NCBI GenBank assembly: GCA_019218315.1
Contig: JAHUUI010000003.1
Location: forward strand, 330,443-394,442
Length of the DNA: 64,000 nt
Reading direction: 5' to 3'
Source: Cardiobacteriaceae bacterium TAE3-ERU3
GTDB lineage: Bacteria; Pseudomonadota; Gammaproteobacteria; Cardiobacteriales; Cardiobacteriaceae
Made by a program: the position numbers and the translations under genes. Below are positions 1 to 64,000 of this stretch, one piece after another. Each line of letters begins with the position of its first letter. Positions within the stretch are counted from its first letter, which is position 1. The notes beneath the pieces were generated by a model. The model worked only from the letters and a program-made list of their open reading frames with translations. It was not told the origin of the DNA and did not search any database.

Positions 1-807
1 TATTGTTCTATCAATGCGATGCTTACCTGGCAACCAGTGCTCTAAGGCTTGATAAAAAGCAGTAGTATCTGGCTCGTGGTGTAATTCATGGTATGCGTCT
101 TCAAAACATTGAGCAGTAACCACTTTTTGTGGTGCAGCTTGAACAAACTCAGTACTACCTTGAGGATTGACCAACTGATCGTCTCCTGCGTAGAGTAATA
201 ATGTAGGTACTTGCCAAGATTTTGCTCTACTGCGCACCCGCTCACCAGCAAAGAGAATATATTGCGCCAAGCGCGGTGTTATTTTTTCATGCACCAACTC
301 ATCTTGTTTATATGCAGCAATTACTTCGCTATTGCGACTTACTCCTGATATTGGCAAGCCATTATTCAGAGCAAGATCCGGCACTACTTTCAGCATAATT
401 GGCAAAAACAAGCCCTTGATACCTGAGCTAACTTTCAATGCTGGTGATAAAGCAATAACACCAGAAATTTCATCGGAGTGGGTCAACGCACAATCCAAAA
501 CGAGCAAACCACCCATACTGTGCCCCAACAAATACAGTGGTACATCCTTAAACCGTTCCTTTACTTGCGACACCATCGTGCCAAGATCCTCAAGCAGTTG
601 CATCTCATGCGTCAGCACTCCACGCTTTCCTGGAGAACGGCCATGCCCATACTGGTCATATCCTAAGACAGCATACTCATGTAGTACGAGCCAGGAAACC
701 AGCTCATTATAGCGCTTGCTGTGCTCTCCAAGACCATGGACCAACATAATCACACCCTGCACATCACCCAAGGGAACTTCGATCCACTGCCATAATTTAT
801 CAGCCAT
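1..807 (-). CDS. alpha/beta hydrolase, monoacylglycerol-lipase-like (C-terminus outside window)
   Basis: Open frame from ATG at 807 running off the left edge (269 codons visible, no stop). It resembles the serine aminopeptidase S33 / monoacylglycerol lipase branch of the alpha/beta hydrolase fold. HG motif with oxyanion residues (LVHGLGEHS, residues 22-30), GYDQYGHGRS (49-58), and the nucleophile elbow GHSMGG with Ser97. An AGDD acid site and an AYHELHHE motif supplying the catalytic His lie near the visible end, so the catalytic core is essentially complete. No signal peptide is seen, so a cytoplasmic esterase or lipase acting on monoacylglycerol or lysophospholipid is the family expectation. 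The exact substrate cannot be told from sequence. Confidence 0.85.
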   Translation of the reverse strand, partial: MADKLWQWIEVPLGDVQGVIMLVHGLGEHSKRYNELVSWLVLHEYAVLGYDQYGHGRSPGKRGVLTHEMQLLEDLGTMVSQVKERFKDVPLYLLGHSMGGLLVLDCALTHSDEISGVIALSPALKVSSGIKGLFLPIMLKVVPDLALNNGLPISGVSRNSEVIAAYKQDELVHEKITPRLAQYILFAGERVRSRAKSWQVPTLLLYAGDDQLVNPQGSTEFVQAAPQKVVTAQCFEDAYHELHHEPDTTAFYQALEHWLPGKHRIDRTI

Positions 808-870
808 TTTTATGCCCCATAGCAAAGTTAAGAAGCCTTCTCGTTGGTACCATACGCAACAAAATTTTTA

Positions 871-1170
871 TCATTTATGAAAATTGACGGCTTCATAATG
901 CAGCACTTCCGGAAATGGATCATAAAAATGATGCAATAACGCTTTCCATTGCTGATATTCAGGAGAGCCACGAAATCCCTCAGTATGGCTTTTTAAATCA
1001 CGCCAGCGTACCAGCAAAACATAGCGATGTTCGTCTTCCAAACAACGTTGTAATTCATGTGACAGATAGCCATCCATCCCCATAATGATGTGCTGAGCCT
1101 CAGCAAATGCTGCTTCAAACGCAGCACTCTGTCCGGCTTTTATTTGCAAAGGCGCCACTTCTAATATCAT
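871..1170 (-). CDS. ABM-domain protein (antibiotic biosynthesis monooxygenase family)
   Basis: 99 residues, the usual length of a single ferredoxin-like ABM domain (YgiN/HmoB type). It starts MILEVAPLQIKAG and contains the family pattern of a helix (SAAFEAAFAEAQ), a GY turn, an Arg-rich strand (HRYVLLVRWRD) and a C-terminal F-x-P segment. Members are small cytoplasmic dimers that act as cofactor-free oxygenases, haem-degrading enzymes or stress proteins; which of these applies is not determinable. Its ATG overlaps the TAA of the upstream ArsA-like gene by one base (TAATG), so it is the last gene of a translationally coupled cluster that begins at cstA. Confidence 0.8.
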   Translation of the reverse strand: MILEVAPLQIKAGQSAAFEAAFAEAQHIIMGMDGYLSHELQRCLEDEHRYVLLVRWRDLKSHTEGFRGSPEYQQWKALLHHFYDPFPEVLHYEAVNFHK

Positions 1171-2141
1171 TATTTTTCCCCAAATAAAGTAGACAGCGCT
1201 ACGAGACCTCGTACATCAGCCGCATGAAGGGCTATATGTTGTTGTGGCAAATAGCCAAGGGAGTGTTCAAAGCGATCAAGAATATCTTGCTGGCGATCAG
1301 CGCGCTGCTGCCAAAAGCTATCCTGCTGCTTTACAGCCATCACCTGATTGACGAATAACCCAGCGCACGGCATACCACTTTCAGCCAGCTGTGCCACAGC
1401 CCTTTCAGTCTCAGCCAAAGGCAAAGCTTCAGGAATCAATACCAGCACGATCGCTGTCTGCGCCGTATCGTGCAATACATCACGTGCATGGGCAAATAAC
1501 CTACGGCGCTTTTCCAATACATCAACGGCATCAGCCCAGCGGTCTTTACGTGCTGGTGCAAGCGGATTGAGCTTTTGTTTGTCCAGTGCATCTACAGCAC
1601 CACGCAAACGGCTTTGCCGACGTTGCTGTGCCAATAAGCCATCTGTCCACGCTTGCATCATTTCCGGTAAGCTGAGCAGACGTAAAGTATGACCTGTTGG
1701 TGCAGTATCAAAAATCACATGCTGATACCCTTGAACACGTGCACCAAGAAGATGTTGACACAACGCCTCAAGCATCGCAGCTTCTTCCGCACCCGGTGCA
1801 TGACGAGACAACCGCAAAAAATCGCGCATTTTTGCCATCATTTCCGGCTTAGTATAGCCTTCAAGTGTACGCTCAACCTGCTTGAAATGTTGCTCAAGAA
1901 TAACCTGGGGATTGAGTTCCAGCGCATCAAGGTTTGCACAAACTGCTTTACTTCGGTGTGACAATGGCTCTCCAAAAGCATCACCAAGACTGTGTGCAGG
2001 GTCTGTAGAAATCACCAGTGTTTTCCGCCCAGCATTGGCGAAACGCAGAGCCAGCGCAGCTGCAGACGTCGTTTTACCTACCCCACCTTTTCCACCGACA
2101 AACAACACACTTTTTTGTGCCAATGTATCAAGTAACGACAT
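1170..2141 (-). CDS. ArsA/GET3-family ATPase
   Basis: 323 residues from ATG at 2141. A GTG nine bases upstream would add MLL. Deviant Walker A GGKGGVGKTT at about residues 16-25, switch region STDPAHSLGD, and a DTAPTGHTLRLL motif near residue 145 are diagnostic of the ArsA/GET3 branch of SIMIBI ATPases. Single ATPase domain, as in GET3 and many bacterial ArsA homologues, instead of the tandem domains of plasmid ArsA. Cysteines are few and no arsB or arsR is nearby, so arsenite extrusion is not supported. The start overlaps the stop of the upstream Cys-Cys-ending protein (TGATG), which suggests that the two proteins act together. Role inferred as an ATP-driven chaperone or targeting factor; partner unknown. 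Confidence 0.85.
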   Translation of the reverse strand: MSLLDTLAQKSVLFVGGKGGVGKTTSAAALALRFANAGRKTLVISTDPAHSLGDAFGEPLSHRSKAVCANLDALELNPQVILEQHFKQVERTLEGYTKPEMMAKMRDFLRLSRHAPGAEEAAMLEALCQHLLGARVQGYQHVIFDTAPTGHTLRLLSLPEMMQAWTDGLLAQQRRQSRLRGAVDALDKQKLNPLAPARKDRWADAVDVLEKRRRLFAHARDVLHDTAQTAIVLVLIPEALPLAETERAVAQLAESGMPCAGLFVNQVMAVKQQDSFWQQRADRQQDILDRFEHSLGYLPQQHIALHAADVRGLVALSTLFGEK

Positions 2142-2422
2142 CAGCAACACCCAAAGTGGTCAAGCGGTGAATGCTCCATACCCATACGTGTATGCCAATC
2201 ATGAAATGCCTCAAGAAAAATAGGCTGCAATTCCAACGCGTAAAATGCCACAGGATTAGGCACACCAAGGCTTTCAGCAAATAACATCGTCATCAGCAAA
2301 TCCTCCTCATCACGTACTGCACGTGCCATCGTTTGCCGATATGGAGCATGGTAAAACGCATCCAACCCATCAAAAAATGCCTTGAGTTTTTCCTTCCAGT
2401 GGCGCAACTCAGTATCACTCAT
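2141..2422 (-). CDS. small protein ending in Cys-Cys (cory-CC-star-like)
   Basis: 93 residues from ATG at 2422, preceded by a GGGG-rich Shine-Dalgarno stretch. Upstream in-frame starts would run into the cstA intergenic hairpin and are not chosen. The protein is rich in aromatic and acidic residues and ends HFGCC directly before the stop. I recall a small family named cory-CC-star for exactly this terminal Cys-Cys-stop, found beside ArsA-like ATPases; I could not confirm membership by search. It sits between cstA and the ArsA-like gene, with its TGA overlapping the ATG of the latter. The exposed dicysteine could bind metal or form a disulfide with a partner. No membrane segment or signal peptide. 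Confidence 0.7.
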   Translation of the reverse strand: MSDTELRHWKEKLKAFFDGLDAFYHAPYRQTMARAVRDEEDLLMTMLFAESLGVPNPVAFYALELQPIFLEAFHDWHTRMGMEHSPLDHFGCC

Positions 2423-2441
2423 ATCTACCCCATAATAGCAT

Positions 2442-2469
2442 CGCCCGAATACAAGACTGTATCCGGGCG
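2442..2469 (-). other. intercistronic hairpin between cstA and the CC-ending gene
   Basis: Inverted repeat CGCCCGAATACA / TGTATCCGGGCG with a 4-base loop and one A-C mismatch, lying between the cstA stop and the next start. No T-run follows on the minus strand, so it is more likely an mRNA stability or processing element than a terminator. Confidence 0.55.
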
Positions 2470-2496
2470 ACAAACTAGCCAAGCAGTACAATCAAG

Positions 2497-4173
2497 TTAT
2501 GCTTTTGCAGCACCCGATTTTGGCCACTCTTTACGCAGTACAAAAGCGCACTCCAAAGACACCAGTATCGCTGCAATCAAGATAACGATATCAAGGAATA
2601 ATAGCAGCCATTGTTCTTTGCCGTAGAAAGTTCCAAGCTGCATCAATAGTGCAATCACCGTCATCAGCAGCAAGAAGACCATTGGCAGCAATGTGTACCA
2701 GCTCTTGATACCACGGCGCAGCAGCATGACTGACACAATCAGCAACGTCAGTCCGGCCATTAATTGGTTGGTTGTGCCGAACAGTGGCCAAATCGTCAAA
2801 CCACCTTGACCGTCACTACCGCCAGTACCAAAGACCAAGCCAATGCAAATACCGACTGCGGTCAAAGTCGCCACTGTGCCATTCTTCAGGAACGGCAAGT
2901 GATAAATTTCACCAACTTCCTGAACAATATAGCGTTGCAAGCGCACACCAGTATCCATCGTTGTACCGGCAAACAACGCAGCCATAACGGTCAGCATGGT
3001 CACAGATAGCTCTTTACTCAAGCCTACGCCCTGACTCATGATTTCACCACCACCATTGATAAATGCGCCGATACTACCTTGGCCAAAAGCAGTATAGACA
3101 GCTTGCCAATCAGCAAGCGTGGCAAAGCCGGCTGTGGTTGCCAGAATAGCGCCAAGCGCAAGCATGCCCTCGCCCATCGCACCGAAATAACCAACGAAGC
3201 GAATGTCGGTTTCTTTGTTAATCTGCTTAGACGTCGTACCAGTGGAGACCAGACCATGGAAACCAGAAATAGCACCACAGGCAATAGTTACAAACAACAG
3301 TGGCATAATCGGCGCCGTACCAACCGGTAAGTCATGGTTATACGCTGGTGCAACCACATTTGGCGCAACGATAAAAATAGAGACATACAGTACGCCCAAA
3401 CCAATGAACAACTGCAAGCCATTAATATAGTCACGCGGTTGCAACAGCATCCATACTGGCAGCAAAGAGGCCACTGCCGCATAAGCAAACAAAATAATAA
3501 TCCACCAACCAACGCTATTCATGCCCAGCATTTCTGTTGGCAACGCAATTGGCACTTTAGGCCCAAGCCAAATCAAAGCGTATAGCGCGATAACACCCAG
3601 CAGAGAAACGATCGGCAGTGATAGTTTAAAGCGGTAGATACACTGCCCGATAATAAACGCAACCACTAAAGCACCCCAGACTGGCAACACAGCCGATGGA
3701 GTATTCACCATCATGCGCGCGATAACCGTACCAAATGCAGCATTCACCATTAACAGCAACAGGAAAATAACGACCATCAATAATGCTCGAGCACGTGCGC
3801 CAATCACATTACCAACAATCGTACCCATCGACTGACCACGGTTGCGTACACTCGCCCAAATTGCGGACATATCGTGCACACCAGCCATAAAAATCGTACC
3901 AAATACGACCCACAAGAATGCAGGTAACCATCCCCAAATAACTGCAATTGCCGGGCCGATAATTGGTGCAGCACCTGCTACAGAAGTGAAGTGATGCCCC
4001 CATAAGACGTATTTATTGGTCGGTACATAATCCACGCCATCACGCATAACATTAGCAGGCGTATCGTAATTGGGATCAAGTTTAAAAATTTTGCTCGCAA
4101 TAAAGCGAGAGTAGAGGAAATAGCCTGCAGCCATACAGCCCAACCCTACCAGCAGCAGCACAACACTATTCAT
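2497..4173 (-). CDS. cstA: carbon starvation protein A family transporter
   Basis: 558 residues with about 15 hydrophobic segments; inner-membrane transporter of the CstA/BtsT family, whose characterised members take up pyruvate or peptides. The N-terminal signature GVDYVPTNKYVLWGHHF and the following GAAPIIGPA stretch are family hallmarks. It is shorter than E. coli CstA (about 700 residues) and resembles the compact form found in many bacteria. The usual small YbdD-like partner is not next to it; instead the Cys-Cys-ending protein, the ArsA-like ATPase and the ABM protein follow in the same direction. Start chosen at ATG 4173, with a GGAAAC ribosome-binding site upstream. Confidence 0.92.
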   Translation of the reverse strand: MNSVVLLLVGLGCMAAGYFLYSRFIASKIFKLDPNYDTPANVMRDGVDYVPTNKYVLWGHHFTSVAGAAPIIGPAIAVIWGWLPAFLWVVFGTIFMAGVHDMSAIWASVRNRGQSMGTIVGNVIGARARALLMVVIFLLLLMVNAAFGTVIARMMVNTPSAVLPVWGALVVAFIIGQCIYRFKLSLPIVSLLGVIALYALIWLGPKVPIALPTEMLGMNSVGWWIIILFAYAAVASLLPVWMLLQPRDYINGLQLFIGLGVLYVSIFIVAPNVVAPAYNHDLPVGTAPIMPLLFVTIACGAISGFHGLVSTGTTSKQINKETDIRFVGYFGAMGEGMLALGAILATTAGFATLADWQAVYTAFGQGSIGAFINGGGEIMSQGVGLSKELSVTMLTVMAALFAGTTMDTGVRLQRYIVQEVGEIYHLPFLKNGTVATLTAVGICIGLVFGTGGSDGQGGLTIWPLFGTTNQLMAGLTLLIVSVMLLRRGIKSWYTLLPMVFLLLMTVIALLMQLGTFYGKEQWLLLFLDIVILIAAILVSLECAFVLRKEWPKSGAAKA

Positions 4174-4218
4174 AAATAAGTTTCCTTGAAATTAATCATG
4201 GTTAATATTATGCCGTAA

Positions 4219-4244
4219 AAAAGCCAATTCAAGCAATGGCTTTT
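4219..4244. terminator. hairpin AAAAGCCA/TGGCTTTT
   Basis: 8-bp inverted repeat with A and T flanks between metK and cstA, in tandem with the stronger hairpin at 4262-4293. Plausible weak terminator in either direction. Confidence 0.4.
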
Positions 4245-4261
4245 ATCTCTCCGTCCAACGA

Positions 4262-4293
4262 AAAATAGCAATGCGATCAAGCATTGCTATTTT
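4262..4293. terminator. metK terminator
   Basis: 13-bp perfect stem (AAAATAGCAATGC / GCATTGCTATTTT) with a 6-base loop, 18 bases past the metK stop. Read on the minus strand it ends in a run of five U. Confidence 0.75.
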
Positions 4294-4311
4294 GGTTCAG
4301 GCAAATATTGA

Positions 4312-5457
4312 TCAGCTTCGCAAAGCGTCTGCGCGATCAGTTTTTTCCCATGTAAAATCATCCAGTTCACGGCCAAAATGACCATATGCTGCTGTTTGCT
4401 GGTAAATTGGGCGGACCAAATCGAGCATTTCTATGATGCCGTATGGCGTCAGGTCAAAATTCGCACGAACACGCTTAACGATATCAGCGTCATCAATTTT
4501 GCCCGTCCCGAACGTATTGACCCAAATAGAAGTCGGTTCAGCAACGCCAATTGCATAAGAAATTTGCACTTCACAGCGCTCCGCAAGACCAGCCGCCACT
4601 ACATTCTTGGCCACATAACGCGCAGCATATGCTGCACTGCGGTCAACCTTGGACGGATCTTTACCCGAAAATGCGCCACCACCATGATGCGCTGCGCCAC
4701 CATAGGTATCAACGATAATCTTGCGCCCGGTCAATCCACAATCCCCTACCGGGCCACCAATAATAAATTGACCGGTTGGATTGATGTGATATTTGGTCTC
4801 TTTACTAATCCATTCTTTCGGCAATACTTGCTCGATAATCAACTCTCGCACCGCTTCCTGTAAATCAGCCTGTTTTATATCAGGATCGTGCTGGGTAGAT
4901 AAAACCACCGTATCAATACTGGCAATTTTGCCATCTTCATAGCGAAATGTGACCTGACTTTTTGCATCAGGACGCAACCAAGGCAATACCTTTTCACGGC
5001 GCAATTGCGACTGACGCTCTACCAGACGGTGTGCATAAGTAATTGGTGCCGGCATCAGTGTATTGGTCTCGCGACAAGCGTAGCCAAACATCAAGCCTTG
5101 ATCACCAGCACCTTGCGAACGTGCCTCTTCACGATCCACACCCTGAGCAATATCCGGCGACTGTTTGCCAATTGCATTGAGAACCGCACAAGTTTCGCCA
5201 TCAAAACCAACTTGCGAGCTGGTATAGCCAATATCTTTTATTGTCGAGCGAACCAGCTCCTCAAGATCAACCCATGCTTTAGTCGTTACTTCACCGGCAA
5301 CAACCACCATACCGGTCTTGATCAACGTTTCACACGCCACACGAGCATGCTCATCCTGTGCAATGATTGCATCAAGCACTGCATCTGAAATTTGGTCGGC
5401 AATTTTATCCGGGTGACCTTCTGATACCGATTCAGAAGTAAACAAATAACTGGTCAT
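4312..5457 (-). CDS. metK: S-adenosylmethionine synthetase
   Basis: 381 residues, typical length for MetK. Cytoplasmic enzyme joining methionine and ATP to give SAM. N-terminal HPDK (residues 15-18) binds ATP, GAGDQG (near 116-121) is the hexapeptide signature, and the glycine-rich [16 protein letters not shown] loop closes the active site. Start at ATG 5457 with an AAGGAAAA ribosome-binding stretch. Single-gene transcription unit, with a strong terminator downstream. The mesX-mesD methionine synthase pair later in this window would feed the same pathway. No SAM riboswitch motif is seen in the 85-base leader. Confidence 0.97.
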
Positions 5458-5542
5458 AATTTTTCCTTTAATATCAAAATTCGTAGAAAACAGGTATATA
5501 AGCCGTTTGTTCTGGCATCCATAAACAGGAATTTAACGCCAG

Positions 5543-5845
5543 TTATATCACCGACGGCGGTAGCGTGGTGCCATACATATGGTAGAGATGACGTATACTG
5601 CGTTTAGCTACAGCTTCACCGCGCACCTGATTAACTAGTAATGCAATACGGGCACGACAGACGGCTAATCCTGAAGTAGCCAATTCTTTATCAGATTTAT
5701 TGATTTTAGGTGATTTCGTGCCGTGTTGATCCTTTGCAACAATGCTAACTGCATCGTATGAAGGCACCGAGCGCTTATGCTTCTGCCCTGATATAACCCA
5801 AGAGACGAAGCAATGCTTTAGATTTTGCACATAATAAGAAGACAT
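5543..5845 (-). CDS. hypothetical basic protein
   Basis: 100 residues from ATG at 5845, chosen because GGAAAGGA lies 7 bases upstream; the longer frame starting at 5893 has no such site. Rich in Lys, Arg, His and Ser with a lysine-rich central part (KSPKINKSDKE) and a helix-like C-terminal third (AKRSIRHLYHMYG). No signal peptide, membrane helix or family motif recognised. It stands alone between metK and the thiamine operon on the opposite strand. Coding status rests on the ribosome-binding site and frame length only. Confidence 0.45.
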   Translation of the reverse strand: MSSYYVQNLKHCFVSWVISGQKHKRSVPSYDAVSIVAKDQHGTKSPKINKSDKELATSGLAVCRARIALLVNQVRGEAVAKRSIRHLYHMYGTTLPPSVI

Positions 5846-6099
5846 GGTGATTCCTTTCCATACCCTGACTGCTTCATGAAACCACACCAGCAACCTTTCA
5901 GGGCTAAAGGAGCTTGCGCTTTACCAGTTTTATTTAACATCGTGCTGGAAGTTGCCGCTGCAACGCGAAACGTTGCACCATTAAACCCACGATGACACTT
6001 ACATAATTTTATGGCGCAATATTCTACCTACAAATCAACCGCACTGCCAACTCTCCATTTCCACTCGCTTTACTCAAAGCATATATTTGGGCATCATAC

Positions 6100-6172
6100 G
6101 CCAAGGGGTGCTGTCATCTTGGCGGCTGAGAACAAACCCTTAAACCTGATGTAGATAATCCTACCGGAGGGA
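6100..6172 (+). promoter_or_regulatory. TPP riboswitch (THI element) before thiB
   Basis: Conserved THI-box blocks in order: AGGGGTGC (6104-6111), P3 stem GCTGTC/GGCGGC, GGCTGAGA (6124-6131), CCCTT (6137-6141), AACCTGAT (6143-6150), P5 stem GTAG/CTAC around ATAATC, and GGAGGGAA at the 3' end. P2 can form as AGGG/CCCT. A clear P1 helix is not visible. The 3' conserved block is also the Shine-Dalgarno sequence of thiB, whose ATG begins at 6175, so TPP binding probably hides the ribosome-binding site directly. Family knowledge: this element lowers expression when thiamine pyrophosphate is abundant. Confidence 0.92.
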
Positions 6173-6174
6173 AA

Positions 6175-7155
6175 ATGAAGCACATCATCTTAAGTGCAGC
6201 CATCCTTGCTGCCTCACTGAACGTCGCACATGCTGCCGACAAACAACTCAACGTCCTCACCTACAGTTCTTTTGACTCAGACTGGGGGCCAGGCCCCAAA
6301 ATCACTGCTGAATTTGAAGCACAATGTGACTGCACCATCAACTGGCTCACGGCTGAAGACAGCGTCATGATGCTGCGTCGCCTGCAACTTGAAGGCGACG
6401 CACTTGAAGCGGATGTCATTGTCGGGCTCGACAATCAAAGCATTGCCGATGTACTTGATACTGGATTGGTTGCAGACCTCAAAGAACCAATTGCCACCCG
6501 CTTTGGCGACGCAAAAGATGCCATCCCGTTTGACTACGGCTATCTTGCCTTTATCAAGCGCAAGGACAGCGACGTTCCGGCACTCAATAGCTTGAACGAC
6601 CTCGCCAACGCCAGCAACGACCTCACTATCGCTATTGAAGATCCGCGTACCAGTAGCGTTGGTGCATCCATGCTTGCGTGGGCGGAAAGCGAAACAGAAA
6701 ATCCCGCTGAATTCTGGCGCAACCTTAAGCCGAAATTAAGCGCGATTACCAGCGGATGGTCAGAGGCATACAGCCTGTTTACAGGTGGCAACGTTGACAT
6801 GGTGCTTTCCTACACTACCTCGCCGATTTACCATCAAATCGTCGAAGACGACAACAACTACGAAGCCATACTTTTCGATCAGCCACACTACGAGCAAATT
6901 GAATACGCCGTTGCACTCAAGCACGCCGCCGAGCCACAGCTTGCCGAAGACTTCCTGCACTACCTGATTAAACCTGAAACACAGGAATCCATCGCCCTGA
7001 CCAACTGGATGTATCCGGTAGTTGATGGAGTCGAACTGCCTGCGGCATTTACTGATGCACCACGTCCTGAAGGGGAAAACCTACCACCAGCTGAAGTCGC
7101 CAAAGATATGCCAAAGTGGCTCGACACATGGAAAAGCGTCATTCTTGCAGAATAA
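6175..7155 (+). CDS. thiB: thiamine/TPP ABC transporter, periplasmic binding protein
   Basis: 326 residues with a cleavable signal peptide (cleavage likely after NVAHA, residue 20), then a mature domain starting with LNVLTYSSFDSDWGPGP, the characteristic opening of ThiB/TbpA. It captures thiamine, thiamine phosphate or TPP in the periplasm and delivers it to ThiP. First gene behind the TPP riboswitch; thiP and thiQ follow after an interposed secreted-protein gene. The NWMYPV segment near the C-terminus agrees with family members. Length matches the E. coli protein (about 327). Confidence 0.95.
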   Translation: MKHIILSAAILAASLNVAHAADKQLNVLTYSSFDSDWGPGPKITAEFEAQCDCTINWLTAEDSVMMLRRLQLEGDALEADVIVGLDNQSIADVLDTGLVADLKEPIATRFGDAKDAIPFDYGYLAFIKRKDSDVPALNSLNDLANASNDLTIAIEDPRTSSVGASMLAWAESETENPAEFWRNLKPKLSAITSGWSEAYSLFTGGNVDMVLSYTTSPIYHQIVEDDNNYEAILFDQPHYEQIEYAVALKHAAEPQLAEDFLHYLIKPETQESIALTNWMYPVVDGVELPAAFTDAPRPEGENLPPAEVAKDMPKWLDTWKSVILAE

Positions 7156-7215
7156 AATCATCTTTGCGCAGCGGTGAGCAAGCACCGCTGCATTGCGCCA
7201 CAAACAGGAACCAAT

Positions 7216-7740
7216 ATGATCCGTACACTACGCCTCAGCATTGCAGCCATCGCCTGCACCAGCCTTACAATTGCTCATGCCAGTACATGGACACCGATTG
7301 ACAAAGATTTAGAGCAACTGATTGCATTAATTAATGACACTTACTCAGGTGAATACCGTGAAGCACGTACTGTGCTCTACCCCGATGACACACACAGCTA
7401 TGTACTAACCTTCTTTGCCATTGAAGGCTCAGGTGGTGGTAATAACGGCCAAATGTATATGGCGCAATGGTGGCCTAACTGGTCTAAAGAGGACGATATG
7501 GCAGGTGAAAACCAACCTGATAAAGTCACTAATTACTCACTCAATGGCTTAATCAATTTCGGCAATTCGTATACGATTGATCCCCAGCAAACACAATTTA
7601 CTGATGACTATCATATCGTGGTACACGGCACGACCTACGGCCAAGATGATGCTCGATGCTGCCCGTCTGTGCCCATCACACTTACCTATGACATTGAGAA
7701 ACTGGAATTAGTCGATTCAACCGTTCCTAAAGAGCAGTAG
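7216..7740 (+). CDS. secreted protein of unknown function inside the thiBPQ operon
   Basis: 174 residues from ATG 7216, with AGGAA 5 bases upstream; an earlier in-frame ATG at 7174 lacks a good site and would bury the signal peptide. Signal peptide to about residue 22 (ending IAHAS). The mature part is acidic and aromatic, with Gly-rich GSGGGNNG and a C-terminal RCCPSVP motif holding two adjacent cysteines. CCPS motifs occur in several small secreted or lipoprotein families; I do not recognise this one further. It lies between thiB and thiP, 8 bases before thiP, so it is co-transcribed under the TPP riboswitch. No lipobox is seen. Function unknown. Confidence 0.75.
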   Translation: MIRTLRLSIAAIACTSLTIAHASTWTPIDKDLEQLIALINDTYSGEYREARTVLYPDDTHSYVLTFFAIEGSGGGNNGQMYMAQWWPNWSKEDDMAGENQPDKVTNYSLNGLINFGNSYTIDPQQTQFTDDYHIVVHGTTYGQDDARCCPSVPITLTYDIEKLELVDSTVPKEQ

Positions 7741-7748
7741 ACGAATAC

Positions 7749-9248
7749 ATGCGGCTACTCGCCAACATCTTTCGCCTGCTCATCGCAGGCTTTATCCTTA
7801 TCACCCTATGGCTGGTGTGGGACTACAGCCCCTCGACCACCAGCTTCAGCGACCTGTGGCACGACCCGTGGACGCGCCACATCGTCACTTTCAGTCTTGA
7901 GCAAAGCATTCTCTCCACCCTGCTTAGCATTATTTTTGCCATTCCGCTGATTTGGGCGGCATACCGTGGACGCTGGAAAATCCTGCGCCACCTCTTGCCG
8001 ATCACCACCATCATGCCAACCCTGATATTTATCCTCGCTTTACTGCAAATCAGCGTCACTATTACCAGCTGGTTAGGCAGCAGCTGGCGACTCAACGGCT
8101 TTCACGGCATCATCATCGCCCACGTCGCGCTCAACGCACCACTGATTGCCCTGCTCACCTTACCGGCCGTTGATGCCATCCCCGAACACTACCAGCGCCA
8201 ACGCCGCATTTTGCGTGTATCTGTGCTCACCTACTTTACTCGTGTAGTCATTCCATTAACCCGCCCTGCCCTGATGCACGCCACCGGACTCGTCTTCATG
8301 CTCTGCTTTACCAGCTTTACCGTCCTGCTCGTCCTCGGCGGTAGCCCACGTAATGCCAACCTCGAACTCGCCATCTACCAAGCCGTCAAATACGAATTCA
8401 ACCTGCCGCAAGCCGCACAACTCGCCATTGTGCAAACCGTTATGCTGCTTGCTTTTCTCGCCATTTTGCCCAATAAAAACCCACCTCAACATCACACATC
8501 ACACGCCACACCGCGTCCCAGCCGACTCGCCAATATTGCTGAACCGCTATTAATTGCGCTCATCTGCCTACCGCTGCTGGTACTCATCATTAACACCATC
8601 CACCATTTCAACCCTGACCCACCTACCGCCCTGTGGCAGGCACTTGGCAACAGCCTGTGGCTATGCAGTGGCGTTGCCCTAACTGCCACCAGCCTGCACA
8701 TCCTCTTTGCAAAAACAGCCACCCTCAACCCACGCATCAGCACCATCAGCCAGCACCTCATCAACGCTATTTATCTCGCGCCCGTCCTCATCCTCTGCCT
8801 TGGCCTATTTCTACTCTTGCGCCCCGTCACCAACGCTTTTCGCCACCCGATGACCCTCAATATCCTCATGCTCATCGTCCTCATCCAGCCCTACCTGTAC
8901 AAACTCGCCTACCCGACATGGGCTGCGCATGCCGCGCGCACCCAACGTCTCGCTCGTACCCTACACCTCAAACCGTGGCAGCAACTCATCCACATTGACC
9001 TTCCCGCCCTCGCACCACTGCTCGGAAAAGTATGTGGCTTTGCCGCCATCATCACCCTTGGTGATGTCGCCGTCATCAGCTTCTTTGGCAACAACCGCTT
9101 TCAAACCCTCGCCTCCTACCTCGTAGCCGAACTCGGTCACTACCGCCAAGCGCAGGCATGGCAAACCACGGGTATACTGCTTATCACCGGGCTAGCGCTC
9201 TTCCTTATCCCACAAATCCTCGTCCGTCTGTGGCAAAAAATACGGTAA
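7749..9248 (+). CDS. thiP: thiamine ABC transporter permease
   Basis: 499 residues, about 12 predicted membrane segments in two homologous permease halves, as in ThiP (E. coli 536). Each half carries an EAA-like coupling loop: RVSVLTYFTRVVIPLTRPAL in the first and LHLKPWQQLIHIDLPALAP in the second. Inner-membrane channel for thiamine and its phosphates, energised by ThiQ. Between the halves there is a short hydrophilic His/Pro-rich stretch (HHTSHATPRPSR). Starts 8 bases after the upstream gene and ends 7 bases before thiQ. Confidence 0.93.
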   Translation: MRLLANIFRLLIAGFILITLWLVWDYSPSTTSFSDLWHDPWTRHIVTFSLEQSILSTLLSIIFAIPLIWAAYRGRWKILRHLLPITTIMPTLIFILALLQISVTITSWLGSSWRLNGFHGIIIAHVALNAPLIALLTLPAVDAIPEHYQRQRRILRVSVLTYFTRVVIPLTRPALMHATGLVFMLCFTSFTVLLVLGGSPRNANLELAIYQAVKYEFNLPQAAQLAIVQTVMLLAFLAILPNKNPPQHHTSHATPRPSRLANIAEPLLIALICLPLLVLIINTIHHFNPDPPTALWQALGNSLWLCSGVALTATSLHILFAKTATLNPRISTISQHLINAIYLAPVLILCLGLFLLLRPVTNAFRHPMTLNILMLIVLIQPYLYKLAYPTWAAHAARTQRLARTLHLKPWQQLIHIDLPALAPLLGKVCGFAAIITLGDVAVISFFGNNRFQTLASYLVAELGHYRQAQAWQTTGILLITGLALFLIPQILVRLWQKIR

Positions 9249-9255
9249 AAGCAAC

Positions 9256-9894
9256 ATGACTATGCTCACCCTCGACAACCTCACTTACCAACGCGGCGAC
9301 TTCACCCTGCATGCCGATCTCGCCCTTGAATCCAATAAGCGCTACGTCCTCAGTGCACCCAGTGGCAGCGGCAAAAGCACCCTGCTTGACCTCATCGCCG
9401 GATTCATCCAGCCACAACAAGGGCGCATCCTGCTCAACGAACAAGACCTCACGCCCAAACCGGTCGAACGACGCCCTGTCAGCTACCTGTTTCAAAAGCA
9501 CAACCTCTTTGACCACCTCACAGTACGCAAAAACCTGCGCCTCGCGGCGAAAAAACTGCCGGAAGAAAGCCTGATTGCAGCGCTCGACAACGTCAGCCTG
9601 CCCACCAACTATCTTGACAAACTGCCCGACCAACTCTCCGGTGGCGAACAGCAACGTGTCGCACTGGCACGCACCCTGCTCATGAACCGCCCCATCATGC
9701 TCCTCGACGAACCCTATTCTGCCCTCGACCTCGACACCCGCATCCACATCACTGACCTCACCCGCCGCCTGCAAGCCGAACACGGCTGGCTGCTGCTCGC
9801 CGTCTCACACGATCCCGATGACTGCAAACGCCTTGACGCACAATCACTCACAATTAAAAATCAGTACGTTATCATGCAAGGAAACAGCAAATGA
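9256..9894 (+). CDS. thiQ: thiamine ABC transporter ATP-binding protein
   Basis: 212 residues, compact ABC ATPase. Walker A APSGSGKST (34-42), Q-loop LFQKHNLF (79-85), signature LSGGEQQ (127-133), Walker B IMLLDEP (147-153) and H-loop SHDPDD. This matches ThiQ of the spermidine/iron-type importer branch. It powers ThiP. Its stop overlaps the acpS start by 4 bases (ATGA). Confidence 0.94.
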   Translation: MTMLTLDNLTYQRGDFTLHADLALESNKRYVLSAPSGSGKSTLLDLIAGFIQPQQGRILLNEQDLTPKPVERRPVSYLFQKHNLFDHLTVRKNLRLAAKKLPEESLIAALDNVSLPTNYLDKLPDQLSGGEQQRVALARTLLMNRPIMLLDEPYSALDLDTRIHITDLTRRLQAEHGWLLLAVSHDPDDCKRLDAQSLTIKNQYVIMQGNSK

Positions 9895-10268
9895 TTGGTA
9901 CAGACCTCACCGATAAACGCCGCATTGCCGCAGCTTACGCTCGTCACGGGCAACGCTTTGCGGAAAAAGTCCTACATCCGGATGAAATCAAGGAACTAGC
10001 AGAAAAAAAAGACCCTGTACGCTATCTTTCCATGCGCTGGGCTGCCAAAGAAGCATTCGGCAAGGCACTTGGTAGCGGCTTGCGTGATCCTGTGTTGATG
10101 CCCAATATTCGCATCATCAAAAGCGAACTTGGCGCACCATCTTTCGCTTATAGTGACACCATTGAGGCTATCATCAAGCAGCAAGGCTTTACAACCTTAC
10201 ACCTAAGCCTAAGTGATGAAGCCGACTATGCACTTGCGTTCGTTATGGCTGAAAGAAAAAGTAAGTAA
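9891..10268 (+). CDS. acpS: holo-[acyl-carrier-protein] synthase
   Basis: 125 residues, normal length for AcpS. N-terminal IGTDLTD supplies the Mg-binding Asp, and the second signature WAAKEAFGKALG holds the catalytic/Mg Glu. It transfers 4'-phosphopantetheine from CoA to apo-ACP in the cytoplasm. In most gammaproteobacteria acpS sits near pdxJ/era/recO; here it is translationally coupled to thiQ at the end of the TPP-riboswitch operon. Whether it has its own promoter cannot be seen. Confidence 0.93.
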   Translation: MIGTDLTDKRRIAAAYARHGQRFAEKVLHPDEIKELAEKKDPVRYLSMRWAAKEAFGKALGSGLRDPVLMPNIRIIKSELGAPSFAYSDTIEAIIKQQGFTTLHLSLSDEADYALAFVMAERKSK

Positions 10269-10303
10269 CTTAAACCCATCACTATTGCTGTACCAATACC
10301 ATA

Positions 10304-10327
10304 GTAAGGCCATCAGAGATGGCCTAC
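10304..10327 (+). terminator. hairpin downstream of acpS
   Basis: Stem GGCCATC / GATGGCC, extendable by GTA/TAC, with a 3-base loop, 36 bases after acpS. No T-tract follows, so it may protect a 3' end instead of terminating; the stronger hairpin at 10406-10432 lies beyond. Confidence 0.4.
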
Positions 10328-10405
10328 CAACATAAAGAGTATCTAACGAATACTAGGGCTTTTAAAGTAAAATATACAGAAAGTATCATGTAGAGAAATA
10401 AAAAA

Positions 10406-10432
10406 AACGGCCTGTACAATGCACAGGCCGTT
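10406..10432. terminator. bidirectional terminator between acpS and tRNA-Asn
   Basis: 10-bp stem AACGGCCTGT / ACAGGCCGTT with a 7-base loop, flanked by A7 on the left and TTTT on the right. Serves the acpS operon (plus) and the tRNA-Asn transcript (minus). Confidence 0.8.
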
Positions 10433-10438
10433 TTGATT

Positions 10439-10514
10439 TGGCTCCCGGAGACGGGCTCGAACCGCCGACCCAATGATTAACAGTCATTTGCTCTACCGAC
10501 TGAGCTATCCGGGA
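10439..10514 (-). tRNA. tRNA-Asn (GTT), copy 1
   Basis: 76-nt cloverleaf read on the minus strand: acceptor TCCCGGA/TCCGGGA plus G and encoded CCA, D-arm with AGTCGGTAGAGC, anticodon loop CTGTTAA with anticodon GTT, T-loop GGTTCGAGCC. Identical to the copy at 10583-10658. Confidence 0.97.
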
Positions 10515-10582
10515 ATTAATTGTCTATAGTACTTTCATACTATATCTGAAAACTACATTATTATCTGCAGCCTTCTAAAAAC

Positions 10583-10658
10583 TGGCTCCCGGAGACGGGC
10601 TCGAACCGCCGACCCAATGATTAACAGTCATTTGCTCTACCGACTGAGCTATCCGGGA
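10583..10658 (-). tRNA. tRNA-Asn (GTT), copy 2
   Basis: Same 76-nt sequence as copy 1, including CCA, separated from it by 68 bases of unrelated sequence. The two are probably one transcript ending at the hairpin at 10406-10432. Confidence 0.97.
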
Positions 10659-10744
10659 ATCTCAAAAGAGGCGCGCATTTTAGCCGTCCTTGTGCTGCTC
10701 GTCAAGACAAGCATCGTTTCAAGCTAATTTTTTTATTTAAAAAT

Positions 10745-11962
10745 CTATTTTTGCTTATAATTTTCCATAAACTCAGCGAGTTTAAGCAGAGCAACACGCA
10801 GATCAGACTGATGCGGTAAAAAGACCAAGCGGAAATGATCTGGCTCTGGCCAGTTAAATGCTCGACCATGGACCAACAACATATGTTTTGCACGCAATAG
10901 ATCCAACACAAATTGTTCATCATCATGAATATTAAAGCGTGCGGCATCAATTTTCACGAAGCTATATATAGCGCCTCTCGGCTTTACAGCAGACAATCCC
11001 TCAATACTTTCGATCAACTCATGTGCAAGGTTGCGCTGCACATATAGGCGGCCTCCCGGGGCAACAAGGTCGTTAATGCTCTGATAGCCGCCAAGAGCCG
11101 TCTGGATAGCATATTGCGCTGGCACGTTGGCACATAACCGCATAGATGAGAGCATATTCAATCCCGCAATAAACCCTTCGGCCATCCGCTGATTACCTGA
11201 AAGGAACAACCATCCCGCACGGAAACCGGCTGCACGATAGTTCTTGGACAACCCATTAAACGTCACACAAAGTGTATCTTTAACCAATGTCGCCATCGGA
11301 ATATGCTGTGCGCCGTCATAGACTATTTTGTCATAAATCTCATCAGAAAAGACGACCAAGCCATGCTGTTCAGCCAAGGCTGCGATCTCTCTTAAAATGG
11401 CTTCACTGTAGACTGCACCAGTTGGGTTATTTGGATTAATCAACACAATAGCTTTGGTTTTGTTGCTAATTTTACTACGAATATCATCAACATCCGGTTG
11501 CCAACCATTTGCTTCATCGCAGTAGTAATGCACTGCACTGCCACCACCCAAATGTGCTGCAGCCGTCCACAGTGGATAGTCAGGCATCGGCACCAATACC
11601 TCATCACCATTATTGAGTAAAGCCTGCATGACCATCACAATCAGCTCAGAAACGCCGTTGCCGATAATAATATCGTCAACACTGACACCTTTAATGCCTA
11701 TACGCTGCGTCTCATGCATAATCGCTTTGCGCGCCGCGAATACACCCTTGGACTCACTATAGCCCTGCGCCTTATTCAAGTTCGCGATCAAGTCTTCACG
11801 CATCTCATCAGGCGCGTTAAAGCCAAATGGCTCAGGATTACCTATGTTGAGTTTAAGAATGGAATAGCCTTGGCGCTCAAGGCGATTAGCCTCATCAAGC
11901 ACTGGACCCCGAATGTCGTAGCAGACATTATCTAACTTATGGGATTTATCAATTTTACGCAT
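10745..11962 (-). CDS. alaA: glutamate-pyruvate aminotransferase (alanine synthesis)
   Basis: 405 residues, class I/II PLP-dependent aminotransferase of the AlaA (YfbQ) type. The N-terminal IDKSHKLDNVCYDIRGPV is characteristic; NPNNPTGAVYS is the PLP-phosphate and substrate region; Lys240 in NGLSKNYRAAG forms the Schiff base; RAGW follows. Cytoplasmic enzyme making alanine from pyruvate and glutamate. The leader can form a long structure that ends at the start codon (see 11963-12021). Single gene, oriented toward the tRNA-Asn pair. Confidence 0.94.
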   Translation of the reverse strand: MRKIDKSHKLDNVCYDIRGPVLDEANRLERQGYSILKLNIGNPEPFGFNAPDEMREDLIANLNKAQGYSESKGVFAARKAIMHETQRIGIKGVSVDDIIIGNGVSELIVMVMQALLNNGDEVLVPMPDYPLWTAAAHLGGGSAVHYYCDEANGWQPDVDDIRSKISNKTKAIVLINPNNPTGAVYSEAILREIAALAEQHGLVVFSDEIYDKIVYDGAQHIPMATLVKDTLCVTFNGLSKNYRAAGFRAGWLFLSGNQRMAEGFIAGLNMLSSMRLCANVPAQYAIQTALGGYQSINDLVAPGGRLYVQRNLAHELIESIEGLSAVKPRGAIYSFVKIDAARFNIHDDEQFVLDLLRAKHMLLVHGRAFNWPEPDHFRLVFLPHQSDLRVALLKLAEFMENYKQK

Positions 11963-12021
11963 AATCGCTGTTCTTTTTCCCTAATAGCACTGAATTTTGT
12001 CACAACATATTAGCAGCGATT
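11963..12021 (-). promoter_or_regulatory. structured leader of alaA
   Basis: Read as minus-strand RNA: AAUCGCUGCUAAUA, a 21-nt loop, UAUUAG, a one-sided purine bulge GGAAAAAGAA, then CAGCGAUU directly before the AUG. The two helices are 8 and 6 bp. The only ribosome-binding-like sequence is in the bulge, so folding could control initiation. Ligand or factor unknown. Confidence 0.45.
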
Positions 12022-12129
12022 TATGGCTTGATTCACACTATTTTTGACCGTAATACAAACACAGTTAAGCAGGCATAATAAACACTATGACCACAAAATA
12101 CCGACAGCATGCCAAATAGTTGAAAGAAT

Positions 12130-12648
12130 TTAGAATCGATACCCGACTGTCGCCATGACGCCTGCTGCAGCAAAAAATTGTGCTTCAGCAAACCAGTGCT
12201 GCTTGTAAGACCAGCCCAACGTAGGTAATAAAACTGGTGCGACCCCATACTTATTCAGCGGGATTTTATTTTTGTATTCACCTTTATAGCCATGCAGTAG
12301 CCCACCAGTTAGCGACGCATGCATTTGCCAATCCTGATTAGACCACAGCGTCCACTCATACCCTAAATAAGCATACTGCGACGGCTGACCAAAAGAATTT
12401 GAATACAAAGCGATACCAACAGACCAGTCATCCTGACGCTGGTACTCCACATTAAGTAGCTTCTGGTGATTATTGTGTTCCGGCTTTGGATTGTAATGAC
12501 GGGTATACAGGCTTGTGCGCACTTTCCACGATCCATTTGCCCAGCCGGCTTTATTGGTAAAATCAGGAAGTAGAGTGCTATCTGATGCCATAGAATACGG
12601 CGTACTGAGCAAAAGAAATGAAAAGGAAATGAGGCGAAGTAATTGCAT
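12130..12648 (-). CDS. small outer-membrane beta-barrel protein
   Basis: 172 residues with a signal peptide (cleavage likely after PYSMA, about residue 21). The mature part has alternating aromatic strands, a TRHYNPKPEHNNHQ segment, and a C-terminal Phe after VGYR, the usual outer-membrane insertion signature. Size and the HNNHQ segment recall the PagP-like or lipid-A-modifying small barrels and a family often loosely named sn-glycerol-3-phosphate transporter in pseudomonads; function not established. Lone gene between alaA and the tRNA-Glu pair. Confidence 0.75.
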   Translation of the reverse strand: MQLLRLISFSFLLLSTPYSMASDSTLLPDFTNKAGWANGSWKVRTSLYTRHYNPKPEHNNHQKLLNVEYQRQDDWSVGIALYSNSFGQPSQYAYLGYEWTLWSNQDWQMHASLTGGLLHGYKGEYKNKIPLNKYGVAPVLLPTLGWSYKQHWFAEAQFFAAAGVMATVGYRF

Positions 12649-12800
12649 TGGGAATAAAATAAGGGGTAAGAACCATAATGGCTCTATTTAGAGAGAATAC
12701 TTAAAACCAAGTGCTATATAGTGTGCTGTATTAACTAGATCATAACACTATATAAAATATAGATATATCAAACTATTTCGCTATGACACCATATTTGAAA

Positions 12801-12876
12801 TGGCGTCCCCAAGGGGATTCGAACCCCTGTTACCGCCGTGAAAGGGCGATGTCCTAGGCCTCTAGACGATGGGGAC
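12801..12876 (-). tRNA. tRNA-Glu (TTC), variant copy
   Basis: 76 nt with encoded CCA: acceptor GTCCCCA/TGGGGAC, anticodon loop CTTTCAC (anticodon TTC), T-loop GGTTCGAATCC. The D-loop reads AGAGGCCTAGGAC, one base longer and different from the other copy (AGCGGTTAGGAC); the rest is identical. Confidence 0.95.
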
Positions 12877-12914
12877 TTTTAAGTCCATAGTTACACAACA
12901 CAGCGAGGATAAAT

Positions 12915-12989
12915 TGGCGTCCCCAAGGGGATTCGAACCCCTGTTACCGCCGTGAAAGGGCGATGTCCTAACCGCTAGACGATGGGGAC
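12915..12989 (-). tRNA. tRNA-Glu (TTC)
   Basis: 75 nt with encoded CCA and the standard gammaproteobacterial D-arm GTCTAGCGGTTAGGAC; anticodon TTC. Lies 38 bases upstream of the variant copy in the direction of transcription. Confidence 0.97.
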
Positions 12990-13007
12990 GCTACTTAAAC
13001 TACTTTG

Positions 13008-13083
13008 TGGTGGAGCTAAGCGGGATCGAACCGCTGACCTCCTGCATGCCATGCAGGCGCTCTCCCAGCTGAGCTATAGCCCC
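13008..13083 (-). tRNA. tRNA-Ala (GGC)
   Basis: 76 nt: acceptor GGGGCTA/TAGCTCC with one G-T pair, discriminator A and encoded CCA, anticodon arm CCTGC-ATGGCAT-GCAGG giving GGC, T-loop GGTTCGATCC. First of three tRNAs following gltX on the minus strand. Confidence 0.97.
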
Positions 13084-13165
13084 GTCGCTGTGTGCGAGGC
13101 GCGCATTTTATGCAGATGCGCGCCCGCTGTCAACGGTGCGGCGAACAAAAAATAAAACAATTTGT

Positions 13166-14569
13166 TTATTCTTTGTTTTCTCTAATGTATTTAGATGCCA
13201 CTTGAAGGCGTTTAATGCTCGATTCAATACCCGGTAGCAAAATAGTAATCGCTAAATCTGGTGATGGCGCGCCCCCCGTGACGGCCAGTCGCGCAGGCTG
13301 CCCTACTTTCCCGAAGCCAACCTGATTCTCTTCAACGCAAGCAGCAATAGCGTCATGAACAGCTTGTTCATCAGCCTTATCGAGTGCAGCAAGGCGCTTG
13401 GCAAGATCATCGAGCAGCGCAGCAGTTTCTTCGCCTTTAAATGCTTTTTTGGCGGCTTTCTCTGGGTATTCAGTTGGCGCAACGGCAATCCAGTGCATAT
13501 TTTCCGCCATTTCTTTTAACGTCTTACTGCGCTCCTGATAGTGCGGTATCGCAGCGAGTAGCGCATCATCACTGAGCTCTACGCCAGCCTCAATCAAATG
13601 TGGGCGCAGCGGTTCAATCAAGTCGGCGGCGCTGCGCTCTTTCATGTAATGCTGATTGAGCCAACGCAGTTTTTCCGTATTAAATGCCGCTGCAGCACTA
13701 TGTACATCGTCAATACGGAAATATTTAAGCATTTCTTCTTTGCTAAAGATTTCCTGATCGCCATGCGACCAACCGAGGCGCAACAAGTAATTCAACACAG
13801 CTTCTGGCAAATACCCCTGCTTGCGATAATCTAATACGTTGGTCGCGCCATGACGCTTGGATAGGCGCTTACCATCATCACCAAGAATCATTGGCACATG
13901 CGCAAAATCCGGTTCTTTATAGCCAAGCGCGCGGTAAATATTGATTTGGCGCGGGGTGTTATTGATGTGATCATCGCCACGAATCACCAGCGATATTTCC
14001 TGCTCAGCATCATCGACCACAACACAGAAGTTATATGTCGGCGTACCATCACTGCGACGGATGATAAAGTCATCCAATTCTTTGTTACTGATGGTTATTT
14101 TTCCTCGCACTTTGTCATCAAAGCTGACCACACCTTCAAGTGGATTTTTAAAGCGAACCACAGGATTCACACCCTCAACAGGCTCACCACCATTGCGGTA
14201 TTTACCGTTATAGCGCGGTTTTTCACCTTTGGCTTTTTGCTCTTCACGCATGGCATCAAGTTCTTCTGGCGTACACCAGCAGTGATACGCCAAGCCATCT
14301 TCAAGCATTTGATCAATGATCGCGTTATAGCGATCAAAGCGCTTGCTTTGATAAACGATTTCACCATCGTGCTCTAAGCCAAGCCAGCTCATGCCATCCA
14401 AAATAACTTGCGTAGATGCTTCAGTTGAGCGGGTTTGGTCAGTGTCTTCGATGCGCAAGCGGAAGATACCGTCGTGCTGGCGTGCATGTAACCAACAAAA
14501 TAATGCGGTACGTACACCGCCAATATGTAAATCACCAGTCGGGCTGGGTGCAAATCGGGTAATGGTCAT
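13166..14569 (-). CDS. gltX: glutamyl-tRNA synthetase
   Basis: 467 residues, class I aminoacyl-tRNA synthetase. HIGG signature (15-18), Rossmann fold with inserted zinc-ribbon-like segment (YHCWCTPEELDAMRE), and KRLSKRHG as the KMSKS equivalent. It charges tRNA-Glu; the two tRNA-Glu genes lie immediately downstream on the same strand, after tRNA-Ala. ATG at 14569 with a GAGGAAT ribosome-binding site. Confidence 0.96.
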   Translation of the reverse strand: MTITRFAPSPTGDLHIGGVRTALFCWLHARQHDGIFRLRIEDTDQTRSTEASTQVILDGMSWLGLEHDGEIVYQSKRFDRYNAIIDQMLEDGLAYHCWCTPEELDAMREEQKAKGEKPRYNGKYRNGGEPVEGVNPVVRFKNPLEGVVSFDDKVRGKITISNKELDDFIIRRSDGTPTYNFCVVVDDAEQEISLVIRGDDHINNTPRQINIYRALGYKEPDFAHVPMILGDDGKRLSKRHGATNVLDYRKQGYLPEAVLNYLLRLGWSHGDQEIFSKEEMLKYFRIDDVHSAAAAFNTEKLRWLNQHYMKERSAADLIEPLRPHLIEAGVELSDDALLAAIPHYQERSKTLKEMAENMHWIAVAPTEYPEKAAKKAFKGEETAALLDDLAKRLAALDKADEQAVHDAIAACVEENQVGFGKVGQPARLAVTGGAPSPDLAITILLPGIESSIKRLQVASKYIRENKE

Positions 14570-14625
14570 AATTCCTCAATCAAATCACGTACAATAAAGC
14601 CACATATTGTAACGCAGGAAGGCTT

Positions 14626-15729
14626 ATGCAAACAGAACACCTCAATTTGCCGGCTGGCTCACCCGGCACTCATAGTAGCCTGACAGTTTGGCGCTACGGC
14701 CAGCCCGGCGGCAAAAAAGTCTATATTCAAGCCGCACTACATGCTGACGAATGGCCTGGGCTTCTGATGCTCCATCACCTGCACAAGCATTTGGAGCACG
14801 CAACGATTAACGGTGAAATCGTGATCGTACCTTATGCCAACCCGCTCGGCATGCGCCAGTTCCTCGGCGGCTACCAGCTCGGACGTTTTGACTTTGATTA
14901 CAGCGGCAACTTTAACCGTGGCTACCTCAATCTCGGCGAAGCAGCCCTACCTTACCTCGATAAAGAACGCCTGCGCCTCATGGATGACAGTGACGCAGTC
15001 ATGGCCGTACGTCATGCCATGGGGCAGGCACTTAACGATTGGCAACCACAACTCGAAAGCGAACACCTGCGCAAAACACTCCAACTCCTCAGCTTCGATG
15101 CAGATTACGTCATTGATGTGCATTGTGATGCCAATGCCTGCGCCCATGCATTCGTCAATGTTCGCCATCAGCAAACCGGTGAGGCACTGGCACAAGCCAT
15201 GCAACTTGATGCCCTGATTCTTGAAGATGATCCCGGCTCTATCGCCTTTGACGAAGCGGCATGTAGCCCGTGGTGGAGACTAGAAACCGCACTCGACACA
15301 ACTCTTCCCTACCCCACCTTTGCAACCACGCTTGAGTTACGCGGCGAACGTGATATCAGTGATGAGATTGCCAGCAATGATGCGGCTAATTTCATGAAAT
15401 TCCTTGCCCATATTGGCATAGTAGATGGCGAACCTTTACCAGATAGCGATACAGAACTCGGCACCCCGCTTGCTGGTGTCTCGCGCGTCCTCGCACCACA
15501 CAGTGGACTACTTGATTTTAAAATCGAAGCAGGAGAGCGTGTAGCAGCTGGTGCACTGGTCGCTGAACTGATTAATCTCGACGATCCGTCAGCAACGCGA
15601 ACCGCATTACACGCACCAATTGATGGCACTGTTTACGCATTGGGTCGCAACCACTTAGTTCGCCCTGGCCATGTCGTTGTCCAAATTGCCGGTAAAGAAG
15701 CGATTGGCGACGGCAAGCTTGCTTATTGA
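14626..15729 (+). CDS. succinylglutamate desuccinylase/aspartoacylase-family zinc hydrolase
   Basis: 367 residues, M14-like metallo-hydrolase. Zinc motif HADE (His39, Glu42), third zinc ligand in the DVHCDANACAH stretch near residue 165, and a C-terminal biotinyl/lipoyl-like barrel (GLLDFKIEAGERVAAGALVAEL), a layout common to AstE/ASPA-related proteins of unknown substrate. ATG 14626 with AGGAAGG upstream. Divergent from gltX with a 56-base gap, ending upstream of the glnA promoter. It probably cleaves an N-acyl amino acid or ectoine-like amide; no other arginine-succinyltransferase gene is nearby, so astE is not assigned. Confidence 0.8.
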   Translation: MQTEHLNLPAGSPGTHSSLTVWRYGQPGGKKVYIQAALHADEWPGLLMLHHLHKHLEHATINGEIVIVPYANPLGMRQFLGGYQLGRFDFDYSGNFNRGYLNLGEAALPYLDKERLRLMDDSDAVMAVRHAMGQALNDWQPQLESEHLRKTLQLLSFDADYVIDVHCDANACAHAFVNVRHQQTGEALAQAMQLDALILEDDPGSIAFDEAACSPWWRLETALDTTLPYPTFATTLELRGERDISDEIASNDAANFMKFLAHIGIVDGEPLPDSDTELGTPLAGVSRVLAPHSGLLDFKIEAGERVAAGALVAELINLDDPSATRTALHAPIDGTVYALGRNHLVRPGHVVVQIAGKEAIGDGKLAY

Positions 15730-15739
15730 TCACAACGAG

Positions 15740-15756
15740 CGCACCATATTGGTGCA
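15740..15756 (+). promoter_or_regulatory. NtrC-binding site upstream of glnA
   Basis: CGCACCATATTGGTGCA matches the NtrC consensus TGCACC-N5-GGTGCA with one deviation and is a perfect dyad GCACC-N5-GGTGC. It lies about 85 bases upstream of the sigma-54 element, as an enhancer should. ntrC itself is in this cluster. Confidence 0.8.
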
Positions 15757-15838
15757 AACAAAAAAGCACAACGTGCAAAAACAGGGCAAAACAACCAGAC
15801 AAAACTGACAACCACTTGAAATAACTTGATATTAATTT

Positions 15839-15854
15839 TGGCACAAAGTCTGCT
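15839..15854 (+). promoter_or_regulatory. sigma-54 promoter of glnA
   Basis: TGGCAC (15839-15844) and TGCT (15851-15854): GG at 15840-15841 and GC at 15852-15853 with exactly 10 bases between, as RpoN requires. Expected start of transcription near 15865, about 40 bases before the glnA ATG. Confidence 0.85.
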
Positions 15855-15905
15855 AAAAACATATCACAGATTGACATCATTTGAATTTATAAACAGGAGC
15901 TCAAT

Positions 15906-17315
15906 ATGACCCCGCAATCCATCATCGACCGCATCAAAGAAGAAGAAATCCGCTTTGTAGATATGCGCTTTACCGATACCAAAGGTAAAGAACAACACGT
16001 CACCATGCCCGCAGCTGGCGTTGACGAAGACTTCTTTGAAGAAGGCAAAATGTTCGATGGCTCATCTATTGCCGGCTGGAAAGGCATCAATGAGTCAGAC
16101 ATGATCCTGATGCCTGATCCTGAAACTGCGTTCATCGACCCGTTCAGTGAGCACAAAACACTTATCATTACTTGTGACATCATTGAGCCAGACACCCTGC
16201 AAGGCTACGTCCGCGACCCGCGTTCACTCGCTAAACGCGCTGAAGCTTACCTCAAGTCATCTGGTATTGCCGATACTGCCCTGTTTGGCCCTGAAAACGA
16301 ATTCTTTATCTTCGACGGCATCAAATATAAAACCAGCATCAACAAAACCAGCGTTGAAATCCTTTCCGAAGAAGGCTTCTGGAACAGCGACAGCGACTTT
16401 GGCGGTACCAATAAAGGCCACCGTCCTGGCCTCAAAGGTGGCTACTTCCCGGTTGCTCCTGTTGACTCACTCAACGACATCCGTGCAGATATGTGCCTCA
16501 TTCTTGAGCAAGTTGGCCAGACAGTTGAAGTGCACCACCACGAAGTTGCAACCGCAGGTCAGTGCGAAATCGGCGTCAAGTTCCACACCCTGACCCGCAA
16601 AGCGGACGAAGTCCAGCAGCTCAAGTATGTGATTCACAACGTTGCAGACGCTTACGGCAAGACCGCAACCTTTATGCCTAAGCCACTCGTTGGCGATAAC
16701 GGTTCAGGTATGCACGTACACATGTCTCTCGCTAAAGATGGTAAAAACCTCTTTTCAGGCGACGGTTACGGCGGTCTTTCAGAAATGGCGCTGTATTACA
16801 TTGGCGGCATCATCAAGCACGCCCGCGCGCTGAATGCGTTTACCAACCCGTCAATCAACAGCTACAAGCGCCTCGTTCCGCACTTTGAAGCGCCGGTCAT
16901 GCTTGCTTATTCTGCGCGTAACCGCTCGGCTTCAATCCGTATTCCATACATTTTCAACCCTAAAGGTCGCCGTATTGAAGTTCGCTTCCCGGATTCGACT
17001 GCAAACCCATACCTGTGCTTTGCCGCATTGCTAATGGCTGGTCTTGACGGCATTAAGAACAAGATCCACCCTGGTGACGCCATGGACAAAGACCTCTATG
17101 ACCTGCCACCAGAAGAAGCTGACAACATCCCACAAGTTGCCTTCTCACTTGAGCAAGCACTTGATGCACTTGAAGCAGATTGCGACTTCCTCAAAGCCGG
17201 CGATGTCTTCAGTGAAGATCTGCTCGAAGGCTATATTGCCCTCAAGCGTGAAGAAGTTGAGAAGCTGCGCCTGCAGGTTCACCCACTTGAGTTTGAAATG
17301 TACTACAGCTGCTAA
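15906..17315 (+). CDS. glnA: glutamine synthetase, type I
   Basis: 469 residues, standard GSI-beta length. N-terminal beta-grasp ([18 protein letters not shown]), [16 protein letters not shown] latch, catalytic [24 protein letters not shown] region, [16 protein letters not shown] and the adenylylation site Tyr in DLYDLPPEE near residue 399. Makes glutamine from glutamate, ammonia and ATP. Expression should be NtrC/sigma-54 dependent from the sites upstream; ntrB and ntrC follow downstream after a terminator and a small gene. Ribosome-binding AGGAGC at 15895-15900. Confidence 0.98.
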
Positions 17316-17336
17316 ACAGCAACGTGATGCACATAC

Positions 17337-17364
17337 AGGCAGCAGCACCCGCTGCTGCCTTTTT
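17337..17364 (+). terminator. glnA terminator
   Basis: Stem AGGCAGCAGC / GCTGCTGCCT with a 4-base loop followed by TTTTT, 22 bases past glnA. It would separate glnA from ntrBC expression except for read-through. Confidence 0.85.
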
Positions 17365-17400
17365 ATATAGTGCCAAACAAAGCAAGGAGCAACATCTGAG

Positions 17401-17729
17401 ATGAGGTTTTTATTTCTAATTTGCGCAGCAATTCTGATTTATTTTGGTTACCAAAAATATCAAGAGCATCAAACAGAGCAAGAGAATAAATCTTATATTC
17501 GCATGGGCGACAAACAGCATTTTTTCCGGCACAGCAATCATCTAAGCAGTCAAAACCGTCACACAATCAACCCTCCACTACAGCAAAATACAAATGCGAT
17601 GGCCGACAACATTGCTCACAAATGCGTTCATGTGATGAAGCGAAATATTTTATTCGCCATTGCCCCAATACAAAAATGGATGGTGATGGTGATGGCATTC
17701 CTTGTGAAAGACAATTGTGTGGGCATTAA
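17401..17729 (+). pseudogene. Excalibur calcium-binding domain protein, frame broken at a T6 run (mutation or -1 frameshift)
   Basis: Frame 1 from ATG 17401 encodes a membrane anchor (MRFLFLICAAILIYFGY) and a short stalk to residue 42. After the T6 run at 17520-17525 the true domain continues in the -1 frame: KYKCDGRQHCSQM, RSCDEAKYFIRHC, DGDGDGIPCE, QLCGH, stop at 17727-17729. This is a canonical Excalibur domain with its DxDxDG calcium loop and four or more cysteines. Joined product would be 109 residues. Staying in frame 1 gives 124 unrelated residues overlapping ntrB. The junction CAT-TTT-TTC is a classical -1 slippery heptamer, so either a one-base deletion or programmed slippage explains it. 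Confidence 0.8.
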
Positions 17730-17755
17730 CCCAATGATGTTAGCTAATAAGTCAC

Positions 17756-18784
17756 ATGTCCATCGAACTCACTGACCATCTCACCACCGCCATCATCGTC
17801 ACCGATGTTCAGGCACGAATTGACAGCCTAAACCCAGCGGCGGAAGACCTCGTTCAGCGCAGTGGTAATGCCTGTTATCAGCATCCACTAGACGAACTCA
17901 TCTATCACCCCGACGGCTGGCGAACACTGCTCGAGCTTGCTGCATATGAACAGCGCAGTATCGTTGCACGCAATATTGCCATTGACGTCAGCAATACCCG
18001 CCAGCGTCACCATGCAGATATTGCAGTCAAACAAATCAACACCAACCAATACCTGATTGAACTCCACACATTCACCCGTGCACACAGCATCATGCACAGT
18101 CAAGCTCTACAACACCAAGCTGAGCACAACCGCCTCCTGATCCGCAATCTTGCTCATGAAATCCGCAACCCACTCGCGGGCATTAAAGGAGCCGCACAAC
18201 GCGTCCGAGATTTGGTAGATGAACGCGCCACCCGCTATCTAGACATCATCATCACCCAAAGCGAACGACTAAACCAATTATTAAAAACCATGACCGGAGA
18301 AGGCAAACCAGAGCTGCGTCCGGATAATATCCATCGCACCATCGAGCAAGCCATTGCCGTATTTACCAGTGCACCTGAAAACACAAACATCACTATTCGT
18401 CGTACCTACGACCCCAGCATTCCCGATATTCCACTGGACGATAATCAAATCCAGCAAGTCATACTCAATTTGCTCAGCAATGCCACAAAAGCCAGTGATT
18501 ACCACGGCGACATTACCATCCAAAGTGAAATTGTTCACCAATACACCATTGGTAATATCCGCCACCGCCAAGTCGTCGCCATCCGCATCAGCGATCACGG
18601 CTGCGGCATCCCCGAAGCACTACACACTGCAATTTTCCAGCCCATGATCAGCCACTTCCACCAAGGCAGCGGACTCGGGCTTGCGATCGTGCAAAATATC
18701 ATTCACCAGCATCATGGCGCCGTTGAGCTCGACAGCGAACCTGGCCACACAACCCTATCCATCATCCTGCCGACCACATCATGA
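17756..18784 (+). CDS. glnL: nitrogen regulation sensor histidine kinase NtrB
   Basis: 342 residues, cytoplasmic. PAS-like sensor domain (about 1-110) starting with TDHLTTAIIVTD and the typical LNPAAEDL; HisKA with phospho-acceptor His134 in NLAHEIRNPLAGIKGAAQ; HATPase_c with N-box NLLSNATKA, DHGCGIP and GSGLGLAI boxes. It phosphorylates or dephosphorylates NtrC depending on PII and nitrogen status. Stop overlaps the ntrC start by 4 bases (ATGA). The start codon has only a weak ribosome-binding site. Confidence 0.95.
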   Translation: MSIELTDHLTTAIIVTDVQARIDSLNPAAEDLVQRSGNACYQHPLDELIYHPDGWRTLLELAAYEQRSIVARNIAIDVSNTRQRHHADIAVKQINTNQYLIELHTFTRAHSIMHSQALQHQAEHNRLLIRNLAHEIRNPLAGIKGAAQRVRDLVDERATRYLDIIITQSERLNQLLKTMTGEGKPELRPDNIHRTIEQAIAVFTSAPENTNITIRRTYDPSIPDIPLDDNQIQQVILNLLSNATKASDYHGDITIQSEIVHQYTIGNIRHRQVVAIRISDHGCGIPEALHTAIFQPMISHFHQGSGLGLAIVQNIIHQHHGAVELDSEPGHTTLSIILPTTS

Positions 18785-20226
18785 ACACACACAACTCTGC
18801 CATTATTTGGGTCATTGACGACGACGACGCCATCCGCTTTATCATTGAAGACAGCCTGCAAGCCTGGGGCTATCAAACCCGCTGCTGGTCTAATGCACTT
18901 GAAGCACTTGATGCCATCGCACAAAGCCACCGCGCCCCTGACCTCGTCATCAGTGACGTACGTATGCCCGGTCTCAGCGGGCTTGAATTACTCGAACACA
19001 GCCACCGCCGCTATCCCGACCTACCCTTTATCATCACCACTGCCTATTCAGACCTCGACATCACCGTCAATGCCTACGAACAAGGCGCTTTTGACTACCT
19101 CCCCAAGCCCTTTGATTTGGATCAGCTCAAGCATCTCACTGAACAAGCCTTGCGCCCTAAAGCACGGCAAATCAAAACTCCATCACAAACCACAAAAAAC
19201 AACAACCGCGACATCATTGGCAATAGCCCTGCGATGCAGCCGCTGTTCCGTGCGATTGGGCGCTTGGCAAAAACCACCGTCAATGTCCTCATCAGCGGCG
19301 AAACCGGCACCGGTAAAGAACTGATCGCGCGTGCTTTACACAAACACAGCCCCGTTGCCGATGGCCCATTTATCGCACTAAACATGGCGGCCATTCCGCC
19401 CGAACTTGCTGAAGCAGAACTCTTTGGGCATGAAAAAGGTGCATTTACCGGCGCAACCAGTACCCGCGCTGGGCGCTTCGCACAAGCCGAAGGTGGCACA
19501 CTCTTCCTCGATGAAATTGGCGACATGCCTCTTCCACTACAGGCCAAGCTACTGCGTGCGCTAGCTGAAGGTAGCTACTACAGCATTGGCGGGCAGACAC
19601 TCAAAACCGCCAACGTACGCATCATCGCAGCAAGTCATAAAAACCTTGCCGAACAAGCCGAACTAGGGCGTTTTCGTGCCGATTTATACCACCGCCTGAA
19701 CGTTATCCACCTGCACCTACCTGCGCTACGTGATCGCCGTGAAGACATCCCCGCACTGATTGACTATCACCTCAGCCAGGCGGCCAAACAACACAATCTA
19801 CCGCGTAAAAAAATAGACCCCGCCGCACTGCACCAGCTGCAACAGCGCCCATGGCTCGGCAATATTCGTGAACTCGAAAACCTCTGCCATCAGCTCACCA
19901 TTCTCAGCGCTGGCGACACCATCACCCTCCATGATTTACCAGATGACAACCATAGCAGCAGTAATCTAATCAAGCAGCCGGAAGCACATACAGAAACTGA
20001 GCACCAAGATTGGCAAGCCGCGCTCAACCAAGCAGCACGACACGCCCTAAACCATCATGCAGGCCACGCCTACCAGAAATTACTCGACCAATTTGATCAA
20101 ACCCTCATTGATGCAGCCCTGATCCAAACAGACCACCACATCAGCCACGCAGCAGCACTACTCGGGATCGGGCGTAACACCCTCACACGTAAACGTACGC
20201 AAAAAAAATCACAGGCAGATGAATAA
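18781..20226 (+). CDS. glnG: nitrogen regulation response regulator NtrC
   Basis: 481 residues with the three NtrC domains: receiver (WVIDDDDAIRF acidic pocket; phospho-acceptor Asp59 in VISDVRMPG), sigma-54-interacting AAA+ (Walker A GETGTGKE 173-180; GAFTGA 220-225; Walker B LFLDEIG), and a C-terminal Fis-type HTH (HISHAAALLGIGRNTLTRK). Phosphorylated NtrC activates sigma-54 promoters; the site at 15740-15756 in front of glnA is a likely target, making this an autoregulated glnA-ntrBC locus. Confidence 0.97.
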   Translation: MNTHNSAIIWVIDDDDAIRFIIEDSLQAWGYQTRCWSNALEALDAIAQSHRAPDLVISDVRMPGLSGLELLEHSHRRYPDLPFIITTAYSDLDITVNAYEQGAFDYLPKPFDLDQLKHLTEQALRPKARQIKTPSQTTKNNNRDIIGNSPAMQPLFRAIGRLAKTTVNVLISGETGTGKELIARALHKHSPVADGPFIALNMAAIPPELAEAELFGHEKGAFTGATSTRAGRFAQAEGGTLFLDEIGDMPLPLQAKLLRALAEGSYYSIGGQTLKTANVRIIAASHKNLAEQAELGRFRADLYHRLNVIHLHLPALRDRREDIPALIDYHLSQAAKQHNLPRKKIDPAALHQLQQRPWLGNIRELENLCHQLTILSAGDTITLHDLPDDNHSSSNLIKQPEAHTETEHQDWQAALNQAARHALNHHAGHAYQKLLDQFDQTLIDAALIQTDHHISHAAALLGIGRNTLTRKRTQKKSQADE

Positions 20227-20839
20227 ATCATTTATATTCAATTAAATTTATACACAAATTCAGCTGACCAAATCTCCATGCAATCTGTGGATATCAATAG
20301 CTGTATTCGTGACAAATATTGCAAAACTATCAATAAAATAATATATTTTAAATGAAAAAACAATTAGTTATATTATAAAAATCACATCCTTTACAATTAT
20401 AAATTTAGCAATTTCTTAGTCAACATAAGTTAAATAAATATCTGCTCACCAAATCTAATAATCTTAGCTATTTAATAACTCATAAGCATAAATTAAACAA
20501 CATATTATTCAGCTATAGTTTACTCACAAAAAGATTTAGTAACAAAAAAACATTATTATATTGACAATCTATGTTAATTAGATGTATTGTAATAAGCAGA
20601 AGCAAATGGTTAACAGTGAATCTTAAACAGAACACTATAATAATTTGCTCCTAAGACACGGAGTACCAATTGGACAAGGATGTCCTTTTGTTACTTAACA
20701 AACACAATCATTTAGTGATTTTAGCCCAGAAAACATATAGTTAAATAACTGCTATAACTAAATATTTTGATCCCACTGAAACTCGTGATCTCTATGATCC
20801 TGATAATGTGATGTAGTTCATACGAGCCTAACCCCCAAT
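20227..20839. other. AT-rich gene-free stretch after ntrC
   Basis: About 610 bases, strikingly A/T rich compared with both neighbours. No open frame has a ribosome-binding site or coding-like composition. A 61-codon minus frame at 20721-20906 overlaps the peroxiredoxin terminator and is not credible. No tRNA or known small RNA recognised. A GGAC/GTCC mini-hairpin followed by TTTTG lies near 20672-20690. Confidence 0.5.
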
Positions 20840-20869
20840 AAAAAAGCAGGTCATATGACCTGCTTTTTT
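20840..20869. terminator. peroxiredoxin terminator
   Basis: Palindromic stem AAAAAAGCAGGTCA / TGACCTGCTTTTTT, 15 bases beyond the peroxiredoxin stop on the minus strand; works in both directions. Confidence 0.85.
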
Positions 20870-20883
20870 CGTCTGTTGAAAAC

Positions 20884-21420
20884 TTATTTTGACTGCAAGT
20901 AATCAATCATTGTATTGACGTCGCTGCACTCAAATGGGTCAGTTTCGCAGTTATCACTGAAGCCATCTTCACAGAAAACCTGCTTGACCACGCCATCTTC
21001 GACGTACATTGAATAACGCCAGCTGCGCTCACCAAAGCCGAGGTTTTCTTTCTTGACCAGCATACCCATGCCACGAGTGAAGTCGCCATTGCCATCTGGC
21101 AGCATTTTGACTTTCTCAACGCCCTGATGCTTAGCCCACTGGAACATGGTGAATGCATCATTGACGCTCAAGCAATACACCTCATCGACGCCTAAATCTT
21201 TAAGCTTGTCGTAATTTTGCTCAAAGCCAGGTAAGTGAGTGCTAGAGCAAGTCGGGGTGAATGCGCCCGGCAATGCAAAGACAACGACCTTGCGACCATC
21301 AAAGATTTCATTGCTTTTAACATCCTGCCAACGGAACGGATTTTCACCTTCAACACTTTCATCGCGTACACGCGTCTTAAAAATCATTTCAGGTACTTTT
21401 TTGCCAATCATATCGCTCAT
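20884..21420 (-). CDS. peroxiredoxin, Prx5 type
   Basis: 178 residues, thioredoxin-fold peroxidase. Peroxidatic Cys58 in PGAFTPTCSSTHLPG; conserved Arg in ERSWRYSMYV. The sequence matches the peroxiredoxin half of the Prx5-glutaredoxin hybrids of gammaproteobacteria but stops where the glutaredoxin domain would begin, so reduction must come from separate glutaredoxin or thioredoxin. Two extra cysteines (CEDGF, NCETDPFEC) near the C-terminus could be resolving residues. Reduces H2O2 and organic peroxides in the cytoplasm. ATG 21420 with AAGGAG. Confidence 0.92.
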   Translation of the reverse strand: MSDMIGKKVPEMIFKTRVRDESVEGENPFRWQDVKSNEIFDGRKVVVFALPGAFTPTCSSTHLPGFEQNYDKLKDLGVDEVYCLSVNDAFTMFQWAKHQGVEKVKMLPDGNGDFTRGMGMLVKKENLGFGERSWRYSMYVEDGVVKQVFCEDGFSDNCETDPFECSDVNTMIDYLQSK

Positions 21421-21637
21421 GACGAACTCCTTTGTTAAGTAAAATGCGCCATCATTATAAGCAAAACTTACTACTGTTCAATAACATTCAATAAAAATGA
21501 TGACATACCAATACATTAATTTAAATCGTTCAATCGAGCTGTATTTTCCTTATATAAGAGTTTGAATGATCTAAAAATATGTCTATACTACTTCTCCCGA
21601 CACCTGCTCTCCAGCCCTAATTTCTGTCAGTAAAATT

Positions 21638-22558
21638 ATGTCTACCCTATTCACGCTCATGCCAATCGTTGTCGCTATTTTATGCGGCTTTATGATCGCC
21701 CGATTTATTCCGGACAATTGGCAACAGTGGATGGTCAGTATTATTGGACCATTGGTCTGGGTATTGTTATTTTTGATTGGTGCTGATTTTGGTGATTTGT
21801 TGGTATCAGCCGAAGCACTCGGTAAAGCATTGCATACAGCACTCTACTTCACCATATTCAGTACCCTGATTCCTGCTGCGATCATTGCATGGATTTATGA
21901 CCACCACATGGTCAGCAAAAGAAACATCAAGCCCCGCCAAGACGTCTCTCCGACCAGCCTGTGGAAGCCATTGCGCTCTTGCCTGGTTGCCTTATCCATG
22001 GTTGCGCTCGGTGCAGCCATGCATTTACTCACCACCTATACCTTGCACATTCATTTGCCATTGCCATCCGTCAACAGCATATTGATTGTGATGGTCTTTC
22101 TCGCCGGCATTGACCTCTACCGCCTTGAGCTAAAACGCACCCATTTCGCACCACGCATCTTTATTCTTCCCTTTATGATCATTGCGCTTGGTCTCGCGGG
22201 TAGTCAAATTGCTGCTTATATCACCGGTATGGAATGGCATAACGCCATGGCACTGGTCAGCGGCTTTGGCTGGTTTACCTTATCAAGCGTCATGGTCGGT
22301 GATGCACTCGGCGCCTATTACGGCACCACCGCATTGCTGATTGACCTAACCCGTGAATTACTCGGCATCATCGTGCTCTATTTGATCGGCATCCGCTACG
22401 GCTATATGGCAATGAGCATATCCGGAGCAGGTACGATGGATACCGTCTTACCGATCATCAAAACCAATTGCGGTACCGATAAAGTGCCGCAAGCACTGGT
22501 CAGCGGCATTACCTTGAGCCTGCTTGCACCACTCCTGATTGGATTGTTCCTGATCTAA
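21638..22558 (+). CDS. lysO: lysine exporter LysO family protein
   Basis: 306 residues with about 8 hydrophobic segments. It matches the LysO/YbjE family: N-terminal half with FMIARFIP and IGADFGDLL, C-terminal half with GFGWFTLSSVMVGDALGAYYGTTALLIDL and SGAGTMDTVLPIIKTN, the conserved transport motifs. Inner-membrane exporter of lysine and thialysine in E. coli. Convergent with tcdA: the two stops are one base apart, with no terminator between. Confidence 0.9.
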   Translation: MSTLFTLMPIVVAILCGFMIARFIPDNWQQWMVSIIGPLVWVLLFLIGADFGDLLVSAEALGKALHTALYFTIFSTLIPAAIIAWIYDHHMVSKRNIKPRQDVSPTSLWKPLRSCLVALSMVALGAAMHLLTTYTLHIHLPLPSVNSILIVMVFLAGIDLYRLELKRTHFAPRIFILPFMIIALGLAGSQIAAYITGMEWHNAMALVSGFGWFTLSSVMVGDALGAYYGTTALLIDLTRELLGIIVLYLIGIRYGYMAMSISGAGTMDTVLPIIKTNCGTDKVPQALVSGITLSLLAPLLIGLFLI

Positions 22559-22559
22559 T

Positions 22560-23306
22560 TCAAGATGCTAGGCCGTCTTCCTCAACCAGGCTGCGGATAA
22601 TATGCCCTGCAATCATCATCCCGAATAGCGCCGGCAAGTAGGAAATCGTGCCGTTTACCGCACGGGCACGACCCGGTTCCGCGCCTTCGATCGGCTGATG
22701 CGGTAAAGGCTGACGGCGTGGCTCGTCAGAAAACACCACCGGATAGCGCAGATTACCGCCAAGGTTTTTCAGCGATTTGCGCAGCTCGCGTGCCAATGGG
22801 CAACCGCTGGTCTGATTCAACGTTTTTATTTTCACCTTGGTCACATCAAGGCGGTTACCCGCACCCATCGCCGACATCACTGCAATACCGCGCTGCTGTG
22901 CGGCGTGAATCAATGCCGCCTTGCACGCAATCGAATCAATACAATCGGCGAGAAAATCAATCTTGCCGAGCGGCTCAAGCAGTGCATCAGCACCATCAGG
23001 GCGCAAAAACTGCTGTACCACGACCAGATCAAGATCAGGATTAATATCGCGCAGGCGCGCCGCCATGATGTCCGTTTTGCGTTCGCCAATCGTCGAATGC
23101 AGCGCCAGTAACTGGCGATTGAGGTTGGACGGCGACACCACATCGTGGTCAAGAATAATCAAGCGGCCAATACCTGCACGGGCAATTGCTTCTGCGCAGT
23201 AACCGCCAACCCCGCCGAGTCCGGCAATCATCACGGTTTTGTCGCGCAATGCGGCTGTGGCTTCAGTGCCTAATAAAATTTCGGTGCGGGCTTGGGCTGT
23301 GGGCAT
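22560..23306 (-). CDS. tcdA: tRNA threonylcarbamoyladenosine dehydratase
   Basis: 248 residues, E1-like ThiF-fold enzyme. ATP-binding GLGGVGGYCAEAIARAGIG, NLNRQ and the DCIDSIACKAALI adenylation region are those of TcdA (CsdL), which cyclises t6A37 to ct6A in ANN-decoding tRNAs. C-terminal region (PLPHQPIEGAEPGRAR, NGTISYLPALFGMMIA) supports TcdA over ThiF or MoeB. No zinc-binding CxxC pairs, which also excludes ThiF. Followed by the tatD-type gene upstream on the same strand. Confidence 0.92.
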   Translation of the reverse strand: MPTAQARTEILLGTEATAALRDKTVMIAGLGGVGGYCAEAIARAGIGRLIILDHDVVSPSNLNRQLLALHSTIGERKTDIMAARLRDINPDLDLVVVQQFLRPDGADALLEPLGKIDFLADCIDSIACKAALIHAAQQRGIAVMSAMGAGNRLDVTKVKIKTLNQTSGCPLARELRKSLKNLGGNLRYPVVFSDEPRRQPLPHQPIEGAEPGRARAVNGTISYLPALFGMMIAGHIIRSLVEEDGLAS

Positions 23307-23324
23307 GGTGTTACTCTTTAATGG

Positions 23325-24116
23325 TTAATTGATAGGGCTAAATATTCTTGAATAATCGGCTACAGGGCAAAAAAAACGTCGCGCGTTGTCACTGGTTTGT
23401 GCAGCGACCTCATCACGCGATAAAGCGCGCAATTCTGCCACAACACGCGCCACTTCGCCAACGCGCGCCGGTTCGTTGCGCTCGCCCTGATACCCGCAAA
23501 GCGGCTGATCAGGCGCATCGGTTTCCAGCAGCACGCGCGAAAAATCCATAGATGACACTTGCCGCCGCAAGCGCTGCGCACGCTCATACGTCACCGTACC
23601 ACCCACGCCAATATAGCCGCCGAGATCGAGCAATTGCGCCAACTGCTGATCCGAGCCACTGAACGCATGGACGACAAAGCGCACATCAGGATACGTTTTT
23701 AACGTTTGTAATACCTGCTCTAGCGCACGGTGCGCATGCAAAATAATTGGCAAATCCAATGATTCTGCCAGCTCAAGCTGCGCCGTAAAATAGCGCTGCT
23801 GTAGTTTACGATCTGCATCAATGGCAAAATCCAGCCCTGCTTCACCCACTGCTACCGCGTCGTGATGATCCAGCCAGTCAGCGAGTACATCAATATCCTC
23901 TACTGCATGCTGATCGAGAAAATAAGGATGCAAACCATACGCTGCATGGCAACCCGCCACATCCCCGCATAATCTCGCCACATCGGCCCAACTCGCGCGC
24001 GACACCGCAGGCACAACAATCTGCGCCACACCCGCTTCACGCGCTCGCTTCAGTACTGCATCGCGATCGGGATCAAACTCGGCAAAGTCCAGATGGCAAT
24101 GGCTGTCGATTAACAT
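23325..24116 (-). CDS. TatD-family metal-dependent hydrolase
   Basis: 263 residues from ATG 24116 (MLIDSHCHLDF); the frame extends 19 codons upstream but the metal-binding HCHLD must be N-terminal. Ligands: His-x-His in DSHCHLD, Glu in VGEAGLDF, HAH (ILHAHRA), HAFSG, and the Asp in ETDAPDQP. TIM-barrel deoxyribonuclease/hydrolase family; E. coli relatives are TatD, YcfH and YjjV, and this one resembles the YjjV branch. Substrate probably DNA 3' ends or D-aminoacyl-tRNA; not assigned. Ends 18 bases before tcdA starts, so the two are likely co-transcribed. Confidence 0.88.
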   Translation of the reverse strand: MLIDSHCHLDFAEFDPDRDAVLKRAREAGVAQIVVPAVSRASWADVARLCGDVAGCHAAYGLHPYFLDQHAVEDIDVLADWLDHHDAVAVGEAGLDFAIDADRKLQQRYFTAQLELAESLDLPIILHAHRALEQVLQTLKTYPDVRFVVHAFSGSDQQLAQLLDLGGYIGVGGTVTYERAQRLRRQVSSMDFSRVLLETDAPDQPLCGYQGERNEPARVGEVARVVAELRALSRDEVAAQTSDNARRFFCPVADYSRIFSPIN

Positions 24117-24296
24117 ATCAAGCAACTCTGTAAACAAAAGATGCAGTGTACCTTTTGCGCATGAAACACCCAATAACCAAGCGGTAACTCGAATATCTAA
24201 CTACACTAGTTTAAATTTCATACAAGGCTTATTGCCGTAGCCAATACTTCTAGCACAGCAAGATACGGCAACACCCTATAAAGTTTAGAAAGTGTG

Positions 24297-25601
24297 TCAA
24301 TCCAATGGCTGCTGCCCTTTTGGAGAGATAAAATATCCAATGGCCGACATCACGACGAAAGGCATGATCCACCCCAGCCCTAGCTCAGCCAATGGCAGCT
24401 TATCGAGTAATGATTGCCACGGTAAAGTAATAGACAAGCTTGAGAGCAGGTCTTGAAAAGCCATCAATACCGTGACACCGACACCCAGTGTATACGTCCA
24501 ACGGCGGTATCTGATCCATGGATGCAGCATTGAAAGCACAACCAAAGCAATGCTAATAGGGTATAAAAAGACCAGAATCGGAATGGCTATTGCCAGAATA
24601 CGTTGTAAACCCAAATTTGAAAAAATTGCACCGGTAACGGTAAAGAGCAACACATAATAAGCGTAATCAATTTTTGCATAAAGACGCTTGGCAAAGCTCG
24701 CACATGCATTGATCAGGCCGATGCAAGTCGTCAAACAGGCCAGCATAACGATAATTCCAAACACCACGTGCCCCGCTTCTCCCATTAGTTGGGCTGACAC
24801 GGCTGAGAGCAAGTCTGCACCATTGGCATAACCCGCTGTCTCAGGCACCGTCAGCCCGATCCATGCCAAGCAGAAATAGATGATACCGAGACACAGTGCC
24901 GCAACGCATGATGCCTGCACCATGATTGCCACACTATTTGCCCCCTTGCCTTCACGAGCGATCACGGCATTTGCCAACACGGAACCAAAAGCCAGTGCGG
25001 CCAAGGCATCCATGGTGAAATATCCTTCGATAATGCCAGCGGTGAAAGGATTTTCCGCAAATTTTGCTGTCGGCTCATGCCCCGATGGTGCTAGCGACAT
25101 AAACGCCAATACACACAGCAAAGCAATGCTGAGCAACAACAAAGGAGTCAGCATTTTACCAATCAGCTCAACCAAATAACCCGAATGAAGTGCAGCAAAA
25201 TAGCAAACCGCAAAAAAGACGACTACATAAACAACCAGCCCAATAGAATCAGGCAGATCGGTCAAATGTTTGAAGCCTATTTCATAACCCACATTGGATG
25301 CTCGCGGAATGCCATACATTGCCCCGATAGATAAATAAATCAGGATCGCAAATGGCAAAGCAAATATAGGATGCACGCGTCTGCCAACCCCCATCAGTCC
25401 GTCAGGTGAGCGCACAATGACAATAACCGTCATCATCGGCAAAGCAATTGCGGTCAAAATAAATCCGGTTACGGCCTGGGGGAACAGGGTTCCTGAATCC
25501 ATGCCCAACATTGGCGGGAAAATCAGGTTTCCGGCACCAAAGAAGAATGAAAGCAGCATAAATCCATAAAAAACTGGCTGGATATGACGAGAGGTATTCA
25601 T
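24297..25601 (-). CDS. brnQ: branched-chain amino acid transport carrier
   Basis: 434 residues, 12 membrane segments, LIVCS-family sodium or proton symporter for Leu, Ile and Val. N-terminal FYGFMLLSFFFGAGNLIFPP and YFTMDALAALAFGSVLANAV are BrnQ hallmarks. Inner membrane. Lone gene with an AT-rich 580-base stretch upstream. Start at ATG 25601, about 20 codons before the first helix pair. Confidence 0.93.
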   Translation of the reverse strand: MNTSRHIQPVFYGFMLLSFFFGAGNLIFPPMLGMDSGTLFPQAVTGFILTAIALPMMTVIVIVRSPDGLMGVGRRVHPIFALPFAILIYLSIGAMYGIPRASNVGYEIGFKHLTDLPDSIGLVVYVVVFFAVCYFAALHSGYLVELIGKMLTPLLLLSIALLCVLAFMSLAPSGHEPTAKFAENPFTAGIIEGYFTMDALAALAFGSVLANAVIAREGKGANSVAIMVQASCVAALCLGIIYFCLAWIGLTVPETAGYANGADLLSAVSAQLMGEAGHVVFGIIVMLACLTTCIGLINACASFAKRLYAKIDYAYYVLLFTVTGAIFSNLGLQRILAIAIPILVFLYPISIALVVLSMLHPWIRYRRWTYTLGVGVTVLMAFQDLLSSLSITLPWQSLLDKLPLAELGLGWIMPFVVMSAIGYFISPKGQQPLD

Positions 25602-26185
25602 TAGTAAACTTATGTGTGGATATTTGTTAAAATATTAAAACTATTTTATTTAATTGTCTATATTTTGGTGTTTTAAGTGTATTAACATCAAAAAATCACA
25701 TCTCAAGCAGTACTTTTAGGAAACCTATAAAATATATAAAACAGAAGTTTATTATTTTAATATCAATTATTTAAACAAGATCAATTCATGTAATATTAGT
25801 CATTCTCATCTAACATACAGGAATAACTCTTCAACAGCTATTCATAAGGCTGGAATGAATAATTTATATTGCTTTCTTATTGGTGCATTGAGTTGTTTTG
25901 GGCGCAACTGTTAGGTGCGTAGAATCATTACGGCATCGAGCCTTCCAAAGAGCAGCGCAAAATAATACACAACCTATAAAAAGATAATAATTATTTACCC
26001 TTAGCATACAAGCAACCAATAGTGGCAACATAACGTACACTGTAAACGCAAATGAAGCCACTTTGGTTTTATTGATGTCTTGGCCAATAATGCAAGCTTT
26101 AATTTGCTCGGCAAACCAAAAGAGCTACCGTGGTTGACTATTGAAGTCAAATGCAAGATCAATGTATTTGGTGTTCGAATACAAG
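25602..26185. other. brnQ upstream region with a possible decayed membrane-protein frame
   Basis: 584 bases between brnQ and thiE. The first 250 bases are AT rich and hold no gene, only presumably the brnQ promoter. On the minus strand at about 26120-25864 an open frame without a good start encodes FAEQIKACIIGQDINKTKVA followed by two hydrophobic stretches and a basic tail (see next entry). Confidence 0.4.
25864..26115 (-). pseudogene. possible remnant: small two-helix membrane protein
   Basis: From 26061 a start-to-stop frame gives 65 residues; the same frame is open back to a TAG near 26130 and looks coding upstream of the GTG (AEQIKACIIGQDINKTK), but no ATG or ribosome-binding site is present. 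Two hydrophobic segments (VYVMLPLLVACML and YYLFIGCVLFCAALW) separated by RVNN, then a Cys/Lys-rich tail. I do not recognise the family. Most likely a gene that has lost its 5' end, or a short gene using a rare start. Confidence 0.3.
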
Positions 26186-26845
26186 CTAGGGGCTGGTCAA
26201 TGCTTTTACCGTGATAGCAACATCATCAGCCTGTGTAATCGCTGAAATCACCGCAACCCCATCGGCACCGGCACTGCGAACCGCCGCCGCATTTTCCATG
26301 CTGATGCCGCCAATACCGACCATCGGCTTATCAATACCTGCTGCACGGATCGCTTCAATCAACCCCGTACCGGCCGGTGCTTTGGCATCGGCTTTCGAGG
26401 TTGTTGCATAAATTGCCCCGACACCGAAATAATCAATACCGTCAATATGGCTTGCTGCTTTGGCCTGCTCAAGGGTATTGATGGTCAAACCAATTAACAG
26501 CTTTCCCTGGCAACGCGCAATCACGCGCTCGATCGCTTCATCGCCCTGCCCGACGTGCACACCATCCGCGCCAATCGCCAACGCCAAATCGACATCGTCA
26601 TTGATAAACAACGGCACGCCGTACGCACGACAACGCCGCAAGCACGCTTCAGCCAACTGGCGAATATCATCAGGGTATTGCAACGCCTTTGCGCCCTTCT
26701 CGCGCAGCTGAAAGCAGCCAATACCAGCATCAAGCGCACGATCGAGTAAATCGAGTAGCGCAGCCACGCGGTCAGCCGGCTCGCCGACCACATCCTGCGT
26801 ACCGGCAATAAAATAGACGCTTAAATCATTGAGTGGTGTTTTCAT
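26186..26845 (-). CDS. thiE: thiamine-phosphate synthase
   Basis: 219 residues, TIM barrel. FQLREKG, FINDDVDLALAIGADGVHVGQGD, GAIYATTSKADA and the phosphate loop VGIGGISMENAAAV are ThiE motifs. Couples HMP-pyrophosphate with thiazole phosphate to give thiamine phosphate. Last gene of the riboswitch operon that starts at 33.7 kb; a 79-base gap separates it from thiD. Confidence 0.95.
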   Translation of the reverse strand: MKTPLNDLSVYFIAGTQDVVGEPADRVAALLDLLDRALDAGIGCFQLREKGAKALQYPDDIRQLAEACLRRCRAYGVPLFINDDVDLALAIGADGVHVGQGDEAIERVIARCQGKLLIGLTINTLEQAKAASHIDGIDYFGVGAIYATTSKADAKAPAGTGLIEAIRAAGIDKPMVGIGGISMENAAAVRSAGADGVAVISAITQADDVAITVKALTSP

Positions 26846-26924
26846 CTCATTACCTCAGCCAAATCGGGCAAGTTTGCATACAAGAATAGCTATCAAAAGC
26901 TGTGTTGTGATGCAATTTGAATAC

Positions 26925-27713
26925 TCAACGATACGCCCAGTGGTTGGTCGGGCCGTGCCCATGCCCGATGCCCAGTGGATTGCTGATCGCAGCGGTAATG
27001 AAGGCTTTGGCGGTGCGGATCGCTTCCTCGACGCTTCGCCCTTGCGCCAGTTCAGCGGTGATACACGCCGAGAAGGTGCAACCAGTGCCGTGGGTATGTT
27101 GGGTGTCGAAGCGCGGTTCGCTGAGGGTAAATTCGCCATCAGGGGTGACGACCAGATCGCTGCTTTGCTCACCACTGCTGTGCCCGCCTTTGATGATGAC
27201 GGTACGCGCGCCCATATCTTGCAGGATTTTTGCCGCTTTGTGTGCATCGTCCTGATTGGCTATTTTGATGCCGGATAGATGTTCGGCTTCGGGGATGTTC
27301 GGCGTAAGTACGTCGGCGCGTGGCAATAGCTGCGTTTTCAGTGCATCAATCGCGTTGTTTTCGAGCAATGGCGCACCGCCTTTGGCGATCATCACCGGAT
27401 CGAGCACGCACAGGCCGAAGTCGTGCGCCTGCAATGCTGCAGCGACACACTCGATGATTTCTGCATTACCCAACATACCGATTTTGAACGCATCGACGTT
27501 GAAATCATCGGCAATGGCGTCGAGTTGTGCGCGGATGGTTTTGGTTGGAATGACGTGAATGTCGTGTACGCCGAGGGTGTTTTGTGCAGTCACCGCGGTG
27601 ATGGCACTCATGCCAAATACGCCACGTTCCTGAAAGGTTTTCAAGTCGGCTTGAATGCCAGCGCCGCCGCCGCTGTCCGAACCGGCGATGGTGAGTGCTT
27701 GAGGGATAGTCAT
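26925..27713 (-). CDS. thiD: hydroxymethylpyrimidine kinase / HMP-phosphate kinase
   Basis: 262 residues, ribokinase fold. SDSGGGAGIQADLKTFQ at the N-terminus, AVTAQNT, DPVMIAKGG, and the anion-hole HGTGCTFSACITAELA near the C-terminus. Phosphorylates HMP twice to HMP-PP, used by ThiE. 15 bases after thiM in the operon. Confidence 0.96.
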   Translation of the reverse strand: MTIPQALTIAGSDSGGGAGIQADLKTFQERGVFGMSAITAVTAQNTLGVHDIHVIPTKTIRAQLDAIADDFNVDAFKIGMLGNAEIIECVAAALQAHDFGLCVLDPVMIAKGGAPLLENNAIDALKTQLLPRADVLTPNIPEAEHLSGIKIANQDDAHKAAKILQDMGARTVIIKGGHSSGEQSSDLVVTPDGEFTLSEPRFDTQHTHGTGCTFSACITAELAQGRSVEEAIRTAKAFITAAISNPLGIGHGHGPTNHWAYR

Positions 27714-27728
27714 GGTTTGCTCCTTGGA

Positions 27729-28517
27729 TTAAATGATCCGTACTTTTTCTGCTGTGATGCTGCTGGCTTGCAGCTGTGCGAGGCTGTCGAGCAATGCTGT
27801 GGTAAAGCTGCCGTTGGCAATGTTATTTTGTGCGGCGTGTTCGCCAGCCGTGGCATAGGCAGCGCAGGCGGTAACGCAAGCGGACAAGGCGTCATCAGCG
27901 ATGGCAATAAACGCGGCACACACTGCGCCGTGCAGGCAACCCGAGCCGGTAATCAGCGGGAACAGTGACGTGCCGCCGGTAACCTCAATAATCCGTTCAC
28001 CATCGCTCAGTACATCCACTTCGCCGCTGATAACGGCAACCGTGCGATATTGCCGCGCGACTTGTTTGGCAATGGCGTGTACGTCAGCGCTACCGCTGCC
28101 TGCGTCTACGCCTTTACTTTGCCAGTCCACGCCCGCCAGCGTTGCCATTTCACCGGCATTGCCACGAATGGCGGCAAATTGCACGTTGTCGAGCAGATTT
28201 TGCACCAGCTCGCGGCGGTAAGCGGTTGCACCAACGCCGACCGGATCAAGCAATAGCGGTTTGCCGTGCCGATTAGCAGCTTTGCCAGCAGCCATCATCG
28301 CCGCGACTTGCTCGCTGGTCGGTGTACCAATGTTAATCGCAACAGCGCTAACGATACTGGCCAATTCGTCCATTTCCTGCGGTGCGTTGGACATAATCGG
28401 CGATGCACCAATGGCGAGTAAACCATTGGCAACATAATTGGCAACCACGATATTGGTCAGGTTGTGAATCAGCGGATTATCGCTGCGGATGCGGTTGAGT
28501 AGTTCGAGTTGTAACAT
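27729..28517 (-). CDS. thiM: hydroxyethylthiazole kinase
   Basis: 262 residues, ribokinase-like trimer subunit. N-terminal PLIHNLTNIVVANYVANGLL and IGASPIMSNAPQE bind thiazole; LDPVGVGATAYR and the catalytic loop GSGCLHGAVCAAF hold ATP and the general base Cys. Salvages thiazole alcohol for ThiE. A long hairpin (28537-28596) lies in the 85-base gap before it. Confidence 0.96.
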   Translation of the reverse strand: MLQLELLNRIRSDNPLIHNLTNIVVANYVANGLLAIGASPIMSNAPQEMDELASIVSAVAINIGTPTSEQVAAMMAAGKAANRHGKPLLLDPVGVGATAYRRELVQNLLDNVQFAAIRGNAGEMATLAGVDWQSKGVDAGSGSADVHAIAKQVARQYRTVAVISGEVDVLSDGERIIEVTGGTSLFPLITGSGCLHGAVCAAFIAIADDALSACVTACAAYATAGEHAAQNNIANGSFTTALLDSLAQLQASSITAEKVRII

Positions 28518-28536
28518 ATTTTTTCCTAATCCAAAA

Positions 28537-28596
28537 CCCCGTAAAAACAGGCATTAAAGAGATAATGACAAAATTCAGCATCCTGTTTCCACGGGG
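28537..28596 (-). other. long stem-loop between the Nramp-like gene and thiM
   Basis: CCCCGT and AAACAGG pair with CCTGTTT and ACGGGG (6 + 7 bp, small internal loop) around a 30-nt loop. No U-run follows on the minus strand. Probably an intercistronic processing or stability element that sets different levels for the transport genes and thiMDE. Confidence 0.5.
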
Positions 28597-28602
28597 AAAC
28601 CA

Positions 28603-29823
28603 TTAAAACTTGACGTAAAAATACAGCACCAACATGGCAACGAGATACGCCAGTCCCAGCCATGCCCACGCCGACAACCAACGGTTGCCCTTACCGTCGC
28701 GGTACAAGGTGAAATTGAGCCACGCGAACATCGGCGCAGAAATAAACGACATGGTCATCGCGAACGGAATCATTTTGCCCACCGAGCTTTGGAAAAAGAC
28801 GATGATGACAAACGACACGATACTCGCACCGAGCATCCAGTAAAACACTTCGTTGCGCGTGGTGTGCGGGCGCTTGAGCAGCAAATGCACCGCAGTCATG
28901 TTGGTGCGCGAATAGCCATCCACAGCGGTCAAAGTCGTACCGTAGATGCAGACAAAGGCGAGCAAGCCGATAAACCAGCGCGTCCATTCGCCAATCGCCT
29001 GTGCGTACATATTGACGAACTGCGCGACGTATTTGCCGCCAGCAGCCTGCGGGAAATCCTGCCCGTATTGCATCAATGCACCGAGGGTCATGAACACCAG
29101 CGCAAGCACAATGGTCACGCCATAGCCGACGTTGAAATCAAGCATACCGTCACGCAAACTGATTTTGTTCAGGTGCTGCTTTTCCACCACCCACATCGAC
29201 GTGGCGACACTCAATTCCATCGGCGCGGGCATCCAGCCCATCAGCGCAATCAAGAACGGAATGCTGGCAAACGTCCACGGTGACGGCTCGACAAAGCTGT
29301 CCGGCACACGGCTGCCTTCGGTGGCAACGCTCCACACCGCCATCACCAGCGCGATAATGGTAATCACCGTAAGGATTAGCATCAGGTTTTTCGACAGCAT
29401 GTCGAGAATCGGATATTGCTTTTTCGCCAATATGAGCAAAAAGCTGATTAACACGCCAATGCTCAGCCACGTCAGCGACCAGTCAAACGGCAACAGCGGC
29501 GACAACAACGCCGCCGACAATAATGCACCACCGGCAATATTGACCACCGTGGCAATACCGTTGAACAGTAAAAACAGCCACAAATACACATTGCCCTGCG
29601 CGGCGTAGCCTTGCAGCACGCTTTGCCCGTTTTGCAGGGCGTAACGATAGGCGAAACGGTAAAACGGATATTTGAGCAGGTTCACTGCGATGATAAATCC
29701 GGCTAGTTGCAGGCCGAATTGCGCACCGGCCTGCGTCGAGGCGATGATGTGCGAGCCACCAATCGCCGACGACGCCATAATCAGACCAGGGCCAAACCGG
29801 TTGAGGGTTTGTCGTAGCCGCAC
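28603..29823 (-). CDS. divergent Nramp-fold transporter lacking metal-site motifs
   Basis: 406 residues, about 11 hydrophobic segments. N-terminal FGPGLIMASSAIGGSHIIAS aligns with the first helix of Nramp, but the metal-binding DPGN is replaced by IGGS (21-24), and the helix-6 MPH motif is WMPAPME (197-203). Thus both canonical Mn/Fe ligand sets are missing, as in the Nramp-related clades that move other substrates. It starts 3 bases after thiY and is followed by thiM in a TPP-riboswitch operon, so a role in taking up a thiamine precursor such as the thiazole moiety, or a needed cation, is inferred. Database annotation would probably call it a divalent metal transporter; the motif loss argues for caution. 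Confidence 0.8.
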   Translation of the reverse strand: MRLRQTLNRFGPGLIMASSAIGGSHIIASTQAGAQFGLQLAGFIIAVNLLKYPFYRFAYRYALQNGQSVLQGYAAQGNVYLWLFLLFNGIATVVNIAGGALLSAALLSPLLPFDWSLTWLSIGVLISFLLILAKKQYPILDMLSKNLMLILTVITIIALVMAVWSVATEGSRVPDSFVEPSPWTFASIPFLIALMGWMPAPMELSVATSMWVVEKQHLNKISLRDGMLDFNVGYGVTIVLALVFMTLGALMQYGQDFPQAAGGKYVAQFVNMYAQAIGEWTRWFIGLLAFVCIYGTTLTAVDGYSRTNMTAVHLLLKRPHTTRNEVFYWMLGASIVSFVIIVFFQSSVGKMIPFAMTMSFISAPMFAWLNFTLYRDGKGNRWLSAWAWLGLAYLVAMLVLYFYVKF

Positions 29824-29826
29824 AGC

Positions 29827-30780
29827 TTATTCCTGCGGTAATTGCACGGCGTAGTCAGCCAGTGGCTGTACCTTATCAATCATGCCGTTTTCCTTGAGGA
29901 ACTCTGCCATACGGATGTAGCTGTTATTGTCCAGCGCACGCGGACGCAAGGCCAGACGCGGTAAAGTGTCGCCCCAAGCGCGGCGATTGAGCTCATTGTC
30001 GAGATCGTCGGGCTTATACGCCTGAAACGCATCCCACGATTCATCCGGATGATTGAGGGTATAGACGGTCGCTTCTTCAACCGCGGTGAGGAAGCGCTCG
30101 AAGCGTTCATCATTGACGTTATTGGCATTGGCGACCAGCACCAGCTCGTCATAAGACGGCACGCCGTGTTCTTCGGGGTAGAATGCCAGCCCCGGATGCC
30201 CTTCCAGATCCAATGTGTTCAACTCGAAGTTGCGGTAACCGCCAAATACGGCATCCACCTGACCGGCAATCAGCGAAGGCGCAAGCGAGAAGTTGACGTT
30301 AACCCATTTCACGTCGTCCGTAGTCAGACCGGCACTGCGCAGCATGGCACCGAGAAGACTTTGCTCGAAACCGCTGACCGAATAACCGATTGTTTTGCCT
30401 TTGAGCTGGGCAATTTCGCTGATACCGCTGCTTTCGAGTACGGTCAGGGTATTGAGTGGTGTGGAAATCAGCGTACCGATGCGCTTGATTGGCAAACCTT
30501 CGGCAACCGCCATTTGCAACTGCGGCTGGTAATCGACCGCCAGATCGCCTTGTCCGGCAGCGAGCAACTTGGGTGGCATCGACGGGTCAGCCGGTTCGAT
30601 AAATTCCACGTCCAGATCGTGCTTGTCGAAAAAGCCCTTTTGCTTGGCAACAATCAGCGCGGCATGGTCGGGATTGACGAACCAGTCGAGCAACACCGTC
30701 ACTTTATCGGCTGCGAACGACGCGGAGGCTGAAGCAAGTAGTGCTGTGGCGAGGATGGATTTGATAATGGTTTTTTTCAT
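29827..30780 (-). CDS. thiY: thiamine-pyrimidine precursor ABC transporter, binding protein
   Basis: 317 residues, NMT1/THI5-like periplasmic binding protein. Signal peptide to ASFAA (about residue 23). DWFVNPDHAALIVAKQKGFF is the family opening; ADPSMPPKLLAAGQGDLAVDYQPQ and GFEQSLLGAML line the pocket. ThiY relatives bind N-formyl-aminopyrimidine or HMP for salvage by TenA and ThiD. Co-operonic with ThiX and ThiZ, but separated from them by two tenA genes. Confidence 0.92.
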   Translation of the reverse strand: MKKTIIKSILATALLASASASFAADKVTVLLDWFVNPDHAALIVAKQKGFFDKHDLDVEFIEPADPSMPPKLLAAGQGDLAVDYQPQLQMAVAEGLPIKRIGTLISTPLNTLTVLESSGISEIAQLKGKTIGYSVSGFEQSLLGAMLRSAGLTTDDVKWVNVNFSLAPSLIAGQVDAVFGGYRNFELNTLDLEGHPGLAFYPEEHGVPSYDELVLVANANNVNDERFERFLTAVEEATVYTLNHPDESWDAFQAYKPDDLDNELNRRAWGDTLPRLALRPRALDNNSYIRMAEFLKENGMIDKVQPLADYAVQLPQE

Positions 30781-30790
30781 GGTTTAGTCC

Positions 30791-31444
30791 TTAAGATTGT
30801 TCATAAGCATAAGTAAAGAAGTCACGTTCCAACTTGCAACAATGGCGGAACAGCTCTTTGAGGCGCTGCTGCTCCGCTTCCGGCAATTCAGCCATGGCAT
30901 CGAGTTCACTACGCAACCAGATAACAAACTGCTCGAATTCGGGATTGTTGTGCAAGGTAATCCATTCGTTGAAATAGAACGCTTCAGGCTGATGGTCGCG
31001 ATAAGTGTCTGCCCACGTCCAGTACGTCCATTCCGCGCACGCCAATGCCACAATACAATCGTAATAGCCCGCTTTTGTTGATTGGGCAATTACATCTGCA
31101 AATCCCTGCATTACCGGATTCAAGGCTGGATCAAGGTATTCATCTTCACTAACACCAAGCGCGGCAAACGAGCGCAGGAAGTAGTCATTTTCACCATCGG
31201 TGACCACGCTCAAAAAGCCCGACAAACGGTGCATTTGCTCCATGGTTTTGGCGTGAACAATCGCATAAGACACAATGTCTGAAAAATGGCGGAAAAAGGC
31301 ATAATCCTGAATCAGGTAATACTTGAATGCTTGCTCACTCAAGCGCCCTGTAACCATCTCCTGAATAAAAACGTGATCGGTTGCTTCGCGCCAATAAGGT
31401 TCGGCGTGTGCGCGAACGGTTTCCGAAAAAGATTGTTTCGTCAT
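30791..31444 (-). CDS. tenA: TenA-family thiaminase II-like protein, paralogue 2
   Basis: 217 residues, all-helical TenA fold. YYLIQDYAFF gives the substrate-binding Asp; LACAEWTYWTWA holds a Cys at the catalytic position but with AEW in place of the usual loop; LERDFFTYAY carries the C-terminal Glu. Hydrolyses aminopyrimidine breakdown products or thiamine to HMP. It differs clearly from the adjacent paralogue in the active-site loop, so the two may take different substrates. 10 bases upstream of thiY. Confidence 0.9.
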   Translation of the reverse strand: MTKQSFSETVRAHAEPYWREATDHVFIQEMVTGRLSEQAFKYYLIQDYAFFRHFSDIVSYAIVHAKTMEQMHRLSGFLSVVTDGENDYFLRSFAALGVSEDEYLDPALNPVMQGFADVIAQSTKAGYYDCIVALACAEWTYWTWADTYRDHQPEAFYFNEWITLHNNPEFEQFVIWLRSELDAMAELPEAEQQRLKELFRHCCKLERDFFTYAYEQS

Positions 31445-31455
31445 ATTTTTGCTCC

Positions 31456-32106
31456 TTAAGATAAATCCAAACCCATTTGCCAGAACGCCACTTCCATGCG
31501 TGTGGCGGTGTCAAAAATATGCTGCAAACGCGCAGCTTGCGTTGGTGATACGTCTTTGGCTAAATCGTCAAACATCTGCCGCGACGCATCGGCGCTGGCA
31601 AAAAATTCATCGCTGCTGTACATATCAATCCACGCCTGATAGGGGTTGTCGGCAACCGCGGGCTGTGCGGCGAGTTCGCGCCCGATTTCTGCGTAACCGT
31701 AAATGCACGGCAGCAAAGCAGCGTAGAGTTCGGCGAGACCGCCGGTCATGCCACAATCGAGTACATAGCGGGTATAGGCGACGCAGGCCGCAGATTCAGG
31801 GACATGTTGTAATTCGGCTTCGCTGATGCCCCATTCGGCGCAGTAATCAATGTGCAGGGCGATTTCCATGTCGAGCATGGCGTTGATACCGGCTTGTCCG
31901 GCACGCATTTGCGCAAAGCTGTCGCTTTTATATACCGCCAGCGCCCATGCGCGGGTGAATTGCAGCAGGAACAGATAATCCTGCTTGAGGTAATGCTGGA
32001 AACTGGCTTTGGCAAGCGTGCCGTCACCGAGTTGACGCACAAATGCGTGGCGCGTGTAATCCGGCCACGCGGGGCAATTGGCTTTAAGGTCGGCAAAGGT
32101 TGTCAT
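31456..32106 (-). CDS. tenA: TenA-family aminopyrimidine aminohydrolase, paralogue 1
   Basis: 216 residues. YLKQDYLFLLQF (Asp of the active site), LLPCIYGYAEIG (catalytic Cys and Tyr, spaced C-x3-Y as in B. subtilis TenA Cys135/Tyr139), and TRMEVAFWQMGL (Glu equivalent to Glu205). This is the canonical Cys-type TenA, which converts aminomethyl-pyrimidine to HMP in thiamine salvage. 11 bases before the second tenA gene and 19 bases after thiX. Confidence 0.93.
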   Translation of the reverse strand: MTTFADLKANCPAWPDYTRHAFVRQLGDGTLAKASFQHYLKQDYLFLLQFTRAWALAVYKSDSFAQMRAGQAGINAMLDMEIALHIDYCAEWGISEAELQHVPESAACVAYTRYVLDCGMTGGLAELYAALLPCIYGYAEIGRELAAQPAVADNPYQAWIDMYSSDEFFASADASRQMFDDLAKDVSPTQAARLQHIFDTATRMEVAFWQMGLDLS

Positions 32107-32125
32107 GGTTTCTCCTTGGGTTCAT

Positions 32126-32869
32126 TTAGAGATGCTTTTGCCACGGAATCCACTTTTTCAGCAGCGTATCCGTGGTGAAATAGAGAGTCAGGGACATCAG
32201 CACCAAAATCAGCAGTGCGGCAAACACCAGCGCCGATTGCATACGTGCATTGGCCTGCAACATCAGGTAACCCAGCCCTTCGGCCGAACCAACCCACTCG
32301 CCGACAATCGCGCCAATCGGTGCGCAAGTCACGGCAATGCGCAAACCCGATGCAAGCGATGGCAGCGCGGCAGGTAAGCGGATGCGGGTGAGGATTGCCC
32401 AGCGGCTGGCGTGCAAGGTGTGGGCTAGGTCTATCCATTGCGTCGGGGTATTGCGCAGGCCGTCGTAGCACGATGCGGTCACAGGGAAATAAATAATCAA
32501 CACTGCCATCATCACTTTCGAGCCCATGCCGTAGCCAAACCACAGCACCAGCAACGGCGCGATAGCAAATACCGGTACGGCTTGTGACAACACAAACAGC
32601 GGCATCATCACCGCCGACAGGCGCCGCGACAGCATCAGAATCAGCGCCGAACACAAGCCGAGCGAAAAGCCGAACACCAATCCGAGCAGGATTTCGAGCA
32701 GCGTGACCTTGGCATTTTTGTATAGCAGAGGCCATTGTTTGACCAGCGTTTGCGCCACGTCCCACGGCGAAGCGACGATATAGCGCGGCAAAGAAAAAAC
32801 CGTGACCACGAGCTGCCACAGGGCAATCAGCGCTACGGTAATCAAGAGGATTTTGCCGACCTGCTTCAT
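32126..32869 (-). CDS. thiX: thiamine-precursor ABC transporter permease
   Basis: 247 residues, six membrane helices, SsuC/ThiX-type permease with an EAA loop (DLAHTLHASRWAILTRIRLPAALPSLASGLR). Forms the inner-membrane channel for the substrate delivered by ThiY. Its ATG overlaps the thiZ stop by 4 bases, so translation is coupled. Confidence 0.92.
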   Translation of the reverse strand: MKQVGKILLITVALIALWQLVVTVFSLPRYIVASPWDVAQTLVKQWPLLYKNAKVTLLEILLGLVFGFSLGLCSALILMLSRRLSAVMMPLFVLSQAVPVFAIAPLLVLWFGYGMGSKVMMAVLIIYFPVTASCYDGLRNTPTQWIDLAHTLHASRWAILTRIRLPAALPSLASGLRIAVTCAPIGAIVGEWVGSAEGLGYLMLQANARMQSALVFAALLILVLMSLTLYFTTDTLLKKWIPWQKHL

Positions 32870-33564
32870 GACAACGCCTCAAGGAGTTTGGCTTGCAACA
32901 CCGGTTGTGCCGCTTCGGGGGCAAAGCGCGGGCGTGCGCCGTCAGGGATAAATGGCGTACTGATACCGCCTTCGTGCATGACGTAAATCACATCGGCGAG
33001 GCGGATGGCTTCGAGCGGGTCGTGGGTAATCAGCAGCACGGTTTTATCGCCGAGCAGGTCAACTGCAAGGCGTTGCAATTCCAAGCGGGTAATTGCATCG
33101 ACTGCGGAAAACGGCTCGTCCATCAGCACAATGCTCGCTTCAGACATCAAGGTTCGTGCCAGAGCGGCACGCTGCCTCTGACCGCCGGAAAGCTGATACG
33201 GTGGCTTGTCAGCGTGTTCGCCAAGTCCGACTTTGTCGAGCATCGCGCGTGCTTGTGTCGCAGTCGTTTTGCTTTGCGAGCCGTGCAGGCGGTGACGCAG
33301 TTGCACGTTATCGAGAATGCTTAACCACGGCAATAGCGCATCTTTTTGCGCCATATAGGCAATGCCGTCGTTGTTGTTGAGGGTAATATTGCCTTGTTGG
33401 CTTGCGCCGTGGTCGAGCCCGGCAATCGCTTTAATCAGGGTTGATTTACCGCAGCCAGAACGGCCAAGCAATGCAACCCACTGCCCCCGCTCGATATGCA
33501 AATCGAGACCGGCAACCAGCGGTTCAGCACCATAGGCGAGTGATAGATTGGATAATTGAATCAT
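32866..33564 (-). CDS. thiZ: thiamine-precursor ABC transporter ATPase
   Basis: 232 residues from ATG 33564. A TTG seven codons earlier gives a longer frame but falls inside the hairpin. Walker A LLGRSGCGKST, Q-loop YMAQKDALLPW, signature LSGGQRQRAALARTL, Walker B IVLMDEPFSAVDAIT and H-loop ITHDPLEA, all of the taurine/nitrate/ThiZ branch. Energises ThiX. No real Shine-Dalgarno precedes the ATG; it overlaps the stop of a 19-codon frame (ATGA) and follows a hairpin by 3 bases, pointing to coupled initiation. Confidence 0.92.
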   Translation of the reverse strand: MIQLSNLSLAYGAEPLVAGLDLHIERGQWVALLGRSGCGKSTLIKAIAGLDHGASQQGNITLNNNDGIAYMAQKDALLPWLSILDNVQLRHRLHGSQSKTTATQARAMLDKVGLGEHADKPPYQLSGGQRQRAALARTLMSEASIVLMDEPFSAVDAITRLELQRLAVDLLGDKTVLLITHDPLEAIRLADVIYVMHEGGISTPFIPDGARPRFAPEAAQPVLQAKLLEALS

Positions 33565-33620
33565 CTGGCTTTGCCGGAAAGGCAAAGCAGCGTGTTTTGA
33601 TAAGACGGCAAGTGGTTCAT
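33561..33620 (-). CDS. 19-codon leader peptide between TPP riboswitch and thiZ
   Basis: ATG at 33620 directly after the riboswitch P1 helix; AGGA 7-10 bases upstream is part of the aptamer. Peptide MNHLPSYQNTLLCLSGKAR, stop TGA overlapping the thiZ ATG. Codons 11-18 form a hairpin (33568-33588) that would cover the thiZ start region unless a ribosome passes. Sequence itself shows no known motif. Coding status is inferred from the tight arrangement and not from conservation. Confidence 0.5.
   Translation of the reverse strand: MNHLPSYQNTLLCLSGKAR
33568..33588 (-). promoter_or_regulatory. hairpin over the thiZ initiation region
   Basis: Perfect 8-bp stem GCTTTGCC / GGCAAAGC with loop TTTCC, ending 3 bases before the thiZ ATG. 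No U-run follows, so it blocks or gates translation and is not a terminator. Confidence 0.6.
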
Positions 33621-33621
33621 G

Positions 33622-33697
33622 CTTGTTTCCTACGTCAGTACTAACTGCTTCAGGTTCACGGGTATGATCTCAGTCCACTCAAGGACACCCCGACAAG
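33622..33697 (-). promoter_or_regulatory. TPP riboswitch of the thiamine salvage operon
   Basis: Minus-strand THI element: P1 CTTGT/ACAAG, P2 CGGG/CCCG, GGGGTGTCC, P3 GTCC/GGAC, CTGAGA, ACCCG, GAACCTGA, P5 CAGT/ACTG, then GTAGGAAAC. All core blocks are present. The 3' GGAAAC is the ribosome-binding site of the 19-codon leader frame, so TPP would shut initiation there. Heads nine genes from thiZ to thiE. Confidence 0.94.
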
Positions 33698-33795
33698 TTC
33701 ACCCTGCTATCGCGCAAGGTGTGCGCATACTCTAACAATCAATGAATCTCAAAATCAAGTACAAACTGTTTTTTATATTCACATTAATAGGTTAT

Positions 33796-34710
33796 CTATG
33801 TTATGTCTGTAGGCGAGAAGCCATAAGTTGTGCGGAATACCCTGCTGAAATAGCCACTATCACGATAGCCGACATACCATGCGGTTTCTTGCAGGGTTTT
33901 GCCTTCATCGAGCAACAGGCGCATTGCTTCGCGCATACGCAGCTCGCGGACATAAGCGGCGATGGTGCTGCCGGTGCGCTGTTTGAACTGATGTTTGAGA
34001 TAACATTCATTAAGGCCAACCCGCACAGCAAGCGCACTGATGGTCAAATGGCCGTGGTATTCGCTGTGAATAATGTCAATCACATCATCGATTTTGTTGC
34101 TATTGCGGCACTGGTCAGCGGCAAACAATTCACCACACAGATTCAGATACAGGCTTTCGAGCCTGAGCCGGTCGAATAAGGTCGTAGCGGGCTGGGCGAT
34201 GATTTGCGCGGCCCGTGCCATGGCACGCGGATGACAGGTCAGCTGTGGCAAAGGCTCTAATGGCGCACTGCTACCGCGCTGCAACCATTTTGGCAAAGCA
34301 GATTGTTCGTGCCAGCGCTCAAGTAATACTGCGGGGAAATACAATGAGATGGCACGGTTACGGCTGTTGCGCTGCCATGATGCAGTGATGTCGCCCAAGT
34401 CACCACGGCAACACCAGATACTGCGATTGTGCACGTCGATATTTTTACCGACAGCGCTGCTATAGAAAGTGTAATCAGCTTCAACCGCAATGTGCAGGCT
34501 AAAATGACAGGAAAACGGGATAGCTGGTTCACGTGCCGCGTTACTGGTGTTGATATTAACGCGGCTGAGCAGAGCCCCGTTATCCATCAGATGGTGGTCA
34601 CCAAATCCCGACCAACCACGCAACAGTGGCTTGACAGTGGTGATGTTGGCGTCGGTTTGTTCGGTTTGCCAATGGGTCGGATCGTAGTGGTTATGTCGTT
34701 GACGGCTCAT
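33796..34710 (-). CDS. AraC-family regulator, PchR-like
   Basis: 304 residues. N-terminal ligand-sensing part of about 190 residues without a standard cupin motif; C-terminal double HTH (ISALAVRVGLNECYLKHQFKQ and TLQETAWYVGYRDSGYFSRVFRTTYGFSP). Layout and context match PchR/YbtA regulators that sense a ferric siderophore and activate its receptor. It lies downstream of the receptor/MFS genes with a terminator between, and has its own start with a Fur-like box at 34715-34733. Probably the activator of the receptor gene at 38.6 kb. Confidence 0.85.
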   Translation of the reverse strand: MSRQRHNHYDPTHWQTEQTDANITTVKPLLRGWSGFGDHHLMDNGALLSRVNINTSNAAREPAIPFSCHFSLHIAVEADYTFYSSAVGKNIDVHNRSIWCCRGDLGDITASWQRNSRNRAISLYFPAVLLERWHEQSALPKWLQRGSSAPLEPLPQLTCHPRAMARAAQIIAQPATTLFDRLRLESLYLNLCGELFAADQCRNSNKIDDVIDIIHSEYHGHLTISALAVRVGLNECYLKHQFKQRTGSTIAAYVRELRMREAMRLLLDEGKTLQETAWYVGYRDSGYFSRVFRTTYGFSPTDIT

Positions 34711-34714
34711 ATTT

Positions 34715-34733
34715 GCAGATGATAATCAATACA
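34715..34733. promoter_or_regulatory. candidate Fur box upstream of the AraC-type regulator
   Basis: Matches 13 of 19 positions of the Fur consensus, including the uninterrupted core ATGATAATCA, 5 bases before the regulator start codon. Suits an iron-repressed siderophore regulator. Confidence 0.45.
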
Positions 34734-34827
34734 CAAAATATTGTAGCGCAACGCCACTATTTTCTCACTGCATCAATATCCTCTACAGTCTAATTGCAGA
34801 AAAACGGCCACAGAGTAACCAAAAAAT

Positions 34828-34853
34828 AAAAACAAGAACAATGCCTTGTTTTT
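34828..34853 (-). terminator. terminator of the siderophore-uptake operon
   Basis: 9-bp stem AAAAACAAG / CTTGTTTTT with an 8-base loop; on the minus strand it is followed by a T-rich tail. It is nested inside an 11-bp outer inverted repeat, CAGAAAAACGG (34797-34807) / CCGTTTTTCTG (34865-34875). Confidence 0.7.
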
Positions 34854-34925
34854 ATGTGCTGTAACCGTTTTTCTGGAGTCCTACTATACTTTGTAGCGCT
34901 AAAACGTCACCCCATCAGCAGGATA

Positions 34926-35285
34926 TTACGCAAATGCCTCGAACAATTTTTCATATTGCGGATAGCGCGGTTCGTGCTGCGGGGAAACATCGAGTTGCTC
35001 GATATCATCCATTTGCCAATGGCCGGTAAATTCGCGGTGAATTCGGTCGATGTCGTGTTCGGATTCGAGAAAAATTTGCACGGCGCGTTCGTGATTGTCG
35101 CAATCCATAACCCCGATGAGGAACAGTTTGCCGTGCTCACGGCCAAGATACCAGACTTCGTGGCGCACGCCTTCACGTTGCAAGGCTGATTTGAGGGTTT
35201 GCGGGCAAACAGTCAGGTCATCTACCCACTGGCGAATAATGGTTTCGTCGCACGAAACAGGAATTTTGGCGGCACGGTAGTTCAT
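34926..35285 (-). CDS. small conserved protein (DUF6176-like)
   Basis: 119 residues, soluble, acidic, with EVWYLGREHGKLFLIGVMDCDN and a WQMDDIEQLD segment. The strand-helix pattern resembles a dimeric alpha-beta barrel; I recall such proteins under the name DUF6176 but cannot verify it. Its start overlaps the stop of the MFS gene by 4 bases, so it is the last gene of the siderophore-uptake operon. A cytoplasmic helper in siderophore handling is possible; no catalytic motif is visible. Confidence 0.65.
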   Translation of the reverse strand: MNYRAAKIPVSCDETIIRQWVDDLTVCPQTLKSALQREGVRHEVWYLGREHGKLFLIGVMDCDNHERAVQIFLESEHDIDRIHREFTGHWQMDDIEQLDVSPQHEPRYPQYEKLFEAFA

Positions 35286-36490
35286 GTTTGGCGTTCTCCT
35301 TTAATCAACAGGATGGCTATAAAGAAGGCGATGATGGAGATCACAATCGCGAGCAGGATGAGTGTGCGATAACCAAAAGCGGCGGCAAGGTTGAGTGCAA
35401 GTGCGGAGGCACCGAAGCCGACCAGCATATATACGCTGTATTGCACGGTGAAGATACTGCCGGGGCAATCGCTGGGCGCTGCGTTATCCATCATCAGCGT
35501 ACTGAGGGTTGCGACGACGCAAGGATAGACAATAAAAAACGCGGTCAATGCGAGGTAGGCGGTTATCGGCGTGACGTGATAGGTAAGCGGCAAGATAGCA
35601 ACCAGGCCAATAATTTGCACGATAGCAGTGGCCATAATCGCACGATGACGCGCTACGCCGGCAATGATACGACCAGAGGCAAGTGCGGCAATGACGCCTA
35701 CGATGGCACCATAGCCGTTCATGGCCAAACCGATGTCGGTCAACGCCCAACCGCCGTCAATCAGCATCGGCGTGAGAATACCGTTGGCAAGGCAAAATGC
35801 CATTGGCATGGTGATGAGTAACAGCAACCACAACCACTGCTTGCGCCATAACACGAGCTGGGCGATGCCAATTTGGCGGATGGTCGGGCGCACGATGGGT
35901 TGCTGTGCCTCCGGTTCACGAAAACAGGCAATTTGCAACCAGCACACGGTCGTCAGTGCGGCGAGGAAGTAAAACACGGTTGCCCAATCACTGACGCTGT
36001 AGATAAGCAAAACAAGCCCGCTGCCAATCAGGTTGCCAAGGAAGCCGCCGGCGGTCTGGATGCCGTTGACCATACCGTGCTGCCGGTGCGAGAACAAAAT
36101 AGTGGCGAGTGCGTCACCGGCGATATCCTGAGTTGCCGAACAGCAGACAAAAATAAATCCGGCGATGGCGATGAGGTGCATATCTTCATCGAGTGACAGT
36201 TGGCTGATCCACAGCAAGCAACAAACCATTAAACCTTGCATGAGCAACAGCCAGCTGCGGTAATGCCCGCGCCATGGCAAATTAAAGCGGTCAATCAGCG
36301 GCGCCCACAAAAACTTGAAAATCCACGGGAGACCAAGCAGGTAAATCCAGCTCAAATCAGCGAGATCCGCACCACGCTCGCGCATAATGGCGATCAAGGC
36401 GATGGAGAGAAACGCCATGCCGAGGCTTTGCGTGATGTAAATACTGGTAATAAGCAGCCAGTGCGCGCGAGGAGCTTTGTGCATGGTCAT
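35282..36490 (-). CDS. RhtX/FptX-type MFS siderophore importer
   Basis: 402 residues, 12 membrane segments, AmpG-related MFS branch. LGLPWIFKFLWAPLIDRF is the characteristic loop after helix 2, and CSATQDIAGDALA follows in helix 4, as in AmpG, RhtX and FptX. FptX and RhtX carry ferric siderophores across the inner membrane as single-component importers. Placed 2 bases after the TonB-dependent receptor and before the DUF6176-like gene, which favours a siderophore over a muropeptide substrate. Confidence 0.85.
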   Translation of the reverse strand: MTMHKAPRAHWLLITSIYITQSLGMAFLSIALIAIMRERGADLADLSWIYLLGLPWIFKFLWAPLIDRFNLPWRGHYRSWLLLMQGLMVCCLLWISQLSLDEDMHLIAIAGFIFVCCSATQDIAGDALATILFSHRQHGMVNGIQTAGGFLGNLIGSGLVLLIYSVSDWATVFYFLAALTTVCWLQIACFREPEAQQPIVRPTIRQIGIAQLVLWRKQWLWLLLLITMPMAFCLANGILTPMLIDGGWALTDIGLAMNGYGAIVGVIAALASGRIIAGVARHRAIMATAIVQIIGLVAILPLTYHVTPITAYLALTAFFIVYPCVVATLSTLMMDNAAPSDCPGSIFTVQYSVYMLVGFGASALALNLAAAFGYRTLILLAIVISIIAFFIAILLIKGERQT

Positions 36491-36492
36491 CT

Positions 36493-38646
36493 TCAGAAGT
36501 GATAGCGGAAGCCGACCCCGACGCTGCGGCCACTGTCCATTGCCCCCATTTTCGCGTCGCGTCCGGTGCCGCCATATTCTGCAGGCAAGGCCGGGAAGTA
36601 ATAGCCATGCGTTTCGCGGCGTTCGTCGAGCAGGTTATTGCCCCATACATAGAGGTCGAGGTTGGCATTTTCCACGCCAATACGCGCATTGACTTGATGG
36701 TGTGCTTTGAGATCAAGCTGATTTTCGATGGTCGCGGCGCGTTTATCGCTGTATTGATAGCTGATGAAGCCAACGAGGTTGCCGTTGCCCATGCCTAATG
36801 GCAATGCCATGGGTTGGCGGTATTCAGCGGCGAGCCCGCCCGACCATTTAGGAACATCAGGTACACGGTTGCCAATATCAATCGCCGGCTTGATGCTGTT
36901 TTGCGGTTTGCCGCTGATGCGTGCGTCAGTATAGGCAAGGTTGCCGTGCAAGGTCAGGGTGTCGACTGGCTGCCAGCTCAGCGCGAGTTCCATGCCTTTG
37001 CTTTTGGTGTCGTAGTTTTCGGTGATGTTGGCGTAGGATACGGTCGGATCAGGGGTGACGAAAACATGGTCGTTTTTGGTGCGGTTATAGAACAACGCAG
37101 CACTCGCTTGAATGCGCTGATCAGGGAAGTCGCTTTTCACACCCCACTCAAAGCTATCCACCGTTGCTGGCTTATACGCTGCCGCGGGCTTACCGCTGAC
37201 GATACCGGTATCCCAGTCGCTGAAGCCGCCGGGTTTGTAACCGTGGGCATAAGTGGCATAGGTGTGTACGTCATCGGTTAAGGCATAGTTCAATGCCACG
37301 CGACCGGTGAGGAAGTTATCCCTGAGCTTCTGTGCGTCATGCTGCGTAGTGGCACCCGGAACCGCGTAACCGGCGTTTGGCGTCCAGTCCGCCTGGTAGT
37401 CGAGGTTATTCCATGTATAGCGCAGGCCGGTGGTGACATCGAGGCGCTCAGTGAGCGGATAAGTCGCCTCACCGAAGACGGCAAAGCTGTCTGTGGTGTA
37501 ATGGCGATTGAGTTCGGCAAAAAACGGGTTATAACTGCCCAGCGGATTGTCGTCATAAAGGCCGTGGTAATGGCTCAAGCGCTTGCTGTGATAATAGTTT
37601 GCGCCGAGCAGCCAGAAAAATGGCGCATCTTCGTTCGAGCCAAGATGGAATTCCTGAAACCACTGCGTCATGTCACTGTCCAAAACGTTTTTTGAACGGT
37701 AGTCCTTGCCGTAAATATGCTCGGAAAGTGTTTTACTGAAATTCGGTGCAATGACCTGATTGCTAAAGTCCCCCCAGCCAGTCGTGCTTTGCAAGTGGAA
37801 TTGCTGCCAATCATGGCGCCAATTAAGCGAAGCGTTGCTGTGCGTGGCACTGCTATCAACATCACCGGGCTGCAGTTTAGTCACAGCATTGCCGTCAAGC
37901 AGGGAAAAGACGGCGGCAGAATCCCGCTGGCGATCGTGTTCTGCACTAAATAATACGTCATCACGTTCGCCCTGCCAGCGCAATGATGCGCGGCCAAACA
38001 AAGTATTCGGCTCACTGACAGGTTTACCGGTGAGGCTATTGTGATAAGCGTGGTCATTGTGGGTATAACGCAGGGCAACACGGCCAGCAAGGTTATCGCT
38101 CAAGTCATCATTGATTACGGCTTCACCAAGGTAATGCCCTTCCGTACCGATTTCTGCACCGATGTGCCCTTCAAAGCCCGCATGTGGTTTGTTTGGCGTG
38201 ATGTTGATCACGCCAGCATCACTGTTGCGCCCGTAGAGCGTACCCTGCGGCCCTTTGAGTACCTCAACCTGGGCAATATCCACGGTCGAAGTTGCTGCTT
38301 TGTACTGTGGCAAGGGTACACCGTGTTCGTAGAGGATCACCGATGTATCATCAAGGCTGACCTGATTGAACGGGCCAACACCACGAATTTTGATCGCCGT
38401 CTGCCACGGCGCACCGGATGCATTTGGTTCAACGCCGGGCGTTTGCCAAAGCAGCTCGTCGAGCTGACCACGATATTGATCTTCCAACTGTCGCTCGGAA
38501 ATGCTGTTTACAGTAAACGGTACATCGAGCAACGGTTCAGCAGTGTGCCGCGCTGTCACTGTAATTGGATTAAGCACGATGTTTTCCTCGGCTTGTGCGG
38601 ATAAAACTGTACTGACAGCGATAAATAACACATTACGAGCAAACAT
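36493..38646 (-). CDS. TonB-dependent siderophore receptor
   Basis: 717 residues. Short signal peptide (cleavage after LSAQA, residue 19), TonB-box-like NPITVTAR, plug domain with VEVLKGPQGTLYGRNSDAGVINI, and a 22-strand barrel ending in VGFRYHF with terminal Phe. Overall it resembles receptors for phenolate-thiazoline siderophores (FyuA/FptA type) more than haem or cobalamin receptors. No siderophore biosynthesis genes are near, so a siderophore made elsewhere in the genome or by neighbouring bacteria is expected. First gene of the operon with the MFS importer; starts 102 bases beyond arfA. Confidence 0.9.
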   Translation of the reverse strand: MFARNVLFIAVSTVLSAQAEENIVLNPITVTARHTAEPLLDVPFTVNSISERQLEDQYRGQLDELLWQTPGVEPNASGAPWQTAIKIRGVGPFNQVSLDDTSVILYEHGVPLPQYKAATSTVDIAQVEVLKGPQGTLYGRNSDAGVINITPNKPHAGFEGHIGAEIGTEGHYLGEAVINDDLSDNLAGRVALRYTHNDHAYHNSLTGKPVSEPNTLFGRASLRWQGERDDVLFSAEHDRQRDSAAVFSLLDGNAVTKLQPGDVDSSATHSNASLNWRHDWQQFHLQSTTGWGDFSNQVIAPNFSKTLSEHIYGKDYRSKNVLDSDMTQWFQEFHLGSNEDAPFFWLLGANYYHSKRLSHYHGLYDDNPLGSYNPFFAELNRHYTTDSFAVFGEATYPLTERLDVTTGLRYTWNNLDYQADWTPNAGYAVPGATTQHDAQKLRDNFLTGRVALNYALTDDVHTYATYAHGYKPGGFSDWDTGIVSGKPAAAYKPATVDSFEWGVKSDFPDQRIQASAALFYNRTKNDHVFVTPDPTVSYANITENYDTKSKGMELALSWQPVDTLTLHGNLAYTDARISGKPQNSIKPAIDIGNRVPDVPKWSGGLAAEYRQPMALPLGMGNGNLVGFISYQYSDKRAATIENQLDLKAHHQVNARIGVENANLDLYVWGNNLLDERRETHGYYFPALPAEYGGTGRDAKMGAMDSGRSVGVGFRYHF

Positions 38647-38747
38647 CGAGCACCTCCAAAAAATGAAAACACTTATTGTTCCATCTCATGACCATGAATT
38701 TTGGGAAAAGGATTGGACAATCGGGAATTTTTTGCGTGTAAGCCTAT

Positions 38748-38900
38748 TCAAGCAGGCAATAAAAAAGCGCCTTCGTGGCGCTTGTGGTTCAGGTGTTTGG
38801 CTTTGCGGCTGTATGCCCCTTTGCCCTTCTTGGGTTTAACGACCTGTTTGCGGTATTTGCCGCTGTGTAACAGGTCGCGATTGAGTTGATTTCTGGTCAT
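38748..38900 (-). CDS. arfA: alternative ribosome-rescue factor A
   Basis: 50 codons from ATG 38900 with AGGAGC upstream. The sequence carries the ArfA signature: an N-terminal helix (LNRDLLHSGKYRKQVV) then KPKKGKGAYSRKAKH. ArfA enters stalled ribosomes lacking a stop codon and recruits RF2, as backup to tmRNA. An intrinsic terminator sits within codons 40-46, before the TGA, so most transcripts should lack a stop codon and the protein should accumulate only when trans-translation fails. This is the known arfA control logic. Functional truncated product would end near residue 45. Confidence 0.88.
   Translation of the reverse strand: MTRNQLNRDLLHSGKYRKQVVKPKKGKGAYSRKAKHLNHKRHEGAFLLPA
38761..38783 (-). 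terminator. terminator inside the arfA reading frame
   Basis: Stem AAGCGCC / GGCGCTT with loop ACGAA followed by TTTT (T6 counting the stem end), positioned 11 bases before the arfA stop codon. Produces a non-stop mRNA. Confidence 0.82.
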
Positions 38901-38967
38901 TCAATGCTCCTGTTCGTTCAATAATGGCCAGTCACTACGGCTGGCTGCCGCGCATCATAGCACAGAA

Positions 38968-39522
38968 TTATGCCTTTTCTGTGGCAAAGCAACCATATAC
39001 GGCATGATCAACTACCCGCCCCTCTGATAACGCTTCAGCGCGGGTGATGATGCCTTCGAGTGTCATACCAAGGCGTTCGGCAACCGCGCGGCTTGCCTGA
39101 TTTTCGGCGGCGGCTGAAAGCTGGAATTTTTTCAGGCCGTAGTGGTTAAATGCCCAATCGCGCAAGGTCGCCACTGCATGGGTCGCAATGCCTTTACCAC
39201 GATATTCACGGCTCAGCCAGTAGCCAACTTCAGCGACGCCCCGCTGATGGTCGATGGTATTCAGGCTAACGTTGCCAACAACTTTCCCCTGATAAATCAT
39301 CGCACAGGTCAGGCTTTTGCCATCGGCATAATCGTGCAATGAACGGCGCACAAAGTCTTTAAAAAACTGTTCGTCCTTTGCCTTATCCGGCCATGCCAGC
39401 CACTGGCGCAAATCATCGCGTTCACTATCCACAATACGCCAATAATCCTTGGCAAATTCTGGCTGTACCAGTGCCAACTTGAGTTCAGGCATATCCGTAG
39501 CACCTGCTTCAAAAAGCATCAT
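38968..39522 (-). CDS. GNAT acetyltransferase, RimJ/RimL type
   Basis: 184 residues. GNAT fold with acetyl-CoA loop SREYRGKGIATHAV and C-terminal KFQLSAAAENQASRAVAERLGM, typical of RimJ/RimL ribosomal-protein N-terminal acetyltransferases; the YWLSREYRG motif agrees. AAGGA precedes two adjacent ATGs (39522, 39519); either may be used. 9 bases after the TonB-C-domain gene, so likely co-transcribed with it. The specific acceptor protein is unknown. Confidence 0.85.
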   Translation of the reverse strand: MMLFEAGATDMPELKLALVQPEFAKDYWRIVDSERDDLRQWLAWPDKAKDEQFFKDFVRRSLHDYADGKSLTCAMIYQGKVVGNVSLNTIDHQRGVAEVGYWLSREYRGKGIATHAVATLRDWAFNHYGLKKFQLSAAAENQASRAVAERLGMTLEGIITRAEALSEGRVVDHAVYGCFATEKA

Positions 39523-39531
39523 ATATTTTCC

Positions 39532-39888
39532 TTATTCGACACGAAATTCAATCGGCACGATTGCTTTTGAACGTACTGGTTTGCCATCAGCCAGCCCCGC
39601 CTTGAAGCGCATTTTTTTCGTATTGCGCAAGACGTAGCGGTCTATTTCCCGGTTACCGGATGATTCAATAATCTCAGTTGTTTGCGGTACGCCGTCTGCA
39701 TCCATAATAATTTCGACTTTGGCTTTGAATATATCGCCGGCATTTGCATAGCGCTGCGCACGTTGCGGCATCGTCCACTCAGGTTGAGAAAGTAGCTCAG
39801 GCGGCGTCAGTACCGGTTTTGCTGGCGCACAGGCCAATACGGCAAATATTGCCATAATAGGTAGTAAAAATAAGCGTATTTGTTTCAT
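39532..39888 (-). CDS. lipoprotein with TonB C-terminal-like domain
   Basis: 118 residues from ATG 39888 (MKQIRLFLLPIMAIF); an upstream in-frame ATG at 39921 lies in the terminator and is not preferred. Signal peptide with lipobox VLAC, then a Pro-rich linker and a TonB-C-like domain (KAKVEIIMDADGVPQTTEIIESSGNREIDRYVLRNTKKMRFKAG...PIEFRVE), a family form seen in standalone energy-transducer-like proteins. No N-terminal inner-membrane anchor for ExbB/D coupling, so it is not a normal TonB. Membrane-attached periplasmic protein of unknown role. Confidence 0.8.
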   Translation of the reverse strand: MKQIRLFLLPIMAIFAVLACAPAKPVLTPPELLSQPEWTMPQRAQRYANAGDIFKAKVEIIMDADGVPQTTEIIESSGNREIDRYVLRNTKKMRFKAGLADGKPVRSKAIVPIEFRVE

Positions 39889-39902
39889 GGTGATCCTCCA
39901 AT

Positions 39903-39932
39903 AAAAAAGCCGATCATTCACGATGATCGGCT
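39903..39932 (-). terminator. terminator of the opp core operon
   Basis: Stem GCCGATCAT / ATGATCGGC with a 5-base loop, ending in T6 on the minus strand, 22 bases beyond the oppDF stop. Confidence 0.85.
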
Positions 39933-39953
39933 CACAATCAATCCTAAACCATA

Positions 39954-41558
39954 TTACAAGTCAAATGCTGCATTGATCAGCGTTTGCGTGTATTCGGTTT
40001 GTGGATGATAGAAGATTTGCTGCGCACTACCGCGCTCCATCACTTTACCTTTTTGCATGACGATCACTTCGTCACTCATCGCGCGCACGACGGATAAATC
40101 GTGGCTGATAAAGATATAGGACAAATCAAACTTCTTCTGCAAGTTTCGCAAAAGCTCGACCACTTTGACTTGAATTGAGCGGTCAAGTGCCGAAGTTGGC
40201 TCATCGAGCAGAACAAATTTGGGTTCTAGGATGACCGCACGCGCAATCGCAATTCGCTGACGCTGACCACCAGAAAATTCGTGTGGATAGCGGTTGATCA
40301 TCAGCGGGCTGAGCGAGACCTCTTCCATCATCGCCGCCACTTTCGCGACGCGGTCTTTCTTGCTTAGCTGCGGCTGATGCACTTGCAAGCCTTCACCGAT
40401 GATTTCGCCGATGGTCATGCGCGGCGACAGCGAACCAAACGGATCCTGGAAAACGATCTGGCGATCCGCTTTGAGTTTTTGACTCTGCTTGTCGTGTGCT
40501 GTAGTGAGCTTCTGCCCTTCAAAGATGATTTCACCTTCATAAGGCAGCATCTGCATGATCGCCTTACCAAGCGTCGATTTACCCGAGCCAGATTCACCAA
40601 CGATGCCGAGCGTCTGCCCTTTTTGCAGGCTCAGGGAAATATCGTCAACCGCTTTGAACGTCTTGCGCGGCTGACCAAAGAAGCTGCGCTCGATCACGAA
40701 CTCGACGGTGACGTTATTTGCTTCAAGCAAGACTGGTGCATCAGCAGATACCGGCTCTTTCAAGCCTTTTGGCGTCGCATCAAGCAGCATTTTGGTGTAT
40801 TCATGCTGTGGGTTATTGAAAATTTCCTTGATATCGCCCTGCTCGACTATCTCACCTTGGCGCATCACACAGACTTTTTCTGCATAGTGCTCAGCAAGGC
40901 CGAGGTCGTGGGTGATAAAGATAATTGCCATTCCCATCTCACGCTGCAAATCGTGTAGCAAGTCGAGAATTTCTGCCTGAATGGTAACGTCAAGTGCGGT
41001 AGTTGGTTCATCAGCAATCAGCAGATCAGGCTCGTTAATCAGGGCCATTGCGATCATGATGCGCTGCAACTGACCACCGGAAAACTCATGCGGATACGCT
41101 TTCATTCGGCGATCAGGCTGATCAATACCGACCTTACCGAGTAAGGTTATCGCGCGCTGGCGAACTTCGCTTTTTGGCGTGTTCGGGTAATGCGCAAGAA
41201 TTGCTTCACCAAGCTGACGACCGATGTGCATAAATGGGTTAAGTGAGGTCATCGGCTCTTGGAAAATCATCCCAATACGGTTACCACGCACACGGCGCAG
41301 TTCTTTTTCAGGCGCATCAAGCAGTGATTTGCCTTCATAAGTAATGGTTGAGTCTGCACCATATTCAGTGATGTTGTCCGGTAACAGGCGCACAACTGCC
41401 ATCGCAGTGACAGACTTTCCTGAGCCAGACTCTCCAACCAGTGCCAACGTTTGTCCTTTTTCAACGACAAAGCTGGTGCCTTTAACCGCATTCACGGTTT
41501 CATGATTGAGCGCGAAATCGACTTTGAGATTATCTACGCGTAATAAAATATCATTCAT
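39954..41558 (-). CDS. oligopeptide ABC transporter, fused OppD-OppF ATPase
   Basis: 534 residues with two complete ABC domains. First: Walker A GESGSGKS (42-49), signature [20 protein letters not shown]. Second (from about residue 280): [34 protein letters not shown]. Same double-ATPase design as YejF. It serves the OppB/OppC pair directly upstream on the same strand. Imports peptides with the help of binding proteins; four OppA-like genes lie divergently beyond oppB. 12 bases after oppC. Confidence 0.93.
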
Positions 41559-41570
41559 AATGGCTATTCC

Positions 41571-42464
41571 TTAGCGGTCTCTCGGGTCGAGGGCATCGCG
41601 CAGCCCATCGCCGATAAAGTTAAAGCAGAACAGAATCAAAGCAAGGAAAATTGCCGGGAAAATCAGCGTCCACGGGGTGCTTTCCATTTGCTTCGCACCT
41701 TCTGAAATCAGCACACCCAAGCTCGTCATTGGCTCTTGCACACCAAGGCCAAGGAAGCTCAAGAAGCTTTCAGTGAGGATAACGACAGGAATGGTCAACG
41801 TGACGTAAACAATCACCGTACCCAACGTATTGGGGATGATGTGGCGGCGAATGATCGCACCATTGGATACACCCATCGCCTCAGCGGCAACGACGAACTC
41901 CTTATGGCGCAGCGATAACGCCTGACCGCGCACAATTCGCGCCATGGTCAGCCATTCAATCGCACCGATTGCAGCAAACATCAAGAAGATATTGCGCCCG
42001 AAGAACACCATCAGCAGGATGACGAAGAACATGAACGGCATGGAGTACATGACGTCGACAAAGCGCATCATGACGTTATCAACCCGTCCACCAGTGAAGC
42101 CGGCAATCGCGCCATACGTCACACCGATCAGCAAGCTAACTGTAGTCGCCGCGAGGCCGACCAATAGCGAGATACGAATACCGTACATGGTGCGCACAAA
42201 CAAATCGCGACCATTGCCATCGGTACCGAACCAATGTCCGTTTTCGATGCTTGGCGGCATTTGATAATAATCCCAAAAGATTTCATCAATAGCGAACGGG
42301 CGAATCATTGGCCCAAAAATTGCCATCAAGGTAATTAGAATAAGAAGAATCAGTGACGTCATCGCGGCCTTGTTTGCACGCAAGCGACGCCATGCGCTTT
42401 GCCATAGGCTTTGGCCTTTTGGCGCTTGAACGATCTCAGCCGTTTTTGCAGCATTAATGGTCAT
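41571..42464 (-). CDS. oppC: oligopeptide ABC transporter permease OppC
   Basis: 297 residues from ATG 42464, two bases after the oppB stop. Inner-membrane permease with N-terminal OppC_N helix (WQSAWRRLRANKAAMTSLIL) and EAA loop VVAAEAMGVSNGAIIRRHIIPNTLG. GTDGNGRDLFVRTMYGIRISLLVG is the OppC/DppC signature. Pairs with OppB. Confidence 0.93.
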   Translation of the reverse strand: MTINAAKTAEIVQAPKGQSLWQSAWRRLRANKAAMTSLILLILITLMAIFGPMIRPFAIDEIFWDYYQMPPSIENGHWFGTDGNGRDLFVRTMYGIRISLLVGLAATTVSLLIGVTYGAIAGFTGGRVDNVMMRFVDVMYSMPFMFFVILLMVFFGRNIFLMFAAIGAIEWLTMARIVRGQALSLRHKEFVVAAEAMGVSNGAIIRRHIIPNTLGTVIVYVTLTIPVVILTESFLSFLGLGVQEPMTSLGVLISEGAKQMESTPWTLIFPAIFLALILFCFNFIGDGLRDALDPRDR

Positions 42465-42466
42465 GC

Positions 42467-43384
42467 TTACAACCTCACTTTCGGGTCGAGCCAAGCATAG
42501 GCAAGGTCAACCAGCAAATTAAACAGAACAATCAAGGCACCGTAAAACACCACTACGCCCATCACCAAGGTGTAATCGCGGTTCAGCGCGCCTTGCACGA
42601 AGTAACGACCAATGCCGGGAATACCGAAAATCTGTTCGATAACGACCGAACCAGTCAAAAGTGCGGCCATCGCCGGGCCGAGGTAACTGATCACCGGCAT
42701 CAGTGCTGGCTTTAAGCAGTGACGCATAATAACTTTACGCTCAGAAAGCCCTTTAGCACGTGCGGTACGCACATGGTTAGCGCGTAGAACTTCGATCATC
42801 GAACCACGCATCAAGCGGGAAATATAGGCAATCTGCGGCAATGCCAGCGTCACGATTGGCAAAATCATTTGCTCCCAACTCGCCCCCCAGCCACCAGCGG
42901 GTAACCAGCCTGCATAGACGGCGAGCAACAGGATCAGGATCGGCGCCATGACAAAGTTCGGTATGGTGATACCAGCCATAGCTATCCCCATTACCGAGTA
43001 ATCTACCGCCGAATTCTGGCGAATAGCGGCAATTGATCCAAGCGTACAACCAACCAATACCGCAATGATCATTGCCAGGCCACCAAGGGTCATAGACACT
43101 GGGAAACCATAGCCAATTAGCTCAGTGACACTGCGGTCCTTGTACTGGAATGAAGGGCCAAAGTCGCCCTGAATGATATTGCCGAGATAACGGAAATACT
43201 GTTGATAAAGTGGCTCATCCAGATGATACATCGCATTGAGATTGGCCTGAATTTCCGGCGGCAGAGTGCGCTCCATATCAAATGGACCACCCGGCGCAAC
43301 ACGGATCAGGAAAAATGCCAGCGTGATGATGATCAAGAGCGTGGGTATCGCGACCAACAGTCGCTTGAAAATATATCGAATCAT
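42467..43384 (-). CDS. oppB: oligopeptide ABC transporter permease OppB
   Basis: 305 residues, six membrane helices. N-terminal IFKRLLVAIPTLLIIITLAFFLIRVAPGGPF is the OppB/DppB opening, and YVRTARAKGLSERKVIMRHCLKPALMP the EAA loop. First gene of the minus-strand opp core; the divergent 457-base region upstream carries two inverted repeats. Confidence 0.94.
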   Translation of the reverse strand: MIRYIFKRLLVAIPTLLIIITLAFFLIRVAPGGPFDMERTLPPEIQANLNAMYHLDEPLYQQYFRYLGNIIQGDFGPSFQYKDRSVTELIGYGFPVSMTLGGLAMIIAVLVGCTLGSIAAIRQNSAVDYSVMGIAMAGITIPNFVMAPILILLLAVYAGWLPAGGWGASWEQMILPIVTLALPQIAYISRLMRGSMIEVLRANHVRTARAKGLSERKVIMRHCLKPALMPVISYLGPAMAALLTGSVVIEQIFGIPGIGRYFVQGALNRDYTLVMGVVVFYGALIVLFNLLVDLAYAWLDPKVRL

Positions 43385-43841
43385 AAGTTCTACGCACGAC
43401 CAAAGTTATATTTTTAACGAATAACATCAACCATTGTCATAAGGTTGATGTCGCCTTGGGGTCAGCAATATACCACAGCATGTACTCATTCATGAGTACG
43501 CAGCGCAGAGAAAAACATATTTTTTGGCAAAATCCTGACCGCTGCTTAGATACTCTGAACTAAAAACACTCTCAAAAACAAATAATAAAAATTAAACACA
43601 TACACTTAACAATAACCATTTCGTAAATAAGTAAGTACAAGCAAACAATGACTGTATGACTTCAAGCATAATCACTCACCAACCACCAAACAAATAAACA
43701 TTTGTTTTTTAAATATTTATAAAAAATCATGGTTGCAGATGCTGATAATTGCCCATACATACTTATAAATTTCACATAATTCATGCTAATCTGATAAACC
43801 GTGGTAACACAACTATGCTAATTCAACAGGAGACAATCTCT
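43385..43841. promoter_or_regulatory. divergent regulatory region between oppB and the first oppA paralogue
   Basis: 457 bases, AT rich on the oppA side. Contains inverted repeat ACATCAACC (43424-43432) / GGTTGATGT (43443-43451), a possible oppB leader hairpin, and an 18-base dyad GTACTCAT-TC-ATGAGTAC (43482-43499), a candidate operator. No gene. Confidence 0.5.
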
Positions 43842-45425
43842 ATGTCGTTTAAAAAGAAATCCCTGACACTTGCTTTGAGCAGTGCCCTTATTGCCAGTTT
43901 CTCTCTTAGCGCCCACGCAGAAATGGTACTCAAACGCGGTAACGGCAGTGAGCCACAAAGCCTTGACCCACAAATTGCCGAAGGTGTGCCTTCATCGCAT
44001 ATTCAGCGTGACCTATTTGAAGGTCTGACTGCTGAAGATCAAGAAGCCAACATCATCCCTGGCATGGCTGAAAGCTGGGATATTTCTGAAGACGGCAAGA
44101 CCTACACTTTCCACTTACGCGATGCAAAATGGACTGATGGCGCTCCAGTTACAGCCGAAGATTTCGTCTATGCATGGCAGCGCGGTGTTAATCCAGCTAC
44201 TGGCTCGAACTACGCATTCATCCTTTACCCAATTAAAAATGCCGAAGCGATTGCCGAAGGCAAAATGCAGCCAGAAGAACTTGGCGCCAAAGTAATTGAC
44301 GACAAAACCATCGAAGTTGAGCTGGAAGGCCCTACCCCATACTTCCTCGGCATGCTTGCCCATAACGTTGCTTACCCTGTACCAAAGCAAACCGTCGAAA
44401 AATACGGTGATGACTGGACTCGCCCAGAAAACATCGTTTCAAACGGCGCGTTCAAAATGCAGGAATGGACACCACAATCAAACATCACTCTGGTCAAATC
44501 AGACTCTTACTGGGATAAAGATGCCGTCAAGCTAGACAAAGTTATCTTCTACCCAACAGAAGACCAAGGCAGTGAACTCAAGCGTTACCGCGCTGGTGAA
44601 ATTGATTGGACGTACGAAATTCCTAACGACCAGATCAAATGGATTCAAAGCAACCTTGCTGACGAGCTGCAATCAGCCAACTACCTCGGTACTTATTACT
44701 ATGGCTTTAACACCAGCAAGCCACCTTTCGACAACAAAGACCTTCGTGAAGCTCTGACTCTCGCTCTTGACCGTGACGTCATTACTGAAAAGGTCACTGG
44801 TGCTGGCGAAACTCCTGCCTACAGCATTGTTGTACCAGGCGTAAATAACTACGACGCGTACAAGCCTGAGTGGGCTGACTGGCCACGCGCTGAGCAAATC
44901 AAAAAAGCCAAGGAACTGTATGCCAAAGCTGGCTACGGACCTGATAACCCATTGAAAATCGAATTGATTTACAACACCAGCGATAACCACAAAAAAATTG
45001 CCATTGCAGCTGCATCTATGTGGAAGCAAATTCTCGGTGTTGAAACCGAGCTGGTTAACCAGGAATGGAAAGTCTTCCTCTCTACCCGTAAGCAAGGCAA
45101 TACCGAAGCATTCCGCGCTGGCTGGATTGGTGACTACAACGATCCAAACTCATTCCTTGAGCTGTTCGTCAGTAACTCAGGCTTGAACGACGTATTCTTT
45201 AAAAATGAAGAATTTGACAGCCTGCTCAAGCAAGCTGCAAGCGAGCAGGATGCAGGCAAGCGCGCTGAAACACTGCGTCAAGCTGAAGAGGTCTTCACCG
45301 ACAGCTATTCATTAGCACCGATCTACCACTATGTGACCAAGCATATGGTTAAGCCATACGTTAAGGGTTACACCAACAACGTTATGGATCACAACCGCTC
45401 GAAGTACATGTATATCGAGAAGTAA
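43842..45425 (+). CDS. oppA: oligopeptide-binding protein, OppA paralogue 1
   Basis: 527 residues from ATG 43842 with AGGAGA upstream; frames starting earlier lack a ribosome-binding site. Signal peptide cleaved after SLSAHA (about residue 26). SBP_bac_5 family: NGSEPQSLDPQIAEGVPSSHIQRDLFEGL closely follows E. coli OppA, as do YAWQRGVNP, NGAFKMQEWTP and NTSDNHKKIAIAAASMWKQILGVE. Binds peptides in the periplasm for the OppBC-DF channel. Ends at its own terminator, so it is likely the most strongly and independently expressed of the four. Confidence 0.95.
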   Translation: MSFKKKSLTLALSSALIASFSLSAHAEMVLKRGNGSEPQSLDPQIAEGVPSSHIQRDLFEGLTAEDQEANIIPGMAESWDISEDGKTYTFHLRDAKWTDGAPVTAEDFVYAWQRGVNPATGSNYAFILYPIKNAEAIAEGKMQPEELGAKVIDDKTIEVELEGPTPYFLGMLAHNVAYPVPKQTVEKYGDDWTRPENIVSNGAFKMQEWTPQSNITLVKSDSYWDKDAVKLDKVIFYPTEDQGSELKRYRAGEIDWTYEIPNDQIKWIQSNLADELQSANYLGTYYYGFNTSKPPFDNKDLREALTLALDRDVITEKVTGAGETPAYSIVVPGVNNYDAYKPEWADWPRAEQIKKAKELYAKAGYGPDNPLKIELIYNTSDNHKKIAIAAASMWKQILGVETELVNQEWKVFLSTRKQGNTEAFRAGWIGDYNDPNSFLELFVSNSGLNDVFFKNEEFDSLLKQAASEQDAGKRAETLRQAEEVFTDSYSLAPIYHYVTKHMVKPYVKGYTNNVMDHNRSKYMYIEK

Positions 45426-45864
45426 ATCCCCTCTTCAGGCCCTGTTAAACTCAGGGACTACACTGCAAAAAGATCCAGCCAAATGGCTGGATCTTTTTTT
45501 ATCACAGTGCAACCAAATGCCCACTACTCTGATCTCATCATAAGGCTAGACGTCCACCACAAAACGCCCACTGCTCAAAATTAACAGCCTATATGCTGCT
45601 TAGAGCGTTTAATTGCCTACACATCCTGAAGTAATCCCCCCATTAACCAGTCCTGATACAAACATTAGCAGCTCTACTTCGCCATAAAATTGATGAACTA
45701 TGTGGCACAAATATTATTTACAAACATTTCGTAAAGTAATTTTTAACACATTTTCACAAAATAAAGTATTATTTTGCATAGAAGTACGCGTGGCACCTTA
45801 ACAATCTAATCACAACCACGACAACCTTACTTCGCTATGTCAATTGTCATCATAAAGGAAATGT
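45426..45864 (+). other. spacer between oppA paralogues 1 and 2
   Basis: 439 bases. Begins with the terminator at 45467-45500; the remainder is AT rich near its end and presumably holds the promoter of paralogue 2. No open frame or RNA recognised. Confidence 0.5.
45467..45500 (+). terminator. terminator after oppA paralogue 1
   Basis: 10-bp stem AGATCCAGCC / GGCTGGATCT with loop AAAT, A5 before and T7 after. Confidence 0.9.
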
Positions 45865-47436
45865 ATGAAACGCTTTTTTCCCACCGCATTGGCGCTCGCA
45901 ATCGCCATTGCAGGATCTGCTCATGCCGCAGGCATGTTACAACGCGATAATGGTGCAGAACCAGCCTCGATTGATCCTCAGCTTGCTTCAGAAGATGCCG
46001 GCCACCGCATTTTGATTGACACCTTTGAAGGCCTAACGGCAACAGGCCCTGAAGGCGGCATTATTCCCGGTGTCGCAGAAAGCTGGGAGACGAGTGAAGA
46101 CGGCAAGACATGGTTATTCCACCTGCGTGATACCACTTGGTCAGACGGCACGCCGCTCACTGCTCATGACTTCGTTTATGGTTGGCAGCGCGCTGTTGAC
46201 CCAGCTACTGGCTCAACCTATGCCTTCGTGCTGTTTCCCGTTAAGAATGCCGAAGCCATTGCCAATGGTGAGATCAAGGATCTTGATCAGCTAGGTATTA
46301 AAGCGCTAGACGATCATACCCTGCAAGTTGAGCTGGAGAATCCGACACCTTATTTTGCGCAATTACTCAACCATTACACCACCTACCCTGCGCCACGCCA
46401 CGTCATTGAGCAATACGGCAAAGAATGGACTCAGCCTGAACACATCGTCAGTAACGGCGCATTTCACATTACTGATTGGACGCCTCAAGCCAGTATCACC
46501 GCAAAAAAATCCGATACCTATTGGGATAAAGACAACGTTAGCTTGGATGGCGTCGTCTATCATTCCATAGAAAATCAAAGCTCTTCTTTAGCCCGCTATC
46601 GTGCAGGCGAACTCGATATTGGTTCCGTACCTATCGATCAGCTGGATTGGGTAAGAAATAACCTTGCAGATGAAGTACTCACTTATGATTTCCTTGGTAC
46701 TTACTTCTACGGCATGAACCTGACTAAGGCACCATTTAAGGATAATCCCAAACTGCGTCGTGCGTTAAGTATGGCGATTGACCGCAACATTCTGATCGAC
46801 AAAGTAATTCGTGGCGGCCAAACACCAGCCTACAGTATCGTTCCTCCACTGACGGACAACAGCAAGCCTTACCAGCCTGAATGGGCATCATTACCACGTG
46901 GCGAACAAATTGCCGAAGCGAAGAAACTATTTGCAGAAGCAGGATACGGCCCAGACAACCCACTTAAGCTGGAGCTGCTCTACAACACCAACGAAGACCA
47001 CAAGAAAATTGCCATTGCCATTGCCAGTATGTGGAAGCAAATTCTCGGCGTTGAAACAGAGCTACTCAATCAGGAATGGAAAGTCATGCTTTCTACTTTG
47101 CGCCAAGGTGACAGCCAAATTTATCGCAGCGCATGGTATGGCGACTACAACGACCCAAATACCTTTCTTGAAGTTTTTACCAGTGGCTCGGAAGAAAATT
47201 ATGGTCGCTATAGCGATCCACAATTTGATCAGCTGGTCAGCGATGGAGCAAAAGAGCAGGATTTACAAAAGCGCGCACAGATCCTCTACAACGCAGCTAA
47301 AACTTTTGCTGATGCTGATGGCATCATCCCTCTCTATCACTACGTCAAAATCAATCTGGTCAAGCCCAATATCAAGGGCGTCAACCCTGATATTATGGGC
47401 GTAATCCCAGCACGCTACATTACTAAGGAAGAATAA
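45865..47436 (+). CDS. oligopeptide-binding protein, OppA paralogue 2
   Basis: 523 residues with AAGGAAA upstream. Signal peptide ends GSAHA (residue 21). SBP_bac_5 fold with DNGAEPASIDPQLASEDAGHRILIDTFEGL, NGAFHITDWTP and NTNEDHKKIAIAIASMWKQILGVE. Clearly related to paralogue 1 throughout, but differs in ligand-facing segments: VSNG and CTYYY-equivalent regions read DFLGTYFYGMN here. Probably a different peptide preference for the same permease. Followed by a hairpin without a T-run. Confidence 0.93.
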   Translation: MKRFFPTALALAIAIAGSAHAAGMLQRDNGAEPASIDPQLASEDAGHRILIDTFEGLTATGPEGGIIPGVAESWETSEDGKTWLFHLRDTTWSDGTPLTAHDFVYGWQRAVDPATGSTYAFVLFPVKNAEAIANGEIKDLDQLGIKALDDHTLQVELENPTPYFAQLLNHYTTYPAPRHVIEQYGKEWTQPEHIVSNGAFHITDWTPQASITAKKSDTYWDKDNVSLDGVVYHSIENQSSSLARYRAGELDIGSVPIDQLDWVRNNLADEVLTYDFLGTYFYGMNLTKAPFKDNPKLRRALSMAIDRNILIDKVIRGGQTPAYSIVPPLTDNSKPYQPEWASLPRGEQIAEAKKLFAEAGYGPDNPLKLELLYNTNEDHKKIAIAIASMWKQILGVETELLNQEWKVMLSTLRQGDSQIYRSAWYGDYNDPNTFLEVFTSGSEENYGRYSDPQFDQLVSDGAKEQDLQKRAQILYNAAKTFADADGIIPLYHYVKINLVKPNIKGVNPDIMGVIPARYITKEE

Positions 47437-47744
47437 TTTTTTCGCTCAGCCTGCTGCCTTTGCAGCAGGCATCTATCTGATCACAATATTTTCTTGATCT
47501 TATCCCCTGATAAATGGGTACAAAGAATAAAATAATTCGTTGTATTATTTTATTCTTTTGTTATTTTCCTTATTCATATTACAGAGAATTACATATGAGT
47601 TAACGCATTATTCAGCAAACCAGATAACGCTATTACTATCCTTGGAGTATTTTCCCTCTCAACACCTATAACATAAGAAAAGTTCTCTATGCTATATTAA
47701 TGCAAGTTCTATTCTGAACTGTTGTTAATCGTACAGGAGTAGCT
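47437..47744 (+). other. spacer between oppA paralogues 2 and 3
   Basis: 308 bases with a GC-rich hairpin GCCTGCTGC / GCAGCAGGC at 47449-47470 just after paralogue 2 (no T-tract), then AT-rich sequence likely including the promoter of paralogue 3. No gene seen. Confidence 0.5.
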
Positions 47745-49343
47745 ATGACCCACTCATCACCCAAGGCGGCTGTTATTGCCGTAGGACTAGTAATTCAGAT
47801 GCTATTTACCCTCCCCGTATTGGCTGAGGATAAAGCAGTATTTCACCGGGCTAATGAATTTGAGCCTGCAACACTTGATCCACATCTAGCTACAGACACC
47901 GCCAGCCACACTATTCTGCGTGATACTTTTGAAGGGTTGACCAGCGTCAATGGTGCCGGAGAGGTCATTCCTGGTGTTGCAGAAAGCTGGGATATTTCCG
48001 AAGACGGTACAACTTATACTTTCCATCTTCGAGATGATGCACGCTGGTCTGATGGTAATCCTGTGACGGCGACAGATTTTGTCTATGCCTGGCAACGTGC
48101 TATCGATCCTGCTACAGCTTCATCTTACAGCTTTATTCTCTATCCAATAAAAAATGCACAGGAAATCAATGAAGGTAAGATGGATAAGAGTGAGCTTGGT
48201 ATTCAAGCAACCGATGATCATACGCTGATGGTCAACCTCGAAGCACCCACACCTTATTTTCTCGAATTGTTATACCAACCGGCAACTTACCCCGTGGTGC
48301 GTAAAAACATAGAGCAGTATGGAGAGAAATGGACACAACCTGATCATATCATCAGCAACGGTCCATTTACTTTAAGCGATATAGTGATGCAGACTACGAT
48401 CAGTGCAAAAAAATCAAACCAGTACTGGGACAAAGACAATGTAGCCCTAGACGAAGTCGTCTACCACACGGTTGAAAATGCCAATAGTGGCATGCTGCGC
48501 TACCGTTCTGGTGAACTAGATATGGTCAACGTCCCACAAGAACAAATAGAGTGGGCTCGTGAAAACCTCCCTGATGATCTACACATATACACACGACTGG
48601 GTACTTACTATTTTGGATTTAATCAGGAAAAACCACCATTTAAAGATAACCCTGAACTCCGCCAAGCACTCTCAATGGCCATAGACCGCAATATCATTAG
48701 CGAGAAAATATCCCGAGGTGGTCAAGAGCCGGCCTATAGCATTGTTCCACCACAAACAGCACGCCATGAGCCATTTATGCCAGAGTGGGCTAAGCTACCT
48801 CGTGACGAACAAATTGCACAGGCCAAAAAACTCTATCAAGCAGCCGGATATGGTCCGGATAACCCGCTCAAGCTGAACTTGACCTACAATACCAGCGAAG
48901 ATCAAAAACAAAATGCAATTGCCATTGCTTCGATGTGGAAATCAGTTCTTGGCGTTGAAACCTCGCTACAGAACATGGAATGGAAAGTATTGCTCTCACA
49001 AGTAAAGAATAAAAATAGTGAAGTATTCCGTATGGGCTGGAGCGCAGATTACAATGATCCGTTTACTTTTTTGGAAATTTTCCGCAGCACCTCTGGTAAT
49101 AACTATACAGGATTTGCCAATATGCAATACGATGCACTACTTGATGCGGCTGCCCATGAGCCAGACTTAAAAAAACGCACTCAAATACTGCATGAAGCCG
49201 AAAAGCAATTTAGTGACGACCACGCAATAATGCCAATTTTCTATTACAACCAAGCTATTCTACTCAAGCCAAATATTGAAGGCTTTACACCAAATGCGGT
49301 AAACGTCATCCCATCACGCTTTATTCGCTTTTCAAACCACTAA
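47745..49343 (+). CDS. oligopeptide-binding protein, OppA paralogue 3
   Basis: 532 residues; ACAGGAG upstream of ATG 47745. Signal peptide to about residue 27 (LPVLA). NEFEPATLDPHLATDTASHTILRDTFEGL, NGPFTLSDIVM and NTSEDQKQNAIAIASMWKSVLGVE place it in the same family, but it is more diverged than the others (for example QKQNAIA for HKKIAIA, and EIFRSTSGNNYTGF). Codon use is more AT rich than in its neighbours. Paralogue 4 begins 22 bases after its stop, so these two are probably co-transcribed. Confidence 0.93.
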   Translation: MTHSSPKAAVIAVGLVIQMLFTLPVLAEDKAVFHRANEFEPATLDPHLATDTASHTILRDTFEGLTSVNGAGEVIPGVAESWDISEDGTTYTFHLRDDARWSDGNPVTATDFVYAWQRAIDPATASSYSFILYPIKNAQEINEGKMDKSELGIQATDDHTLMVNLEAPTPYFLELLYQPATYPVVRKNIEQYGEKWTQPDHIISNGPFTLSDIVMQTTISAKKSNQYWDKDNVALDEVVYHTVENANSGMLRYRSGELDMVNVPQEQIEWARENLPDDLHIYTRLGTYYFGFNQEKPPFKDNPELRQALSMAIDRNIISEKISRGGQEPAYSIVPPQTARHEPFMPEWAKLPRDEQIAQAKKLYQAAGYGPDNPLKLNLTYNTSEDQKQNAIAIASMWKSVLGVETSLQNMEWKVLLSQVKNKNSEVFRMGWSADYNDPFTFLEIFRSTSGNNYTGFANMQYDALLDAAAHEPDLKKRTQILHEAEKQFSDDHAIMPIFYYNQAILLKPNIEGFTPNAVNVIPSRFIRFSNH

Positions 49344-49365
49344 GCCATAACCAATAGGAACGAAC

Positions 49366-50955
49366 ATGACACGACTTCCATTTATTATTCCTCTAGTACT
49401 GACCACAGCCATTTCTACTACTATCTCAGCAAATGCCGCAACTGTATTCAATCGCAGTAACGACGCAGAGCCTTCAACACTTGATCCACAGCTCGCTCAG
49501 GGCACATCAGAAATGCATATTTTGCGTGATATGTACGAAGGGCTGGTCACAGAAGACCCCGCGGCTGAAATCATTCCTGGTGCTGCCGAAGCATGGGACG
49601 TCAGTGACGATGGCAAGGTCTATACATTCAAACTACGAGACGCAAAATGGTCAGACGGCGAACCTGTCACCGCTGACGACTTCGTCTATGCATGGCAGCG
49701 AGGTGTTGATCCGGCCGTTGGCAGTAACTACAGCTTCATGCTTTATCCTGTAAAAAATGCGCAAGCTATCGCTAAAGGCGAAGCTGAACCCGATACACTT
49801 GGTATTAAAGCAATCGACGACCACACCCTAGAAGTCACCCTCGAAAACCCGACCCCATACTTTATTGGCATGCTCGTTAATGCCGTCGCCTACCCCGTGC
49901 CTAAACACATTGTGGAGCAATACGGCGATCAATGGACACGCCCGGAACACAGCGTCAGTAATGGCCCATTTTCTCTTGAAGAATGGACACCGCAATCCAC
50001 TATTACCCTACAAAAATCCCCAACTTACTGGGATAGTGCAGCAGTCAATTTAGATCACGTCGTTTATCACGTTGCTGAGGACAAAAATGCCGAGCTGCAG
50101 CGCTATCGCGCTGGCGAACTCGATTGGACGGCTGATGTACCCGGTGAGCAAATGAAGTGGATTCGCGCCAATCTAGACGACGAACTCAATATCCATAACT
50201 ATCTCGGTACGTATTACTACGGCTTCAATCTGACCAAAGAACCGTTTAAGGACAACAAGCCACTACGTGAAGCCTTGACGCTCGCTATCGACCGCGACCT
50301 GATCGTTGAGAATATCACTGGCGCAGGTGAGACGCCTGCATACAGCTTCGTCGTACCAGGCGTATCAAACTACGATACATTCACCCCTGAATATGCACAA
50401 ATGAGCGCTGAAGAACGCCACGAGCGTGCCAAAGAGCTCTATGCCGAAGCTGGATATAGTGCAGAAAACCCACTCAAGATCGAACTGCTCTACAATACCA
50501 ACGACGACAACAAGCGCATCGCTATCGCTATTTCACAAATGTGGAAGCAAATACTTGGTGTTGAGACCGAGCTCGTCAATCAGGAATGGAAGGTTTATCT
50601 CAATAACCGCCGCGAGAAAAATACTGAAGTCTTCCGCGCTTCATGGCTAGGCGACTACGATGACCCCAATACCTTCCTCGAACTGTGGACCAGTGGCGGT
50701 GGATCAAACAGCATCGGCTACAGCGATCCTGAATACGACAAGCTGCTCAATGACGCCGCAGCCGAGCAGGATATGAGCAAACGCTCAGCACTACTGCGTG
50801 AAGCTGAAGAGCGCCTACTTGCCAACTACAGCCTGATCCCGATTTACTTCTACGTATCCAAGCACATGGTTAAGCCATACGTCAGCGGCTATGCCGGTAA
50901 CGTCATGAACCACTGGCCATCGAAGTACATCACAGTCGATAAGTCAGCAAAATAA
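49366..50955 (+). CDS. oligopeptide-binding protein, OppA paralogue 4
   Basis: 529 residues; AGGAACG precedes ATG 49366. Signal peptide to ISANA (about residue 24). NDAEPSTLDPQLAQGTSEMHILRDMYEGL, YAWQRGVDPAVGSNYSF, NGPFSLEEWTP, NTNDDNKRIAIAISQMWKQILGVE. Closest to paralogue 1 in the hinge and C-terminal parts (TGAGETPAYS, VPGVSNYD). Ends at a strong bidirectional terminator shared with galM. Confidence 0.94.
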   Translation: MTRLPFIIPLVLTTAISTTISANAATVFNRSNDAEPSTLDPQLAQGTSEMHILRDMYEGLVTEDPAAEIIPGAAEAWDVSDDGKVYTFKLRDAKWSDGEPVTADDFVYAWQRGVDPAVGSNYSFMLYPVKNAQAIAKGEAEPDTLGIKAIDDHTLEVTLENPTPYFIGMLVNAVAYPVPKHIVEQYGDQWTRPEHSVSNGPFSLEEWTPQSTITLQKSPTYWDSAAVNLDHVVYHVAEDKNAELQRYRAGELDWTADVPGEQMKWIRANLDDELNIHNYLGTYYYGFNLTKEPFKDNKPLREALTLAIDRDLIVENITGAGETPAYSFVVPGVSNYDTFTPEYAQMSAEERHERAKELYAEAGYSAENPLKIELLYNTNDDNKRIAIAISQMWKQILGVETELVNQEWKVYLNNRREKNTEVFRASWLGDYDDPNTFLELWTSGGGSNSIGYSDPEYDKLLNDAAAEQDMSKRSALLREAEERLLANYSLIPIYFYVSKHMVKPYVSGYAGNVMNHWPSKYITVDKSAK

Positions 50956-50974
50956 ACCATTATTGATCCAATGC

Positions 50975-51004
50975 AAAACGGGAAGCAAAAGCTTCCCGTT
51001 TTTT
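50975..51004. terminator. bidirectional terminator between oppA paralogue 4 and galM
   Basis: Stem AAAACGGGAAGC / GCTTCCCGTTTT with an AAAA loop, plus T-runs on both strands, in the convergent gap. Confidence 0.9.
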
Positions 51005-51028
51005 ATACGCTGGTTATTTAAGAAAATC

Positions 51029-51967
51029 CTATTGCACATCAAAACAATAGCGGGTTTGGTGATGATAAGGCTGCTCAGCAGTCGTGCGCACCAACTCAGG
51101 ATGACGGTTCGCGCTATCCGGCGGTGCTTGCGTTTCTAGTGCAACCCCGGCACATGCTTGATAAGGATTACCATCACAGCCTTTTTCACCGGCCAGCCCT
51201 TGCCCTGTATAAAGGTGCAACGCAGGCTGAGTTGTATGGATTACAAGGCGTAAATCGCTATCCACACTTTCGATTACCGCGGCTTGTTGGTCCTCAAGCC
51301 AAAAGCTATGGTCATAAATACCTTCGTCAATTGACCGCATTACCTGAAAGTCAAAATGTGTTCCGGCCACAGGCTGACTGTCAGCAGTTGGAATACCAGC
51401 CGCATCGACTGCTACATAGCGCTTGGCATTGATTGAAAGCTGCTGAGTCAATGCAGGCTGGCCTACCCCATTGAGGTTGAAATAGGCATGATTGCACAGA
51501 TTGAATATCGTCGGCTGATCCGTTTGTGCATGATAGTCAATCGTGACGCAGTTATCGTCATCAAGCCGATACGTTGCACGAACAACGACATGACCGGGAA
51601 AGCCACCTTCTCCGTCTGATGATTCAATCGCTAAAATCAAAGTATCGGCTGTTTTTTCCAGCAATTGCCAGCGGCGGCGCGAGAGTCCGTCAAAGCCTCC
51701 GTGCAAATGATTGGGCGCTTCATTGGCATCAACATCATAGCTGCGCCCGTCCAATGTAAACGTAGCATTGGCAATACGCCCACAATAACGCCCTACCGAG
51801 CTACCAAGATAAGCACCACTCTGGCTCATACGCACAGGATCATCGCTACCGAGTAATACTTCCCGCAATGTGCCATCTCTCATGGGAATCTGGCACGACA
51901 ACCATGCTGCGCCCTGCTCACTGACACCGATGCGCATGCCCTGCTTATTTTCAAGCCAATGCAACAT
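51029..51967 (-). CDS. galM: aldose 1-epimerase (mutarotase)
   Basis: 312 residues from ATG 51967, chosen because GGAGGGCGGGC lies directly upstream; a longer frame back to 52036 overlaps galK more deeply and is not needed. Catalytic His pair HLH (87, 89) in APNHLHGGFDGL, second His in NLCNHAYFNLNG, and the general-base Glu in ALETQAPPDSANR. Interconverts alpha and beta galactose. Overlaps the galK 3' end by 17 bases; last gene of galTKM. Confidence 0.94.
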   Translation of the reverse strand: MLHWLENKQGMRIGVSEQGAAWLSCQIPMRDGTLREVLLGSDDPVRMSQSGAYLGSSVGRYCGRIANATFTLDGRSYDVDANEAPNHLHGGFDGLSRRRWQLLEKTADTLILAIESSDGEGGFPGHVVVRATYRLDDDNCVTIDYHAQTDQPTIFNLCNHAYFNLNGVGQPALTQQLSINAKRYVAVDAAGIPTADSQPVAGTHFDFQVMRSIDEGIYDHSFWLEDQQAAVIESVDSDLRLVIHTTQPALHLYTGQGLAGEKGCDGNPYQACAGVALETQAPPDSANRHPELVRTTAEQPYHHQTRYCFDVQ

Positions 51968-53099
51968 GCCCGCCCTCCACGGCATGGAAGACGTGAACTT
52001 CAGCATCAATACCGCCGCTGTGCTTAGGATATTCACGCGCGATCACTGCACGCACGTCATCGACAAGATGCAAAGGCACTAATGCCACCACACAACCACC
52101 AAAGCCGCCACCAGTCATGCGCACGCCACCTTGTTCGCCAATGACCCCATCGACCAAACTAACCAGTGCATCAATCGCCGGTACTGTAATTTCAAAATCA
52201 TCACGCATTGAGGCGTGGCTTTCAGCCATTAGCTTACTGATTTGCGCAACATCGTGATGACGTAATGCGCCGCGCATATTCAGGGTACGCGCGTTTTCGG
52301 TAATCACATGACGGGCACGGCGATAATCGACTTCATCAAGCTGATCGCGATGTGCGTCCAATTGCGCCATATCCGCATCACGCAATGCTTTGACGCCGAG
52401 TGCTTGCGCTGCACGCTCACATTGTTCACGGCGCAAATTGTATTCACTGCCAACCAAGCCACGCTTGATTTTGGAATCGAGCACCATCACTGCTAGCGCT
52501 TCTGGCATCGGCACAGCCTCATGAGCCAGCGAGCGGCAATCTATCAATAAAGCACTGTTCTTTTCACCTAGCGCACTGATAAATTGATCCATGATCCCGC
52601 AGCGGCAACCGACAAATTCATTTTCGGCACGCTGAGCAAGCAAAGCGAGATCTTCTCCGCTAATTGTCCAGCCATAAAGTCGGCAGAGTGCCGAGCCTAC
52701 AGCAATTTCCAGCGAAGCAGATGAGCTCAGGCCGGCACCCGTTGGCACGTTCCCACTGATCACCATTTGAAACCCCTGATCAGGCACGCCAAAGCGCTCA
52801 ATCAAAAGCCAGACCATGCCACGCACGTAATCAGCCCAGCCATCCGTTTTTGCTGGCCGCGCTGCGGATAGCTCATAGCAATCCTCTCCATCAAAATCAG
52901 CTGCCAGAATGCAGTTCTGCTTGTCGTTACTTAGCGAGACACTGACTTCCGTGTAGCAATCAATAGCACAAGGCAAGACGAAACCGTCGTTATAGTCTGT
53001 ATGCTCACCGATCAAATTAACGCGCCCGGGGGAACGGGTCACAACAACAGCATCTTGTCCGTAATGTTCGCGCAGTAGCGCAGCAGTATCTTTAATCAT
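51951..53099 (-). CDS. galK: galactokinase
   Basis: 382 residues, GHMP kinase. Galactokinase signature [16 protein letters not shown] (26-40), ATP motif [13 protein letters not shown], and [12 protein letters not shown] near the C-terminus. Phosphorylates galactose to galactose-1-phosphate. Overlaps galT by 8 bases and galM by 17, so the three are translationally linked. Confidence 0.96.
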
Positions 53100-54135
53100 T
53101 ATTTTGCTCGCGGTAATGGATATCAGAAAGAGATTGCAGCTTTGCCGCTGCCTGTTCGGGCGTTAAATCACGCTGCACTTCGGCAAGCATTTCATAACCC
53201 ACCATGAATTTTTTAACACTCGCCGAGCGCAGCAATGGCGGATAAAAATGCGCATGGCATTGCCAGTGTTCCGTTTCATCTGCATCAAAAGGTGCACCGT
53301 GAAAGCCCATCGAATAAGGGAATGAGCACTCGAACAAATTATCGTAGCGAATCGTCAGGCGCTTGAGCACAATTGCCAAATCATGCTGCACGGCCGCATC
53401 AGCCTCAGTCAAACGTGGCAAAGGCACTTTCGGTAGTAGCAGTATTTCATACGGCCACACAGCCCAGAACGGCACCACAGCGAGCCAATATTCACCTTCC
53501 ACCACCGTACGCTGCCCATCAGCTTGTTCGCGTTTGGCATAATCAAGCAACATGGCACTGCCGTATTTCCGGTAATAGTTTCGCTGAGTCAGATCAGCTT
53601 TAGCTAGCTCATTAGGCAGAAAATCACTCGCCCAAATTTGCCCATGAGGGTGAGGGTTAGAGCAGCCCATGGCCGAGCCTTTGTTTTCAAAAACCTGCAC
53701 CCAGCGATAACGTGTACCAAGTATATTCATTTGTTCTTGCCACGTACTGATGACCGCCTCAACTTCGGGAATACTCAGCTGCGGCAGCGTTTTGGCATGA
53801 TCAGGAGAAAAGCAAATTACTCGGCTTTCCCCTTTTACTGACTCAAGGGCAAAAAGTGGATCATCCTTCTGCTGATAAGAAGGCGTATCAGGCAGCAGCG
53901 CAGAAAAATCATTGGTAAAGACATAAGGCTGTGAATAATCAGGATTTACCTCTCCGGTAATACGGGTATTGCCAGGGCAAAGATAGCACTCTGGATCATA
54001 AGAGGGCTTTACGCTGATATCGGGGGCTTCTTTTTGCCCCTGCCACGGCCGCTTGGCGCGATGCGGCGAGACCAAAACCCAGCTGTCTGTCAGTGGGTTA
54101 TAACGACGATGAGGATGTTCACTTAGCTCAAACAT
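53092..54135 (-). CDS. galT: galactose-1-phosphate uridylyltransferase
   Basis: 347 residues. Zinc ligands Cys50 and Cys53 in CYLCPGN; active-site HPHGQIW with nucleophile His164; GFHGAPF further on. Exchanges UDP-glucose and galactose-1-phosphate in the Leloir pathway. First gene of galTKM; divergent from mglBAC with a 229-base shared control region. galE is not in the window. Confidence 0.96.
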
Positions 54136-54153
54136 ATCAAGTATCCTGCTAAA

Positions 54154-54169
54154 AAACTGCTAGCAGTTT
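54154..54169. promoter_or_regulatory. 16-bp perfect palindrome upstream of galT
   Basis: AAACTGCTAGCAGTTT, 19 bases upstream of the galT start in the gal/mgl divergent region. Likely operator for a sugar-responsive repressor; it does not match the E. coli GalR/GalS consensus. Confidence 0.45.
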
Positions 54170-54310
54170 AAATCAACCGATGACCATCTTCTAGCGTGAA
54201 AAAATCCTTTAACACAAAATTGAGTTTTATAAAAATAAACTTTATTAAAATCAAGATAACTTAAATAAACAATTGCAAAACATAATCAAATCAGTTAAAA
54301 ATAAACACAC

Positions 54311-54332
54311 CGTGTGCTATTAACTACACACG
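54311..54332. promoter_or_regulatory. inverted repeat upstream of mglB
   Basis: CGTGTG-N10-CACACG dyad 33 bases before the mglB start. Spacing is similar to CRP or LacI-family sites but the half-sites are not TGTGA. Candidate operator. Confidence 0.35.
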
Positions 54333-54364
54333 TTATATTCAACTAGGAATTAGGTGGTTTGAAA

Positions 54365-55360
54365 ATGAAAAAAGTATTGACCAAGACTCTTCTGGCAACT
54401 GCTGTCACCGCAACACTCAGCGTCAGCGCACAAGCTGCTGACCGTATTGGTGTCACTATCTACAAGTACGATGACAATTTCATGTCCATCATGCGTAAAG
54501 AACTCGAGCAAACTGCTGAAGAGCAAGGATCACTTGAGCTGCTGATGAATGACTCACAGAACAACCAGTCAATGCAGAATGATCAGGTAGACATCATGCT
54601 GGCAAAAGGCGTCAAAGGCCTTGCGATCAACCTCGTTGACCCAGCAGCTGGCAGCACTATCATTTCCAAAGCAAAAGGCGCCGACATTCCTGTTGTCTTC
54701 TTCAATAAAGATCCAGGCCAAGCAGCCATTGATTCTTACGACAAAGCTTACTTCGTTGGTACTGATCCAGTACAGTCTGGCGTAATCCAAGGCGAACTGA
54801 TCACCAAGTCATGGCAAGAAAATCCTGAATGGGATTTGAATGGCGACGGAAAAATCCAGTATGCATTACTCAAAGGCGAGCCAGGTCACCCAGATGCTGA
54901 AGCCCGTACAGAGTGGGTCATCAAGACGCTGAATGAAAACGGTATTGATACTGACGAACTCTACCTCGATGCAGCTCTTTGGGATACAGCTAAAGCAAAA
55001 GACATGGCTCAAGCATGGCTTTCTGGCCCAAATGCAGACAAAATTGAAATGATCATCGCCAACAACGATGCAATGGCAATGGGTGCCAATGAGGCTGCCA
55101 AGTCGCAAGACCGCAAATTGCCAATCTTCGGCGTTGATGCACTTCCAGAAGCACTCCAGCTGATCAAGCGTGGTGAAATCACCGGTACTGTCCTCAATGA
55201 TGCACAAGGTCAGGCACAAGCCATCTACGACATCACTGCGAACCTTGCAGCTGGCAAAGATGCAGTTGAAGGCACTGACTACGAACTCGACAACCACTAC
55301 TTGCGCGTTCCTTACGTTGGCGTAGATGAGAACAACCTGGATGAATTCTTAAGCAATTAA
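54365..55360 (+). CDS. mglB: galactose/methyl-galactoside ABC transporter, binding protein
   Basis: 331 residues from ATG 54365; an in-frame TTG six bases earlier is less likely. Signal peptide to SVSAQA (about residue 23). Mature protein [17 protein letters not shown] closely follows MglB, with [15 protein letters not shown], calcium-site [13 protein letters not shown] and [12 protein letters not shown]. Binds galactose or glucose in the periplasm and feeds MglAC. Confidence 0.97.
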
Positions 55361-55433
55361 TTTCCATTGCGTTCGCAGAATGCCGTTGTCAGACAACGGC
55401 ATTTCTGTATTCTGCCAACCTGAGGACATTAAT

Positions 55434-56975
55434 ATGCAAACAGCAGCAACAACAACTCCACCCTCGGAGCCTGCGCACGACTCCAGTTATATTCTGGAAA
55501 TGCGCGATATTCACAAATCCTTCCCCGGCGTCAAAGCGCTTGATGGCGTCAATCTCAACATTCGCCCCCACTCCGTCCACGCACTGATGGGTGAGAATGG
55601 TGCAGGTAAATCCACCCTGCTCAAGTGCTTGTTTGGCATTTACCACAAAGATCAGGGCGAAATTCTCTTTAACGGCAAATCCATATCCTTTACGACCTCT
55701 AAAGAAGCACTGGAAAATGGTATATCCATGGTGCATCAGGAACTCAACCTCGTTCTTGAAACCACGGTCATGGATAACCTCTGGCTTGGCCGCTTCCCAC
55801 AGATTGGGCCTTTCGTTGACCATAAAAAAATGTACAACGAAACCAAGCGCATCTTTGATGAACTCGATATCCATATCGACCCCAAACAAAAAGTCAGCAA
55901 GCTCTCGGTATCAGAGATGCAGATGATCGAAATTGCCAAGGCTTTTTCGTATAACGCACAAATTGTGATTATGGATGAACCGACTTCTTCTCTGTCCGAC
56001 AAAGAAGTCAATCACCTCTTCAAGATCATTCGCAAGCTCAAAGAGCGTGGCTGCGGTATCGTCTATATCTCACACAAGATGGATGAAATCTTCCGCATTT
56101 GTGATGAAGTAACGGTACTTCGCGATGGCAAATGGATTGATACGGTATCCGTCGACGGCATCACCATCGACGACATCATCACCATGATGGTTGGCCGTGA
56201 ACTCGGCGAACGATTCCCGGAAAAGAGTAATACTCCCGGCGACGTCATCCTCGAAGTCCGCAATCTCACCGCGAAAAATCAACCTTCGATCAAAGACGTC
56301 AGCTTTGACTTGCGACAAGGAGAAATCCTTGGCATTGCAGGCCTCGTCGGCGCACGCCGTACTGATATCGTTGAGACCTTATTCGGCGTACGCGATCAAT
56401 CAGATGGTGAAGTCATTCTGCATGGCCAGCGTGTGAACAATAAAAACAGCGTTGCAGCAATCAGAAACGGCTTTGCACTGGTTACAGAAGAGCGGCGTTC
56501 GACTGGTATCTTTGCCGGGCTTCCCGTGAGCTTCAACTCACTGATTGCCAATATGGAAAGCTATAAAACTTCTATTGGCCTGCTCAGCCCGAAGCAAATG
56601 CAAGAAGACACATCATGGGTCATTAAGTCCATGAACGTCAAAACACCGGGGCCACATACCTTTATCAGCTCTCTTTCCGGCGGTAACCAGCAAAAGGTTA
56701 TCCTCGGCCGTTGGCTACTCACCCAACCTGATGTACTCATGCTCGACGAACCGACACGAGGCATCGACGTTGGTGCTAAATTTGAAATTTATCAGCTGAT
56801 TATTGATCTGGCGAACAAAAACAAAAGCATCATTATGATCTCTTCGGAAATGCCCGAACTGCTTGGCGTTACAGACCGGATCTTGGTCATGAGTAACGGG
56901 CGGGTCGCTGGTATCGTCAATACCAAAGAGACCAACCAAGAAGAAATCATGCAGTTGTCCGCTGCCCACTTGTAA
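55434..56975 (+). CDS. mglA: galactose/methyl-galactoside ABC transporter, ATPase
   Basis: 513 residues from ATG 55434 (GAGGA upstream). Double ABC protein: Walker [10 protein letters not shown] (53-61), [14 protein letters not shown] signature variant and [11 protein letters not shown] in domain 1; degenerate [13 protein letters not shown] Walker A and [26 protein letters not shown] in domain 2, as usual for sugar-family ATPases. An 18-codon upstream extension exists in frame but has no ribosome-binding site. Confidence 0.96.
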
Positions 56976-56986
56976 GGAATAACACT

Positions 56987-57997
56987 ATGAACCAACTCAG
57001 CGGCCAAAATATGGCCAACTTTTTCAAAGAGAATGCCCTTTACTTCGTACTGGTCATTTTGCTTGCTGTAATCATTATTCAGGACACCAGCTTCCTCAAT
57101 ATCATCAACCTCAGTAACATCCTTACTCAGTCATCTGTGCGCGTTATCATCGCACTTGGTGTCGCAGGCTTGATCATCACCCGCGGTACTGACCTTTCGG
57201 TCGGTCGTCAGGTTGGTTTGGCAGCCGTCGTCTCCGCGACGATGTTACAAGCCGCAGACAACGTCAACAAAGTCTTCCCTGAAATGGGGCCAATCTCGAT
57301 TCCACTCGTCATCCTTTTGGTTTGCGCTATTGGCGCACTGATTGGCTTGATCAACGGCTTGGTGGTTACTTATTTGAACGTAACCCCGTTTATTGCCACC
57401 TTGGGCACGATGCTGATCATCTACGGTGTGAACTCTCTTTATTATGATTTTGTCGGTGCTGCACCGGTGTCGGGGTTCGATAACGCCTTCTCGGAGATGG
57501 CGCAGGGATTTTTTAGGATAGGCAACTTCAAGCTATCGTATATAACGATATACGCCGCGGTTGCAGCCGTCGTCACTTGGATCATTTGGAATAAAACCCG
57601 CTTTGGCAAGAACCTTTATGCGATCGGTGGCAACCCTGAAGCAGCACGCGTTTCTGGCGTTAACGTTACTAAAAATCTACTGATGATCTACATGCTCTCA
57701 GGCGTATTCTATGCCTTCGGTGGTATGCTCGAAGCTGGCCGTATCGGATCTGCGACCAACAACCTCGGCTTCATGTACGAACTTGATGCGATTGCTGCCT
57801 GTGTTATCGGCGGCGTCTCATTCAGTGGTGGCGTTGGTACAGTTGCCGGCGTCGTTATCGGGGTAATCATCTTTACCTTGATCAACTACGGCCTGACCTA
57901 TATCGGCGTCAACCCGTACTGGCAATACATTATCAAGGGTTCAATCATTATCTTCGCGGTTGCGATTGACTCCCTCAAGCACGCCAAGAAAAAATAA
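56987..57997 (+). CDS. mglC: galactose/methyl-galactoside ABC transporter, permease
   Basis: 336 residues, about ten membrane segments, BPD_transp_2 family. RGTDLSVGRQVGLAAVVSA and GNPEAARVSGVNVTKNLL are the conserved loops. Forms the channel with MglA; 11 bases after it. Confidence 0.96.
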   Translation: MNQLSGQNMANFFKENALYFVLVILLAVIIIQDTSFLNIINLSNILTQSSVRVIIALGVAGLIITRGTDLSVGRQVGLAAVVSATMLQAADNVNKVFPEMGPISIPLVILLVCAIGALIGLINGLVVTYLNVTPFIATLGTMLIIYGVNSLYYDFVGAAPVSGFDNAFSEMAQGFFRIGNFKLSYITIYAAVAAVVTWIIWNKTRFGKNLYAIGGNPEAARVSGVNVTKNLLMIYMLSGVFYAFGGMLEAGRIGSATNNLGFMYELDAIAACVIGGVSFSGGVGTVAGVVIGVIIFTLINYGLTYIGVNPYWQYIIKGSIIIFAVAIDSLKHAKKK

Positions 57998-58017
57998 TTC
58001 TTCGCGAACCAGTATGC

Positions 58018-58045
58018 AAAAAGCCCGTGCAATACGGGCTTTTTG
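58018..58045 (+). terminator. mglBAC terminator
   Basis: Stem AAAAAGCCCGT / ACGGGCTTTTT with a 5-base loop, 20 bases after mglC. Confidence 0.88.
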
Positions 58046-58264
58046 CTATGCTCACAGCACGATATTATTCTTAAACGTATACCGAATATGGCATCCGCTA
58101 TATTTTGATCGCCCTTTTAAGCAAGCCCTATCAAAAACCCCGTCTTAAACCCCATTATAGTTATGAATAAATCTCACCTATAAATGAAATAAACTAATTT
58201 CTATTCATTTTTTTATTCGGTTAAGATGCTGGTCAATCGCAACTTTATTGAAATGGATACCATC

Positions 58265-59278
58265 ATGACTACCGCAATCAAAAACAACGAACAAACAAGT
58301 GTGAATAATGAATTTACATTCACCGTCAGCAGCATCTCTTTTGATGAACACTACATTCCTTCAGATAAAACACGCACCACGACCAACTTTGCGAACCTCG
58401 CACGCGGGGAAAGCCGGCAGGAAAATTTGCGCAATACTCTGAATATGATCAATAATCGCTTTAATGCTTTGGCGCACTGGGATAATCCAAAGGGTGACCG
58501 CTACAGCCTTGAGCTTGAGATCATTTCAGTCGATATGGCTTTTGCTAAGGGGAGTGAATCATTCCCATCAATTGAAATCCTGAAAACACATATTTTTGAC
58601 CGCAAAACCGGCAAATACATTGAAGGCATTGTCGGCAACAACTTTTCCTCTTACGTTCGCGATTATGACTTTAGCGTACTGTTGCCGGAATATAACAAGG
58701 ATAAGCCGGTGTTCAGCGTGCCTGATAACTTCGGCGAGCTACACGGCAAGCTCTTCCAGTATTTCGTTCGTTCAGAGAGTTATCAGCAGAATTTCAATAA
58801 ACTTCCGGTGATTTGCCTGAGTGTGTCTGAGAATAAAACCTACCAGCGTACCACTAATCATCACCCTGTTTTGGGCGTGGAATATCAGCCTGACCAATCA
58901 TCGCTGACCGAGCAATATTTCCAAAAAATGGGCTTGCAGGTGCGCTATTTCATGCCGCCAAACAGCACAGCGCCACTGGCATTCTTCTTCTTTGGTGATT
59001 TGCTCAGCGACTACACCAATCTTGAGCTGATCAGCTTGATCAGCACGATGGAAACGTTCCAAAAAATTTATCGTCCTGAAATATATAATGCCAATTCAGT
59101 TGCAGGCGAGTATTATCAGCCCAGCTTGAAAAACCAGGATCATTCGCTGACCAAGATCGTTTATGATCGTGAGGAGCGTACGCGCTTAGCGACTGAGCAG
59201 GGGCAATATACCGAAGCGCATTTCATCAAGCCCTATCAAGACGTACTTGAGCAGTGGTCCAAGAATTACAGCATTTAA
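58265..59278 (+). CDS. mesX: DUF1852 putative oxygenase MesX (methionine synthesis)
   Basis: 337 residues if started at ATG 58265 (MTTAIKNNEQ); in-frame ATGs at 58226 and 58253 are possible and none has a strong ribosome-binding site. The sequence matches DUF1852: FTVSSISFDEHYIPSDKTRTTTNFANLARG and the RQENLRNTLNMINNRFN stretch. Family knowledge: MesX is required, with oxygen, for the MesD core methionine synthase. Here it is 3 bases upstream of mesD. It is soluble, with no recognisable metal motif. A terminator behind mglC isolates the pair. Confidence 0.88.
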   Translation: MTTAIKNNEQTSVNNEFTFTVSSISFDEHYIPSDKTRTTTNFANLARGESRQENLRNTLNMINNRFNALAHWDNPKGDRYSLELEIISVDMAFAKGSESFPSIEILKTHIFDRKTGKYIEGIVGNNFSSYVRDYDFSVLLPEYNKDKPVFSVPDNFGELHGKLFQYFVRSESYQQNFNKLPVICLSVSENKTYQRTTNHHPVLGVEYQPDQSSLTEQYFQKMGLQVRYFMPPNSTAPLAFFFFGDLLSDYTNLELISLISTMETFQKIYRPEIYNANSVAGEYYQPSLKNQDHSLTKIVYDREERTRLATEQGQYTEAHFIKPYQDVLEQWSKNYSI

Positions 59279-59281
59279 TGG

Positions 59282-60319
59282 ATGAACATCATGAATATAC
59301 TACTTCCTACATCAACCGCCGGCAGCTTGCCTAAGCCGGCTTGGCTTGCGACACCTGAAAAACTGTGGTCGCCCTGGAAATTAGATGCAGAGACCTTGCT
59401 CGAAGGCAAGCAGGATGCGCTGCGTGTTATCTTGCAAGAGCAGGACCAAGCGGGCATTGATATCGTCAGCGATGGTGAGCAAACCCGCCAACACTTCGTC
59501 ACTACCTTCATTGAGCACTTAAGCGGCGTTGATTTTGAAAACCGCAAAACCGTCAAAATCCGTAACCGTTATGACGCGAGCGTCCCAGTTGTCGTTGACG
59601 CTGTAGCGCGCACGCAGCCAGTATTCGTTGAAGATGCCAAGTTCTTACGCAAGCTGACTGACAAGCCGATCAAATGGGCATTGCCGGGTCCTATGACGAT
59701 GGTTGATACGCTTTATGATGACCACTACAAAAGCCGAGAAAAACTCGCTTGGGCGTTTGCTGAAATTCTCAATCAGGAAGCCAAAGCCTTGGCTGCAGCC
59801 GGCGTAGATATTATTCAGTTTGATGAACCGGCTTTTAACGTCTTTTTTGATGAAGTACACGATTGGGGTGTCGCTGCACTTGAAAAAGCCATTGAAGGCG
59901 TGGAATGCGAAACAGCAGTACACATCTGCTACGGCTACGGCATTAAAGCCAATAATGATTGGAAGAAGACCCTTGGCGATGAGTGGCGCCAATACGAAAC
60001 CATCTTCCCGATGCTGCAACGCTCAAGCATCGATATCGTCTCTCTTGAGTGCCATAACTCTCGCGTCCCGGTTGATTTGATTGAGCTGATCCGCGGTAAA
60101 AAAGTCATGGCTGGGGCGATTGATGTTGCAACCAACAACATTGAAACACCCGAAGAAGTCGCGGAAACCTTGCGCAAGGTCTTGGCATTTGTTGATGCCG
60201 ACAAGCTTTATCCCAGCACCAACTGCGGCATGGCACCTTTATCGCGCAGTGTTTCAATGGCGAAACTCCAGGCATTAAGCCAAGGCACTGAAATTGTGCG
60301 TAAGGAGCTGGCTGGATAA
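59282..60319 (+). CDS. mesD: folate-independent core methionine synthase MesD
   Basis: 345 residues, corresponding to the C-terminal catalytic half of MetE only. SLPKPAWL, DGEQTRQHF, PGPMTMVDTL, and zinc ligands in HICYG (His and Cys), E of SLECHNS region and Cys of STNCGMAPLS. Lacks the N-terminal folate-binding half, so the methyl donor is not methyl-THF; for MesD it is unknown but oxygen-dependent. Adjacent MesX supports the assignment over MesA-C. Makes methionine from homocysteine, feeding metK elsewhere in this window. Confidence 0.9.
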   Translation: MNIMNILLPTSTAGSLPKPAWLATPEKLWSPWKLDAETLLEGKQDALRVILQEQDQAGIDIVSDGEQTRQHFVTTFIEHLSGVDFENRKTVKIRNRYDASVPVVVDAVARTQPVFVEDAKFLRKLTDKPIKWALPGPMTMVDTLYDDHYKSREKLAWAFAEILNQEAKALAAAGVDIIQFDEPAFNVFFDEVHDWGVAALEKAIEGVECETAVHICYGYGIKANNDWKKTLGDEWRQYETIFPMLQRSSIDIVSLECHNSRVPVDLIELIRGKKVMAGAIDVATNNIETPEEVAETLRKVLAFVDADKLYPSTNCGMAPLSRSVSMAKLQALSQGTEIVRKELAG

Positions 60320-60339
60320 GCATCTCTAGCTCTTTTAGG

Positions 60340-60387
60340 TTCCGCTTACACTCTGCTCTCAATAAATAGCAATCATCGTAAGCGGAA
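60340..60387. other. inverted repeat after mesD
   Basis: 10-bp arms TTCCGCTTAC / GTAAGCGGAA separated by 28 bases, 20 bases past mesD. No T-tract; may be a weak mRNA 3' structure. A second dyad GGAGCAG / CTGCTCC (60481-60506) lies nearer the lysE-type gene. Confidence 0.35.
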
Positions 60388-60519
60388 TCGCTGCTTAATT
60401 CATCTTCTGAACTTTTAAGCTAATCAACACATCGTTTCTTTACATTCATACAGCCCACTAAAGGTCAGGCGACTTTGGCTGGAGCAGCTTGAGGCAATAC
60501 TGCTCCGTAGAAACTTTAG

Positions 60520-61149
60520 CTATAACCATAACGCTACAGCGCAGTAAAGTAGCCCTAACACCACTGCATAATGTACCCCGACCAATGCGCGAGGCCGATT
60601 GAGCAAGCGACGCAAACTTTGCCCGCCCGCAGCCCACACACTGACGCATAAAAAATTCAGTGGTACATACACGGCAATTACCGGCCAGTTATCCAGCCAC
60701 GGTGTTGCACTCGGTATCAGCACATAGCCCGGCAATAATACCGTCTGCAACAATACCTTGGGATTGAGCCACTGAAATACTGCTGCTTGCCACAAACTGA
60801 GCGGCGGCAACCATTTATTTTCTGACGCACAAACGGATTCATCTTCTTTGATTCCCAATCCAGTTTGCCAAATATGCCACGTTAACCACAGTAAATACGC
60901 GCACCCCAATCCTTTCATCAATAAAAATGCCGCTGGCAAAGTGTGAAACAGTGCTCCCATACCTGCATAGGAACACACAATCATACTCACCGTACCCACT
61001 TCAATGCCGATGATGTGCATTATGCAACCACGATACCCCTTACGCAGCCCACCTTGCAGCAACATCAGGTTATTGGGCCCCGGCGTGATTGAATTGATCA
61101 CGATAAAAACCACCAGCGCTTGCCACATCGAGAAAGTAATGCTTCCCAT
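60520..61149 (-). CDS. LysE/RhtB-family amino-acid exporter
   Basis: 209 residues from ATG 61149, the conserved N-terminus (MGSITFSMWQALVVFIVINSITPGPNN); 23 upstream codons are in the promoter region. Six hydrophobic segments. TPGPNN and FQWLNPKVLL are family hallmarks. Exports an amino acid or derivative. Divergent from a MocR-type regulator that probably controls it. Confidence 0.88.
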   Translation of the reverse strand: MGSITFSMWQALVVFIVINSITPGPNNLMLLQGGLRKGYRGCIMHIIGIEVGTVSMIVCSYAGMGALFHTLPAAFLLMKGLGCAYLLWLTWHIWQTGLGIKEDESVCASENKWLPPLSLWQAAVFQWLNPKVLLQTVLLPGYVLIPSATPWLDNWPVIAVYVPLNFLCVSVWAAGGQSLRRLLNRPRALVGVHYAVVLGLLYCAVALWL

Positions 61150-61189
61150 ACATTCATCCTTGTTTTTATAAAATGAATGCTTAATGTAA

Positions 61190-61220
61190 ATATAATTAGC
61201 AGTACAATACCGATACAATT
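61190..61220. promoter_or_regulatory. overlapping divergent promoters and MocR site
   Basis: Plus strand: TATAAT at 61191-61196. Minus strand: TTGTAT (61219-61214) and TATATT (61195-61190) with 18-base spacing. Direct repeats TACAAT (61203-61208) and ATACAAT (61213-61219), typical half-sites of MocR regulators, lie across both. Confidence 0.5.
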
Positions 61221-61257
61221 AAGAGATCAAATAACAAACTGTACCGGCAATCCCAAC

Positions 61258-62637
61258 ATGACAATCAGCATGCAACCAAAGACCACACAAGTCCGCCACT
61301 GGCTTAGCCAGCGCATTGCAACGCGCCAATACCCACCCAATAGCCGCGTACCGTCGATTCGTGCACTAGCCAAACAGCTCGGCTTTTCACCCTACACCGT
61401 CACCCAGGCCTATGAACAGCTGGTTGCGGAAGGCATATTGCACGCACGCAGCGGTTCTGGATTTTACGTTTGTCCACCCAAAAACCACGTGCGCCTGCCA
61501 AACCCAACTCAACACAATATCAACGACAATGTATTCGACAGCGGCTGGCTAATGCGCCATCTCTTCCATGGCTTTTCTTGCCAGCGCGCACCGGGTAGCG
61601 GCCTTTTGCCTGACGCTTGGCTTGAGCAGAGGCACCTCGGCAAAATCGTCCGCCAAAATGCTGAACGTGCGGCACAATACAGCTATGGCTATGGTCAATT
61701 ACACGGCTACATCGGCCTGCGTGAGCAGTTCTGCCGCCAACTTGACAACGTCGGTATTCTCGCCCACCCAGAGCAAATCCTCACTGATAATGGCGTCTCT
61801 GCCAGTATCGTCAATATAGCTACCACCCTGCTGCAACCCGGAGATCGCGTCATCGTCGATGATCCGGGGTGGTTCTGGCTAACCGCGTGCCTACAAAATT
61901 GCCAATTTGACGTCATCGGCGTACCGCGTGATCAGTACGGCCCAAATATTGACCTCTTTGAAGCGGCACTGCGCGATCACGGTGCTCGCCTTTATATCAG
62001 CAACAGCGTTCTACATAACCCTACTTCGCACAACCTGCATCCTGCGCGTGCGCACCAAGTGCTCAATCTGCTGCACCGCTACGACGCATGGCTGGTTGAA
62101 GATGATGTCTATGGCGCATTCGATCAACACGCCCTGCGCTATGCCACCCTCGATCAGCTTGATAGAGTATTTTACGTCAGTGGTATTTCTAAAATACTCG
62201 GCGGCAGTTGGCGAGTTGGTTGCATCGCAGCCCCGACCAAGCACATCGAAGCCCTGCTACGCCAAAAAATGCTCAGCAACATGACCTGTAGCGAACTCAA
62301 CGAACGCATCGTTACTGATCTCAGCACGGGTAGCCACTACCGCAAGCACATTCACGATCTGCAACAGCGCCTTGGCGAGGCACACGACAACCTACGCCAT
62401 TGGCTACACGACAGCCCTTTCCAACTTACAGACAACCAACAACCCGGGCTATTCGTGTGGCTCGATACGGGCATGGACAGCAACGAACTTGCTCTACTCG
62501 GCAAAGACGCAAATTGGCTGATCGCACCGGGGTCACTATTTCATCCCGACCAACGCGCCAGCACGTATATTCGCCTCAATATCGCTAATACCAGCCGTGG
62601 ATTTATTCAGTGGCTGGGCTGCGTGTCAAAAACGTAA
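61258..62637 (+). CDS. MocR-type transcriptional regulator (GntR HTH fused to aminotransferase)
   Basis: 459 residues from ATG 61258; the frame extends 27 codons upstream through the operator and promoter, so the shorter start is preferred. N-terminal winged HTH (VPSIRALAKQLGFSPYTVTQAYEQLVAEGILHARSGSGF) and class-I aminotransferase-like domain with a PLP Lys in VSGISKILGGSWRVG. It senses an amino compound through PLP. Divergent from the LysE-type exporter, the likely target. Confidence 0.9.
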   Translation: MTISMQPKTTQVRHWLSQRIATRQYPPNSRVPSIRALAKQLGFSPYTVTQAYEQLVAEGILHARSGSGFYVCPPKNHVRLPNPTQHNINDNVFDSGWLMRHLFHGFSCQRAPGSGLLPDAWLEQRHLGKIVRQNAERAAQYSYGYGQLHGYIGLREQFCRQLDNVGILAHPEQILTDNGVSASIVNIATTLLQPGDRVIVDDPGWFWLTACLQNCQFDVIGVPRDQYGPNIDLFEAALRDHGARLYISNSVLHNPTSHNLHPARAHQVLNLLHRYDAWLVEDDVYGAFDQHALRYATLDQLDRVFYVSGISKILGGSWRVGCIAAPTKHIEALLRQKMLSNMTCSELNERIVTDLSTGSHYRKHIHDLQQRLGEAHDNLRHWLHDSPFQLTDNQQPGLFVWLDTGMDSNELALLGKDANWLIAPGSLFHPDQRASTYIRLNIANTSRGFIQWLGCVSKT

Positions 62638-62801
62638 TCTTTATAAATTAATAGTTTTAAAATAAATCATTGTTATAAATAATATTTAAATACTCATTTA
62701 GTGACTTAACATGAAGGTAAAATGACCAATTTATCATCCGTCATATAGATGATTTTTCCTAAAATAATCACAGATTTACTTCTATAACTACGGAGGTTCC
62801 C

Positions 62802-63902
62802 ATGGCCAAAACCATTACTAGAGAAACCATCAAGCAGCTCCAGCAACAGCGCAATTACCCAAGTGTTACCCTGACCATGCCGACCCACCGCACTGCACCG
62901 GATAACGAAAAAGACCATATCCGCCTGAAAAATCTTGTCAGCGAAGCGGAAACACGCCTACACGACACATTCGGCAAGCGCGAAAGCGAAGCTCTGCTTG
63001 AAAAGCTGCACGAACAAGCTGATGCGATTGACCACCAATACAACCGCGACGGCTTGGTCATCTGCGTCAGCAGTGACTTTGCTGAAACCTACAAACTGCC
63101 TTACCGCTTACCTGAGCGCGTTGCGATTGACGACAACTTCTTCACTCGTGACTTGGTCCACGCCATGAACCGTGATTACGTGTACTGGCTACTGGTACTC
63201 GATGCAGAAGATACCCGCCTCTACATTGGCCGCCGCGAGCATCTGCACCAAGTTGATGAATTTGGCTTCCCATACGCCATCGACGGCGGTGCCCCGGGTG
63301 CCAATATCGGTAAAGATGAAACTCAGGCTTACCGCGATGAAATGACCCGTATGCTGCGCGAAGCCGGAGAAGGCCTCAGCAAAGCAATCCGTGAAGTCGA
63401 TGCGCCATTGGTTGTTGCCGGTATTGAGCGCAACCTCGGCTACTTCAATGAGAGCATTGCCAATGATCACGACGTCATGCTGACCATTGATGGTGGTTAC
63501 GCAGACCACAGCGCCCACGAACTTGGTGAGCTGGTCTGGCCTAAAGTCAAAGAAGCATTCACCGCCAAGCGTCAGGAAATTTTTGAGCGCATCGGTGCGG
63601 CGAAAGGCAACAACCAAATCGTCACCAGCCTCGACGAGTGCTGGCAGGCCGCAATCGACGGTCGCGTTGATACGTTGGTCGTTGAAACCGGCCTCAGTAT
63701 TCCGGCTGAAGTCAGTGAAGATGGCCGCAGCCTTAAAGTACTCGATGATGCCAATACCGAAGGCGAGCGTGCCTACGCAGACATCATTGACGAAATGATT
63801 GAGCACGTCATGGCTGCTGATGGTCATATCGTCTTCGTCGATGAAGGCAAGCTCGACGAATACAATAGCGACAAAGGTTTGGTTGCAATCACTCGCTACT
63901 AA
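62802..63902 (+). CDS. baeRF-family (bacterial eRF1-like) protein
   Basis: 366 residues, starting ACGGAGG-7-ATG. N-terminal TRETIKQLQQQRNYPSVTLTMPTHRT, central DDNFFTRDLVHAMNRDYVYWLLVLDAEDTRLYIGRRE, and C-terminal VETGLSIP ... DIIDEMIEHVMAADGHIVFVDEGKLDEYNSDKGLVAITRY match baeRF group proteins, relatives of archaeo-eukaryotic release factor 1. Family analyses propose a role in ribosome rescue or translation stress; direct function is not proven. Cytoplasmic. Single gene with its own terminator. Confidence 0.82.
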   Translation: MAKTITRETIKQLQQQRNYPSVTLTMPTHRTAPDNEKDHIRLKNLVSEAETRLHDTFGKRESEALLEKLHEQADAIDHQYNRDGLVICVSSDFAETYKLPYRLPERVAIDDNFFTRDLVHAMNRDYVYWLLVLDAEDTRLYIGRREHLHQVDEFGFPYAIDGGAPGANIGKDETQAYRDEMTRMLREAGEGLSKAIREVDAPLVVAGIERNLGYFNESIANDHDVMLTIDGGYADHSAHELGELVWPKVKEAFTAKRQEIFERIGAAKGNNQIVTSLDECWQAAIDGRVDTLVVETGLSIPAEVSEDGRSLKVLDDANTEGERAYADIIDEMIEHVMAADGHIVFVDEGKLDEYNSDKGLVAITRY

Positions 63903-63930
63903 GCTCTGAATCACTGATCCTGCTATAGCG

Positions 63931-63954
63931 AAGCCCGTGGTTTTCCACGGGCTT
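63931..63954 (+). terminator. terminator of the baeRF gene
   Basis: Stem AAGCCCGTGG / CCACGGGCTT with loop TTTT followed by TCTT, 29 bases past the stop. Confidence 0.8.
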
Positions 63955-64000
63955 TCTTATCTATACAGCAAGATCTTTAGCATACCAATACAGTCATTGG

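Follow-up and report, generated by a model that had tools for sequence, protein, structure and literature searches.

A TPP riboswitch predicted to act on thiZ through a translated leader frame in a Cardiobacteriaceae genome

In the genome of the Cardiobacteriaceae bacterium TAE3-ERU3, the window, i.e., the whole stretch of 64,000 nucleotides analysed here, carries on its minus strand a thiamine operon with the gene order thiZ-thiX-tenA-tenA-thiY-Nramp-like-thiM-thiD. Based on Pfam matches, these genes correspond to thiZ, encoding an ABC transporter ATPase (32866-33564; ABC_tran), a thiX-like permease (32126-32869; BPD_transp_1) whose ATG overlaps the thiZ TGA as ATGA (32869-32866), two tandem tenA-like genes (32106-31456 and 31444-30791; TENA_THI-4), a gene for a thiY-like substrate-binding protein (29827-30780; NMT1/THI5-like), thiM (28517-27729; HK) and thiD (27713-26925; Phos_pyr_kin). 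The two tenA-like genes, although lying side by side in a single thi operon (30791-32106), differ from each other. Between thiY and thiM, the Nramp-like membrane transporter (28603-29823) lacks any match in Pfam and reaches NCBIfam Nramp_1 only below the cutoff (43 bits against 50); it may carry a precursor of thiamine instead of a metal. Elsewhere on the minus strand of the window, two tRNA genes (10442-10514 and 10586-10658), 71 bases apart, have identical reported sequences.

On the same strand and 5' of these thiamine genes, as expected of a TPP riboswitch, lies a TPP riboswitch aptamer (RF00059; 33702-33610), which covers the full model (positions 1-105) and scores 63.2 bits (cmscan, E 4.8e-10), above the gathering score of 54.3. 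Its 3' end, UAGGAAACAAGC (33632-33621), comprises the 3' strand of P4, a Shine-Dalgarno sequence AGGAA and the 3' strand of P1, ACAAG (33626-33622). According to the sequence and the aptamer alignment, both AGGAA and ACAAG belong to the conserved aptamer 3' end UAGGAAACAAG. A single C separates the 3' strand of P1 from an ATG at 33620, for which AGGAA is suitably placed (anti-Shine-Dalgarno duplex of -4.2 kcal/mol) and from which a leader frame of 19 codons plus TGA, translated as MNHLPSYQNTLLCLSGKAR, runs to 33561. The TGA (33563-33561) overlaps the thiZ ATG (33564-33562), both being contained in an ATGA at 33564-33561. Inside the leader, folds predict a hairpin of 8 bp, GCUUUGCC-UUUCC-GGCAAAGC (33588-33568), followed by CAG and then by the thiZ ATG, i.e., with a gap of 3 nt. 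All these elements, namely the ribosome-binding site in the aptamer 3' end, the ATG one base after P1, the 19-codon frame with its overlapping stop and the position of the hairpin, had been described in an earlier note made from the sequence alone and were found as described.

The same holds for the claim that thiZ has no Shine-Dalgarno sequence of its own, since the best anti-Shine-Dalgarno duplex before its ATG reaches only -1.7 kcal/mol, while purine-rich Shine-Dalgarno-like stretches are present at thiX, both tenA genes, thiY, thiM and thiD. The thiZ start is also the most structurally closed among the eight operon starts computed, opening the region from -18 to +13 costing 16.3 kcal/mol against 2.2-13.5 kcal/mol for the seven others. 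An upstream TTG (33585) was considered as the true thiZ start and rejected, as no Shine-Dalgarno sequence is visible before it and it sits within the hairpin. The Shine-Dalgarno sequence of the aptamer is positioned for the leader ATG at 33620 and thiZ starts 56 nt further downstream, so that direct occlusion of the thiZ ribosome-binding site by the aptamer does not describe this locus. The contrast drawn in the earlier note, between a two-step relay and a first structural gene occluded directly, is incomplete, the usual mode of TPP riboswitches being an exchange between P1 and anti-P1.

Taken together, these features suggest that the riboswitch at 33702-33610 is probably, by a modest degree of confidence, a translational-OFF switch acting on thiZ through a relay, where translation of the leader and opening of the hairpin would be the intermediates; leader translation, reinitiation and the TPP response are what we infer from the layout. 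In the absence of TPP, the aptamer would loosen and ribosomes would initiate at 33620, pass through the hairpin, melting it, and terminate at the TGA at 33561, whereupon the same or a following ribosome would initiate at the overlapping thiZ ATG. In the presence of TPP, P1 and the aptamer core would conceal the leader Shine-Dalgarno sequence; no ribosome would then pass, the hairpin would remain shut and thiZ would be off, together with thiX, itself overlapped with thiZ by ATGA. The untranslated transcript may additionally be ended by Rho. Such indirect control of thiZ by TPP is given somewhat better than even chances. The earlier note had read the locus as this two-step relay, a reading partly supported, by the Shine-Dalgarno sequence within the aptamer, the closed thiZ start, a hairpin predicted to form independently of the aptamer and similar layouts in distant bacteria, but not by conservation in close relatives.

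The leader frame and its overlap are by themselves weak evidence, since the probability of a frame ended by ATGA arising by chance at this locus is about 0.17-0.2: about 17% of shuffles keeping the ATG and thiZ end in this way, as do about 20% of those out of the thiZ frame. Likewise, and this the earlier note had overlooked, all three frames of the leader region are almost stop-free, hence 19 open codons say little about coding. The peptide MNHLPSYQNTLLCLSGKAR had no family match when searched with two filler residues added so as to attain the minimum query length; with no frame-specific substitution pattern in the leaders of Marinobacterium either, a conserved peptide product was ruled out and the peptide itself is probably irrelevant. 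The hairpin is more distinctive, as a perfect hairpin of at least 8 bp occurs in 0.2% of shuffled leaders with Watson-Crick pairs only and in 1% when wobble pairs are admitted. It is not a dispersed repeat, since its core is found at only one other place in the genome.

Among the other explanations, the best surviving one, although judged unlikely, is classical strand exchange. In the ligand-free state, GGAAACAAGC would pair with the 5' arm and loop of the hairpin, GCuUUGccUUUCC, as an anti-P1 freeing the thiZ start, while with TPP both P1 and the hairpin would form and close thiZ, the leader frame being incidental. Such an exchange has been published for E. coli thiC and tbpA, a bulged 10-bp pairing between GGAAACAAGC and GCuUUGccUUUCC does exist, and in several leader loci of other genomes (L132, L160) the gene start changes strongly with the aptamer. 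This bulged anti-P1 was absent from the earlier note. The pairing is, however, no better than in shuffles, 20% of which are as good. A duplex test restricted to a short tail missed the known E. coli helix and was thus uninformative, so constrained folding was used instead. By this procedure, forcing the anti-P1 in the leader of the window costs 10.5 kcal/mol and the helix is absent from the ligand-free ensemble, whereas in E. coli thiC the anti-P1 is the ligand-free ground state, matching the publication (PMC5234074). An anti-P1 that opens the start as the ligand-free ground state, as in E. coli thiC, is therefore not what the model gives at thiZ; even if opened, moreover, thiZ would have no Shine-Dalgarno sequence.

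Constrained partition functions further give the hairpin a probability of 0.993 in the ligand-free RNA and of 0.997 with the aptamer imposed; being formed in both cases, it should not be opened by the aptamer alone. In a longer RNA reaching further into thiZ, the hairpin forms with a probability of about 0.69, competing pairings taking up the remainder, and opening the thiZ start still costs 13 kcal/mol. A wider comparison is less clear-cut: as modelled, the change in start accessibility upon P1 formation is similar at thiZ and in E. coli thiC (2.2 and 2.7 kcal/mol, respectively), and what differs is the absolute level, ligand-free opening costing 13.5 kcal/mol at thiZ against 7.4 kcal/mol in E. 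coli thiC. On these folding models, thermodynamics favours a hairpin that is not opened by the aptamer, and thus the relay through the leader over classical strand exchange, with a co-transcriptional kinetic switch being possible.

A second explanation, more doubtful again, is that the leader frame and the ATGA are chance by-products of a purine-rich aptamer 3' end followed by an ATG, in which case thiZ would be poorly and constitutively translated, or controlled mainly at the mRNA level, by Rho. The chance probability given above agrees with this, whereas the unusual hairpin and the outlying thiZ start speak against it; the remaining evidence comes from the comparison with other genomes. The leader layout seen in the window is not kept in any close relative, whether in the same genus or among the 12 genomes of the family. 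In the one same-genus genome available, the riboswitch precedes thiD, with an ordinary sequestered Shine-Dalgarno sequence and neither leader ATG nor frame; in the family at large, the gene behind the riboswitch is thiD, thiB, a thiM-like gene or thiZ, and the platforms are different ones. The expression platform also varies between family members: in one of them (L102; 1527-1630), the TPP aptamer and thiZ are separated by a hairpin that resembles a terminator, oligo-T tract included.

In two distant Gammaproteobacteria found as ThiZ relatives (L072 and L074), on the other hand, the succession of aptamer, ATG, 19 codons, ATGA and thiZ is present, with thiX, thiY and tenA located downstream of thiZ in L072, and with little or no Shine-Dalgarno sequence at either thiZ. 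The ThiZ proteins of these two genomes are 74% identical and their aptamers near-identical, while their leaders are only 40% identical; both leaders are nonetheless exactly 60 nt long and end with ATGA, i.e., length, start and overlap are unchanged despite sequence turnover. ThiZ from the window is 47-48% identical to these two proteins, which makes a recent transfer unlikely. In Marinobacterium, where the first gene is thiD, leaders of 22-23 codons end with ATGA in ten loci examined, leaders of 20 codons occur in three and have a stop beginning 4 nt upstream of the thiD ATG, and the thiD Shine-Dalgarno sequence falls within a predicted pairing. The Marinobacterium leaders have no coding-type substitution pattern, in keeping with a chance origin of the frame, and their alignment contains no compensatory changes in the hairpin. 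As far as can be judged from these sequences, the leader architecture is conserved in Marinobacterium, the peptide and the helix being only putative. Compared across relatives, as the earlier note had proposed, the leader frame and its overlap are present in distant genera (L072, L074 and Marinobacterium) and absent from the genus and the family; for the hairpin, the Marinobacterium alignment, with no compensatory pairs, speaks neither for nor against it.

At the level of the class, 369 evenly sampled genomes were surveyed for an aptamer 3' end with an ATG within 14 nt, the gene starts being picked by hand from homology, and 75 of them contained matches, some of which are not TPP aptamers. By hand count, 11 genera have leaders that run without a stop up to the gene start in the -1 frame, i.e., of the ATGA type, and no genus has such leaders in the +1 frame, which weighs against chance in this evenly sampled class. 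Those in the -1 frame mostly end exactly with ATGA or GTGA, before thiC, thiZ or thiO; the remaining leaders are in-frame fusions or meet early stops. Endings of the ATGA type were found at 13 of 27 loci for 4.6 expected (P 7.5e-5), and at 12 of 24 after removal of repeats (P 2e-4). A survey of 398 genomes of the phylum retrieved mostly Pseudomonas-like thiC and enteric-like thiM, two labels inferred from the gene and the type of genome, for which leader frames are mixed, as expected by chance and as the chance explanation would have it. Owing to this mixture, the bias pooled by genus is weaker than first seen (roughly 16 against 4 by hand count, P about 0.006). From these sequence counts, selection appears to have favoured ATGA coupling in certain lineages but not everywhere.

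Two other arrangements were encountered. In a set of closely related, Pseudomonas-like genomes (L207-L213), an ATG follows the thiC aptamer in all matched loci, and its frame relative to thiC varies by species (ATGA, long overlap or fusion). In L118, L138, L149, L152 and L169, the frame starting from the aptamer Shine-Dalgarno sequence continues, in phase and without a stop, into thiC, by which ThiC would gain an unannotated N-terminal extension.

Transcriptional control by the hairpin as an intrinsic terminator or a remnant thereof is very improbable and was rejected in its terminator form. A terminator-like structure does follow the TPP aptamer of L102, but in the window the coding strand has no T tract behind the hairpin and the terminator scan was positive on the opposite strand only. 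On that opposite (plus) strand, the hairpin of 33568-33588 is followed by a T-rich tail giving the terminator-like score, which is probably incidental.

TPP riboswitches are the most widespread class of riboswitches and are usually explained by strand exchange between P1 and anti-P1. If the relay through a translated leader is true, it would explain loci where neither a switching helix nor a Shine-Dalgarno sequence is visible, and some thi gene starts would depend on an unannotated upstream ORF. More broadly, a leader ORF adjoining the TPP aptamer, with its Shine-Dalgarno sequence inside the aptamer and its stop overlapping the first gene, could be a recurrent and repeatedly evolved platform in Proteobacteria (before thiC, thiD, thiZ and thiO), where the ribosome rather than strand exchange opens the gene, a generalisation held tentatively and at somewhat less than even chances. 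The question is directly testable, as the relay and strand exchange predict opposite effects of one and the same start-codon change.

Within the same genome, a second TPP aptamer (about 6094-6189, plus strand), which at 53.4 bits narrowly misses the gathering score, precedes thiB. Its 3' end also supplies a Shine-Dalgarno sequence, the ATG of the thiB-like binding protein lying two bases after GGAGGGA; since this ATG is that of thiB itself, the layout is direct and involves no relay. Compared with the TPP riboswitches of E. coli thiC and tbpA, in which P1/anti-P1 strand exchange acts directly on the gene (PMC5234074, PMC11487190), the locus of the window shares a TPP aptamer, a putative translational OFF control of thi genes and a closed gene start, but in E. 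coli thiC the aptamer is not directly followed by a leader ATG, and a purine stretch is retained ahead of the gene start. Synthetic ribo-attenuators, in which ribosomes driven by a riboswitch open a hairpin blocking a second start (Folliard et al. 2017, PMC5496857), resemble the thi locus in the overlapping stop and start and in the hairpin, here predicted, at the second start; they differ in being engineered, with a leader of 150 bp, a hairpin hiding a strong ribosome-binding site, and addA and btuB aptamers. A 2025 review of translational coupling leaves riboswitches unmentioned, and among the open-access papers searched none described a TPP riboswitch with a coupled leader ORF.

The closest natural counterpart is the B12 riboswitch-uPPE2-ppe2 system of Mycobacterium tuberculosis, where the riboswitch hides the Shine-Dalgarno sequence of a short uORF (Kipkorir et al. 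2024, PMC11260477). There, ppe2 has no obvious Shine-Dalgarno sequence and overlaps the uORF by AUGA, and its expression was demonstrated to need uORF translation, mainly through termination-reinitiation (PMC11260477). In the thi locus, the leader Shine-Dalgarno sequence sits in the conserved aptamer 3' end, where TPP would conceal it, and thiZ, devoid of such a sequence, overlaps the leader stop by AUGA; a similar coupling is predicted. The two systems diverge in that ppe2 belongs to Actinobacteria and has a B12 aptamer and, as expression platform, a hairpin surrounding the uORF start, while in the thi locus the TPP aptamer itself contains the Shine-Dalgarno sequence and an extra hairpin is located within the leader. 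If the relay is true, the principle of one B12 switch and of the synthetic ribo-attenuators would be used by a second natural class of riboswitches; the logic of the relay is already proven for M. tuberculosis B12-ppe2, and a version with a TPP aptamer would be what is new.
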